Below are positions 1 to 64,000 of a stretch of DNA of 64,000 bases, piece after piece. The position numbers were made by a program, and so were the translations under genes. Each line of letters begins with the position of its first letter. Within the stretch, counting starts at the first letter, position 1. The DNA is from Cannabis sativa (Eukaryota; Streptophyta; Magnoliopsida; Rosales; Cannabaceae), in NCBI RefSeq assembly GCF_029168945.1, contig NC_083601.1, positions 33,345,660 to 33,409,659 on the forward strand, given 5' to 3'. Below the pieces are notes generated by a model. It did not search any database. It saw only the letters and a program-made list of their open reading frames with translations, and was not told the origin of the DNA.

Positions 1-2929
1 CTATGATATGGGTATCCAATATGATCCGACAGATTTCTGCAAACATAAAAAGGATTAGTTACATATGTGCAGAAATGCTACCAGCAACTAGTAATTAATT
101 TCTGCAAACATAAAAAGGATTATCATGAAAAATTAATTTCTTTTTAATAGATACATTTATGGGGAATTGAACCCTAAATTACTCATTCACTCACCCAACT
201 ACAACACTTCAGCTAGAGCTAACCAAGTGGCCGACTGCTCCTCCATATAGTTCTACAAAACTGAAACACTGAAGTGGATTAAAATTAATATTAATACCAT
301 CTGAAAATTCACACAAATGAACTGAAGTTTCATGTAATCTAACCTACAAGCAATACATTATAACTCAGGGAAAGTAAATCAAATGGTGGTGTCGGTGGTG
401 TCATACATAAACTTATATGTTTTATGTTTTTGCTATAAGTACTCATATAGTAAAATATTGAAATCTAACTAGAAATACAAAAAATCAAAATATAAACTAC
501 ACAAACATAAAGAACGGAGATTAAAAACTTAGATTTCAGACTTGATGCCAAAAAAAGCCCTAATTTTACCAACAAAACTAAAAATAACTTAACTTGACTA
601 AATTGAAACTGAAACTCATAAATCAAATTCAAAATAATTGGAAGAAGACTCTAAGGAGATAGAAACAATGAGAAGAAGGAAAAAAAAAAGTGCTTATTGT
701 TTAGACGAGAATAAGAGATTGACCTCATCCTTTTCCCAGAACACATTTCAGTAGCACAAATCCGTGAATAAAAAACGAAAAAAGCACAGAAAGAGCAAGG
801 AAAGGAAATCTGGGTATAATCTGAACTCGGCGGAACTCGGCGTCGGCGGCGACCTCTTGAATGAAATCGCAATATTTGAGAGAGAGTGAGAGTAGAGAGA
901 GAATGGAAATCGGAATATGAAGATTGAAGATGCGATCTACGACCCACCAGAATTCGGTGAATAAGTGATATATTTGGTGACATTTCTCATGTTCGTGTGT
1001 GTTATATTAAGGGAAATTTACAACTACAGTCGTCTTTTACCTCTTAATTACAAAACTAACTTGCAGAATCTTAATTACGTATATTCACCGACAGATAAAG
1101 GAGGTCAAATCTAAGATATAGGTATCCAAATATGATCCGATTCCGACCTACTAAAGAACACAAAATGCAGCTTAAAAATGAATATCTTACAAGAAATTAT
1201 ACATCACCGACAGATAAAGGAGATCAAATCTTACAAGAAATGGAACAGTGAAGAGTCAGATATCGAAATCAGACTGCGAAATGAGAAACACCCAGCGAAA
1301 GCTTTAATGGAGGTCCTTCCGAAACGCAGTAGAAGAGAGATGCAGACGAATCACTGAATTGATAATTGAATGTAACATTTATGGCACTGATTTTCGTAGT
1401 ACAAAGTCCTCGATTTCTTCTGTCTACAGCAAAACATATTACAACATTCAACACCAAACAGTTAACACGGTGTCGTTTAGGGTTGTCCAACGCCTGACCA
1501 TTCTATATTATTTTATTCTGCTTAAATTTTAAATTATTATTATTATTATTTTGAGAAAAGTAATATTTTCATATTTATGGGTAGTATTTTTTTTTTTTCC
1601 TTTTTCTTTCTGTTTTTTTATTACAAATATTTTGGTAATGTTTTCTGAGAGATAATAATAAAAATGGGAATATAAATGGAGCACAATGAACAAAATTCAA
1701 TAGATTAATAATTTTTTTAACAATGAACTTATATTTTATTAAAAAATAATATAAGAGTAATATATTATGAAAAAATATAAAAAAATCATTCAAAGTAATT
1801 TATTATTCACCTTAAATGCATGCCAATTTATAATTATTAGAAAAATAAAAATATATATCTCTTAAAATTTACTTCTCTAAGTTAATTAAACATGAAAAAC
1901 TCTATTTGAATTAAACAAATTAATAAAAAAAAAATATGTAGTTATAAGCGTAGTTTAGTAGTTATAGATTTTTCCTCTCAACGAAAAAATTCCAAATTCA
2001 AGTATCCCTTCTCTAATATCGAAAAAAAGAAAATTAACAAAAAAATATCCTCACAAATGATAATTAGTATTAGTTTTGGAAAAAAAAAATTTGGAAGTAT
2101 TTATGTGATTATTAGATTTTGTATCTATAGATGTGAAGTACTAATAAATGTTTTTTAGGAAGGAAAAAAAAGTAAATTTTTTTTTTAGAAAATATGTAAT
2201 ACACCCACCTTTTTAAAAAGATGTTTTGATAAATTTTATATCTATTTTAATATTTAGAAGAAAAAAATTAGTTATTTAAAATTATTTATAAATTTATTTT
2301 AAAAAAATAAATAATTTATAATATCAATTACATGTATAAAAAATTAAATTTTATTTTTAGTATTATAAATTATTAAGATTTTTTTTTTTATTATAAATTT
2401 ACATTTATTTTTAAATAATTACAACGTATATAATAATAAAAAATTCTCCAATAACGTTGAAATAAAAAAGATCTATCGAAATGTTATTTTAAGATTTATA
2501 CTATATACTTATCTAAAAAAATTTATTTTTATGTTTGATAAACAAATTAATAATTATTATTTAAAAAAATAACACTCTATAATAATTAATTGTTGAAAAA
2601 TTGTAATATTTTATAATGACACCTAATTTTCTCACTGGATTATGTGAATTTTAAAAGTATAATTGATACTTTTTAATTGTTTCCAACTAAATAATTATTT
2701 GTAATGACATGTTAAACTTAATAATTATTCCTAATTATGTTTAATTTTAACTTATGAGATTACTTAATTATTTCTTTAGGAAAAAATATTTTGAATAACA
2801 ATAGATGAATTTTTAAAGGGGAAGGACAGTAGGTGGCTGAGCAAAGGCAGACAAGTTTACCTTGCCGAGAGGCACATATTCAACGCCCACATGTTTTTGT
2901 TTTTTCTTGGTTCAACAAAAATATAATTA
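1..2929. other. AT-rich intergenic region with a CT-rich leader-like patch
   Basis: I see no convincing coding gene. The patch at about 780-985, read on the minus strand, is rich in CT-runs and then GC-rich (around 830-860), like a plant 5' leader. It could be the first exon of a minus-strand gene that continues left of the window. A second leader-like patch lies at about 1250-1490. Short sequences recur: a motif at 11-40 returns near 1120-1140, another at 35-58 returns at 98-121, and one at 1085-1110 returns at 1207-1230. From 1500 on the DNA is almost pure A/T homopolymer runs. The short open frames here have no recognisable domain. Confidence 0.5.
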
Positions 2930-3300
2930 GCCTAAGTATTATTTTAAATTTTATATTTTGTAAAAATTACTAATAAGACTTGTTTTCTTAAATGACAAAA
3001 TAGATTTTATATTTTTCAAAATAGTAAAAATAAGATCCCGAGCTCAATTTTCAACAATTTTATTTTTTAATATAACAAACTTTAAAACAATTTCTAACAC
3101 GATCAGATATAAAAAAATATAATCAGTTTTGTCATAACATCTCTAGATCAGATTATTATTAAGTTTTATTTTGACAAAAAATCAGTTCAGAGTCCTAATT
3201 GTACAATTTTAGAAAATACAAGATCTATTTTGTCATTTAACAAAACAGAAGGTCCAATTAATGACTTTTCAAAATACAGGGTCCAAAATAGTATTTACCC
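2930..3300. mobile_element. MULE-type MITE with ~95-bp TIRs and a 9-bp TSD
   Basis: The ends are imperfect inverted repeats of about 95 bp; the two arms share the run TTAAATGACAAAATAGAT. They are flanked by the perfect 9-bp direct repeat ATATAATTA at 2921-2929 and 3301-3309. A 9-bp target duplication with long TIRs is typical of Mutator-like elements. The 371-bp body is too short to code, so it is a non-autonomous copy. The element boundaries and TSD are read directly; the superfamily is inferred from TSD size and TIR length. Confidence 0.85.
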
Positions 3301-4633
3301 ATATAATTATAAGTATATATTAATTATTATTTTGGAAAAATTATGGTTGCATATTTTTTTTTTTAATTTTTTAATTATAAAAATAAAAGTAAAATTTGTA
3401 TTTTATAAATTTTATTTTGAAAAAGTGAAAATGTGTTATATAATTAATTTTTATTTTTTGTTTTTAAAAATAAAAAACAAAGTATAATTATTTTTTATAT
3501 GAAAATACAATGTAATACTGTGACATTTTTAATTTTGAAAATAAAAAACATGAATTTTGATTTTTTTTTCTTTTTTTATTTTTTTTTTAAATAAAAACTT
3601 ATGACTATCATTTAGTTTATTTTTAAATAAATATACAAAAAATTATAATAATAAAAAAATTCAATAAAAAATACTCATTAGCATCATAAAAAAATCTAAG
3701 TAATTTAAAATTAATCTTAGACTTATTATCTATCAATAACATAATACAAAACTGACAAAATCATACATAATAAAAAATATATATATAAACTAATAATTGT
3801 CCATTTTTAAAGAACAGTATTAAAAAAATTATAACAATTAATAAACTTTACTCATTATCTTCATTTTCAATTTGCTCTCAATATACAATCAGTAATTTCA
3901 TTAAGTAATATCAACCATTTCACAAATTTGATCTCTTATAATGCTAAACTTAATACTATCATTCAAAGTTCTGAGGGGTGCTTTGTGTAGTAGTACTATC
4001 TACTTCAGAAATTAGTATTTTATATCATTTTAACAAGTAATATACTTAGATAAGTGAAATTGTTATCGCAAGGACTGTAACTAAGTACTAAATAATTGAA
4101 TTATTATTTTTATTTGACAATCAAATAATGAATTTTGAAATTAATAATCTAAGAAAAAATTAAATGACAAAACAATAAACAAGATTTAATCAAGTAATGA
4201 AATATAGGGAATTAACGTCAATTGTATCCACTTCCTATTTCAATAATGCAAATCAATTTTCTTCTATATATGATAACGGATTATGAATTCACCAAAATTC
4301 TTTTGAAACATTAAAGTACTAAATTGTAATAATAATTACTACATCTCTCAAACTATTACACAAGTAATCCGCATTAAGCAATAGCCCAAAAGCTACACAC
4401 GCAACACATACTTTTGTTTTATGTCAAAAACTATGTTTATTCAAAGCATTATTAATACTCACTTTTCAGATTTTATATTGAGATCATAGATCATGCATAA
4501 GATGGTCAATCAAACACACGTAATAAACACAAATACGAATAAATCACACAATCAATAAAAAAGAAATCAAAATAACATTAACTCATTAAAATTTCAACAT
4601 ATCTCCATTACAATTCCTAAATTGGAGTTTAGT
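3301..4633. other. AT-rich intergenic DNA
   Basis: This stretch is mostly A/T homopolymers. I see no gene, RNA or clear transposon ends in it. Confidence 0.5.
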
Positions 4634-4760
4634 TAGGGGTGCACATAGGATGGATTGGCTGGGTTAGAGGTGTTTTAATAGGCCAACCCAATTATTGCGA
4701 TTTGAATAAACTATAAACCATTCAATTTTTTTATTGTACAACCCAACCCTACTTAGTACA

Positions 4761-4890
4761 ATAATATAGGGAGTCGGTTGGGTTGGGTTCATTGGGTTGA
4801 GATGAATATTTTAAACTTTGATATTTATGTTACAAATAGGATAAAATTATTTAACCTAGTGCATACACAAAAAAAATAATACATATATAT
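4761..4890 (+). repeat. Left copy of a ~125-bp direct repeat bracketing an LTR
   Basis: This segment, starting ATAATATAGGGAGTCGG, is repeated almost exactly at 6781-6912. The only obvious difference is a few extra bases in an A-run and an AT-run. The two copies bracket the LTR. Confidence 0.9.
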
Positions 4891-4979
4891 GAACTTTGAT
4901 CTACTCACAAGTATGTTGTTTAAACATCCTAAATATGAACTTTCTAAAACGATAAATTAAACACATATAAAGTTAAGAA

Positions 4980-6781
4980 AACCTTACATTGATGCAGCGG
5001 AATTAATGTCTCCTTCCACTCAGATCTCTAACCCATGATTCCTTTCTGTAGCAGAGTATAATCAAGATCTGAGCCCGAATGTCCTTCTTCTTCAAGTTTT
5101 GATCCTTCACAGTCTTCCAATCTATGATTGAGTTACTGCTTGCTGTGTGTGGGCACTTACTCTTTCACTAGGGTCACGAAAAAGATGAAGGAGAAAAGAG
5201 AATGGTATTTCGGCCAAGGTATAGAAAGTGGGGAAGGCTCAGTTTTTCTGAAGAGAGAAATTTCTGTCAGAAAGCTAATGAAAGCATGTGTTGTGACTGA
5301 GCCAACACTTTCTATTTATAGGCAACTACTAGGTTTAGGTTTAGAATTATTTGGCATTAAAATAATGAAAATATTAATTTGAAAAATCAACATTAAGTGG
5401 CCGGCCTAGGTGTTGTAATGGGCCTCACTTAATTTTGCAATTTTATCAAATTTTATCTCTATTTTCTCAAAAATGCCAATTTTCAAATTCTAATCTTTTA
5501 AATGCCAAAACTAATTATTTAATAACTAAAATAGATTATTAAATAATATTGTCATTTAATTTAATTATTAATTAGACATATAAAGTCCATTAATAAATAA
5601 ATAAACCTAGAAAACTCTTTTCTTTACAATTTCACCCCTGCTTAGTGAAAATTCATAAAATTAGACATAGTCTAACTTTAGAATTATAATTGATCAATCA
5701 CGAATCAATTAATGAGTCTTACAAGCAGAATGTTCTCAACTAGAATGGGGACCATGGATCTATATGCTGAGCTTCCAATAAGTGAACCAAATTTACCAAG
5801 TAAATTCCTACTTATTAATTCTTCGTTGAATCCACTCTTAAAACTTAGAATTGCACTCTCAGACTTATATAGAGCATATTGTATGTTTCACGATACCAAT
5901 ATACTATCTCATTTAACCATTGTTATAATCTTATTGTGATTTAAAGATCCTCTATATAGATGATTTACATCGAGATGGGATTTCTTTACCGTTCTCACCC
6001 CTCAATGTATTTTGCCCCTTAAAACACTTAGCTACCTGTAAATGGTGTTTAGTGATCTAATAATTAGTCAGTTAAACAAGAGCTCATCCATTTACTTCTA
6101 TTTGCTAAGCTCGAAGGGAATCATCACTTAACTTCTATACACCAGTAGAAGCTATAGATTCCATATTTATGTTCAGCACTCCCACTCAATCATACTATCA
6201 TGTTCTCAAAATATACGTATCACCCTGACCCGAAAGTAGGCTTAACTAATAAATCTAAGAACATGAATAGCACTCCTGAGTTGAGCCTAAGCATATCAGG
6301 ATTTAGATTCTTTTAATCTTAAGATCAACTACTGATATTGACTTGGAAAGATATGTATAACGGTAAGTTTGTAATATCTTAACTTAGTTGCAATATCGGT
6401 CCAGTCCAATGTATACTCCATACATTCGAAACTAGTATACTTTACTAATGTCCTGGAAAGAACATAACACTTACTCCAAGTGTAAGTACACATCATCGCT
6501 GATTATCACATTAGTGTAAATCCAATAACACTAATGAAACAGGGACCAAAACTTTTGATACATATGATCACAATCACATTCCACTGTGTTGACAATACTG
6601 TAATTGTGAATAAACATATGATCTGGATTTAATTGATTTTGTGTGTATGAATGTAATAAACATATCAAACATATTAAACCATTAGCATGTAAAATTCATG
6701 CAAACATCAATCACTTCTAATTTCTTATATTGATAACTAATCAGATTGTAAAGAGTTTTATTTAGGGCATAAAACCCAACA
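4980..6781 (-). mobile_element. Probable solo LTR of a Copia-type retroelement
   Basis: On the minus strand the segment begins TGTTGGGTTTTATGCC, a common start of plant Copia LTRs, and has a good TATA box (TATAAATAGA) at 5312-5321. No gag, protease, integrase or reverse transcriptase frames are attached, so this is a solo LTR. The end at 6781 is clear; the other end is only approximate, and I found no 5-bp target duplication. The small open frames at 5128-5382 and 5712-5939 lie within the LTR and are not considered genes. Confidence 0.6.
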
Positions 6782-6912
6782 TAATATAGGGAGTCGGTTG
6801 GGTTGGGTTCATTGGGTTGAGATGAATATTTTAAACTTTGATATTTATGTTACAAATAGGATAAAATTATTTAACCTAGTGCATACACAAAAAAAAAATA
6901 ATACATATATAT
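6781..6912 (+). repeat. Right copy of the ~125-bp direct repeat
   Basis: Partner of the copy at 4761-4890. Its left edge coincides with the end of the solo LTR, and its right edge lies in an AT microsatellite. Confidence 0.9.
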
Positions 6913-7337
6913 ATGTATATGTGTGTATGCGTGTGTAATATAGTGCTTTAAAAATAACTAAAGTAGTAGTGATATCATTTTGTGAGTAGTAAAGTTAATA
7001 ATAGTGATTGATTCTCACATTATGCTTGTTGGTAGAAGTAGTAGGGTAACTATAGACTACGTGTTAATGATGTGTTTTGGTTAATTCACTTTCTAAAGTT
7101 ATCACAATAGAATTTATTTATGTATCAAAACGTAAATATATTTGTGTTTTGGAACATTTTTTAAGAAATGGGTTGGTTTGAGTTATATAAAGTTAAAATG
7201 TGTCAAGCTCATAACCAACCCATAATTATTATATGGTCTATTACTTTTCTAATGAGTGATGACCTACTCTTAACATAACCCTTTACTACAAAAAATAAAT
7301 TGGGTTTGAATGGTTTCCCATATTTTGTGCACCCCTA

Positions 7338-7816
7338 CAATTTTAGCTAGGAGGGGGGGGGGGGGGGGGGGGGCTTGGGCATCAATGAGGGTCGGACTTG
7401 GGGATGGGTTCGGGTTTGGGGGATATTGGGGGTCGGGTGGCTGATGGGGATGGCGAATGATCGGTTGGAGCTTCTCAAACTTTTTTTTTTTCTGAAAGCC
7501 CTGAAACCGACGCTGAAGGAAACAAAATGAAGAGAAGAACCTGAGGGGATTGTATAGGGTTTTATTATAGAAAAAACCTTTTAAAGGTTATAAAAATTAA
7601 AGTGTGTTAGATCACGTGATAGGTCTATTAGGGGAGATAATGTTGCCTCTATTAACTAAAAAGTCGCTCCTAACACTTTTAGGGACAATTTTTTTCGCCC
7701 CTAACTTTACACGAATTTAAGAAAAAAAAAAGTATATTCATTTAGGGGCGACAATACGAGGCAACATTAAGTCGCCTCTAATTTGATCGCCCCTAAAAGT
7801 TAAATTTATTGTAGTG
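7338..7816. mobile_element. Truncated CACTA right end with a poly-G tract
   Basis: The segment ends at 7816 with TTATTGTAGTG, the complement of a CACTA terminus. Just inside it are subterminal repeats of the type TTAGGGGCGAC in both orientations (7630-7800). The left end is missing. Inside, 7353-7373 is an uninterrupted run of 21 G followed by many more G-runs to about 7465. A second, older remnant (7817-7953) ends TTTTTGTAGTA and has accGACG-type subterminal motifs, so two CACTA relics are probably stacked here. Confidence 0.6.
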
Positions 7817-7953
7817 ATACTTGACGACTCTTCAAAACCGACAAGTATTTTCAACTATAGACGTCGGTTTTAAACATTTATTTACTTTTATTAGATACGG
7901 TCCTTGAAAAAAAAAACAATTTAAGGACCGACAGGAGTAGAGCTTTTTGTAGT

Positions 7954-10275
7954 AATGTTTATCGAGTATTTGATTCAAATTCAATAACTAGTCTAAAAAG
8001 ATGAGCTAATAAAATTGCTTCTGATTCAGTGAGCAAAACGTCATGCTTGTAATCGAGTCGTTCGTGATTGGTGAGCAAAAAATAACCACATATTGAGGGG
8101 ATGTTAGAGGAGAGTCTCACACTATCTAATGTGTACAGAAACACATGATGCATGTACTATTCTTTTTATATATTACCAATACCAAGTAATTTTAAGATAA
8201 AACCATATGCACCTTATCATACACTCATTTTCTTGATCATACACTTACAAATTCTAACAATGAAGTTTAGATAAGGTTGAGTACAATTCGATCCACCTTT
8301 TCCTAACTGATCAGAATAAATAATTAATCTTTACAAATGTATAAAGGATTCCTTTTTGCTACTACTTTCTCTGTTTCTGATAGATTCTGTTCGTGAGCTC
8401 AATTATAGTTAAAAAATTAGAATCCAATTATTCTAAGATGTCGTGTATGAGTGTCTGAGATAGATGAGAACATTCATGTTGCATATCTCTCAAAATTAAA
8501 TTAAAACATGCTATTAATAGGTAACTAAAAACTGAAGGCAGGAATCTCATCATTTACGGTCACAATTTATTCTTGAGCATATTTTTAATAGTTGACAAAT
8601 TTTTATAGAAAAATGCTGAGAAGCACCTTATGTGTCAACCACCACAAGAACATACTATTATTGGTATAAATTTATATAAGTCTCACCAATTTTAATTTAA
8701 TAAATAATATCAAAACCGCATCATTTTGGTGATGAACACTCTAATAAATTAATTTGTATGTACGGGATATTATATTAAATTTTATGAATAACTATAAAGT
8801 TGTGTTTTGTTGGACAAATTAAAATACCTTTATTCTTTGGTTTATAGATTGGTTGCTTTGTCCAACTTGTAATTTCTTGCACATTTTTGTCGTTTTCTTC
8901 TTCAATAAATTTCCATAAGGGTGATTCCCAGCCATTTTAACATGATTGATGAACAAGCTACACGAAAAATCACAACTCTTCATCGTATCATCTATAATTA
9001 TTATGTTTAAAATTTCTCTACTAAATTAGTAAAGGCACATAAATTTTCATCACTCCATGAGTAGCTCTTCCAAAAAAAAGTCTATTCTCACATAGAATAA
9101 ATGGTAATATATATATATATATATAAATAAGAATATTAAGATGCAACTCTATAATAATATTCAACAACATAAATTAATTAACAAATTTGTTAGTGTGTGT
9201 TAAGAGACGGTCAAAGTCAGTTAAATCAGTTAGGCGTTGCTTATGAAACGAGCTTGAGTTTGTTATATTACCTCATTAATTGATTAGTAGCTTGTAGAAA
9301 TACCCTGTTCGAATTAACGTTTAATTCACACTGAGTAATAAGATTCTCTTTCTTCCTCTCTTTCAATATTTTCTAAGAGATTTAACAGGTGCCGCTGATC
9401 AGTATATATAATAATGTTTTTTAACAAAACCCTGCAGGTTATGAAAGTTCATTATGAGCTTATGTTATGACTAACTATTCATTCTTTAATTAATTAAAAT
9501 AATGCAAAGAAAATGTCTTCAACAATGAAAAAGTATTAAGTAGTACTCGTAGTGGAAGATTAAATAACGTTTTTTTGGTATATAATATAAGCAGTGCAGG
9601 TTGATATAAAATAGAAGAAGCAAAAAAGTGAGTACAATAATAAAGTAGTTCCCCTGCTACTAATTCCAGAAATTAAGATTAATACATATGTGGGGTTATT
9701 AATTAATTACGCGGGAAGTCATAAACATTATTACGTCACTTTATTGGTTTGAGTGAGATTATAATGACCAAACAATGATGACATAATGAATTATTCTTTC
9801 AAACTACTTTAGCCACTCGGAAATAGAATCTAGTTTATATTGATATTTATAATTATATATATATCTACATATTCGTTTAAAACTATAATAACTATTAAAT
9901 ATTGGGTACATAAAAGTAATATTAAGATGAAGTGATGATCATGGATTTATGTTGTTGACACTTGACACCCATATCCAGAGCTATCTGTGCGTTAATAATT
10001 ATAATACAATATTTCTAATTAATCCAATTTGTAAGGCCCTACTTTTAAGTGTGGACACAGTATCTATGTGTTAATTATATATAATAAGGAAAGAAAACAC
10101 ATATTGAACCATATTTTAATGATGTATATATATTGTATATCATTTTATTGGTAGCATAGGAAAGACAAACACTACATACTACACTACAAACTTTAGAGTG
10201 AAGGAAAAAAAAAAGAGACAAAGTACAGTTAACTAGCTATATAATTAGTCATACAATATCTATGTATAAATGAGT
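7954..10275. other. AT-rich intergenic region, downstream of the first YDYAPAA gene
   Basis: I find no supported gene. An (AT)n microsatellite lies at about 9105-9124. The segment around 9190-9390 has an LTR-like look (short, with a CT-rich end) but no paired repeat, so I do not call it an element. The 64-aa open frame at 7959-8153 has no recognisable content. Confidence 0.45.
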
Positions 10276-10455
10276 TCATGCAGCTGGGGCATAATCATAA
10301 CCCCCATCATCATCATCATCATCATCTCCATCTCCTTCCATAATAACATGTGTAACTGGGTCATGAATAAAATCACCAGTGGACTCTCCTTCTGCAACAA
10401 ACTGCTTCTTGCACCAAACTAACGTCCCAACATCTTTCTGGGAAACGGGAGACAT
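10276..10455 (-). CDS. Small acidic protein with C-terminal YDYAPAA (copy A)
   Basis: A 59-residue reading frame on the minus strand, shorter than most gene finders accept. It starts at the first ATG downstream of a TATA box (CTATATAAAG, 10605-10614). The N-terminus begins MSPVSQKDVGTLVWCKKQF; the C-terminal third is an acidic run (seven consecutive Asp) followed by GGYDYAPAA and stop. There is no signal peptide or membrane segment in the frame as read. Two further loci on the same strand (30.2 and 39.2 kb) end with the same motif, which makes this a real gene family rather than a chance frame. The function is not known to me. An Asp-Tyr context is what plant tyrosylprotein sulfotransferase uses, and several plant peptide precursors (PEP type) lack signal peptides, so a peptide precursor is one hypothesis. 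A structural or regulatory mini-protein is equally possible. Confidence 0.75.
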   Translation of the reverse strand: MSPVSQKDVGTLVWCKKQFVAEGESTGDFIHDPVTHVIMEGDGDDDDDDDGGYDYAPAA

Positions 10456-10604
10456 ATTTTCTTGGCTGAGAGAAGAAAAAGGGTTGATTTCTTTGGATCC
10501 AAAAGCTAATTTAAGAGAAGGAAGAGATAATTATATATGTAATTGGTGTTGTTGTAATTTGTTGGTAATCAGTTGAGATATTGAGTGAGAAGTAGAGTTA
10601 CTGG

Positions 10605-10614
10605 CTTTATATAG
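10605..10614 (-). promoter_or_regulatory. TATA box of YDYAPAA gene copy A
   Basis: CTATATAAAG on the minus strand, about 150 bp upstream of the ATG. Confidence 0.75.
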
Positions 10615-10654
10615 AGGAAGAAAATAAGTGTTGAGTGCTGAGGTGGGTGTCAAC

Positions 10655-10660
10655 CACGTG
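10655..10660. promoter_or_regulatory. G-box (CACGTG) upstream of copy A
   Basis: Palindromic CACGTG about 200 bp upstream of the copy A start. A second, CCACGTGG, lies at 11032-11039, about 580 bp upstream. Copy B has two CACGTG sites at comparable distances. G-boxes bind bZIP and bHLH factors in plants; regulation by light, ABA or jasmonate would be an inference. Confidence 0.6.
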
Positions 10661-11031
10661 TTGAGTGTGAATACATGCATGGGAAATTTGCTTCGGCCCG
10701 ACGCCGAGAGATGGATGGTCTTATGGGGTCCTGCCAACATGGACGAATTTACACATGAGACCCCACTCGAAATTGTAAAAAAACCAAAAATATTATTTTT
10801 AAGATCAAAGAAATAAACACTAATTAGTTTTATTTTAATTTCTATACAACACGCCTCGAATCTTCTACTTTCAATATGCATATATTTCATTTCCGCTAAT
10901 CAAGTTATATAGCTTATTACCATATAGAAATCATTCGAATATAATCTAGTATTCCCTTTAATTGAAACAATTTATTTGGTTAAATTACCGAACTTGGTGG
11001 CTTCTGCCACATGGGACGCCACCTTGGAAAA

Positions 11032-11039
11032 CCACGTGG
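11032..11039. promoter_or_regulatory. Distal G-box CCACGTGG upstream of copy A
   Basis: Perfect palindrome CCACGTGG, with a matching site upstream of copy B (30991-30998). Confidence 0.55.
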
Positions 11040-11374
11040 CATTTCATCGAACACGTACGCTAATTTCGTGTCAAATAATTTGCTTTTTTCGGTGGCGAGC
11101 TATTGGTCCTTTGGATTACTGTTAGGTCAAATTAAAGTGACAACATATATATGGCTGTTGTATATATCAAGAGTAGTTAAAGTAGAGCTAAAAAGAAAGA
11201 ACTAAAGCTTAACTAATAATTCTCAAAAATAATATTATATATAAAATCATGTCACAAAGAAATTTTAAATAAGAAGATAAATATATTTTCATAAATTTAA
11301 TCACAAAAAATATATAGTTATTTGTAACGAGTAAATATATTTTTATTAATCATAAACAATACTGTACATATAAA

Positions 11375-11620
11375 AAAGAGCATTTTTTTTTTTATTATTT
11401 TTACACTTTAAAGCAGTTTTTTTTTTGCATTTTTACGAAATTCTACATAGAAATTCTTATTGCAACTAGCGCTGTAATCTAAATTGCAATAAAAAATCAT
11501 ACAGAATCTCCTATTGCAACTAGCGCTGCAACCACTTTAGAAACTCAAACCGTAAATTTAAAAAAAAATTAAAAAAATAATATATGAAGTAATTCCCCTA
11601 TAAACAATATGTGCCGGTTA
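11375..11620 (+). repeat. Dispersed repeat, copy 1
   Basis: The block containing TTATTGCAACTAGCGCTG and the preceding T-rich/TTTACGAAATTCTACAT segment occurs in reverse orientation at about 32312-32460. Part of the block (TATTGCAACTAGCGCTG) also recurs internally around 11510. It looks like a degenerate MITE, but the ends are not clear. Confidence 0.6.
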
Positions 11621-11865
11621 AAATTATTTTACTCTAATATTATTAGTCTTATAAAAGAGGAATCTCTATAATTTTAAAAGATAAACTATGGAAAAAAAAA
11701 ACTATAAAGTTATTATTTGTTAATACTTATCTTCTAATTAATGTATCTACGTCATCGTGTGCATGTTAATAATTCTACCCTCTCTTCTAAATGCAGCTAG
11801 CCATTATACATGATATTCATCAAACTCATCCTCGAAGTGTATATGAAGAAAGTTTAATATTCTCC

Positions 11866-12000
11866 ATTTGGTGATTTCTGTCCTGAGACTACCAAAAGCG
11901 TACTGTACATTATTAATTAATATTAAGTAATTAAAAAATTAATTACTAAAAAATATACTGAGAAAGCTGTATGTTACACAAAGGCATGAGAAGTAAAATA
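11866..12000 (+). repeat. Duplicated flank, copy 1 (holds the empty MULE target site)
   Basis: This segment (around CTCCATTTGGTGA, then CTGTCCTGAGAC, ACCAAAAGCGT) is repeated with moderate divergence at 18843-18970. In this copy the sequence TTACACAA (11974-11981) is followed directly by AGGCATG. In the other copy the 8.8-kb MULE is inserted right after TTACACAA. So this copy shows the unoccupied site. Confidence 0.8.
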
Positions 12001-12289
12001 TATATAGAGTTATATATGTTAAAAGTAAGTATAATCACATTGCGAATAATCCATTAATTTTTAGCTCCTTATAAATCATCACTTAACTTTCTAATATTTC
12101 TGTTATTATACAACTATGCCTAAAGTATGTTTGTGTCCATTCTGTTACTACTTTATTACTTTATTGGTTTGTGTAAAAGGGTGTGTGGTAATAGAATTGT
12201 GTAAGAGCATGTCCCACTAAATGGAATTCCTTTTCACTTTTCTTGAGCTGAGTTTTCACAATTCTTTTTTTTTTTGAAAATTCTCATCT

Positions 12290-12301
12290 TGGTATCAGAG
12301 C
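12290..12301 (+). other. Primer-binding site for initiator tRNA-Met
   Basis: TGGTATCAGAGC, the standard PBS of plant Copia elements, placed 3 nt after the LTR end. Confidence 0.85.
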
Positions 12302-12309
12302 ATCCTCTT

Positions 12310-14770
12310 CATGCTTCAATATCGTCTAGTGCTAGCTAAATAGGACAAGGCACTCAGAATGATATTGTTATTGGTCAGCAATCTAAAATTGATGCTCATT
12401 AGCAACAAACTCAAATGGTACAAAACCCTGATCAAACTAGCTCCCCTTTTGGTCAAAATGGAAGTTCACAGTTTGGCTTTCAATTTGGATAAGTAAGTAT
12501 TACTCATACTCCCTTTAATAATACTCTATCACAACCTTTTGCGTTCAAACTTGATCGCAATAATTATACACTCTAGAAAACAATGGTCACACCCATTATC
12601 AGAGGCCATAAATTAGATGGCTATATTAATAGAATGAAATAAGCCCCACAAGAGTATGTACCATGGAGTTTCATCTGTTGATGGCTACCAAGTCTTTAAG
12701 TTAGTGTGAATCCAGAGTATGAATAATGGATTATTTTTGACCAACTAATTATGGGTTGGCTCTATGGATCTAATGACAAAATCGATAGCAATAGAGGTGA
12801 TGGAATGCAGTTCAGCTAGAGGCTTATGGCTTGCCTTGGAGAGGTTGTTTAGAGCTCATTCAAAAGCTAGAATAGATGAACTCAGAGACAACCTTCAAAT
12901 TGTTTTTAAAGGGAGCACATCATTGGCAGATTATCGTAGTAAGAGGACTCAAGTAAGCATTATTCTTCAGTCGCTCACTCATTGCTTCAAAGTTTTATCA
13001 CGAACTGTGTGATGAACAAGCTACAACTCAACATGACTCAATTATTGAATGAGTTGAATGTGTTTGAGAACCTTAACAAGGATAAGTCCAAGAAATGTGA
13101 GTCAAATAATGTTGAAGCAAAGTCCAACTAGTCTCTTATTAGGATAAGAAAAGGAAATGGGATGGTGGACAACAACAGTGGCAAGCCCAAGCCGAAAGGC
13201 AAAAAGACACCTAAAGCCAAGAAGAACAAGGTCAGCCCTAAGTCCCAAGGTCAAGAAGGCAAAAGGTAAGTGTTTCTATTATGGCTTAATGGGACACTGG
13301 AAGAGAAACTATAACAAGTATATCTCCAAGCTTAAGAAAGGTAAATACAATTTATTTATTCTTGAAGTTAACTTAGTGGAAGATAATAATAATAATCTTT
13401 GTGGGTTATTGATTCTGGAATCACTAATCATATTTATTCTTATATGCAGATACGTGAATCGTCAAGAGAACTCGCTGATAGCTAGAGAGGTGACCATGCG
13501 ACTCGGGAATGGAGCACAAATATCGGCTAAATGTGTTGACCAAGTCCGGTGAACTTTAAAAATAAATTTTAATTGTTGAAAAATATTTATTTTATTTCTG
13601 ATTGTACCAGGAACATTATTTCTTTATCGCTTTTACATGAACAATCTTTTAACATTGAATTTTTTTAAAATGAGATTATTATTTTTAAATTTAGAACACC
13701 AATTTATTATGTAAAATAAAGAAATGGACTTTATGTGCTCAGACCAAGTGAGCAATTGATTTTAAATATTGAATTGTTTAGAGTAGCATTGCCTCAATAA
13801 AATAAGGGGCAAAAGGTTTCTGATGATGATGAAACGTATCTGTGGCATCTATGTTTAGGCCATACTTGCCTAAACAGAATTAACCGGTTAACAAATGATA
13901 GTCTTTTGAGAGAACTAAAAGTTAGAATTCTTTCGGTAAGCGAACCTTGTCTAGAAGGTAAGATGACAAAAATATATTTTTCTGTGAAAGGCAATAGAGC
14001 CAAAGAACAACTTGATCTAATACACTGATGTGTGTAGACCAATCAATATTCAAGCTCGAGAAGGTTATGAATACTTTGTCACTTTTATTGATGATTATTC
14101 TAGATACGGTCATACGTACTTACCTAATGGCCAAGGAGTCTAAAACTTTCAGAAAGTTTAAAGACTTCAAAGACATGGCTGAAAATAAATTAGGTAAATC
14201 ATTGGAGACACTTCGTTCAGATCATGGCGGCGAGTGTTTGGATTCTGAATTCAAAGACTACTTGCTGGAAGAAATGCTACATCGGTCACTAAATGCTACT
14301 TTCCTTGAACATGCCAATATGAAAGGTCACAAACTGCGCACAGTCAAGTGGTTATTAAGAAAATAAAAAAATGAGCAAATTTTTGAACCATCAACTTCAG
14401 TACCATCAGTTGGAGGACCAACAACGGTCACCACTATTCTGAAAATGGTCGGAACCCCCGGAAGGGTTGTGAGACAGTATGTCAGCTATGAACATGAAAC
14501 ACATGTTCTTATCTCTGACACAAACAATGATAATCCATTGATTTATAAGAAAGCAATGGAAGACCCTGACTCAAACAAGTAGAAATGCCATGGATCAAGA
14601 AATAGATTCCATGCGCACTGACAAAGTCTGGAAATATGAAATCCCACCTGAAGATGTTACACCATAGGGTGTAAGTGGATTTTCAAAAAGAAGAGAAATA
14701 ATGAAGGGAAGGTAGAAACCTTTAAAGTTAGGCTTGTAACCAAAGGCTACATATGGTGATCTTGGGCATA
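12310..14770 (+). pseudogene. Copia gag-pol remnant, family 1 (gag, zinc knuckle, integrase, RT start)
   Basis: Broken frames in order: a UBN2-type gag (12540-13010; WLYGSNDK and SARGLWLALERL-like text), a zinc knuckle CFYYGLMGHWKRN at 13271-13312 (its second Cys is Tyr and the final Cys is lost), protease-like DSGITNHI near 13405, GAG-pre-integrase LWHLCLGHTCLNRI near 13840, integrase core with IDDYSRYGHTYL near 14090 and SDHGGEC near 14220, and RT start GCKWIFKKKRN near 14670. Many stops and indels show that it is not functional. Confidence 0.8.
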
Positions 14771-14929
14771 TGGTACAATGATAATCAATAATAATTATTC
14801 TGCTGTATACCTATTTTAGTACTGTAAAACCAACAGAACATAACTTGGTTTCTAATTTTTTGCGAGGTCTAGATTTGGAATGTCTGCATGTAACATGTAT
14901 TCTTGAAGCCGGAGAATAAATGAGCTGGA

Positions 14930-17900
14930 AGGAGCTTCAGGAAGTTCTTCTCAACTTTGATAGCAAACTTGGAAGATTCCAAGTGGTCACAACAAATGAA
15001 TACAGTAAAGGTATTAATCCTTCTAGTTAATTTTCATCTCGACCTGGACCATTTGCTCATTTTGCTAACAAATAGAACCCCAACAACAGTTGCAACTCAG
15101 GTTGAGGCTATGAAAGAGAAAATCATGGCCCTGGTTCAAATTCTAAAGGTGGATCAGGTCGTGGATATGTTAAAGGAGGGAGAAACTCAAAACGCACTTG
15201 TCAAGTATGTGGGAGGTATGTACATTCAGCTGCCTATTATTACAATAGGTATGATAAAAAATTTATGGGAATTACACATGGTGAAGAACATAACAACGAG
15301 AAGAAAGACCATGATGCCTTCATTACAACTCCATATGTTTGGATAATGATGGTTGGTATGCATACAATAGTGCTAGTAATCACATAACTTCACATGCTTA
15401 TAATATGACTAATAGAGCCAATTATGGAGGTAAAGAAAAACTAAATGTTCGTAATAGTAATCAACTCATCATCTCTCATACAAGTTCTGGTACTTCATAA
15501 AAATACATGTAGTCATATACTGTTAAAAGATATGCTTCATGTTCCACAAATTACAAAGAATCTGATTAGTGTGTCTAAACTCACATTTGATAATAGAGTT
15601 AATGTTAACTACTCTGATTTTTGTCTTGTGAAGGATCAAGCAACAAAGAAAGTGGTGCTACATGGGAAACTTAGAGAAGTCTCCTCTTCACTCAACACGG
15701 TTCACTGCATCAGCCTCTTTTGTCTCAACAAAATCTTTACTATCCAGTGAAGACTCTACAAAGTTCAGTCAAGTTTTGAGTATTATTTTTTTTTGCTATA
15801 TATCTAATCTTAATTTATCTTCTAGTCAGTCTTGTACCACTAGAAGGATTTGTGGCATAGGAGAATTGGCCCCCTTCTTCTAGAGTCTTAAATAAAATAT
15901 TATCTAATACACACGTAAAAATTTCAATGAATGAAAAGCAGTTGTTTTGTGAAGCATGTCAATTTGGAAAATCTCACTGTCTTTCTTTCAAATTATCTGA
16001 CTCTAGAGCCAAAGGAATATTAAACATTATCCACACTGATATTTGGGTTTCAACACTTAGAATATCAAATTCAAATTTGAAATACTACATTCACTTAATT
16101 GATGACTATAATAGGTACACTTAACTATATTCACTTAAAGCTAAGACTGATGCCCTACATGCCTTTGATCATTTTAATAATTTAGTTGAAAACCAATTTA
16201 GTAGAAAAATGAAAAGGTTCCACGCTGACTAAGGTGGAGAGTATTAGTCCTTTATTAATCTAGTTCAAGAACATGTCATATTGTTCACTCGTCCTTATTC
16301 TCACACATCTGATTAGAATGGGCGTGCTGAAAGAAGGCACAAGCATATAGTAGAGATGGGACTACCCCTCTTAGCTCAAGCAAGCCTACCACTTAAGTAT
16401 TGGGTAGATGCTTTTCAAATAGCAGTCTATCTCATTAGTAGACTACCAACACCTGTTCTAAATGGTAAAATACCCTTTAAAATTTTCGACTCTAAAAAGC
16501 CAGATTACAAGTTTCTCAAGTTCTTTGGGGTAGTTTAATTTCCATGTCTTAGGCCATATCAAAATCATAAGTTTCAGTTCCACTCCACAAATTGTGTTAA
16601 CCTTGGGTATAGTGAGTCTCACATAGATTATAAGTGTCTAAGCTCAACATGGAGATTATATATTTTAAGGGATGTAGTGTTTAATGAGAAAGAATTTCCG
16701 TACAAAATTGGTTTCTTCAACACTTACAAAAAAGAATAAACTGTTAAAATTCAAACTCTACATTCCCGAACATATCTACCTATTTTAATTCCAACCAAAA
16801 AATGAGTCACCAGTCACCACAAATACTGCCACTCAGAGTCAAAATTCTATTCAATCAGAAACTCACTCTCAATCTAATACAAATCACACAACTAGTGAAC
16901 CTGAAGTATCACTGCTACATACAAAAGTTAGGTTGATCTCTCAACTAGTATCTTTGTTAATCTTGATTTCATTGACCATGATACCATTGATATGAGACAA
17001 TAGTCGCAAGATGTATCTACATCATCACGAGTTGCTTCTGCAACTCAAAACACAGAACAACCATCGACTGATCAAGTTGGGCATCCTATGGTAATCATGT
17101 CTAAAGCTAAAGTTTTCAAGCCAAAGGTTTATATTGGTCAAGCTCAGTGGAATCCCAGTGGTAGAGAAACCCACATCTGTCTTTGAAGCACTTCAACACA
17201 GTGGCTAGAAAAAAGCAATGAGTGAGAAATTCTATCATCTCATAAGAAACAAAACATGGGTTCTTATCAAACCTTTACTAAACTACAATGTAGTTGAAAA
17301 CAAGTGGTTATTTAAAGAAAAATACAATTTTGATGGGTCTTTTCAGAGGCTTAAAGCAAGGCTTATAGCTAAAGGATTTCATCAAAGACCATGTCTAAAT
17401 TTTGGGGAGACATTTAATCTTGTTCATCAAACTTTCAACAATTAGAGTAGTGTTAATTATAGCAGTTTCTAAAGGGTGGATAATGAGACAACTTGACATT
17501 AATATTACTTTTCTAAATAGAAAGTTAGAAAAGGCAGTGTATATGGTACAACCATAGGATTTTTTGGACAAAGAGAGACCAGATTATGTCTGTAAGCTAG
17601 AGAAATCACTTTATAGGCTAAAACAAGCTCTAAGATCGAGCCTGATTTGAGCAACTCAAGAGTAACTTGATAAGTTGGAATTTGAGAATTCAAAAGCTGA
17701 TACTTCATTTTTCATGTTGAAGACTCCATAATTTGTTGTCATGGCTCTCATCTATGTAGATGATATTATAGTCACGAGAAGCAACTTGGTTAAACTTGAG
17801 AAGTTCATAGAAAAATTGAACAAGATATTCTCTCTCAAAGAATTTGGAGATCTCAATTACTTTTTCAAAATTAAGGTATAAATAGAAACTATTGGAATGT

Positions 17901-18620
17901 ATCTTAGGCAAGGGAAATATATAACATAGTTGCTCAAAAATATGAATATGCTAAATTTGAAGCCTTGTCCGACATCTATGACTGCCGAAAAGCCATAACG
18001 GATGGTTAAGTCTTGGATGAACCAATAACCTATCAAAGCATTATAGGAGCAATGCATCACCTCACACATACAAGACCTGACATAGCCTTTGCAGTCAACA
18101 AGCTAAATCAATTCCTCAAATGGCCCACTTCAATCTACTGGAATGCTGCTAAGCGTGTTTTGAGATACTAAAAAAGTACTCTTCATCATGGTCTACACAT
18201 TAAACAAAGTGACAATCTGAGTCTTGTTGGGTATTCAGATACTAACTGGGCATGTTGCCCAGATGATTGATAATCAATAGGTGGTTACCGTGTCTACTTT
18301 GGTGAAACACTTGTGTCATGATAGTCCAAGAAACAAATATTTGTGTCTCGGTCAAGCACCGAGTCAGAATATTAAGCTTTTGCTCAAGTTTCTGTTGAAA
18401 TATATGGCCCGAGTCTCTGTTGCAAGAAATGCAGTTCACTCCAACACTTCAATACTAGTACTTTGGTGTGACTACACCAGTGCGAGCTGGACATTCATTT
18501 TGATAGAATCTTGCGAAAGAAAGCAAATATTCAATATGTACCCTCTTGTGACCAAATAGCAGATTGTTTTACAAAGGGCCTATCTCATTCTTGGTTCCAG
18601 TTTCGCTGACAAGCTCGGTG
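14930..18620 (+). pseudogene. Copia gag-pol remnant, family 2 (gag to RNase H)
   Basis: A second series of Copia domains: zinc knuckle CQVCGRYVHSAAYYY near 15200, protease-like region near 15360-15660, GAG-pre-integrase with CEACQFGKSHCLSF near 15945, integrase IDDYNRYT near 16100, RT with NKWLFKEKYNFDGSFQRLKA near 17300, the catalytic YVDD box at about 17755, and RNase H with HLTHTRPDIAFAVNKLNQF near 18060, ending DQIADCFTKGL near 18560. The different zinc knuckle and CQFGKSH signature show that this part comes from another Copia lineage than the block before it. Confidence 0.8.
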
Positions 18621-18842
18621 TCACAACATCCATGGGGTGATTTTAAGTAACTGTAACCTTATTTGCTAATCAATTCTTATTCCCTCAGCCTCAATTTTCT
18701 TGAGTTGAGTTTTCAAACTTTGTTTTTTTTTCTTGAAAGTCTTTTTCTCATAGTTGACTCCACATCGAACTGACGCACAGAAATGGCGGATTTAATATGA
18801 TGTAGTGTATGAAACTAATTAGCTAGGTAGAATTAATTAATA

Positions 18843-18970
18843 TTCTCCATTTGGTGACTCCTGTCCTGAGACAAAATTACCAAAAGCGTTAATGTAGCTT
18901 GTTAATTAACATTAAGTCATTAAAAAATTTATTACTAAAGAAAATGTAATATGAATGCTTTATTACACAA
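18843..18970 (+). repeat. Duplicated flank, copy 2 (MULE insertion site)
   Basis: Diverged copy of 11866-12000; it continues on the far side of the MULE at 27746. It ends with the target duplication TTACACAA (18963-18970). Confidence 0.75.
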
Positions 18971-19119
18971 GGGAAATTTCAATTTTTGACCCTAATAAAA
19001 TACCCCATTTCAAAATATATACCCTCCACTAATTTATACAAATTAATTCCACTATTACTCATTTGTACCCAAAATACCCCTCAAATTTAATTTTCCTATT
19101 CACACTCTCTTTCCGTCTT

Positions 19120-19128
19120 TCCCTCTCT

Positions 19129-19172
<44 letters not shown>

Positions 19173-19470
19173 TTCCATCTCTCTCTCTGTCGTTCTCGAT
19201 TGACTCTTCGACATCGACCCAACATCACGACCCACTCCGGCCATCCACCCACGTCCCCGACCCACTCCGGCCATCCACCCACGACCCCGACCCAACCACG
19301 AACCACCACGGACCACCACCACGACCCAGTGACCACCACGAACCACCACGAACCACCACGGACCACAAAACGTCGCCACCACCACCACCCGTGATCGTCG
19401 ACACCGAACAGAGGCCTTCGCCACCACGAGCAGCACGAGCAGTACCCGTCGCCACCACCACCCGTGATCA
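19120..19470. repeat. CT microsatellite followed by GC-rich ACCACGAACC-type simple repeats
   Basis: A (CT)n run at about 19127-19187, then two copies of a 24-bp unit (CCACTCCGGCCATCCACCC…) and runs of ACCACGAACCACC to about 19395. This is the most GC-rich stretch of the element. The long open frames on both strands here are by-products of the simple repeats. A mirrored GA-run lies at 27525-27585 inside the right TIR. Confidence 0.8.
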
Positions 19471-19623
19471 TTAAAAGGTAATGTTTATGTTTTGAGAAAA
19501 AAATACATTTTTCATAGATTTGGATGCCAATTATTGCATGTTGTTGAGATTAGTGGATTTTGTGTAGCATTTGTGATCTTTAGGTGTAGTGTTTGAATGA
19601 AATCTGTGTAAATTACAGGGTTA

Positions 19624-20093
19624 TCGATGACATGTCAATAGGTTATCGATAGGATGTCGATAGATTTAGTGTCTGTTTGAATATTACTGTAATTTGTATG
19701 TCGATAGGATATCGCTTGTATGTCGATAGGATGTCGACTGGCATTTTAAGAGTATTTCTGCCCTATATTGTCGACTACTTATCGACAGTATGTCGATGGT
19801 ATGTCGATTAAATGAACATGTTGATTGTTAGGTTGTATTGTCGATTGAATGTCGACTGTATGTCGACAGTATGTCGATATATTGTGTAATTGTTATTTGT
19901 TTAAATTATCGACTGAATGTCGACAGGATGTCGACATTTTGTCGACATGAAAGTGTTTTCTCTTCTTTTGATAATGTCGACATAATGTCGAGGGTATGTC
20001 GACATAATGTCGACATGTTTGTTTTGAAATTTTTGTGTGCTTACTGTTAGATAATGTCGACTGAATATCGACATGATGTCGATGCTATGTCGA
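19624..20093. repeat. TCGA quartet array 1 (7 quartets)
   Basis: Seven groups, each of four TCGA-centred sites exactly 11 bp apart. Groups start at 19624, 19701, 19771, 19841, 19909, 19977 and 20057, so the group period is about 70 bp (68-80). Two sites have one substitution (TCAA at 19635, TCGC at 19712). The local consensus is ATGTCGAY, with ATG on the left side of the core. The array lies directly upstream of the protease-like gene's ATG (20145). Confidence 0.9.
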
Positions 20094-20144
20094 CAATTTT
20101 AAATTTTTTTAGCAGCTTTATTTATTTGTTTTTTGTTTTTTCAG

Positions 20145-23010
20145 ATGGCTCCCAGACTCATTATTCCAGCACCCGAGCATTTCACTGGCCGCGTCACATA
20201 TAGGGAGCCTTTGGAATTTTTGCCAAAATTAAAGCTCGGTTTGAGGAGTTCAACCTTAACAACACGGCGAAGGAAAGCCGTTTCGGGAGCTTCTGGAATG
20301 CCGTACCACTGACATTCTCCTCGGTGTTATTTCACCAGCTGATGCTCCACAAAATGAAAGTGGATGCTCAGGAGGAGTTGAGGATGAGGTTTTATGTTGG
20401 TCGGAAGGAGGTCCGATTCGGGGTGCTGGAGTTTGCACTCATTACGGGTTTGGACTTCTCCTCGGGGCCAACAGAAGAGGAGAAGGCTGCGCAGGTCGCG
20501 CGCTCGGGGTCAGACCGACTGATCAACAAATATTTCAACCGGTCTGATAGTGTGAAGACAGAAGCACTCCAACTTCAGTTCACAAACTGCCAGAACCCGG
20601 AAGACTTGTACAAGCTCGGCTTGTGCTTGTTTGTGGAGTCAGTGCTTCTGGGCCGCGAGGCCAACGCGCTGATCACGCCTCACATCATTAGATATGTGGA
20701 AGACCTCGAGTTCTTCTTCCGGATTCCTTGGGGGAAGCACTCATTCGCCAGACTCATGCACTCGCTTCAGAAAGACATGTTGAAACAGAAGGCCAACTAC
20801 GAGAAGAAGCTGAGTTCGGATGTTCAGCACGAGTGCAAATACACAGCATATGGCTTCGCACCTGCAGTCCAATATTGGGCGTACGAGGCCATTTTGGAGG
20901 TTGGCAAGAGGTATGGCACGAACCACGGGATTCGGTTCCCCAGGATGCTTAGCTGGACGAGCAAAGGCGATATTGGGAAGAAAGACGTCAGCGCATTATT
21001 TTCTAGACGGGTATGATTTTCACTTATGTTCTGAATAATTATTTAACATAAATGCTTGTAATAAATGCTAAATGGTTTTATTTTGATATTTGTTAAACCA
21101 TAAACAGAATCTGGAAGTGGTGAAGGGGCTCCTTCCACGGACAGAGGAGGAGGCATTTGTGAGGACCATTTCTTACGATGGTGTGGAGAACCTGGTTGAT
21201 GATGCTGTGGATGACACAGAGGCTGAGGCAGGTAGTCAGGTACCAGAGACTCAGGTCCCAGACACTCAGGAAAGAGACACTCAGGTACCAATTTTTGGAA
21301 CTTTTTTTTATGTCTTCATTTTTTATTATTTTTGTTTTGTGATATTTGTTACATTGTGGAATTATCGTATGCTTACCGTATTTTTTTGATATATATTTTT
21401 TCAGGCCACTGGTTCAGAACCTCAGCCCAGTGCACCATCTTCATCAGGCGTTCGGGGTGCCGAGTACACTGATTTAGTGGCTCGGTTGGATAGGATCGAG
21501 GGTGACACTCAGGGTCTGTATGCTGCTCATGTCGAGCTGAAGAAGGCATACGAGACCAGCCATGTAGAGTTGAAGGGTGGTCAGAACGTAATTATGGAGC
21601 AGCTCAGAGACATATTGGCCATGTTGAATCGTCCGCCAACGATGCCTTCAAAGCACGGAGGCCCCACCAGATCCATCTACCCCACCACCAGCTGCTTCAC
21701 CCCCAGTAGAAGAGGATGAGGTCTTCCCCGACGATTACGATCCTTATGAGGGAGCTCCAGCGACTCCGATCGAGGCACAACCTCTTATCCATGTACATGA
21801 CACCGAGTCGCAGGGTGAGATTCTGTCCATAGAGGCACAACCTGCAGTGGTTAAGAGTCGGAAGAGGAAGAGAAAGCCTCCTGTATGGTTCGGTGACTAT
21901 ACGGAGATGAAGAGGAGACATAGGCCATCTTCGACTTTTGATCCTGGAGCCACGGACGAGAAATTGTTAACCACTTTCCGAAAGTGGTGTGTTGGACTCA
22001 TTCGAACCACCAGAGCTTCGGGATTTGAGAAGTGGTGATTACGGTCCGGGATTCTTTTGGATAATGCTCACACCAAAGGAATGGCTTACAGATGACGTAA
22101 GTAAAGTATTTTATAATATTACTTCACTTTACAACTTTATGTGCAATTAATATATTTTTTTGTGTAACTGACATTTCCGTTTATATGCAGCATATAGATG
22201 CAGCAATGCATATGTTGAGGAGGCGACGCACCGACTATCCACTGACATTTCCTCAGAAGGGTATCATTCTCTCCACATTCGTGACCGCCATGATCAGCAG
22301 TGCATGGACGAGCCACAAGGGTCCGAGGAAAAACTTTAAATGGGAGGAATATATCCTGGACTACTGCACAGGGTTTCATAAGGTATTGTTTTAGTAAGAT
22401 TTTAAATGTTAATTGTTTGGGAAGATTATTATGGTTTGTTAATTGTTTCGTTGTTCTCTGTAATTACAGTCCCAAGTCTTTGAGAGATGGAGGGGTAACG
22501 AGTTTATTTACTTCGTTCGCACCTTCCCACGGCAAGACACTGGGTCACAGTTGAAGTGGACATAGAGCTGTGGAAAATTAATGTCTACGACTGTGATTCC
22601 AGCGTCTGTCATTGGACCGCCATGGAACCCATCTTGAAGGTTTGGTCAGAACTGCTGCCCTCGCTAATCCTTGCAACCGGGGAATTTCCACATAACAACC
22701 AGATCATGGCGTTAGCTAACGGTGACATCACGGTGCTTCCAAAAATGCACGCGAGTGGAGCCACTCACGACTTAGTTAGAAGTCGGCAACCGAGTACATA
22801 GCGATAAAAAAGTACTATAGTATTAAAATATGTTTTACGTTAGACTGACTTTACATTTTATTTTGCATTTAGTGGTGATTGTGGCGTGTATTGCATTGAG
22901 TATGTGGAGCATCTCATGATGCAGCGTGGATTGACCGATGTGACGCCAGATCGGATAGCCATGTTTCGTCAACGGTGGTGTGTCGATTTATTTTACCAAA
23001 ATGTCGGCTG
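20145..23010 (+). pseudogene. DUF1985 / ULP1-like (C48) cysteine protease gene of the MULE, frameshifted
   Basis: Starts MAPRLIIPAPEHFTGRVTY at 20145, then shifts frame in a T-run near 20219 into a DUF1985-like domain (20220-21010, with FYVGRKEVRFGVLEFALITG). Plausible introns follow at 21012-21105 and 21285-21404. A second shift lies near 21655, then a Pro-rich and basic linker (KSRKRKRKPP). The peptidase C48 region spans about 22030-23010: catalytic His in HWVTVEVDIEL near 22540, Asp in VYDCD near 22590, Cys in SGDCGVYCIEY near 22880, ending FYQNVG and stop. This is a SUMO-protease-like fold. With two frameshifts the copy is probably inactive unless splicing removes them. The exon plan is my inference. 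Confidence 0.7.
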
Positions 23011-23463
23011 ATTATATTTTTAATTATTGGGACATTGTATATTTTGTGTAATTAACATTACAGTTATGTATATATAGATTTTCTTTTCGTTAAAATTTTG
23101 ATAATTATACGTGGTTTCAAATATAAAATATCAACATTATTCAACAAAAATAACTATTAAACCTAAAAATAATTAAAAAATTTGAAAAATATTCAACCTC
23201 AACAAAAATAACTATGACAAAATATGCGTCATTACAATATATCAAATTTCCCAACGAATACGTACAAGACGCCTCAGATGCGGGCTTTGCATGTTGCTCT
23301 GTTGTGGCCTGAAGCACCACAGCGAGCTGCGGTTTCGTGGTACGGAACCTTTTTATCACCGGCACGGGAAACGGTTCTCCCGTCTTCTTCCAGCGTTGCT
23401 TTTTCTTGGACGACCTACGGGCTTCTTTTCCACGGGTACCCCAACTTTCATATTCTTGATGTG

Positions 23464-25868
23464 TTAAGGGAGAACCCAATCATCCTCGTCACCAGCGAGA
23501 TTGATGGTATCATCGTAAATCTTCCTCCACGTTTCTTTTGAATAATAAGGTGAGCAAAGCGTGTACACACTTGTGTTCGTTTTCAATGCCGCGGCACATG
23601 CATGAAGGCAAGGGAGTTTCAATAACGTGAACACGCCGCAGGTGCATGTTTTTTCAACTAGATTCACATCACCACCTCTTTCACCGTTAGGTCCCCTACC
23701 AACGTTATACAAATTGGCTCCATTTCGTTGGACGCGCCTGTACCTTGCATTTTCATGAATTTTTGCCAAGTTTTTTTCGAAGAGCGTGGCCAAAGGGGTG
23801 GCACATTTGTCAGCATTTTCGAGGCGATCAGCGAACCACGATTGGAGTGTGAACTTGATAAATTCAACCAAAGTAGTTATTGGATATTTCCTGAACTCTT
23901 CTGTGACACTATTGAAGCTTTCAGCAGCGTTGCTCGTCATGATGTTGTATCTATCGCCCAAACAATAAGGGTGAGCCCACTTCTCAAACCCTATACTCTC
24001 CACATATGCAGCGATGGCCGGATTCATCTTTCTAAGCTTCTCGAACTCTCTATCGCATTCAATCTTCGACCATGCGTAAGCAACATTATATATTTGGTTG
24101 TGAAAAGCATCAGTCTTGAATTTGGCGTTCACGTTCATAACAATGTGGTGATAGCATGCACAGTGGACTGCTTCGGGAAAAACGAGTTCAACAGCATGAT
24201 CAATGCTTTGATGCCTATCTGACACAAACACTAAGTTCTCAACCACGCCAATTGCTACCCTCAACTTCTGTAAGAAATACGTCCAGGAGTCGTTATTCTC
24301 ACTGTCAACGATACCATAAGCAACCGGCAACAATTGGTTGTTCGCATCGTATGCCACAGCAACTAACATTATACCGCCGTACTTCGTCTTCAAGAAGGTG
24401 CCATCGATACTCAAAACAGGACGACAAAAAGAAAAGCCCCTTCTACATGCACCGAGTGATATAAAACAGTACTTGAACCGCTCATCCTCTAAGTACAAGT
24501 CAGTAATGGTACCTGGATTCTTCTGTTCCAGCATGTACAAGTACCCAGGAAGCTTCATGTATGAAAACTCAGGCGTACCCCTAGCATACGTAAGTCCCAT
24601 CTCCCTGCACCTCCACGCCTTCACATAACTCATACTGATACCGTAGTTGTCAAACATGTCCCTCTGTATGTCTTTAGCCTTGTACTTAGTTCCGTCTTGG
24701 GTGTACTTCCCCTTAATAAGGTGGCCAACTACCCATGGTGCTGCTTGACGGTGATCTGAACGTCTCGCATTCAAGTTACATGTGTGTTCATTGTGAAATA
24801 CAGTGACCTCAAAGTTGTCAGAATGCATCTTCTTCCTCCCCCTCAATCTCCATTTACAATCTGGAGCCTTGCATGTAACGTACAACACATCAGGGGATGA
24901 CTTCTTCACCATCCACTCGAAATTGTTATTAAGGGCAAACCTACCCACAACTTGTCTCAGTTCTTCCTTGTTTTCATAAAAATTACCAAGCTCTATCACC
25001 CCTGCTTCCTTACTTTGTAAACAAGTAGTTAGCTCATGATTTTCCATTATATCTTCCTTTGTCCACATGGGAGCTTTGAACTTGGTACAAACTTCGAAAG
25101 AGGAGAACGTTGAGAACGTTGCATGACGAGCATGTTCTTCAGTTACGCACGGTCGACTACTGCTAGTTCCAGGTGTAGTGCGATTTTCACTACGAGGTTG
25201 TCGTTCTCGCTGTGTACCTTGGTTACTCGGTACACACTCTAACCTCAACAATGGTCCCGCTACGGGTTCATCGACTGCTAAATCATGGTCATCGTCCATA
25301 TTCAAATCTACAATAGGATCATTATTGTAGAAGGGTGTATCGAACTCTTCAAACTGATGAAATCCTGTCGCTTCTTGTTCTTGCCCTACATTGGTCGGAA
25401 CATCAAAATTGGTCGGAACCTCTAAATTGGCCGGAACCTCCTCATTCACACCAATCCCAACATCTGTTTCGGGAACGCAAGACCCTACCACACTCCGAGG
25501 GAGAGGATTAGTAGGCGGCGTAGGCTCCGAATTCCCAACTTTTCTCACCTTGGTCACGAATAATGGCATAAACTCTGTATTTGACATTGTTGCCCTCATC
25601 TCTAAAAACGTTCTCAGTTGGCGTTCTCTCTTAATAACCTCTGGCGCAACCATTTTTCCCTTCATGTACAAGGAACAAATCTCCAACTTTAAATCATACG
25701 CTACCGGATCAACTTCCAACTCTTCATATAAAATTTGTCGCAGTTCTTGTAGGGTTGTCTCGGTTGTAACTGTCAACGTCAAGCTGCTATTTGCTTTGTA
25801 GATCCAATTATAATTCTCACATAACCAAACACCATCGTACGATACAACAAGGAACACTTTGTCTCCTG
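23464..25868 (-). CDS. MULE (MuDR-type) transposase
   Basis: A long minus-strand frame of about 800 aa. It opens at GDKVFLVVSYDGVWLCENYNW just after a good acceptor (TTGCAATTGCAG), so an upstream exon with the true start is expected. Domains in order: N-terminal PB1-like segment, an acidic low-complexity linker, a MuDR zinc-finger/DNA-binding part (VTCKAPDCKWRLRGRK), the MULE DDE domain (LSIDGTFLKTKYGG, FVSDRHQSID, FPEAVHCACYHHIVMNV), and a C-terminal SWIM finger (CTCGVFTLLKLPCLHACAAAL). The frame ends at TAA 23464-23466. The same frame continues for 35 more codons with a VGRPRKS AT-hook before the next stop (23356-23358), so the tail seems lost by a nonsense change. The core is uninterrupted, so this copy may be recently active. 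Confidence 0.9.
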
Positions 25869-25927
25869 CAATTGCAAACCAAAAAAACAAGGTGAGTAAA
25901 GGAAAAAACACCAAAAAAAAATAAACA

Positions 25928-26300
25928 TCGACATCCCATCGATATCAATAGACATAATGTCGAGAAGCACAATACCAGAAATTAGGGCACTGATTGTCGA
26001 CATTGTGTCGACATAATATCGACATACCATCGACAACGCCAACAACCATGCTCGTCATCGACATACTATCGACATACCATCGACATTATATCGACAATAG
26101 AAACGGTTGCACATTAAATGTTAATAAATTTTACATACGTTCCCAACAACCCTTCCCAACTGAAACGTTGCATGTCAGACACGTGTCCTATCGACAACAT
26201 ATCGACATGAAGTCGACATGTCGTCGACAAATGTGGTAGCAGTGACACTAAATTGGCATGTTGTCGATAAGATGTCGACATAGTATCGACATTCTGTCGA
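25928..26300. repeat. TCGA quartet array 2 (5 quartets)
   Basis: Five groups of four sites at 11-bp spacing, starting at 25928, 25997, 26058, 26191 and 26264. The first group has one altered site (TAGA at 25949). The gap 26095-26190 is about the size of a missing group. The local consensus is RTCGACAT, the reverse complement of the array 1 consensus. The array lies between the transposase gene (minus) and the small third gene (plus), so it occupies their shared divergent promoter region. Confidence 0.9.
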
Positions 26301-26384
26301 TAAATACGCCATTTCATGCGTTTTTCCACGTACGATTACGCATTTAATGACCATTAAATTTTCATACATTCCCAACATTTCTTT

Positions 26385-26395
26385 GCTCTATAAAA
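26385..26395 (+). promoter_or_regulatory. TATA box of the small third MULE gene
   Basis: CTCTATAAAAG just downstream of array 2 and about 95 bp before the ATG at 26484. Confidence 0.7.
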
Positions 26396-26483
26396 GCAAA
26401 GGGAAATCTTATTCATAAGTGCTCTTGTATTCTACCTATCTCTTACTCTTAAAAATTTTCTCTTATTCTCTTAAGTTTGAAAT

Positions 26484-26747
26484 ATGGCCCCAAGAAAGAA
26501 CGGCAAATACCCCATCCTAACTCCTGAGGAGCTGAAGCAGGAGGATGATGTTGGCATAGTTACTCCTGCAATGCAGAAAGTTTTGGACGCCGCTCGAGCT
26601 TTCGAAAGAGAGCGAAACGGTAACGAGTTCAGGTTCATGCAACTTGAAAGAGAATTTGCAAAAACTGGTGAATGGCCGGCTCCACCACCTGGGTTCCCCG
26701 AAGGATGCCGTCGTTGCAAACTGGGCATCTTCAACGGTAAACGGTGA
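26484..26747 (+). CDS. Small third gene of the MULE (87 aa, CxxC pair)
   Basis: An 87-residue frame starting MAPRKNGKYPILTPEELKQE. It has a charged helical middle (AARAFERERNGNEFRFMQLE), then PPPGFPEGCRRCKLG, and it stops at KR. It has its own TATA box and sits head-to-head with the transposase. The next frame, directly after the stop, reads TVKPGTLCKYCKAHPQAKEF and then stop, so a single-base indel near 26740 separates two CxxC pairs that together would form a small zinc-ribbon-like domain. I do not recognise the family. It is neither transposase nor protease, and no clear mudrB similarity is visible to me. Whether the frame is intact or damaged needs comparison with other copies. Confidence 0.65.
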   Translation: MAPRKNGKYPILTPEELKQEDDVGIVTPAMQKVLDAARAFERERNGNEFRFMQLEREFAKTGEWPAPPPGFPEGCRRCKLGIFNGKR

Positions 26748-26976
26748 AGCCTGGAACATTATGCAAGTATTGCAAGGCTCACCCACAAGCCAAAGAATTT
26801 AAAAAAAAATAATTTCTTATGTTATGGTTTGTGGGTTTTATTTAATGTTTTTTTTTTTAATTTTTATGAACTTTTATTTTCTGTTTTTTTTTATGTTTTT
26901 TTTTTGTTATTTTTAATGAAGTTTATTTTCTGTCAATGTTATGTTTATGTTTTATCTACGGTATTTTTCCATTGCA

Positions 26977-27224
26977 TCGATATTTTGTCGACATGATGTC
27001 GACAAAATATCGACAACTTCTCAAAAACAACAAAAAATGCTTGTTGTCGACATTCTGTCGACAAACATGTCGACAAAATGTCGACAAATAGTTAATCCCA
27101 AAGTTGGTTGCATGATGTCGATAACATGTCGACATCATGTCGACATAACGTCGATAATGGTCGTCACTGACCTTTCCTTCATAATCATCGACAAACCATC
27201 GACATATCATCGACATATCATCGA
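26977..27224. repeat. TCGA quartet array 3 (4 quartets)
   Basis: Four groups of four sites, starting at 26977, 27047, 27118 and 27188 (periods 70, 71 and 70 bp). Spacing inside groups is 11 bp except one 12-bp step (27058 to 27070). Same orientation as array 2, opposite to array 1. It lies subterminally, about 0.5 kb from the right end of the element. Confidence 0.9.
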
Positions 27225-28062
27225 TAACACTGGAAAACCCAGAAATCGACTGAAAACCAGATCTGCCAGATCTCAACAATTTCAGACCAAAAAACAGCAG
27301 TTCCAACAATAAACACACGTATAACAATTTTAAACTACATAAAGTCAAACAAAATGCTTAAAATGCAACTTACCCATTATAATGGTGTAAGATTCTTGAG
27401 TGATGTTGTATTGTGCTTCGGTTTTCCACCAACACCCACCGAGAAAACAACCATGCAACAGCAAATAATATCGTGTGGGACGGATTTCAGCTTCGGTTTT
27501 TCATAAATTTTTCAAATTTTTTCCTAGAGAGAGAGAGAGTGGTGCACGAGAGAGAGAGGGAAGAGGGAAGAGAGAGAGAGAAATACACTTTCAGATTTTA
27601 GTTTTTTTTTTTTTTTTTTAAAAAAAAAGGGTAAAATGGGAAGTTCATGTAATTAATGGACTAAATTTGTACAAATTATAAAAGGGTATAAATTTTGATA
27701 TAGGTTGTATTATTAGGGTCAAAAATTGAAATTTCCCTTACACAAATGCATGGGAAAAGCCACATAGTACTAGTCAATAATATAGAGTATATGAAGCAAG
27801 CATTAATTCCTAATTATAATCTCTGGGAATTTAAATATTATATTGGTTGCAGAATTAATAAAGTATAATCATATTATCTTGACAAAGACATATGAGCTCA
27901 ACAAATTAATTATAATTTATATAAATAATATATAGATTATGATTTAGATTGAGATTTAGATCTAGCGCGTTAATTGGAAAAAAGTCCGAGGTATATTTAG
28001 TAGCCTAAATATGTAACATGAAGTTGGAGTCCGATCATATCGAGTTCAAATAGCATGCCTAG

Positions 28063-28195
28063 AGCCACTAAGGCTAACTTAGTGGTGAGGGAGGATGGGA
28101 AAAAGGGAGAGGTCATGGTTCGAACCCAAGACCTTTAAACTATTAAGCTAATATATAATTGTAAAATACCATAACGCTACACAAAAAAACAAATA
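28063..28195 (+). mobile_element. tRNA-derived SINE with 11-bp TSD
   Basis: A 133-bp element with a pol III A box-like CTAACTTAGTGG near 28074 and a perfect B box GGTTCGAACCC at 28117-28127. It ends in an A-rich tail (ACAAAAAAACAAATA). It is flanked by the direct repeat AGCATGCCTAG at 28052-28062 and 28196-28206, the hallmark of target-primed insertion. Confidence 0.85.
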
Positions 28196-28658
28196 AGCAT
28201 GCCTAGCTAGCTATTTTTATATATATCCTTTGACGTTAGTGTGGATTAAGGTCAGAGGCATGCATGCGCTGTTGCATGATTGTTGTTAGTAGCTTGTTTT
28301 GACTTTTATATATATTTAGGAATAATATTAATAAACATGATGCAGTATCAGATCAAAAAAAATAAACATGATGTAGTATATCTTTTGATTACGAAGAGTG
28401 GAGATACATGAAAAAGAATATGCATTGCCACCTCTTGAAGAAACACAGAGGAAGGTAAGTTGACAAACTTTTCTATTATATTATATAAAAAGATGTGTGT
28501 TACATGCTCTTTAAATGATGATTGGATTGACTTCTATACCTCATAATTTATATAAACAAATAAATAATTCGGACTTAAAGAGTGATATATATATAAATTA
28601 ATACCAATTAATGTACACTTTCTCGCCTAAGATCAGCAAGTGATCATGAGTATATATA

Positions 28659-29664
28659 TCTATTCTATATAAAGTGTGCCTATATAACTGAATTCTTGCG
28701 TTTATGAGAAATTCATGGATAACTTTTTTTTAAAATAATTTTCTATTCAAAAATAATATATATTTTTTATTAAGATGTATTTTAATATTAATTTTTAAAT
28801 AAATTAATATTACTTTTAAATTTTAATCGGGTTTATGAGAAATTTATGGGTAACTTTTTTTTAAAATAATTTTCTATTCAAAAATAATAATTTTTTTTAT
28901 GAAGATGTATTTTAATATTAATTTTTAAATACATTAATATTACTTTTAAATTTTAATCGTATAAACCTAACCGGAAATACATTCTCTGAAAATTCTCAAT
29001 AAAATAACTAACCCCAAAAGGATGAGCAACCAATCGTGATTATTTAGGATAATCATTTATAATTTCTTTTTCTAAATCTCAAACCCTCAAACCCTATATT
29101 GCTATTGAATTACTGCCTCATCTTCTATGTCGTGATTCATGACCTCTCTGCTGCGATTCCTCACTTTTTGTTTATTTGGGTGTAATATTCAGTGTTCTAT
29201 TAGCGAGTTATCCTTTGTTGCTCAAGTAATTATTTATTTGAGTAAGTCTTCTATTCCCTTGCTATATTGCTTTACTTTTAAACAGCTTTGGGATATGCGA
29301 AATATAATGTCATCCGTTAGAGAGTTTGTTGGGCACACCAAAAGTAACAAGATATCCTTTTCAATTTATAATCCTTGAAATTTTTTATGATGCTCATTTT
29401 AAAAGGCTAGGTGTAATTGTAATGTCGAAGTAGCTAGATTTTTCCCAGAAGATAAAACTCACATCAGCACCGCTATTGCTGGCACCTATTCTAACGAATA
29501 CTATTCTTCTAAGCTCATATCTAACACACAATCCTATGGGAACAACATAAAATTGGGTTGAACCAAGATGAGATAAACATTTTTAAGTGTATTACCTTTT
29601 AATATAATAAAAAATACCTAGCATAAAATTTAGTATACGTGCCTCGCACGTAACTTTTTACTAG
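28659..29664 (+). mobile_element. Non-autonomous Helitron
   Basis: The 5' end reads TCTATTCTATATAAAG after an A. The 3' end has a 7-bp-stem hairpin TACGTGC-CTC-GCACGTA at 29636-29652, an 8-nt gap, then CTAG at 29661-29664 followed by T. These are the canonical Helitron termini (TC…CTRR, A/T target). There is no RepHel gene; the 1-kb body has no recognisable protein (the 79-aa frame at 29139-29378 is uncharacterised). Left of centre is a two-copy tandem repeat. Confidence 0.85.
28700..28961 (+). repeat. Two-copy tandem repeat of ~131 bp inside the Helitron
   Basis: The unit starting GTTTATGAGAAATTCATGG at 28700 is repeated from 28831 with a few differences; the second copy ends near 28961. 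Confidence 0.85.
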
Positions 29665-30158
29665 TATATATATAATATATATAAATATTTATATGAATAA
29701 TTAATTAGTTGTAAATGGTGACTAAGTAATTATAATATGTATATATATGTTTGTGGGAATAAATTTAATAATAACTTTTGACTTGTTATTATTAATGTAT
29801 ATTTCCTAACTAGCTAAGAGATTCTCAATCTTTACTCGTAAAAAATATATATGCTTACCAAACAAAAATATTTAATTTCTTTTGCATATTAAAATAATTA
29901 ATATCAACTTTTTAATTAAGAATACTTTAACAGAGAAAATTATTATTACAATTTGTGATAATAATAAAACTATTATAATAAGGAGTAAATTGAAACTATA
30001 TAGTCATGAAGCGTATAAAAATAAAGACAATTTATAAAAAAAATATAATAATTCAAAATTAAGAAAACTGTTATGAGACTATATGTTGCAAAAATCATAA
30101 TTCACTATAAGATCGATCTAGTTTCCAAAACTGTGAATTCAGCAGTAGTATAAATAGA

Positions 30159-30392
30159 TCAACCACGGAGGCGGATGTTGATGGTTGCAGCTGGAGCATA
30201 GTCGTAGTCTGGGGCATCATCGTCGCCGTCGCCGTCGAAGGGGGTGAGGCAAGCAGCTGGGGCATAGTCATAGTCTGGATCATCATTATCATCACCGTCA
30301 CCGTGCTTCTTATAATTGTAAGTAGTATTGTTGCATGGACTCGACGATGGTGAAAATATCATGAGACTAGTATTAATGCATTTGGGAATCAT
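30159..30392 (-). CDS. Small acidic protein with two YDYAPAA motifs (copy B)
   Basis: A 77-residue frame whose first ATG is at 30392. The motif occurs twice: DDNDDPDYDYAPAA, a linker CLTPFDG, then GDDDAPDYDYAPAA, followed by an eight-residue tail TINIRLRG. The upstream part has SPSSSPCNNTTYNYKKHG. There is no signal peptide. In copies A and C the protein stops right after the motif, so the tail here is unusual. A TATA-like CTATATATAA region lies at about 30498-30507 and CACGTG sites at 30694-30699 and 30992-30997. A repeated short C-terminal module with acidic spacers resembles multi-copy peptide precursors, but no processing sites are evident. The function is unknown to me. Confidence 0.75.
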   Translation of the reverse strand: MIPKCINTSLMIFSPSSSPCNNTTYNYKKHGDGDDNDDPDYDYAPAACLTPFDGDGDDDAPDYDYAPAATINIRLRG

Positions 30393-30693
30393 TTTCAACA
30401 AATTAATATTGTTCTATAGTAACTAACTACTTCACTCAATCTATCAAAAAGACGTAACTACTTCACTCTCTCTTGAAATGACTAAACAAATCTGCAGCTA
30501 TATATAATGTTAATTACACTAGTACTCTCGTTTTTGAAAGCTAATAAGGTACTATGTATATGCAAAGAACACACCCCTATATATATTGTCTTTTTGGTCA
30601 AGACCAAGTACAACCTTATTAGTCGAGTTGTACAAATTAATATATGACAAAACGTGGTTTCAACTCTTTAAAGAATATAAAAGGTGTGGAAGA

Positions 30694-30699
30694 CACGTG
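30694..30699. promoter_or_regulatory. G-box upstream of copy B
   Basis: CACGTG about 300 bp upstream of the copy B ATG; paired with another at 30992-30997 (inside GCCACGTGGC). Confidence 0.6.
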
Positions 30700-30991
30700 C
30701 GTGAGTAATAGAAAGATATATTAAATGTGTGGTATTCATTCTGAGAATTGCAAAAGGTATCAATATTTTTTTTATATTATTATCACTGTAATTTTTTTTT
30801 TAAAGATATAATTAATCTCTAAAGATGTAATAGTTAATAGCAACTTAGTACTATGTAATAGTGACGTGGTATATATGCTTCTAATTAATTATTATATACA
30901 AATTAGGGAAATTAAGAAGTAATAGCATTAGCTGTTAGCGCGTTGTAGCGCACAGAGTACAGGTGGAAAAAGCACGTAGTGGTCGTCATGC

Positions 30992-30997
30992 CACGTG
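30992..30997. promoter_or_regulatory. Distal G-box upstream of copy B
   Basis: CACGTG inside CCACGTGG, about 600 bp upstream; same core as the distal site of copy A at 11032-11039. Confidence 0.6.
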
Positions 30998-31596
30998 GCT
31001 GCCACAAAATATATGACCGGTATATTGTTGGTACACATTAATAAAACTTTAGCCAAATAATAAAATATAACTAAGGATAGATTAATTTGGGTGTAATATA
31101 GATTACAGTCATCATGATTACTTCATCATAATCGATCTCAATCTCAACAATTTCAACACGTTTTCAAGAAAATTACGGTCTTATTAGAACTTTCAAATAA
31201 TTTTGCATATATTTGTCTCGCATGTTTATTGTGGACATGAATATATATATAATAAATTGATGATGAAATTAAGGTCTAAGTGGAATTTAAAAAACTGGGT
31301 TTATGATGTGTTTTTTTTTTAATGATTTTGGGGCCAAATGGAATATTAATTATTATAACTATATATATAGTTCCAGCGTTAATATACACCTAATTAAAAT
31401 ATTATTCTCTGATTAAATAAATATAATTAGTATATAATATTAAGCGAAATAAATTTTTAGATATGGAACTATGGAAGTTGACATTTTTTGCGGGAAGTTG
31501 ACATTAGAGGCCACATTATAAATATATAATATATACATGATATGTACAGTATATAGCTAGGTAGGGGAGATTTAACGACACAAATAATTAAGGATG

Positions 31597-32311
31597 CTTG
31601 TAGGGTGTTTATTGCATCACATGAATTTGGACCCAACTAATTCAATCTTATTATTTATACTATTAAATTTTGTCGTCCGATCCAATCCAATCGAATTGAG
31701 TCATTCGATCTGATCCAATCAAATGGATTTATTAGATTAGATCGGTTCTAACCATTGGATACATTGATGGGTTTTTTATTAGATTGGATTGGGTCTATCA
31801 AATCCATTTTAGCTACATTTAAGTTAATTTCATTAAAAAATATATATATAAAAAAATATAAATTAAAACTTAATAATCCAACATATATAATAAACATTAG
31901 TTTAATCTTACCTAATTCTTATGATCTCATAATAAAACTGTTAAAAATAAAATTTAATCAATACTTATTGATAATTTTATTAACGTTTAAGAAGATTGAG
32001 AATTAATATCTTAAATCTAAGATTTTTTTTCTTAAAATCAATTGATATATATTTTTAAGTAACATATATTAAATATATAAAATTATAAATATATTTTAAA
32101 AATATATATAAATATAATTGGATGATATTTGGATCAGTGTGGTCGGTTATCCATTGGATCGGATGTCCGATCCAACGACCGATCCGTTCCGATTGGACTT
32201 TCAAAATTTACATCCAATCCGATCCAATTATGATTGGATATCCGATTCTATTGGATCGATTGGGATTAGATCGGTCGATTATGATTGGATTGGATGACAT
32301 TCTGCACACTC
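31597..32311. mobile_element. Diverged hAT-like element with GATCCAATC repeats
   Basis: Clusters of GATTGGAT and its complement lie near both ends, with an AT-rich centre, as in the two better preserved copies at 37578 and 51749. The ends TAGGGTGTTTATTG and …GCACACTCCTA are imperfect inverted repeats. No clear target duplication is visible, so the boundaries are approximate. Confidence 0.5.
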
Positions 32312-32460
32312 CTAAATTGTATTTTTTATTTATTTCAATATTTTTGAAAAATATTTTTGTGTATTGCAACGCTAGTTGCAATAAGAATTTTATGTAAAAT
32401 TTCGTAAAAATACAAAAAAAAAATATATATATTTTGAAGTGTAAAAATAAAAAAGCCCGT
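32312..32460 (-). repeat. Dispersed repeat, copy 2 (inverted relative to 11375-11620)
   Basis: Contains GCTAGTTGCAATAAGAATT and CGTAAAAATAC, the reverse complement of the motif block at about 11400-11500. Confidence 0.6.
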
Positions 32461-33088
32461 ATTTTAATTTATGAGGTCAAGTTCTTTCCCTAAAAATAAT
32501 AAACCAAATAATAGTTAATAAGATGACTTAATATACTATAGATAAAACTGAAACATATATAATATATTACACACAAAATCTGTTGGAAAAGTTCTCATTA
32601 TAAGAGAGAATATGAGGATATTACAATCAAAATACTCAAAATGAAAATAGAATTATTTCATCAAGATTACATGAAAGCTAAAGAAGAAGAAGAAGAAGAA
32701 TAACACACACAAAGCTTGACTTAATGACCTTTGTCCTAAAAGTCATTTCCTCCCTCATATATATGGACACTTAGGGAAACTCTAGAAATGCTCTTAAGGA
32801 TTTATCAAGCCTCATATGCTCAGCCTAGTGTCTAAGGATGGGCATATTCTCACAAGGTTCTAACCACAACAAATGGTTTCAACTACTTCTCTAACTAGTG
32901 AACAGTATAACCTCTATTTATAGAGTTTTTCACTCCCATATGAACATGAATGACCACCATAAAGCCCTTGGATGTTACCAATTATAAATTGGGCATTAAT
33001 AGTATTAAATGGGTGATTTTAAGGAGTTTTGGAATGTTAGAAAGACTCAAAAACGTTTGTGCTTGTATGCTGAAAAAACAGTAACTAG
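32461..33088. other. LTR-like sequence interrupted by the CACTA element
   Basis: From 32581 the sequence starts TGTTGGAAAAGTTCTC and has a TATA-like CTCTATTTATAGAG near 32912, as an LTR would. It continues after the CACTA element at 38426. I could not find the matching end or a 5-bp duplication, so this remains a suggestion. Confidence 0.35.
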
Positions 33089-33644
33089 TTACACTACAAC
33101 ATTAAAGAGCAATAGCGGCGGGCCCCTCGGCCGCTATTGCTCCACAATGTGGCCGCTAAAGGGCAATAGCGGCGGACCTCGGCCGCTATTGGTCCGCCGC
33201 TATTGCTTGGCCGCTATTAATAGTATTAGCGGCCAAAAACTGGTTCCGCCGCTAATACTATTAATAGCGGCGGAGCAATAGCGGCGGGACCCCGCCGCTA
33301 TTGCCCTGTGTCAGTTTCTTGTTTCGAGACTGACACAGGGCAATAGCGGCGGGGTCCCGCCGCTATTGCTCCGCCGCTACAACAGCCAATAATAAAAAAA
33401 ATATATTAATTATTTTTAAAAATTTATTTATATTATATATAAATAAATAATTAAATATTTAATAAATAAATCTAATTAATATAATTAAAACAATTTAATT
33501 AAATATTTAATAAATAAATCTAAAACAATTTAATAAAATTTATTAATAATTTAAAATTGTCTCCAAAGTAATTAACTTTAACATATTAATCCTAATAAAA
33601 TATTGTCTCAAAATTAAACTAAATTATTACAAAACATAAATAAA

Positions 33645-34194
33645 TTATTCATTAACATCTTCATTCAAGTCTCTAATTATGAAGTCTTGATCTGGATTAT
33701 TTTCGGTACGAGTCCCCGAAGCCCGTGGCGGAGAAGGCACATACGCTTGGTCTGATGATAAACCCAGCGTCAAATTACCGAGCTCAGCTTGGTTGAAAAT
33801 GGGAGTTGAAAAAAATTGGTTCTCCTGCGATGAACTCCCAAATAATCCAAAATCAGCAAAGTTTGAGCCGAGCGGAGGAGACTCTAACGGTGTTCGGTAT
33901 AAGAACTGATTTCCGTTTGGCGGAGCGTACATTATTCTTCTTGAGGAAATTCTTGAGGAAAAGATTGAGGTTCTTCTTTGCAAAAAATTTTCAAATTCTT
34001 CTTTGTGACAAATTTTGGAATTGTTGTTGCGAGGAAGGCTGAAATTGTGGTTGCGTAGGAGGTTGTTGTTGCTGTTCCGGAGGAGCGGCATGACTCTGAG
34101 AAGACGAACCACCAGGCGACTGCGATTGACCATTCCAAAATTCATGGCAACCACGATTTCTGATTTTGGTCCAAGACTTATCAATTGTCGCCAT
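33645..34194 (-). pseudogene. Transposon-derived ORF remnant in CACTA, frameshifted
   Basis: The minus-strand frame from 34194 reads MATIDKSWTKIRNRGCHEF and then a Gln/Pro-rich tract to about 34000. After a frame change the text continues as YAPPNGNQFLYRTPLESPPL… and ends DQDFIIRDLNEDVNE at 33645. The opening resembles transposon-associated N-termini, but I cannot assign it firmly. The two parts lie in different frames, so the gene is broken. Confidence 0.5.
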
Positions 34195-35655
34195 CTACAA
34201 TTTAGGCGACAAATAAAGTGTTACAAATTTGAATAATTTGTAAAGTGTTATGAAATATTTTATGAATTACACATTTAAATAAAAATTTTATGAATATTTT
34301 ATGAATTACACATTTAAATAAAAATTTTATGAATATTTTATGAATTACATATTTTATGAATTACACATTAATAAAATTTTATGAATATTTTATGATTTAC
34401 ATATTTTATGAATTACACATTTAAATAAAAAATTTATTCATTAATATTTACAAATTAAATTAAAAAAATGAACAAATTACTCTTTAAAAATATTTTGATT
34501 TTTATGTTATTTATTAATTTATATAAAAAAAAAGTAATAACTTATTATAGTTTAAACTAATTTATTTAAAAAACTTTATTCATTTAATTATCAATAACTT
34601 TAAATTTAAAAAATAATTAATCTCTTTTTTAAGAATTATTTATTTTAAAAAAATATATTAGTTCAAAATTTATATAATATATTATAATTTAAACTAATTT
34701 TTTTATTTAATTTATAAAATTAGAAGTTCAATTTTTTATTGAATTTTTAAATTTTTTTTTTGGGAAGTATTTAATTTATAAAATTAAAACTTTTTTTTTA
34801 TAAAATAAATTTATATTAAATTATAATTTTTTAATTCCATTATTAATCTTAATTTTTTAAAATAATAAAATTATCACAAAATAAAATTCTATTAACATGT
34901 TTTCTCTTAATACCAAACATAAAAGTTTATTAATTTAATTACAATTTATATTAAAATTAAAAAATTCATTTTTATTATAGTTTATTAATCTCAAATTTTT
35001 ATAATAATAAAATTATCACAACATAAAATTCTATTAACAAGTTTTTTTTAAAAAAAAAAACATAAAAGTTTACTAATTTAATTACAATTTATATTAAAAT
35101 TAAAAAATTCATTTTATTTAACTTTTTAATTTTTAATATTTAAATTATTATGTTATATTATACTTTTTTGTTTTTTATATTGTTTTTATATTCCTTTATT
35201 TAAAAAATAACCTAAAATTATATTTAATAATTTTTTCACTATTCTCACTATGCTATGATAATATTACATATTTAACATACCAAACAAAATTAATTACATC
35301 AAATAAAAATTATAATATATAACAACAAATAAACAATAATAAATACATACAGTTCACAAAAGAAATTGTGTGTCAACTTTATTAATCCTTTCACTTAATT
35401 TGAAAATAACCAAAATAAATAATATCAATTCCACAAAATAAATTAAAAAAGTAAAACAAAATACAGCAATAAAATATTTATATAAATCATACAAAATATA
35501 ATCTTTTAGCATATATAACATTACCAAAATAATATATATATATAATATATATAATATACACTTATATAAACAAAAATAACATTATTATATATAATATACA
35601 AACAATACACTATACTTTAAAAATATAACCAAATAACATTATTATATTTATAATA
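34195..35655. other. AT-rich interior of the CACTA element
   Basis: Short repeated AT motifs (for example TTTATGAATTACACATTTAAATAA near 34260-34430, repeated about four times, and an A/T-rich block repeated around 34900 and 35040). No coding content is seen. Confidence 0.6.
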
Positions 35656-35665
35656 TACACTATAT

Positions 35666-36614
35666 GGGTGACTATTTAATGGTTACATTTTTATTGTAAC
35701 CATATGGTTACATTTTTTTTTAACCTGTAATAGCAGGTTACTAATAGGTAGACTTTCCTTTTTTAGATTTAATTAATTATAATTAACTATTTTTATAAAA
35801 TAATTAATTAAATAGTAGATATTCTTTTTTTAGAATTATTTAATTATAATTAACTATTTCTTAAAATAATTAATTAAATATTTAACAAGACCTCTTTTAG
35901 CAATTAATATTTATATTTAAATCCTTACTTGAATTATTTTAATAATTTAGCCATTTAATTATAATATTTACAATAAAATTTATTTTTTTACAAAGATTAA
36001 ACTTCTTTTGACACAAATTAAAATTCTCTTCTTATAATAAATTTTCACATGATTAATTATTTTTAAATGATATTTAATTATTTTGTAGCAATTATATGAA
36101 CTAAGTATGAGGCCTCAAGCTAATCAATCGATAACAAGTGCAGCCATTTTTTTTTTCTAAAAAATCCTTCAACTTATTTTATTTTTTACTTTTTAAATAT
36201 TTAAACAAAAAAAATTAAATAATTAAGTGTAATAATTTAAAATTAAGATTGCAAGTATAATAAAATTTAAATTATGAAATTATATGTATATAATTTTAAA
36301 TTATAAAAAGTTTTGCTATAAAATTTTAAATAATTTAAGTATAAAAAAATAAATTGCTAAAAGATCCTTATATAGTAATAAATTGCAAAAAATTAATTAA
36401 TAATTATAATTAATTTAATTTTAAAATATAATTAATCTTAATTAAAGTTTTATAAGGAAATAAATGATTAGGTCACTTTCAGGTTACAAGTTATTAATTA
36501 TTTATTTTTATTTAATTTCCAAATTAATCACAACCATTTAATAGTAATCCAATGGCTTAAAAAAAATGTAACCATGATGGTTACAATAAAAATGTAACCA
36601 TTGAAACCTCTTCC
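35666..36614. mobile_element. MULE-type MITE nested in CACTA, 10-bp TSD
   Basis: The terminal inverted repeats share AATGGTTACATTTTTATTG and the following TAACCAT…ATGGTTACATTTTTTT; outer bases differ. Flanked by TACACTATAT at 35656-35665 and 36615-36624. The TSD length suggests Mutator-like mobilisation. No coding frame. Confidence 0.85.
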
Positions 36615-36629
36615 TACACTATATATATA

Positions 36630-36890
36630 TGAACAGTTAATATACAAACCAAAATAAAATAATAAATACCCAAATTATATATATATATATTTAAATACAC
36701 AGTGAACTAAATACCCAAATAAAACAATAAATACCCAAATCAAATATATATATATACACAGTGAACATATATACCTAAATAAATCAATAAATACTCAAAT
36801 CAAATATATATATATATATGTAAACAGTAAACATATATACACAAATAAATTAATAAATACTCATATCAAATATATATATACAAAAATTAT
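36630..36890. repeat. Minisatellite, ~60-66 bp unit, about 4 copies
   Basis: The unit combines ACAGTGAAC, ATAAATACCCAAATCAAA and an (AT)n run; units start near 36645, 36700, 36762 and 36827. Units vary in AT length. Confidence 0.65.
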
Positions 36891-37577
36891 ATTATATAAT
36901 TCCTAAAATTTATATATATACACAAAATAATATATATAAACTCGAATAAAGTATATATCTATAAATATACATTATATTATATATATACTAAAATCAAGTA
37001 TATATATACTGTTCTAACACAAAATAAAAAAAAATCAATCTAAATATACATTATATTATAGAAAGTTTTGATTATTACATGTGTTGGAGGCGGAAACGGT
37101 GGGCGAGGCGGAGGCGGAGCAGTCAGTCGAGGCGGAGGCGGTTGGGGAGCCTGATGGGTGATCGGAGTGGGTTGGGCGGTTAGGGAGGCTGAGTTCGGAG
37201 TGGGAATGAAATGGGGATTAGGGTTAGAATTTTTTAAGAAGAGAGGAAAAATGGGAAAGTTGGGGCTGAATGGGTTTATATAGGCCTACTAGCGGCGGGG
37301 TATTAGCGGCGGACCCCGCCGCTAATAGTAATTATTTTATTTTATTTTTTTTTTTTTAAAAAAAAAAAACTATTAGCGGCGGGGTCCGCCGCTAATACCC
37401 CGCCGCTAATAATTTCAAACCTAACGAGCGGGAATTTTCCCGCCCACTCATTAGCGGCGGGGTAGCGGCGGACCCCGCCGCTATTACTATTAGCGGCGGG
37501 TATTAGCGGCGGAGACCCCGCCGCTATTAATTTTTTTTAAAAAAAAATAAATCAGCCCACCAATAGCGGCCACAGAG

Positions 37578-38324
37578 TAGGGGTGTTCATCCGATCCAAT
37601 CCGCACTTTTTTGGTCAAACAACATCCAATCCGCACTAAGTGCGGATTTCATATTTTGGATCCAATCCGATCCGCATTAGAGTTTAAATCCAATCCAATC
37701 CAATCCGCAATAGTGCGGATTGGATCGGTTATTTTGGATCGGTTACTTTTTTAATAATAAATTATTTAATATTTCATAGAAAAAAAAATTAAAAAAAGAC
37801 TATTGTTTCTTAATCTCCAATACTAATCTATTTCCATCTCTATTTATATACAAATTAAACCAATATACATATATATCAATATATATATACTTATCTTTAG
37901 ATTTACACTAAAATGTATATGTATCTAATTACTAAAATAAATAAGCTAGTATATATATATTTAAACTTTATGTGTATGTGTCTATGTGAATAAGAATTAT
38001 TTTTCTTGTATTTTTTATTACAAAATAAATAAAATGTACCAACTCAATATATTACTAAAAAAGATTAAGAAATTAGAAGTTTATGTTTTTTTTTAATTAA
38101 TATATATTACATATTATAATTTTTTAAAAATATATATATTTAAGTGCGGATTGGATTGGATCGGTTACTTTTTGAGGTCAAACAACATCCAATCCGCACA
38201 AGTGCGGATTTTAGATTTTTCAATCCAATCCGATCCGCACAAATGCGGATATCCGCATTTTGCGGATTGGATTGGATTGGATCGTGCGGATTGGATTGGA
38301 TCGGATACTTTGTGAACACCCCTA
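37578..38324. mobile_element. hAT non-autonomous element (copy 1), 8-bp TSD
   Basis: Begins TAGGGGTGTTCATCC and ends TGAACACCCCTA, with the perfect 8-bp duplication CCACAGAG (37570-37577, 38325-38332). Subterminal regions have many GATCCAATCCGC and GCGGATTGGAT motifs. 747 bp, no coding. It is inserted in the subterminal repeats of the CACTA element. A second copy is at 51749-52456. Confidence 0.9.
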
Positions 38325-38425
38325 CCACAGAGGGCCTCCGCCGCTAATACCCCCATTATTAGCGGCGGAGCTCCTCCCCGCCGCTAATATCCCCGCCGCT
38401 AATGAGGGGATTTCTTGTAGTGTTA

Positions 38426-39188
38426 CTAGTTACCATTTTTTCAGCTATAGCCAATTCTTCTCCAAAGTGTTCCAAATCACTTCCAATTGATTTTGAACCA
38501 TTTATACACCTTATAAATGAATAAATCAAGTCTTCAGCAACTATATTTTTAATAGCTATCATATTCATTCACATTCATAAACAATTAGTAACATCTTTTT
38601 CTAATTTAAAAGTGAAAAAAAGATGAGAGTTATTCAAGTGATCATCAAATTTAAAAGATTTGCAACTCTTATTTTATGATCATTCTACACATTTTGTAAC
38701 TCCATAATTAATTATTTATAACTTAATTATATATTAATCTAAATATTATATTATATAAAATAATATATAATATAGCTGCACGCTGCTATTAAACATCTCT
38801 GCGCCCGCAATATTCCTTAAATAGAAAAATAATGCCGCCCGATCGATGGGAAATATTAAGACGATCAAGCTTACTGGGCATGCATGAAGTATTGGAAATA
38901 TTATTATAGTACTCATTATACACGTACGATATTATTTTAATTTGTAAAAAAATTGAATATGGCCAATATATATGGATCCTAGATATATTCAATCGTGACA
39001 GACAGCACAGTTCTTAATTAAGATGTCACTCTCTCATTAACAATTACGTATAGGCAGGGAGCTCATGAGGGCATATCCTCCTCAACTGCGTAGCATATCC
39101 TACTATAAGAAAATTTTGCTCTGATTTTAAATCGATCCCTTAATTATAGTTTTTAGGGCATTAATTATATATATAATATAATATAAAA
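38426..39188. other. Intergenic, downstream of YDYAPAA copy C
   Basis: Continues the LTR-like sequence interrupted by CACTA, to about 38600, then AT-rich DNA. No gene is seen. Confidence 0.4.
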
Positions 39189-39245
39189 TCAGGCAGCTGG
39201 AGCATAATCATAACCATCATCATCGTCGTCGTCATCTCCATCCAT
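39189..39245 (-). CDS. YDYAPAA mini-ORF (copy C), possibly frameshifted
   Basis: In the motif frame the only ATG gives an 18-residue product: MDG, seven Asp, then GYDYAPAA and stop. The same frame is open further upstream (…CHYDYSNIQEGS) but meets a TAA with no ATG. An ATG pair at 39302-39297, in another frame, is the first start after a TATA-like box (39431-39441) and would join the motif frame if one base were different near 39280. So this copy is either a micro-gene or a copy damaged by a 1-bp indel. The spare YDY upstream of the acidic run recalls the doubled motif of copy B. Confidence 0.5.
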   Translation of the reverse strand: MDGDDDDDDDGYDYAPAA

Positions 39246-40862
39246 GGAGCCTTCTTGAATATTACTGTAGTCATAGTGACATTATCATCAGCAAGCATCA
39301 TAGAGAAAAGTACGTACTTTGTAGATGTAGTAATAATAAAAAATAATACTAGAGTAGAGAAGAAGAATATAGGAATGTGGGGTTCTGAATGGACTTATTG
39401 GAGTAGTAGTGGTTAATTTATTATAAAGCATAAATATATAGGTGAGCAATAAAGACCTGTTGACGTACGCCATTATGTGGTGATGTGGTGGCTCGTAGAG
39501 GGGTCGAGTGTGGCCGGCTTATGTGTGTACGTTACGTAGACATGGCAAGTATTGATGCTTTACACATGGCATTGGTCATATCATATCATATTTAACGGTG
39601 GGTACTGGCTCCTTTTGGTAGATTCTTCTGATAGAATTATAGTGTAGTACTATATAGTACGTTTTTTTTTTCAAAGAAAAACAATATGGTGTAGTACTAC
39701 TGTAAAATGTAAACTATATTTTGGTAACAAATAAATGTGTACGTACTTACATATTAGGACCGTGGAGAGGTGTTGTTGCATGCGCGTGCTGGGATGCATC
39801 ATGCATGCATATATAAGGTATAATTGTGTGTGTGCGAAGAACTTGTGATATATGTATGAGTAAGGAAGACGTGGACATTTAAAGTGAATTGGCACATTTC
39901 ATCAAATAGCCGGGGGATATCATCGAACTCCATTCTGATTAGCTTCTCTTTATTAATTTCGCCTTAAGAACTAAGAAGGTATATAGTAGAAAAGCCACTT
40001 GTTTGTTATATATTATTCTGTGGCTGGGACATCTGATAAAATGTTATTCTCCAATATTCACACTAAAAAAGTAGCTTTATATTTTCACCGAGTGAGTCAA
40101 TAGTCAACCTTTGAAAAGCTCACCAAATGTATAATATTGTATATAACAAATTCAAATCAGACTTCTAGCAAAAAAAAAAAAAAATCAAATGTAAGAATTC
40201 GGCACATAATTAAAATAATATATGAGTAAAAAATTAATGAAAAAAAGAAAGAAAATTTTTCATAATTTTCTCATTGTCTATATCATTAGAAATTTGTTAA
40301 ATTTATAATGACCAATTCTCACTGTTTTTGGAAAAAGTAAATTAGCTCCTTTAGTTATTAGTTATTGAAGTTTGAATCGGAGCTAGTGCCAATGATTTAA
40401 TAATTGAGAAATGTTAAAGGCTAACTTGTGAGTTATAGATTATCATTATTTATTTATAAACCATTTAAAAAAAAGAAATGTTACTTCTGTTCACAATAGT
40501 ATTAGACACTTTGTTAATAGTGTGAATTAAAAATAAAATTATTTTAATTTTATAGATTTCAATCACACTTAACCTAACATTAATCTAATAATATAAGTAG
40601 AGAAAATAGAATTAATTAAGCACAATAGAAAACATATTTCTTTAATTTTCTGTAGTAAAAGTTTGATTTCATTGCAATAGTTTGTTTTATATTTAAAAGA
40701 CTGAATCACTCAATTCCGTTTAATTTAGATGGGGAACTACGTGGATGACAATATACCACAAATACCAGAAAACGGCCACCACTCCCAAATGAACACTCAC
40801 TCACCCATCATCTTTTGGCTAAGCTTTCCTTTCTACCAAATGCAAAAACAACACAGATAATA
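39246..40862. other. Intergenic region between copy C and the first SOUL gene
   Basis: The left part is the copy C promoter (TATA-like at 39431-39441). The rest is AT-rich with no recognisable gene. The frame 39671-39895 (minus) has no family features. Confidence 0.5.
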
Positions 40863-43800
40863 ATGGCATGCACACAGCTCTGCCACCAAATTCTCCGGCC
40901 AAACACTGCTTTTTGTGCCACTTCTCGGCGACTTAACACCTCAGGAGCCACTACCCTTACATTCCCAGCCTCCAAGAGAAATTTTAGCCTTGCCCACAAT
41001 TCCAAGTGGGCTGTGAAACTAAGCTTGGTGGAGCAGAGCCCAAAGAAGTCGACTGTAAATATCCAACGGCTGGTTGATTTCTTGTATGAGGATTTACCCC
41101 ATCTCTTTGATGATCAGGGAATTGATCGGACGGCCTATGATGAACGTGTCAAGTTCAGGGACCCAATTACTAAGCACGATTCCATTAGTGGGTACCTGTA
41201 TAACATTGCCCTTTTGAAGAATCTCTTCAGGCCTGACTTTCTTTTGCACTGGGTCAAACAGGTTAGTTAGGAAGTTTTGATATATTATGGATCTAGGTTT
41301 TGATTGTTTGGTTATTAGGTTTAATTTCTTTTTAGATGTTTGTTACTGATTGAGTTGATATAGACAGGTCCATATGAAATAACAACAAGGTGGACTATGG
41401 TTATGAAGTTCATTCTTTTACCTTGGAAACCAGAGTTGGTTTTTACAGGAACCTCTGTTATGGGCATCAACCCTGAGACTGGAAAGTTTTGCAGCCACTT
41501 GGTAAGACCAGCTTTTCTTTTCATATCAAGGTATGGAATGAATAAGTTTGGGGCTTCTTTTTTCCTTATTTTATTTATGTCCTAAGTGCTATTCTAACTA
41601 GTATGTAATTGATTTTCCTTTACTTTGTAGGACTACTGGGACTCTATAAAAAACAATGATTACTTTTCTTTAGAAGGATTGTGGGAGGTGTTCAAGCAGG
41701 TACTCATTCCTTGTTCAAATAATAAACACTGCATTAGTTGCTAATTTCAAAATTAACAAAATAAATGAAAGTTTTCATCTTAGTTTTTAATGGTATGCAG
41801 CTAAGAATTTACAAGACTCCTGACCTGGGAACACCCAAATATCAAATACTGAAGAAAACGGCAAACTATGAGGTCTGTTTGCTTGTTATGAATTGTAATA
41901 ATCTATATCAGCTTGTATTATCAGTATGATCTAATTTGAATTTGAAGTTGCTCATGCTGAATTCTAGTAACAACTAACATGTGTAGAATAGTCTGCCCAA
42001 CTAGTAGAGAAAGTGAAGGAAAAATCAGTAACTGTAATAAGCTGTTGACATGCTGATACTGAATATTTTTCTTGTTATCACCTAATTAGAATCTACTTTG
42101 GTTTGGTTTTACTGAGTGGCAAAATATCAGAATTAAAATGGCGAAAGATGTGGTGTCCTTCAACTAAGTCTATATATATATATATATCCACAGAACCAAG
42201 TTTAGAGAATGCGGATCCATTAAGAGAACACAGCAAGAACTAAGACAATATAAGCTAGAACTCTCTTCTTAGAGATAGCTGATACCCTTAGTGAAATCTC
42301 GTTGCTCGAGTGTCTAATGGAGGTACTTTGGACCCGCTTGTGACCATGGAGATAAAATCCCAATTGGACCTAGATCATCCTTAAACTCCTTTAAAAAATG
42401 AAAGGGTAGCTAAGAATAGAAAATCAAAGACACGAGTCTAGAAGAATTCAAAAGATTTCTCTCTCCTTGACATGTAGGTCTACAAAAATATCAAATGAAT
42501 ACTCTGCACAGTTACAGTAGAGGTGTAAAGATTTGTGAGAATGGAATTGTTCTGTTTCCAGGAAATTACTAGTTAGAGAATCCTGACTGAGGGAAAAAAT
42601 GGCTAAGAAGGCTAAAACAGTAATAACTGTTTTACTGATGTGAGAAAGGATGTCATGAAAACATTTTAACGAATGTCAAGACAGAAATTTCCTTGCCCTT
42701 ATTCAAACGAAAGAAGCACACGAGTGAAACAAGTTTTGAGTAATGTAACAAAGAAAGATACAAGGAGAAGGAGAAGGGGTCATTTTCCAAAAGCCAGGTG
42801 GTTGTCACAGCACGATTTGATGTTGCTATCACAAGAAGTAGTGAGAGATCCCTTGTTAACAAAGACCATAGAAAACCAAACCAATGAATACTTACAAACA
42901 GTTTTACTACTATGATTTATACTACTAAAGTATAGAGGTTGAATTGACTCGATGCAATTATATTTTCGTTATTTTTAATTCTGATGCTTCACGTTATTCT
43001 TGGATGGATTCAACAGGTAAGGAAGTATGAACCATTTGTAGTTGTAGAAGGAAGTGTAGACAAGCTCTCAGGCTCCACTGGGTTCAACGATGTCACCGGG
43101 TTAATACTCTTGCAAACTCTCTTTTCATTTTGCTTTCTTTCAAGTTTCAAATGAAACTGATAGTAAAATATCCTGTCTGCCTGACAGGTACATTTTTGGA
43201 AAGAATTCCGCCATGGAGAAGATACCAATGACAACTCCTGTCTTCACTGAAGCTTTTGATTCAGAGTTATCCAATGTATCCATCCAAGTAGCTCTTCCAC
43301 TTGACAAAGATATAAACAGGTTAATATCTATGTATTTATGGATTCAAGCATACTAAACTGTAGTGTTTTATTTTAGATGAACTATCAACAACAAATGTGC
43401 CTCAACAATTCATTTTGCAAACACTATTCCTTATAGATGTGTGTATCCATGACCAGTTTACCCAATCCAAATAAAGACACAATAAGCTTGAGAAAGGTGG
43501 AAGGAGGCATTGCAGCCGTGATAAAGTTCAGTGGGAAGCCAACTGAAGATGTTGTTTCAGAAAAGGAGAAATTCCTGCGATCATGTCTCATCAAAGATGG
43601 TCTTAAACCAAGAGTTGGTTGTTTGCTGGCTCGTTACAATGATCCCGGAAGAACTTGGAGTTTTGTAATGGTATGTTTCATAGTCCCTTGTTTACTTTTC
43701 TACTTCATGAACCTGAATAGTAGTTTTGTAATGGTATGGTCTTAAACCAATTTTTATCGCAAATAATAAATCCCTGAACCTGAATCCAGTTATTTAAACA

Positions 43801-44445
43801 TACAATTCATTTTGAGACAAAAGAAATTTAGTCTGGTATTGGTAGATTAGATAACCTCAACAGCTGAATCCTAGTGTTAATTTCATCCCTCAATTCAGAT
43901 AGAAACTAGATTCTTAACTAATGTATTTGACATTACAAGTAGGAATATTTTAAGATAGCAACTTAAACAATTTATAGAAATGTTAAACTTGTATTCTCTT
44001 GTACTATATTCCAACTCACACACACCCCTTTCCAGCGCACTTGAGCTAGCCTCTTCTTGTTAATTTCCTATAATTTAATCCAGACTGAATTGTTTTTAAC
44101 GCAAGATTTTCTCTAGCTAATACATAAAACTCATAAAGAATATTAATTTAGTGAAGGAAAACAACTGTCATTCCATAGGAAAAAAACTGATGATAGCGCA
44201 GAATTAGTAGAATAAATGTTAATTTTTGGAGATTTTATGTTTTTTACACCATTTTTAGGCAATATACACAAATTTCATTATTAGAGTTATGATTGTAGCT
44301 TATTGGAATCATGCTTAGTGTAACTTTTGCACCTCTACAGTTTCATTATTGTACTACTAACTAACAAGTTTTGTTTTGGGGTGATTTGATGACATTGAAG
44401 AGGAATGAAGTTCTAATATGGGTCGATGAGTTCACACTGGACTAG
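40863..44445 (+). CDS. DUF2358 + SOUL heme-binding protein, plastid type (copy 1)
   Basis: Eight exons: 40863-41261, 41364-41501, 41631-41699, 41801-41872, 43017-43099, 43188-43319, 43457-43670, 44401-44445. All join in frame with GT-AG borders and give 383 aa. The first ATG after the upstream stops is at 40863. The N-terminal ~60 residues are Ser/Thr/basic-rich, as in a chloroplast transit peptide. Residues ~70-226 form the DUF2358 (NTF2-like) region starting LVDFLYEDLPHLFDDQGIDR; residues 227-383 form the SOUL domain, with VRKYEPFVVVEG and IFGKNSAMEKIPMTTPVF. This domain order matches the Arabidopsis plastid protein encoded by At5g20140 (from memory). SOUL proteins bind heme or tetrapyrroles; a role in plastid tetrapyrrole handling is the family expectation. 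Intron 4 is 1.1 kb. A tandem paralogue follows 580 bp downstream. Confidence 0.93.
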
Positions 44446-45025
44446 CTATAGTTGTGGATTTGAGGAGGCAAAGTAGACTTGTTATACGTGATTTATTAGA
44501 AGAATTTTATTTTTATAATGTTAATATATGATTATTTGAAGTGCATCTTTGAGTGGTGTCATATTGAAAGAGTTTTCATATTTTAAATTATAATATTAAT
44601 ATATGAGGCCGATTGTTTGCCTTTGCTTGTAGTAATATTACTTAAATTTGTACTCGAGGCTAATTAATTTAATCGATTGGGACAATAAACAGTTTCAATT
44701 GGATACCCTGCATGTAATTATTGCGTTGCGCAAACGTCGAGACACAAGTGCCCATACCAAGCCAAAACCACATCAACAAAAACTCTGCATTAGATTAGAT
44801 TAGTAGTAGTACGTACATGTGACATTTGAACAAGCAACCGGATTCAATGGACTTTTCTGGGGTTTGATAAACATTTTATTTTATTTTATTCTTTCTCAAA
44901 TATTAAATTTATATAATTTCTTTTCTTTTTTAGGTCAAATAACTCAAACTCAATAATGAAGAATCACATTAATTCAAACTCAAGACTTAATAAGGCCTGT
45001 ATCGCAGCAAAAAATAAACACACAA
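44446..45025. other. Intergenic between the SOUL paralogues
   Basis: The 3' flank of copy 1 and promoter of copy 2. No separate gene. Confidence 0.6.
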
Positions 45026-47061
45026 ATGGCAGGCACACAACTAGCTCACCAAAGTTTGAGGCTAAACACCGCCGTACCAATCAGTGTTTGGCGACGGAGC
45101 TCCGCCGCCCCTAATTACTGGGGTTTCCCAGTTTACAAGAGTTTGGAAAACAAAAGGCTAGGAGTCCTCAACTCCTCCAAGTTGACCGTTGGATCATTAG
45201 TGACGGTGCCAAAATCAACGTTCAACGTGGAGGGATTAGTGGATTTTTTGTACGAGGATCTGGGCCACGTGTTTGATGATCAAGGGATTGATCGAAGGGT
45301 CTACGATGAAGGCATAAGATTCGAGGATCCAATCACCAAGTTCGAATCTCTTAATGCGTATCTGTTTAACATAAGTCTCTTGAAGACTGTTTTTAGGCCT
45401 CAATTCCAGTTACACTTCGTCAAACAGGTTTAAGTGTACTGTTTTAAATCATTCGTATTTTTCTTATTTCTACGATGGACTATCTTGAAAATAAAAATAA
45501 GGAAAACAAATAATGGAAATCAGCTGGTTCTAATTTGACAAGGAAAATGGAAAAATAACATAGCTCTAATTTGATAATTGGAACGGTGGCAATTATTAGT
45601 CTTAATATTTGTATTTCTCAAAAAAGAAAAAAAGTCTTATTATTGTAATATGGCAATCGAATATATAATCTACTTCCAATCTAACTTTTTAATCTACATA
45701 CTGTAATTATTAGACATTTAACGTTAACTCACTGAACTGAATTGTTTGAATTGAATCTTAAGCAGCCTATAGTACAATACGTTATTTAGAATTTGTAATG
45801 AGAAACGTAAAATTTGATCTTGGCATTTGTGACTGATTGAGAGGTTAATTAATTATATATATAGACAGGTCCTTTTGAAATAACTACAAGGTGGACTGTG
45901 GTTATGGAGTACATGATTTCACCGTGGAAACCAGAAATGGTCATCACAGGAACCTCAACCATGGGGATAAACCCAAAGACTGGGAAGTTCTGTACCCATG
46001 TGGTAACATCTTATGCCTCATTATCAAAAAACCTATACACTGAAATCTGAAACGTATCTTAACTAATTCATAATACTACCTTTAATTTGTTTGTAGGATA
46101 CGTGGGACTCAATAAGGGACAATAATTTTTTCTCTTTGGAAGGCCTTTGGCATGTAATGAAGCAGGTACGTACCTATGTTAAAAGCTCATTTGGTTGGTT
46201 ATACGTCAAAACTATGTGATAAGAGCTGATTTTCTGTTTTCTTATGCAGATGTCGACTTTCAAAACTAAGGATATTCTTGGAAAACCCAAATATCAGATA
46301 TTGAAAAGAATGGCAAATTATGAGGTCTCATTGATTAACTTTTTATATACATATAAGCGTACAATACAAATAGGTTAGGTGGTGTTGTTTTGGGTCTGTA
46401 GTTGGAAGTTTTAACTAAATATGCTCTTACATGGGCTAATTGCTTCTGCAGGTGAGAAAGTATGTCCCCTCGTTAGCAGTAAATGGAACAGAGTAAGTAT
46501 TAAACAACAAATTTAAGGAATTCTTACCTTATGTATCATGAGCTTGTTCTCAACAAATTTAATGAATTTTATCTCTAGTACATATTTTCTTAATACCAGT
46601 TTTCAAAAGTTACACTGATACACATTTTTTATGATAGTTTAACGGATACTCATCAATTAACAAATGGTTTGAGAGTAACGAAAGGAGGCATTGCCGCAGC
46701 TATAAAGTTCAGTGGAAAAGCTACCAAAGATATTGTTCAAGAAAAGTTGGAAACTCTCTTTTCAAAACTTGTCTTAGATGGCCTCAGACCAAAGACCGGG
46801 TGTTTATTACTATCTCCTTCAACAGATTCCGGTTCTTGGAATTTTGCAACGGTATGTTGTGAAAAGGTTTGCCAATTCTTTTTTAACTATGGTACTCTCC
46901 CTAAATAATTGAGCTTCAATGATCTCTTTATTGAACAAAACTTAATCAACTACTTCCATATAAAATGCTAACGATGTTTTGTTTTTTTTTTGGGGGGGGA
47001 TTGATTGCAATTGAAGGAGAATGAATTGCTTATATGGCTAGAAGATTTTTCAATGGACTAG
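45026..47061 (+). CDS. DUF2358 + truncated SOUL protein (copy 2)
   Basis: Seven exons: 45026-45427, 45865-46002, 46097-46165, 46250-46324, 46452-46492, 46638-46851, 47017-47061. They join in frame to 327 aa. Exons 1-4 and the last two match copy 1 in length and phase (402 vs 399, 138/138, 69/69, 75/72, 214/214, 45/45 nt). Copy 1's exon 6 and the last 14 codons of its exon 5 are absent: exactly 58 codons, including the conserved FGKNSAMEKIPMTTPV stretch. The shortened exon 5 (VRKYVPSLAVNGT) has a usable donor and keeps the frame, and the 145-bp intron after it holds no leftover. The DUF2358 half is complete. The SOUL half probably cannot fold as the normal barrel, so heme binding is doubtful. 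It is either a neofunctionalised DUF2358 protein or a decaying copy. Confidence 0.88.
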
Positions 47062-49215
47062 CTTCGATCTTCTCTCATTCCCTACATGATACATCCATGT
47101 TGATCATTTTCCTTTCACACCTTAAAATATAAATTTCCCAATTTGCGAAGATAACTTGGAGTGATGTTTCTTCATTATACGTTACATCAAAACTTGGTCG
47201 TATATAAAACGAGTCAATAATGATGGTGATGGGTAACTGTACAAATAATAATTCAATCAATAAATCTTTGTTTTTTATTTTTTCCTTAATTGAGTGTACA
47301 TATTTTTTGGTAAAGTTTACATGCCCCATTATAGACATAACTTTCTCCAAAAGAAGCAAAATGGGAAGTTATTAAAAAAAAAAAAAAAAAAAACAGCTGG
47401 AATTCTTATAGTGGACATGTGCAAGTTTTGGCTGCCAATGAGCTGGAGTCATTGAAGCTTCATGTTTTCAAATATGACCATCCAATTATAATGCCTTCTC
47501 TCCTGAGAATCAGGTCATTAGTAGGATTATTTTGACCACAATTAATGAATTATGGGATAGAAACAAATTAAAAGAATTTTCTCAATTCTGCCCATCTTTA
47601 ATGGACAATTCAATTTTTTTTTTCTCAAAATTTGTTGCCTCGTTCTCGATCATTGACATTTCTCACTCAAAAAAAAAAAAAAAAATCAATGCCTTTGGGT
47701 TTGGGCTTTGGTGGCCCCCATGGCCCCATCCTTAACAGCACGGCACATGTGGATAGAACATAGAAGGATCTCTTTCCACCTCTGCAACTAGATTTTTTAC
47801 ATCAAACTTCATGGTTTTTTTCTTGAGGGATCAAATTCTCACTTCTACAATTTTATTTCATACTTTTATTATTATTATTATTTTGTATATAGTGATCATG
47901 ATCACGTTAATACAATATAAAGAATACATTAGCAATCTGCGCAAGAATCTTTTTAAACTAGTATAATTCATTATTGCAATATTATTATTGCGAGACACAT
48001 GTGGATACATGAAAAAAAGGGGCCTTTGAAACTCTAGATAACGAAGTTATAAATATCACACCTAACTTATTAGCGTACTCCTTTTACTGTTTTTTCTTTT
48101 CTTATAAACGCATCCTTTTTCACTTTCAAGCAAATGACTTTTACATATTTCATCAATAGTTACGCAACACTTGAAAAAAAAAATCATTATTAAATTATGT
48201 CACTAGCTTAGTCTCTTGCAACTCTTGCATATATGGCTCTTAACTCATTTATGCACACCATATGTGTACCACAGATCAAAAACACTCTCAATTTAACATA
48301 CTGAAAACAATTAAATATACATGTCTTTATTATGATACCTTCTAGATTTCGTAGAGATATTTGGGGAGCCAAGAGAGCCAACTGAAAATGAAAACAAATA
48401 GCCAAATGGGTGGTTATGCTTTAACCATATATTATATATTAGTGTAAATCAGATTGTGATGCCAAGGAAAATGGAAAAATAACAAACTAGCTATTTGGGT
48501 CACTTCAAAATAGGGGTGTTTAATTTATCCAATTTAATATTGTTTTCCGTTTTCTAACCAAATTACATAAATTCAGCTCATGTAAAAGGAACAAAACAAG
48601 TACACTATATTTGTTGGTGAATTTTTAAGATAAAAGAATATATGTGAAATATTATTATCATTATCCAGTAATTTTAAGATATTTAACACCATATATCTTT
48701 AATTAATATTATATGAGGTGGAATTTTCGCTGCAATATTCTTTTTTTAATAGTAGAAAATATTCTTTCCTATTAAATTGTAAATAAATGTGTTTCAAAAA
48801 AAGAAGACCAATTTAAGTTCAACTTCGTCGCCTGTGCCTCATCATCTTTTTGTGAAATTTTTATTAGTCAATAGCTTCATTTTTTTTATTTTTGTTTTGA
48901 CTCAGTACAAATATTTTTCATATTCCCTCAAAAAAATAAAAAATATTTATTATGTATATTAGGTTAAAAAAAGAATCACATAAAATGCAGCCGTCTTGAG
49001 AAAGCGCGTGTCCTCGACATCTTCGTCTGTTTTATACAAAATTAATTACAATGTTTATGTTCCATTGAGACATAGGAAATGCAATAATCCTTTCCCATTA
49101 TTTATGCTGTATGTACAATACATATGATATAAATATATTTATATTAATTAATTAATTTAAGCCCACCACTCGCTGCGCACTCTTCATTAATTTTATTTAA
49201 TAATTAACTATTACG
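47062..49215. other. Intergenic region
   Basis: AT-rich, with long A-runs at about 47371-47392 and 47670-47686. No supported gene. The KCS promoter must lie toward its right end. Confidence 0.5.
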
Positions 49216-49288
49216 TTGTTACGCTTGTTCCATTTGAATTTTAAACTCTTTATTACCGCTTATCTCTCTCTCATTATTTGGTTCTCTG

Positions 49289-49725
49289 GTGAGATTCCTG
49301 CGACTTCTGGTGGATTTGTCATCTCAAGGGTTAGTTTTTGGATCTGGGATTTGCATTCTTCTCCTTTCGATTTTATGTTTAGATTCTTTCTACTGTTGTT
49401 TCCTCCATGTTTATCTTCTAATCCTGATAATTTCCGATGCATGTTATGAGCTTCAAGATGGGTTTTGTTTTATGATCTTCTTTCTTGATCTGTTAGGAAA
49501 TCGTTGTATGAGAAAGAGTTAATTACTTTTGTATCTAAGATACCCTTAAAGTTTATTTCTTTTTCTTAATCATGATATTATTTGAGGTTGTAGCACTTCT
49601 TCTGATTTCAGTCTTTTCCCATTTCTAATTTCTTTTGCATATGGCAACGTTTGAATCTTTGAATTAAGGCTGTTGTGAATTCTTGGTGCTTTGTTTACTG
49701 ACATATATAATTCATATTTAATCAG
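49289..49725 (+). other. Probable 5'-UTR intron of the KCS gene
   Basis: A good donor (CTG|GTGAGA at 49288/49289) after a CT-rich leader, and an acceptor ATCAG ending at 49725, 7 nt before the ATG. 5'-UTR introns are common in plant genes. This is inferred from splice signals only. Confidence 0.5.
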
Positions 49726-49732
49726 GGAAACT

Positions 49733-51268
49733 ATGGCAGAACCAAAACCATATACCCCTTTGCTCCAACCATCTTCAACCCGTAACCTCCCTGACTTTAA
49801 GAAATCTATTAAACTCAAATATGTGAAGCTTGGCTACCATTACCTTATTACTCATGGGATGTACCTCTTCCTTTCCCCTCTTCTGGTGGTAATTGCCGCT
49901 CAGATGTCCACTTTTTCTATACAGGATCTTTATGATATCTGGGAGAATCTTCAATTCAACCTGATTTCAGTGATTATATGCTCGACCCTGCTAGTTTTTC
50001 TGTGCACCCTTTATTTTGTTACCCGTCCTCGCCCTGTTTATCTTGTCAACTTCTCCTGCTACAAGCCGGATGAGTCCAGGAAGTGCACAAAGAAGATTTT
50101 CATGGATCACTCTAGGTTGGCCGGTACATTCACAGAACAGAGTTTGGAATTTCAGCGCAAGATCCTTGAAAGATCAGGTCTTGGGGAATCTACTTACCTT
50201 CCTGCGGCTGTGTTCCACATTCCTCCAAACCCCACAATGGCAGAAGCTAGGAAAGAAGCTGAAGCTGTGATGTTTGGTGCAATTGATGAGCTGTTTGCTA
50301 AAACTGCAGTGAAACCTAAAGATATTGGAATCTTGGTGGTGAATTGCAGCCTGTTTAATCCAACTCCATCTCTTTCAGCAATGATTGTCAACCACTACAA
50401 GCTTAGAGGGAATATAACTAGCTATAATTTAGGCGGGATGGGTTGCAGTGCAGGTCTTCTCTCAATTGATCTTGCTAAAGATCTTCTTCAGGTTCATCCT
50501 AACTCTTATGCTTTGGTTATCAGCATGGAGAACATTACATTGAACTGGTACACTGGTAATGATCGATCAAAGCTTGTTTCAAATTGCTTGTTTCGGATGG
50601 GAGGTGCTGCTATACTTCTTTCCAACAAAAGGTCTGACAGAAGAAGATCAAAATACCAGTTGGTACATACTGTTCGCACTCACAAGGGTGCTGATGACAA
50701 GTGCTTTGCTTGTGTTACCCAAGAAGAAGACGCCAACGGTAAGGTTGGTGTTTCTCTATCAAAGGATCTCATGGCAGTGGCAGGTGATGCTTTGAAGACC
50801 AACATCACAACATTAGGGCCTATTGTTTTGCCAATGTCCGAGCAGCTGCTTTTCTTTGCTACTTTAGTTGGGAGGAAGCTTCTGAAGATGAAGATCAAAC
50901 CTTATATCCCAGATTTTAAACTAGCTTTTGAGCACTTCTGCATTCATGCTGGAGGAAGAGCTGTGTTGGACGAATTGGAGAAGAACTTGCAGCTATCCGA
51001 TTGGCATATGGAACCATCAAGGATGACATTGTATCGATTCGGAAACACTTCAAGCAGCTCTCTTTGGTATGAACTGGCTTACACTGAAGCCAAGGGAAGA
51101 ATCAAGAGAGGAGATAGAACATGGCAGATAGCTTTTGGATCAGGATTCAAGTGTAACAGTGCTGTATGGAAGGCTTTAAGGACAATAAATCCAGCAAAGG
51201 AAAAGAGCCCATGGATTGATGAAATTCATCAGTTCCCAGTTGAAGTTCCAAAGGTTTCAGCCATATAA
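49733..51268 (+). CDS. KCS: 3-ketoacyl-CoA synthase (KCS11-like)
   Basis: A single coding exon of 511 aa. The start at 49733 ([12 protein letters not shown]) is chosen because the 14 residues upstream in the same frame lie in the probable 5'-UTR intron. Two N-terminal membrane segments (about residues 38-56 and 75-95) anchor it in the ER. The FAE1/CUT1-type condensing domain follows, with the catalytic Cys238 (GGMGCSAG), His405 (HFCIHAGG) and Asn438 (RFGNTSSSS) all present. The enzyme condenses malonyl-CoA with long-chain acyl-CoA, the first and chain-length-deciding step of very-long-chain fatty acid elongation for waxes, suberin and sphingolipids. The N-terminal text [20 protein letters not shown] is close to my memory of Arabidopsis KCS11 and its relatives, so that subgroup is likely. 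Length and motifs are complete and it looks functional. Confidence 0.96.
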
Positions 51269-51748
51269 ACTTAAGTAGAAAATGTTACAAAATCGGTGGC
51301 ACTCGCCTTCTATTTAGACGATATGAAGTATCATTTTTTATTTGAGATGTTGAAAAGGTTCTAATTGATTTTCATAGTGGTGATGGTGAGAGCAGGATGC
51401 TTTATTTTTTATTCATTTGGGTTGTGGGTATTGGTTTTGGTCTTTCACCATGAGATCTTCAGAGACCATGTGTTTGGCTGTGTAGTCTTTAGTGGGCAAC
51501 ATTTGTTCAATATAATTAGAACCATTGACGATTAATTATGTATGGCTGTGTATTCTTTACTGACCAAGTATTTTACATCACTAGCTTTTTTATCCTTTTG
51601 TTGCTTTTTATCGTTTAATTGTTTTGATATCACTCGACAAATCGTGGTTGTTTGTTGTAGTTTTTCAAGCATGAAAACCAATTGAATTTTTGGACTTCGA
51701 GTTTGATTGATTTATAAGACAAAATTTTAGTTTTTCAAGCATGGAAAC

Positions 51749-52456
51749 TAGGGGTGTTCATCCGCTCCAATCCGCACTTTTTTGGTCAAACAACGTTCAA
51801 TCCGCACTAAGTGCGGATTTCATATTTTGGATCCAATCCGATCCGCATAAGAGTTTAAATCCAATCCAATCGGCAATAGTGCGGATTGGATCGGTTATTT
51901 TTTTCATAATAAATTATTTAATATTTCATAGAAAAAAAATTAAAAAAAAAAACTATTGTTTCTTAATCTCCAATAATAATCTATTTTCATCTCTATTTAT
52001 ATACAAATTAAACCAATATACATATATATTATTATATATATACTTATCTTTAGATTTACACTAAAATATATATGTATCTATTACTAAAATAAATAAACTA
52101 GTATATATATGTTTAAACTTTATGTGTATGTGTCTATGTGAATAAGAATTATTTTCTTTTTGTATTTTTTATTACAAAATAAATAAAATACACCAACTTA
52201 ATATATTACTAAAAAAAATTAATAAATTAGAAGTTTGTGTCTTTTTTTAATTAATATATATTATATATTATATTTTTTAAAAAATATATATATAATTTAG
52301 TGCGGATTGGATTGGATCGGTTACTTTTTGAGGTCAAACAACATCCAATCCGCACAAGTGCAGATTTTAGATTTTTTAATCCAATCCAATCCGCACAAGT
52401 GCGGATATTCGCATTTTGCGGATTGGATTGGATCGGATACTTTGTGAAAACCCCTC
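51749..52456. mobile_element. hAT non-autonomous element (copy 2)
   Basis: Very similar along its length to 37578-38324. Begins TAGGGGTGTTCATCC and ends GTGAAAACCCCTC (terminal mutations). Flanks ATGGAAAC (51741-51748) and ATCGAAAC (52457-52464) form an 8-bp target duplication with one mismatch. 708 bp, no coding. It lies ~0.5 kb downstream of the KCS stop. Confidence 0.88.
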
Positions 52457-52859
52457 ATCGAAACCAATTGAAGACTATTGAATTCGGACTTCCAGTTCCA
52501 CGTTGATTAATTTATCCGATAAAAATTTTTAATAAAGGATTAAGTCATTGCGTGCAATTTCTACAAAATCTAATACATATATCGTGATTAAATCAATAAC
52601 AAAGGAGACTCGGAACGTGAACTCCTGTAATTTTTCTAACCGGAAACATGAAAAAGAAAAAGGAAACCATCACAAGATAAGCTGATTGGTAAATGGAAAG
52701 TAAGGTTAACTAAATAATCTCATATAACATTCATTATCCACAATAAAATATCCCTAACAGCAAATTAAGCACAGTCATTATCCTGCCCATAAAAGACAGA
52801 ATAACTTGTGTTTTTCAGTAGTTGGAAGAAAAAGTCGCGCCAAAAAACCTATGGTCAGC
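52457..52859. other. 3' flank of the H2A.Z gene
   Basis: Probably includes the H2A.Z 3'-UTR (minus strand). Nothing else is seen. Confidence 0.5.
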
Positions 52860-54799
52860 TCAGTCCTTGGATGACTTATTAATGAGCGACTTGTGGATGT
52901 GGGGGATCACTCCTCCACCGGCAATGGTTCCCTTGATCAGAGTATCAAGTTCTTCGTCTCCACGAATGGCAAGCTGAAGATGCCTTGGAGTGATACGCTT
53001 CACCTTCAGATCCTTGCTTGCATTGCCAGCCAACTCCAAAACCTCAGCAGTCAGATACTCCAGGATTGCAGCAGAGTAAACCGCCGCAGTAGCTCCAACT
53101 CTCCCATTGGCTGTGGTCCTCAATTTCAAGAGACGGTGGATACGACCAACAGGGAACTGAAAATCATACATTGTTAAAAGTTAAAACAAATCAAGAATGG
53201 ATACAAATCCTGCCACTACATCACTTCCAATGGTAATAAATACTACAACAAGCTGAACATTTCAGTTTCCTAAAAAACTACAGTATCAAAATTGACGTTC
53301 CATATGTTCTCAAGTTTACTAATATGTAGCTATCCGAGTAGGAAATGATCAGGCAACTATACAAACATTTAAAACAAGAGAAAAGATATTACAAAATTGC
53401 AGGGAGATATGAAAGATGACAATTACTATTTAGACTTCGGGATAAATGAAAATCAGTGATTTTGAAAGATGACAAGAGTTGGCAAATATGGACTAAAAGT
53501 GTTAGGGTGGAGAGAGAGAGAGAGAGAGAGTAGCAATAAGGTGCATGTGACACTAATCACGCACAAGTTGATTGTCAAACATGAAGCAGAAATTAGTGAA
53601 TTACCTCTCAAATATAATAACAGTATGCATACAAAACATGAAACAAAAGTCACAACAAAGGTTTTACTAAATTTATTCTTCAAGAGTGGTTCGGGTATTT
53701 CAAACTAGAACACATAAAAAATTATATTTCGAAGGAATGATTATATGTTACACTTTTTGATTATTACATATAAAAAGCTTAGAAGCCCTTTAAATAGCAA
53801 CACTAATACATTATTGTTTAGAGAAGCAAGCACAAACCAATAGTAATTAGACAGACCAATGCAGAGATTCTGGTGTGTATGAAAAGGAAAAGGCTATTTC
53901 TTCATTAGTCACAAAAAATAATACAATTCAGACTATTCTGTAATTGCACCCAAAACTATAGATTCTAAAAAGAATGCGATCTAATAGTGGAATACAGTTC
54001 TCCAAAAAGAATATATAGTGGAATACAGTAAAGAAAAAATAGCCAGTACTGAATGGTACTATTGTAACCCACAATTTAGACACTTCTTAATCAGGATTCA
54101 GACTAAGTTTTAACGAAAAACTAAAAACATCCCAATTCAAATATCAACAGGAATTCTATGTTAACCAGAATTTTTTAAAAAAAAACGGAAAGGCAGACAA
54201 TGAGTGACACCGAATATCATACTGTCCCTACTCCGTATCGAGATCCAGGATCAAATTATCAAGATACAAACAATGGTGAGGGTAATGTGGTTAATCAGGT
54301 AGCAAGATCTAGCTTTGCATAATATGTTTCATTTTTTTAAAAAAAAAGAAAGAAAAATAATAAATTTTTCATGCTTTAAACTCGCAGATATAATGAATAT
54401 AATCTTTCCTCTGAACATTCAAATGAAAAGCTTTAAATTTGATTAGAGGAAAAAAAAAAATAAAGAAAAACAAGTAGTTTTTTTCTCGTTTCTTTCTTCC
54501 CAACATGTTCCGTAATATTCACTAAAGTGAAAAGACAATATCGTAGGGCCCATTATCAACATAAACGAAAGCTACTCTGAAACAAGAAAGGAACAATCCC
54601 AGAAATTTTCCTTCTCAATAATCGACAAAACAAAACAAATCGAAACCCAGAAAGAAATTAGAAAGAAAAGGTAAACCTGAAGACCGGCTCTGGAAGAACG
54701 AGAGATGGGTTTCTTCTTGTCTTTGTCCTTATCCTTGTTGGCGTTGTTGGCCGCAGCGGTCTTGCCCATAATCAGACCCTTGGCGCCTTTGCCCGACAT
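52860..54799 (-). CDS. H2A.Z: Histone H2A.Z variant
   Basis: Two coding exons on the minus strand: 54677-54799 (41 codons, [19 protein letters not shown]… to RSSRAGLQ) and 52860-53156 ([13 protein letters not shown]… to stop), giving 139 aa. The 1.5-kb intron has donor CAG|GTTTAC and acceptor TTTTCAG. The protein has the histone fold with the H2A signature AGLQFPVGR, and the variant features RVGATAAVY, the acidic-patch segment [26 protein letters not shown], and a short C-terminus without the SQ(E/D) of H2A.X. It replaces H2A in nucleosomes at promoters and gene bodies, loaded by the SWR1 complex; in plants it is tied to temperature and inducible-gene control. A LINE sits 0.45 kb upstream. 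Confidence 0.95.
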
Positions 54800-55250
54800 C
54801 TTTGATTTACCGCCAAAAACAAACTCAAAACTGTGTTTAGATTTATGAGATTGTTCCCGAACACAATCACTCTTCGACCCACTCACCAAACCGATTGGAA
54901 TAGAGAGATGAGAAACAAAACCAAAGACGGTCGCTAATGGTCGAGTCGAACTGCAACTTAGGACTATTTGCCTATTTATGTGTCCCTTTTGACTAAAATA
55001 ACCCTAGTATCCTTCTTAATTTACTAATATGGTATTCCTTAACTTTTGTTTTTTTTTAAGTGGAAAAGCTGGAGGTTTTGAGTCGTTGACTGACTCCTTG
55101 AATTTCGTAAAAGAAAATTAAATAAGAGAATTACCACCTTCTTTATTTTTTTTTTAAGATCTACTTAATTTACGAAAATGTTAATCACCAATAATAAGAG
55201 CATCTTAATGATACTTTAAAATATTTGTTCAACATACTTTCTACTATAGT
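54800..55250. promoter_or_regulatory. Promoter region of the H2A.Z gene
   Basis: The 450 bp between the H2A.Z start and the LINE tail. I could not define single motifs with confidence. Confidence 0.4.
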
Positions 55251-58228
55251 TTCTTTTTTTTTTTTTTTGAATAAGTGTTCTTTATTAATAACTCGAGCAA
55301 TTACTCGCAAGGATAGACAATAAGTCCGAGGGAACACTGTTAATGGGAAACATACGTTCAGCTAGATAAACAGAATGGCGGGCAATAAAATGCGCGGCAC
55401 GATTCGCAGAACGTTTAACAAACACAAGAGAAACATTGGACAAAGAATTAAAACTGTTTTTGCACTCGTCCACAACCAAACCGAAAGCAGAAATAAGAGT
55501 TTCTGCACTTCTAATTGCTGCTGCACACACGAGACTGTCTGTCTCTATAACAGCCGACTGAAATGGGTTGTTCTTGAGCCAACTCAAGACTTCCCGAATG
55601 CCGATTATTTCAGCCAGTTCAGGAGCCACAGAGCCATTTTTCACCCCTGCAAAAGTCGATATCAGCTCACCAGCGGGGTTCCTAATCACACAGCCATAGC
55701 CGTGTTTGTGGAGAGAAGCAAAAAGGGCTGCATCTACATTAAGTTTGATTCCTGAAATCGGTTTAATCCACCGCTCTGAACCATCTCCATCTTTGAGAGG
55801 AGACAACAAGGGAATATTTCCTTTTCCTTGAGCATTCAACCAACGATCAAGACTCGATGTAGCGAATGACACCACAGCACTCACGCTTCTCGCACGCTGC
55901 TGCCAAACCAGATCATTTCTCGCAGCCCAAATGGCCCAACACAGCATCACCACTTTGCTTAAATCCTCACTACTAACTCGGTTAGCAGTAGCTTCCAACC
56001 ACACCAGTAGTGAAGAGAAAGAGTCCCTCTCCACAGCAGCAAGACCAGCAAAACAAAAACAAGACCAAGCAAAGTTGCAGGAGACCAAAACGTGCCATTC
56101 GGATTCAGTAAAAACTCCACACAAAGGGCAAGAGCTATCGGTTAAGACCTTTTTTAAGCACAAGTTCTTTTTGGTGGCGAGACAATTGGAAGCCGCTCTC
56201 CACACTAGATCCTTGGCCTTAGGAGGAACCTTAAGAGCCCATAATCTCTTCCAGAAAACGCTAGCTTCAGACCCATCAGAATGGAGTTTAAGTCTTTGAC
56301 GCAAATTATATGCACTTCGAACCGAGTAGAACCCATTCTTTTCTGCTATCCAATACCAGGAATCAATTCCACCAGCTTGATTTAGAGGAATGCCGAGAAT
56401 GATAGCAGCAGTTTCAGAAGAAAACAAATCCTTCACAATGTCTTCATCCCATCTTCTATTATTTGCTTCAAAGAGACTACTAACAGTAAAGTTTTCAAGG
56501 CCATCCATCACAGGTATTGGTATCGGGTTTTCAAGAACAGGAAGCCAAGGGTCAGATGTTATTTGTACAGAAACACCAGACCCTATTCTTTTCCTCAAGC
56601 CAAGTTTAACGGTATCTTTTGCAGCAAAGATACTGCTCCATATAAAGCTCGGGTTCGATCCAAGCTCCGAGTTTAGATAGTCACCATGTGGGTAATATCT
56701 AGCTTTAAAGACTTTGCTAGCTAAGGACTCAACATTAAAGAGAAGTCGCCAACCTTGTTTACCAAGCATGGCTAAATTGAAGTCCCTCAAGCTACGAAAG
56801 CCCATACCGCCATCAAATTTGTGCTTGGTCATTCTATCCCAACTCATCCAAGTAATTCCGCTCCCATTACTATTGGAATTATTCGACTTCCACCAAAAGC
56901 TGGCCATCATTCTTTCAATTTCAGTGCAAGTGCCAATGGGAAAGAGAAAGACATTCATAGCATATGAGGGGAGAGATTGAACAACACTCTTGATTAGCAC
57001 CTCTTTCCCAGCTCGGGATAGAAATCTACCCTCCCAACTGTTGATTCTCTTCTTCATTCTTTCTTTAAGGAACCCCAACACAGCGTTCTTATTGCGACCC
57101 ACTATACTTGGAAGTCCCAAATACATGTTGTCTTCTCCTGCTTCTTGGATCCGCATCAAGTTACATATACGGTTTCTAGTGTCCGCTCTGGTGTTGGAGC
57201 TAAAAAATGCAGAGGACTTGTGGAGATTTACTTTTTGGCCTGATGCTTCTTCAAACAACCGAAGGAGAGAAAGAACCTGCCTTGCTTCGGCTTCCGAGGC
57301 TTGAAAATAGACATAGCTGTCGTCCGCAAACAAAAGATGGGAAATAGTAGGTGCACTCCTTGCGACTTTACAACCAGTGATGTATCTACTTGCCTCGAAA
57401 TGTCTGATCAAAGAAGAGAATCCTTCCGCACAAACGATGAACAAGTATGGTGATAGCGGGCATCCTTGGCAGATGCCTCTAGTTGGGATGATCGGCCCCA
57501 TTCTCTGACCACTATTAATAACATGGTATTGGACCGAGTTAACACAACTAAGGACCAGTCTAATCCACCGCTCATGAAAACCCATGATCCGAAGAATCGA
57601 TTCCAAAAAGCCCCACTCAACTCGGTCGTATGCCTTACTCATATCGAGCTTTAGAGCCATGTAACCCTTCCTTCCATTAGTCTTTCTTTTCAAGTAGTGC
57701 ATAGCTTCAAAAGCCACCATGACGTTGTCAGAAATCAGTCTACCCGAAACAAATGCACTCTGAGTTTCAGAGATGGCATTGTTCAACACATTCTTCATTC
57801 TGTTGGCCACCACCTTCGATGCAATTTTGTAAAGCACATTGCAAAGGGAGATAGGTCTCATATCACTCACTTGAGTAGGATTTTTCTTTTTCGGAATTAA
57901 GACAATGTGAGTATTGTTAATTGAATCTGGGAAATTACCTGACTCGAAAAAGTTCCGAACAAAGTGGACAACATCAGCCCCAACAATGCTCCAATGTTTT
58001 TGATAGAATGCTGGGGTCATACCATCTGGCCCAGGTGACTTATCCGGGTGCATTTGGAAGAGCGCTCTCCTAACTTCATCCTCCGAGATGGGAATAAGTA
58101 ACTCATCATTCTGTTCTCTGGAAATAGATGGGCGGATACCATTCAAAACCGAGCCCAAGTTGATACCCGAAGAGCGAAACAAATCATGAAAGTAGCTTGT
58201 AACTCATCATTATGTTCTCTGGAAATAG
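55251..58228 (-). mobile_element. 5'-truncated L1-type LINE
   Basis: The minus-strand element ends in a poly-A tail (T-run at 55251-55268 on the plus strand). The body carries one long open frame with reverse transcriptase, zf-RVT and RNase H domains but no endonuclease, so the 5' part is missing. At its 5' edge a 30-bp piece of its own sequence is repeated (58199-58228 and 58098-58127). No target duplication was found. Confidence 0.85.
55285..58182 (-). CDS. LINE ORF2 remnant: reverse transcriptase, zf-RVT, RNase H
   Basis: An uninterrupted frame of about 965 residues that is open from the truncation. RT motifs: HPDKSPGPDGMTPAFYQKHW, RPISLCNVLYKIASKVVANR, ALKLDMSKAYDRVEW, GICQGCPLSPYLFIVCAEG and the catalytic HLLFADDSYVY (FADD box). 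A zf-RVT region (VFWKRLWALKVPPKAKDLVWRA…CPLCGVFTESEWHVL) follows, then an RNase H fold (KLNVDAALFASLHKHGYGCVIRN). There is no natural ATG; the nominal start is a TTG, and coding similarity extends a few codons further (SYFHDLF). The intact 2.9-kb frame suggests a recent insertion. Without the endonuclease domain it cannot mobilise itself. Confidence 0.88.
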   Translation of the reverse strand: MFRSSGINLGSVLNGIRPSISREQNDELLIPISEDEVRRALFQMHPDKSPGPDGMTPAFYQKHWSIVGADVVHFVRNFFESGNFPDSINNTHIVLIPKKKNPTQVSDMRPISLCNVLYKIASKVVANRMKNVLNNAISETQSAFVSGRLISDNVMVAFEAMHYLKRKTNGRKGYMALKLDMSKAYDRVEWGFLESILRIMGFHERWIRLVLSCVNSVQYHVINSGQRMGPIIPTRGICQGCPLSPYLFIVCAEGFSSLIRHFEASRYITGCKVARSAPTISHLLFADDSYVYFQASEAEARQVLSLLRLFEEASGQKVNLHKSSAFFSSNTRADTRNRICNLMRIQEAGEDNMYLGLPSIVGRNKNAVLGFLKERMKKRINSWEGRFLSRAGKEVLIKSVVQSLPSYAMNVFLFPIGTCTEIERMMASFWWKSNNSNSNGSGITWMSWDRMTKHKFDGGMGFRSLRDFNLAMLGKQGWRLLFNVESLASKVFKARYYPHGDYLNSELGSNPSFIWSSIFAAKDTVKLGLRKRIGSGVSVQITSDPWLPVLENPIPIPVMDGLENFTVSSLFEANNRRWDEDIVKDLFSSETAAIILGIPLNQAGGIDSWYWIAEKNGFYSVRSAYNLRQRLKLHSDGSEASVFWKRLWALKVPPKAKDLVWRAASNCLATKKNLCLKKVLTDSSCPLCGVFTESEWHVLVSCNFAWSCFCFAGLAAVERDSFSSLLVWLEATANRVSSEDLSKVVMLCWAIWAARNDLVWQQRARSVSAVVSFATSSLDRWLNAQGKGNIPLLSPLKDGDGSERWIKPISGIKLNVDAALFASLHKHGYGCVIRNPAGELISTFAGVKNGSVAPELAEIIGIREVLSWLKNNPFQSAVIETDSLVCAAAIRSAETLISAFGLVVDECKNSFNSLSNVSLVFVKRSANRAAHFIARHSVYLAERMFPINSVPSDLLSILASNCSSY

Positions 58229-58902
58229 TTAATATTTAATTATTTTAATAATATTTTATAATATGAATTTAACAAATATAAATTAATTTACAAAATAATG
58301 TAAAAATAATAGTATTTTGAAATTAAAAAAGTTTAACAAAAAAGAACTCCCTATATTTAGAGAGCTTATTGTCCATTTTTTTATTATAGAGAGTGATTTT
58401 TATATGGTTGAAGCTTATTTTTTCAAGTCTCGCTTCCTATTTCAACTAAATATTGTGTTTAGAAAACATGGTTGGAAATACTAAGTATACAAGACCTGAT
58501 ACTTAATTATATCAACAGTGGTATGACACTGATGATGGTGATAGACACACCAACACTGTGTAAGTTTGTGTGTGTCGTGCTAGCTAGGCCCATATTTATC
58601 CGTGCTTTTCAAAAAATGGATCGTGTCGTACCAATATTTTTAAAGGGTAGGCCTGGCACAGCCCGTAGGTCCAGTATTTTCATGCAATGCTAGGATACGT
58701 GCCGTGTTTTGCTCGTGCCAATCCGTATTTCTTAAATAGGCCAATTCATTTTCATATTGTGGCTTAAATTCGTACTTTACTTTTTTTTTATATTTTTTTA
58801 CAATTACTAAATTATATGTATATTTTAAAGTTTTAGTTATATTTATATAACTTTTGAACAATATTTTATAAATTATATTATAAAAAAATTATAATTAGAA
58901 TT
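58229..58902. other. AT-rich DNA with GTCGTGC-type motifs
   Basis: The part 58570-58740 has motifs such as TCGTGCTAGC, GTGTCGTACC, GTGCCGTG and CTCGTGCC that recur at 59940-60140, suggesting the two ends of one old element split by later insertions. Ends are not resolved. Confidence 0.4.
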
Positions 58903-59191
58903 CAAGGCCGGCCCTAGGCATAGGCGGGCTAGGCCCATGCCTAGGGCCCACACTTGTCAGGGGCCCAAAATAAAAAAAAAAAATAATTATTAGGCTTTTA
59001 TTTAAGTGAAATTTAAGTATATTATAAGCAACAAATATTCATAGTTAGTTGGTTGAGATGGATGACATAATGTCTAAGGTCATGGGTTCAAACCCCATAA
59101 CATTCTTTTTTTGATATTTTTTTTATATATATTTTTGAGGGCCTCAAAATTTAATTCGTCTTGGGCCCATATATTTTCAGGGTCGGCCCTG
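58903..59191. mobile_element. hAT MITE with GGCCGGCCC-type ends, 8-bp TSD
   Basis: Begins CAAGGCCGGCCCTAGGC and ends CAGGGTCGGCCCTG. Flanked by the 8-bp duplication TTAGAATT (58895-58902, 59192-59199). It includes the inverted text GGGCCC near both ends. A tRNA-like segment lies in the middle. Confidence 0.85.
59036..59110 (+). repeat. tRNA-like (SINE-type) segment inside the hAT MITE
   Basis: Has TAGTTGGTTGAGATGG (A-box-like, ~59045) and GGGTTCAAACCCC (B-box-like, ~59085) at tRNA spacing, followed by a T-rich tail. No acceptor stem pairing was found, so it is a tRNA-derived repeat, not a tRNA gene. Confidence 0.55.
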
Positions 59192-60370
59192 TTAGAATTT
59201 GAATATTTACTTATAAATACTCAAATTTTTATATCATATCCTATAAATAAATTTATGTATAATCTTAAAGCTTGTTTGGCACAGCTTTTGGAAAAGCTAA
59301 AAGCTATTTTTTAAAAAAAAACTGTGATAAAAAAATATTTGGTAGATAGTTTAAAAACAACTTATGGAAGAATTTATAGAGAAGCTACAGTTAAAATCTA
59401 AAGCTAGTATAAACCAACTTTTTGAAAAAGTTATTTTAATTAAAAACCTATAATTGTACTAAAAATATATTTACGTATTTATTATATATTAAAATAATAA
59501 AATATTTAAAATAAATAATATTTAAATTTCTTAATTTTTTTTTATGTTAATATTTTAATTTTTAATATTAACATTTCACATTAACTTAGAGTTTCTTATA
59601 AATTTAATTTTTTTTACATATGATAAAAATATAATTTAAAAATACTATAATTTATTTTTCTTAAATGCATATAAATTTATATTTTTTAGAGAAAATAATT
59701 AAAAATATGTAAAAAAAAATAAAAAATTTATATAACATAAATTTTAATATATTTATTATGAATAGATTATAATATTATCATTATCATTTATAATAGAATC
59801 TTAACAAATCACAGCACTTTAAAATATATAATTTACCAAATACGCTTCTCAGCCTTTTCCACAATTTTGCTGCAGTTATTTTTCTCACAGTACAACTATA
59901 GTTGTGTCGAAATGCCCCTTAGTTTTTCATGTTTTAATATATCGTGTCGTGCTTTTCGAGCTTGTCGCGTGTTGTAATTTTTGGACTAGTCTATTCGTAC
60001 TTACGTGTCGTGCCTTTCGTGCTTCTCGTGTCGGGTCGTGCTTAATGATATATTTCTCGTGTTGTGTCGTGCCAATTTCTAACATCGTGTTATGTAGTGT
60101 CCAAATCTGTATTTTTTTGTGTCTAGTCGTGCTCGTGTCAATTTTGTGACATGTCAAAATGTCTAGCCTATATTTACAGCACTAGGAACAAGTAGTGCCT
60201 TTTAGCATTTCTCGTTTTCTTTATGAAAAATGTTAAAAAGTCACTTATGGTGCTTAGCACCACCAAAAAAAAAATATAAGTATTGGTCCAATTAAAGATT
60301 AAGTTCCACATAATTAATTTAATAACTATTATGGAATATCGCACTAACTATTTGTAAGACGTCATCGGTG
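59192..60370. other. AT-rich DNA and GTCGTGC-rich repeat segment
   Basis: 59192-59890 is AT-rich without genes. 59935-60145 is dense in TCGTGTCGTGC-like motifs. The 75-81 residue frames there are low-complexity by-products. GGTGCTTAGCACC at about 60250 is a small palindrome. Confidence 0.5.
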
Positions 60371-61842
60371 CCTAAGACCATCTCCAATGCATAGTATATA
60401 ATTTGTAATAAATTTGGCCAAAAATATGAGTTAGTGCTATATTTGTTATAATATTTGCTATTGTGCTCCATGCACAATAACATTTTAAGGTGAAAATTAG
60501 GACAAAATATAAAATAGCATTAATAATCATTCATAAATTAAATATTTTAAATATTTAAAGAATACTTAATAGCAATATTGTAATTAAAGTGTATACTAAA
60601 GTATATCATTAATGATAAATTGTAAAATTGTAATTCAAAAATTGCTTAAAAAAGTATATTATTAGCCAGATTTGATATAACTTTTAGCATTCAGTAACTT
60701 AATGGGAATTGGAATATTTATGTTACTGCAGATTTCTAATTCTGGAGGAAGCTTTTGAGTTTAAAAATTCCTCTAAAAATGAAGAACTTATTGTGGCGGG
60801 ATGTAAGGGATGTCTTCCTACTATGACACAATTACGGATAAAAAGAGTGGCTATTAGTAGTATGTGTCTAGTTTGTAATATTGGGAAGGAGTATATTTTA
60901 CATGCTTTAGTGACTCGTCCTTCTATTTCTCTATGTTAGAATCGCGAATGTATTGGAACGTCAGTGCAACTAAGTGATACTTTTATTGACTAGTGTGTGT
61001 CTTGTTTCCAAATGCTTGATATGGATAAAAAATATTTGATGGCAGCTATTTGTTGGGCTATTTGGAATGCTAAACATGAGCGTGTTTGGCAGCAAAAATC
61101 TTTGAGAATTACTAGTATTGTCGCCTCTGCTAAGGGGTACCTTAATCAGTGGAGAATTTCTCAAAACTCGGATTTCGAGTCATCTTGGCTTAATTTTCAG
61201 AAAGGAGATGGTGTGGAGCAATGTAGTTCACCTCAAGTCGGTAGTATTAAAGTCAATGTGGATACAACTCTATTTGAGGATTTCAATTGTTATGGCTTCG
61301 ATTTTGTAGCTAGGGACGACAAAGGTTTCTTTGTGGAAGGATGCACAAAGCTCATTCATGGGTTTTGTTTCACCAGCTTTGGTAGAGGAAATGGATATAC
61401 GTGAGACACTCAATTGGATTAAAGATCATCAATGGCAACATGTCTCTCTTAAATCTGATTGCTTGACGGCTATGCAAGCTTAATGAAGTTCTATTAGGAT
61501 GATCTCTATTATTGACTAAGTGATTAATGATTGTAAAAGTTTTAAATTTGTTTAACGATCAATTAATATAGTGACTCACACATTTATTAAAGCCTCTATA
61601 TTCTATTCTGATTGTCGTTTCAGATTGGAGAATATTCGATTTTACTGGCTACCTTGTTTGGTGGATGAAACTTTAATTTAATAATAATTTTGGAATTTTC
61701 ATCAAAATATATGAAATTTTTAGCATGTGCAAAATTTAACACACTATTAGCAAAAGTGGAGAACTAACTTTCTCAAGAATATTAAAATATAACACTATGA
61801 CACTATTTTAGCTTTTCATTAGAAATGATCTAATACCAATCT
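60371..61842. mobile_element. Degenerate TIR element carrying a LINE remnant
   Basis: The left end TAAGACCATCTCCAATG and the complement of the right end TTAGATCATTTCTAATG are diverged inverted repeats. The superfamily is unclear and no target duplication was recognised. A LINE fragment occupies the middle. Confidence 0.4.
60700..61680 (+). pseudogene. LINE fragment: zf-RVT and RNase H
   Basis: CLPTMTQLRIKRVAISSMCLVC…EYILHAL (zf-RVT) at 60805-60905, then AAICWAIWNAKHERVWQQKS and KVNVDTTLFEDFNCYGFDFVARD (RNase H) at 61040-61400, then frame breaks. It is a plus-strand relic of an L1-type LINE, from a different copy than the one at 55-58 kb. Confidence 0.75.
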
Positions 61843-62659
61843 AAATCTACCCTTATGTTTTACTTACCTGTATTTTAAAATAGAAAATATTAAATTATTT
61901 TCAAACTATGATAGGAAAATAAAGAATAGCCTCAGAGAATACCACCTAAGAACAAAGAATTCAAAGAGGCCAATAACTAAAAAAAAAATCATTAATTCAT
62001 GTCATCAGCCAAAACAAAATTTTTAATACATAAAGGATAGCTAGGCCACCAACCTGTGCTATCCTTACGATATTAAATACACATCTTACCAAATCTATAT
62101 TTGATAAACCCCAACACACCAGACAGTTAAACTTCGTAACACATAAGGTAGCCAAATGGGAATTGGCTGTTTCCTCCAATGGTTTTATTGATCTAGTTTC
62201 AATACAAAATGGAGTTTCATTGTAATGACACGCTTGGTCTATTTAAACGTTTGATCAAATAACCCCTTTCATATAAAAAATGGAAAAGAAAAGAATGAAG
62301 AAAATGGCGACTCCAAATCATTTAAAGCTGTTATGCGTCTGTGAGATTGGGAAATTTTGTGTTTTACCGAAGATTGAAAATTGGGAGAGAGTAGGAACAA
62401 TCAAAACACTTTAATTCTATTGATCTTCAAAAAGTTTCCAACATCAAGCTGTTTCAATAAGAAAGATATACCTGTCGTCTTCTTGCATATACATTCTGCC
62501 AGAATATAAAGTAACAAAAAAGAAAAGTAAAAGGAGAGAGGAATGCAGCACCTAAAATCTTATATGGAAATTTTTGACATCTGACCACAGCAGCAGCAGC
62601 AGCAACTAAAAATGGTACAAAAAGAAAACAAAAAGTCTGGTTTATATCACTTAGGATTA
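61843..62659. other. Intergenic and 3' flank of the WD40 gene
   Basis: No supported gene. The part from about 62400 to 62659 is probably the 3'-UTR of the minus-strand WD40 gene. The 60-aa frame at 61997-62179 has no recognisable feature. Confidence 0.45.
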
Positions 62660-63735
62660 TCACTCATTTCTTGCCTCTTCCTTCTCTGCAGATTTTCCTT
62701 CATCAGCAATTTGGAACCCCTCAATTTTTCGAGAAACCTCATCTACGGTTACCTTGACTTTTCCAGCTGCCCCGTTTGCTGTAACAGCTTCAGTGTCATC
62801 GTTTGTCAAAGGGCCAGTCTGCCAAATTCTAATGGTTCCATCCTCAGATCCCGAGGCATATGATTCCCCTCCAGGAGAGAAACGCACACAGTGAACAGGA
62901 CCATGATGACCCTTGTTGCATGCTGCATTAATGTTTGTGAATTAAAACCTAACTCAAATCTATTTTCATGTAAATCTCAGCACATTCATCTTTATACTGT
63001 TAATAAGAAAGAATTTAGATATAGGAGCACGTACTAATCTCTTCACCGGTGTGGAAATCAAATACATGGATCCACATATCTTCTCCTCCAGCAATGAACT
63101 TGTTCCCGTATTTTGGTTCCAGCGAAGCTGACTCTACCGTGCATGGCATTTCATAGCTCTTGACCAACCCAAAACTGAATACACGTAAGCAGGAAAAAAC
63201 ACATCATAAACCAAGCAACAGAAAAAGCACATCATAAACCAAGCAACGGTAAAGACACTCATGCCCAGCAAAAACAAAAGCGAGTGAGTTTGTGGCTTAC
63301 TAATTTGCATCCCAGAACTTAACAGTAGACCCATCAGCAGTTGTTATGTAGCGACCATCTTGACTAACCTCAGCACTAGTGACAGATGACTTGGTTTCAA
63401 GCGTTTGAACTATTTTACCACTTCTTACATCCCATAATCTGTATGATCAACAGTCACAAGTTAAATAAATAAAAAAAACCCAAGCATGGGACACAGCACA
63501 GGCCTCTAAAATAATATGATAGTTTTTAACTTTGAGTGTTTTCACAGAGATATGCATACCTCACACCACCCATATCAGTACAAGAACTTAATATTGTCTG
63601 ATCACTGTGGAGCCATGCAACAGTTCTAATTGAACCAGGGGATTTGTCCACTTCTCTAGGAGGGGCATCTGGCCGATTCAAATCATAGATCCGAAGAGCT
63701 TTCTCAAATCCTCCAGTTAATAAAAGGTGTGTATC
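62660..63735 (-). CDS. WD40 protein, STRAP-like (3' part; 5' end beyond window)
   Basis: Four minus-strand exons, 63560-63735, 63301-63438, 63035-63174 and 62660-62922, join in frame with GT-AG borders. The first visible exon starts DTHLLLTGGFEKALRIYDLN after a CACAG acceptor; the ATG seen in the intron just upstream is not the real start. WD repeats: IRTVAWLHSDQTILSSC…LWDVRSG, VTSAEVSQDGRYITTADGSTVKFWDAN, then FIAGGEDMWIHVFDFHTGEE and VHCVRFSPGGESYASGSEDGTIRIWQTG. An acidic/Lys-rich tail (GKSAEKEEARNE) ends the protein. This order and tail fit plant homologues of serine-threonine kinase receptor-associated protein (STRAP), a WD40 scaffold linked to RNP assembly in animals; the plant role is not established here. 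The N-terminal WD repeats lie outside the window. Confidence 0.88.
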
Positions 63736-64000
63736 CTGTGTTGCATTGCGGTTGTCAGCCATTAAATATGATTTACAAAATATATTAATGAGAATAATAT
63801 TTATTAGTAAAAGTACACCATCAGTCTTAGAACAAAAGGTTTCAAGAGACGTTTAGTAGTAGCCCATTTCATATGATAATTAAAATGTATATTGAAAGGA
63901 AAAGAAAAACCATAAAACTAACCATTAGAAATAATGCAAACAATAGCCATTACATAAATCTATAAGCAAAGCAATAAAAAATAAACATCTCAGAGACTTC

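What the first reader, a model, noticed from the sequence alone, without database searches (positions are those of the whole stretch)
19624..27224. Quartet arrays: four TCGA sites at 11-bp steps, repeated every ~70 bp, in three blocks of one MULE
Reading site by site, every TCGA-centred motif in these blocks falls into groups of exactly four with 11-bp spacing (one 10-bp and one 12-bp step). Groups recur about every 70 bp: 7 in 19624-20093, 5 in 25928-26300 and 4 in 26977-27224. Site order inside a group is kept even where a site is mutated (TCAA, TCGC, TAGA), while the ~33-bp spacers are not conserved. 11 bp is about one helical turn, so the sites face the same side of DNA. Array 1 has ATGTCGAY and arrays 2 and 3 have the reverse complement, matching left and right halves of the element. 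This suggests an ordered docking platform for a tetrameric or cooperative protein (transposase, the small third protein, or a silencing factor) at the promoters and subterminal zones. I know of no described MULE with such a two-level periodic array.
Basis: partly seen in the sequence, partly recalled or inferred. Interest (0 to 1): 0.92.

Follow-up and report, generated by a model that had tools for sequence, protein, structure and literature searches.

The report
Anti-silencing dock in a hemp transposon
A jumping gene in a hemp-like (Cannabis) genome carries sixteen evenly built groups of four short DNA sites next to a gene related to a known plant protein that binds such sites and removes silencing marks, so the groups are probably the landing platform of the element's own anti-silencing protein.

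Summary
In detail: 16 groups of four TCGA-centred sites at 11-bp steps (46 of 48 steps) in three blocks of one TIR-bearing MULE (18971-27737) from Cannabis or a close relative. The core is WTRTCGAY (59 of 64). Runs of three or more exact sites are always four (13 of 13). Spacers show little or no homology and are CpG-poor.

Differences: long TIRs, a CG-centred motif, the fixed quartet. No other copy could be read (genome search did not complete), and binding and methylation are untested. New variant of a known kind.

The parts
18971..27737 (.). MULE-type DNA transposon, 8767 bp, flanked by the 8-bp direct repeat TTACACAA (18963-18970 and 27738-27745)
   Evidence: TIR search; target-site repeat read by eye
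18971..19054 (+). left terminal inverted repeat (arms 86 nt at 84%; outer 27 nt identical)
27654..27737 (-). right terminal inverted repeat
19624..20093 (+). array 1: 7 quartets of WTRTCGAY at 11-bp steps, sense to the DUF1985 gene
25928..26300 (-). array 2: 5 quartets, motif on the minus strand, sense to the transposase gene
26977..27224 (-). array 3: 4 quartets, motif on the minus strand, sense to the transposase gene
19478..20144 (+). predicted first intron of the DUF1985 gene (AAAAG|GTAATG ... TTTTCAG|ATGGCTCCC); contains array 1
   Evidence: splice signals; predicted Cannabis protein P0016 matches 19331-19426 (weakly, E 0.005) and 20142 onward (E 2.4e-6) in one chain
25866..27373 (-). predicted first intron of the transposase gene (ATGG|GTAAGT ... 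TTGCAG|GAGACAAAG); contains arrays 2 and 3 and the small gene
   Evidence: junction translates to MGDKVFLVVSYDGVW, like the starts MGSRVNIIVSYNGVW (P0042) and MGVSKPKDSSLNVFIIYDGVW (P0038)
20145..23011 (+). DUF1985 (VANC-type) gene with Ulp1/C48-like 3' part; reading frame broken near 20204-20213 in this copy
   Evidence: Pfam DUF1985 E 2.2e-20; VANC21 match; C48 pieces; frame break
23464..25865 (-). MURA-type transposase, exon 2; stops after DDWVLP, before the C-terminal zinc-knuckle part that relatives have
   Evidence: Pfam MULE E 2.5e-26, SWIM, DBD_Tnp_Mut; stop seen against P0028
26484..26809 (+). small third gene (relatives 106-109 aa, two CxxC pairs); frame broken in this copy between residues 86 and 88 of P0023

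Best explanation
The element is a TIR-bearing MULE with a VANC-type anti-silencing system. Its DUF1985 protein binds the 8-bp site WTRTCGAY. Four sites at 11-bp steps let four DNA-binding domains sit on about one face of the helix, and repeated quartets in the first introns of the element's two large genes raise local density so that only this family is targeted. Bound protein then removes or blocks DNA methylation so that both genes can be expressed. Shown here: arrays, orientation, sequence bias, protein homology and predicted fold. Inferred: splicing, binding by this protein, cooperativity within quartets, loss of methylation.
Against: No binding, methylation or expression data. The motif differs from the reported VANC21 (YAGTATTAY) and VANC6 (AGTTGTCC/AGTTGTAC) motifs, though these are reported to change fast. 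Identity to VANC21 is low (18-19%), and DNA-contact residues could not be compared. VANDALs have degenerate TIRs (PMC10398659); this element does not. DUF287, shown in Arabidopsis VANCs, was not found in the pieces and relatives scanned. This copy's own genes are broken, so it would depend on intact relatives. Three of 24 same-array spacer pairs do reach p below 0.05, so slow shared decay is not excluded. No second copy was read.
Confidence: 0.7

Rival explanations
1. The quartets are binding sites for the element's MURA-type transposase, comparable to subterminal transposase sites (the Spm TnpA subterminal sites are recalled, not looked up), used to assemble the transposition complex.
For: Arrays 1 and 3 lie about 0.65 and 0.5 kb from the ends and are inverted relative to each other; the transposase has a Mutator DNA-binding domain and a SWIM finger.
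Against: Array 2 lies deep inside (25928-26300), no WTRTCGAY site lies in the TIRs, and the arrays follow gene sense and predicted introns. A VANC homologue is a more specific partner.
Confidence: 0.1
2. The small third protein (two CxxC pairs, long helix) binds the arrays.
For: Its gene sits between arrays 2 and 3; 43 of 112 alignment columns are invariant in 6 sequences (four Cannabis, one unnamed, one window); the cysteine pairs resemble a zinc site.
Against: No Pfam family, best PDB match E 0.75, low-confidence model (pLDDT 56.3); nothing links it to DNA.
Confidence: 0.07
3. Neutral minisatellite: 11-bp slippage plus larger duplication made the arrays, with no function.
For: Linker bases are slightly more alike inside a quartet than between quartets of the same array (2.38 v. 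2.11 of 5; p 0.013), as local slippage would give. Single 11-bp TRTCGAY runs occur in bacteria, 8 of 23 loci with exactly four units, four being the least the pattern allows.
Against: In the window 13 of 13 runs of three or more are exactly four; 8-bp cores persist while spacers show little or no homology; sites keep CG in 62 of 64 units while spacers are CpG-poor. The bacterial runs range from 4 to 54 units.
Confidence: 0.08
4. The arrays act in RNA: the sites are near-palindromic and the intron transcript folds strongly, giving hairpin small RNA or splicing control; or they are intron-mediated enhancement motifs.
For: Array 1 RNA folds at z -7.45, better than all 100 shuffles; the blocks are sense-oriented and in predicted introns.
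Against: Palindromic units fold trivially and the shuffles do not control for that. The motif is not kept as a palindrome: T at -2 is 64 of 64 but the paired A at +5 is 38 of 64. The enhancement motif TTNGATYTG occurs 0 times in either intron on either strand, CGATT 2 and 1 times on the sense strands.
Confidence: 0.05

Closest known systems
VANC21/VANC6 anti-silencing systems of Arabidopsis VANDAL21 and VANDAL6 (Hosaka 2017, PMC5735166, parts 1-3 of 6 read; Sasaki 2023, PMC10398659, part 1 of 6 and passages read)
   Same: MULE with a transposase gene and a DUF1985 protein gene; dense short-motif arrays in non-coding DNA; the window's protein has the VANC21 fold and sequence similarity
   Different: Other motif: WTRTCGAY, CG-centred, against YAGTATTAY and AGTTGTCC/AGTTGTAC, which hold no CG; fixed groups of four at 11 bp with about 70-bp period; long TIRs; DUF287 not seen; Ulp1-like 3' part
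KIU (Kaonashi) Ulp1-carrying VANDALs (Hoen 2006 and Sasaki 2022, known here only through passages of the review PMC13317346)
   Same: VANC gene with an Ulp1 domain in a MULE with three coding genes
   Different: Described as non-TIR; this element has TIRs of about 85 nt; the Ulp1 match in the window is under the Pfam cut-off in each piece
Sasaki et al. 2022 EMBO J, VANC systems in eudicots (not held; abstract recalled only)
   Same: As I recall it, motif sequence, density and helical periodicity set VANC specificity, which would predict 11-bp steps
   Different: I could not check whether quartets are described there
MULEs with ULP1 domains in grapevine (PMC2528002, passages read), melon and rice (van Leeuwen 2007, seen as a reference only)
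   Same: MURA transposase plus ULP1-like region
   Different: No motif arrays in the passages read; 'tandem' and 'subterminal' occur 0 times in that main text

Membership tests
VANC-type anti-silencing system | DUF1985 protein homologous to VANC21 | tested here: met
VANC-type anti-silencing system | encoded in a MULE beside a MURA-type transposase | tested here: met
   TIRs
VANC-type anti-silencing system | short motif, dense, one orientation per block, repeated in non-coding DNA of the same element | tested here: met
VANC-type anti-silencing system | protein binds that motif | not testable with these tools
   needs EMSA, DAP-seq or ChIP
[quoted passage not shown]
   needs transgenic plants and bisulfite data
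VANC-type anti-silencing system | DUF287 (shown in Arabidopsis VANCs in PMC5735166; perhaps not defining) | tested here: inconclusive
   not seen in the pieces and relatives scanned; this gene copy is broken and was scanned in pieces
VANDAL element (degenerate-TIR MULE) | degenerate or no terminal inverted repeats | tested here: not met
   86-nt arms at 84%, outer 27 nt identical
KIU / Kaonashi Ulp1-carrying VANC gene | Ulp1 (C48) domain in the DUF1985 gene | tested here: inconclusive
   two C48 pieces in order downstream of DUF1985, 13.2 and 20.2 bits (cut-off 20.7); a Parasponia relative, P0022, has C48 (53.1 bits) and a DUF1985 match under its cut-off (29.3 of 35.1 bits) in one protein
KIU / Kaonashi Ulp1-carrying VANC gene | non-TIR MULE | tested here: not met
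MULE superfamily | MULE transposase domain, TIRs, 8-11 bp target duplication (size range recalled) | tested here: met
   8-bp repeat TTACACAA read

The most novel reading that the evidence does not exclude
The quartet is a quantal docking unit: four VANC-type domains assemble on one helical face only when four CG-centred sites are present. Because every site holds a CG, binding depends on CG methylation, making each quartet a methylation-reading bistable switch that decides between silencing and escape, kept in a TIR-bearing MULE lineage outside the Brassicaceae.
Probability: 0.22. Interest if true: 0.82.

Novelty: new variant of a known kind. Interest (0 to 1): 0.58.

Why it matters
How one protein can recognise its own long transposon so specifically is called an enigmatic feature of VANC anti-silencing (PMC5735166). 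A natural array with a fixed count, spacing and orientation, beside a protein whose homologue has been solved on DNA, makes stoichiometry, helical phasing and methylation dependence directly testable. If the protein works, quartets plus the protein would also be a compact tool for sequence-specific loss of methylation in plants.

Tried and rejected
Transposase search of viral contigs: nothing. Three-unit pattern in viral contigs: 10 loci, each with a single run of three; four-unit pattern: 0. Four-unit pattern in bacterial and archaeal genomes: 23 loci; longest runs 4 to 54 units, exactly four in 8 of 23; 21 of 23 stretches show one run of three or more, L025 has two (4 and 5 units) and L033 two (12 and 3); no series of quartets every 70 bp. 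10 of the 23 were looked at for neighbouring frames, by eye only.

Rejected or not supported: intron-enhancement motif; a common 10.5-bp register between groups (coherence 0.95 in array 3 at 10.0 bp and 0.75 in array 2 at 10.25 bp are told above); a copied 70-bp higher-order unit (same-position likeness 2.31 v. 2.36 of 5, though 3.06 v. 2.85 of 6 with the -3 column); array 1 and arrays 2/3 as halves of one long inverted repeat (between-array spacer pairs: 3 of 54 with p below 0.05). Within arrays 3 of 24 spacer pairs have p of 0.04, 0.005 and 0.01; I treat them as mostly chance, but weak residual homology of some neighbours is not excluded. The small-protein model was too poor to search. A first spacer CpG count (o/e 0.50) included flanking motif bases and was replaced (0.56). 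An earlier count gave the bacterial arrays as 'one run per locus'; that is wrong for L025 and L033.
Full report
Observation. All three blocks are as described. 61 of 64 unit positions are exact TCGA, 46 of 48 steps are 11 bp, and groups start 61-80 bp apart in 12 of 13 intervals. Every run of three or more TCGA at 10-12 bp steps in the 64-kb window has exactly four members (13 of 13). In 200 simulated elements no perfect quartet arose, against 12 found. The positions where a fifth site would stand look like background (32 flanks: 0 exact, 3 with one mismatch; background 3.1% and 12.3%). So four looks like a real limit, not the visible part of a longer decayed array.

The unit. Aligned in motif orientation, the conserved stretch is W-T-R-T-C-G-A-Y followed by three free bases: -3 is A or T in 64 of 64, -2 is T in 64 of 64, and T and C of the core are 64 of 64. 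59 of 64 fit all eight positions. The core RTCGAY is palindromic, but the outer T is not matched by a kept A on the other side (38 of 64), so the unit has a direction: + in array 1, - in arrays 2 and 3. Outside the arrays the 8-mer occurs 4 times in the window on both strands.

Two-level structure. Spacers between groups are 27-29 nt in 8 of 13 cases (lengths). Within arrays 24 spacer pairs were compared; three have p below 0.05 (0.04, 0.005, 0.01). Between arrays 3 of 54 pairs have p below 0.05. Spacers have CpG o/e 0.56 and TpG+CpA o/e 1.52, other non-coding parts of the element 0.58, the array blocks 1.72-1.96. The block value is raised by the CG in the motif itself, so the fair statement is that 62 of 64 units keep their CG next to DNA that shows CpG loss. 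This fits selection on the sites, low methylation there, or both. Linkers inside a quartet are slightly more alike than between quartets of one array (p 0.013), while same-position units of neighbouring quartets are not more alike over the five linker and flank columns (2.31 v. 2.36). With the -3 column counted they are a little more alike (3.06 v. 2.85 of 6), because the first unit tends to have T there (13 of 16). This hints that quartets grew partly by local 11-bp slippage up to four rather than by copying a finished 70-bp unit, but the signal is weak.

The element. TIR arms 18969-19054 and 27654-27739 are 84% complementary over 86 nt; the outer 27 nt are identical. With termini GGGAAATTTC the flanks carry the 8-bp repeat TTACACAA (read). 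The host is Cannabis sativa or very close: the best DUF1985 hits (96-100% locally) and the best small-protein hit (94%) are Cannabis entries. The transposase has no such near match among the 120 listed: the best is an unnamed sequence at 87%, then hop at 73% and Cannabis at 72%. The genes are a DUF1985 gene with Ulp1-like pieces downstream, a MURA-type transposase, and a small gene whose relatives are 106-109 aa. In this copy all three are damaged: a frame break in the 5' part of the DUF1985 gene, a stop before the transposase's C-terminal zinc-knuckle part, and a frame break in the small gene.

The blocks are probably intronic. The transposase frame joined from ATGG|GTAAGT at 27374/27373 to TTGCAG|GAGACAAAG at 25866/25865 begins MGDKVFLVVSYDGVW. 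Of 12 relatives fetched, P0042 and P0038 begin with MG shortly before the same YDGVW-like block, and P0029 and P0040 with another short start there; the other eight do not show this start. The predicted 1.5-kb intron holds arrays 2 and 3 and the small gene in the opposite sense. On the left a GTAATG...TTTTCAG intron (19478-20144) ends just before ATGGCTCCC and holds array 1; a predicted Cannabis protein (P0016) matches on both sides of it, weakly on the left (E 0.005). Thus in both genes the arrays would lie in the first intron, sense to the transcript. No RNA data were available.

What VANC does. According to Hosaka 2017 (PMC5735166; parts 1-3 of 6 read), VANC21 binds YAGTATTAY in non-coding parts of VANDAL21, motif density appears important and motifs lie in one orientation, motifs grew by tandem repeat formation, VANC6 has other motifs, and expression of either causes loss of DNA methylation in its own and related families. 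Sasaki 2023 (PMC10398659; [quoted passage not shown] A 2022 meeting report (PMC8756742, one passage) mentions a then unpublished VANC21 crystal structure. The review PMC13317346 (passages) says that Ulp1-carrying VANC genes (KIU) act in the same way on their own motifs. Sasaki 2022 (EMBO J) is not held; from memory its abstract says that helical periodicity of motifs is one determinant of specificity and that VANC systems arose in eudicots. If so, the 11-bp step here is expected, and what remains unusual is the count of four, the CG-centred site and the long TIRs.

Mechanism. Most likely the DUF1985 protein recognises WTRTCGAY; four on one face make a strong, family-specific landing unit; several units in each first intron open both promoter-proximal regions against RdDM and CG methylation. 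Steps shown: arrays, orientation, sequence bias, homology and predicted fold. Steps inferred: splicing, binding, cooperativity, methylation loss. A CG in every site raises the question whether binding needs an unmethylated site, which would make the array a switch; nothing here tests it.

Limits. One copy of one element was read. The genome search did not complete (15 calls, listed under Tried and rejected). Non-Cannabis relatives were seen as proteins only, so I cannot say whether hop or Trema elements carry quartets. The ten paper searches showed me no paper describing such quartets, but they cover open-licence papers only, and most hits were seen only as listings.

Noticed in passing
L012, L018, L028, L031 (Caenispirillum bisanense MAG); L015, L021, L023 (Anaerolineae MAG): Arrays of TCGA-centred units at 11-bp steps with changing linkers, 4 to 10 units, on several contigs of the same genome. 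They resemble the plant unit in form; no relation shown.
   Followed up: partly
window 26112-26147 and 26345-26380: A block of the type CATTAAAT...CATAC.TTCCCAAC appears twice upstream of the small gene, the first copy inside the double-length gap of array 2 (read by eye, not tested).
   Followed up: no
window 26484-26809: Small conserved protein family, mainly Cannabis, with two CxxC pairs and a predicted long helix, no Pfam family and best PDB match E 0.75.
   Followed up: partly
window 18000-18660: Just left of the element the sequence reads like the 3' part of a Ty1/copia polyprotein with many stops; judged by eye, not searched.
   Followed up: no
window 19228-19366: Short tandem repeats of the types CGACCCACTCCGGCCATCC and ACCACGAACC upstream of array 1, in or before the predicted first exon.
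   Followed up: no
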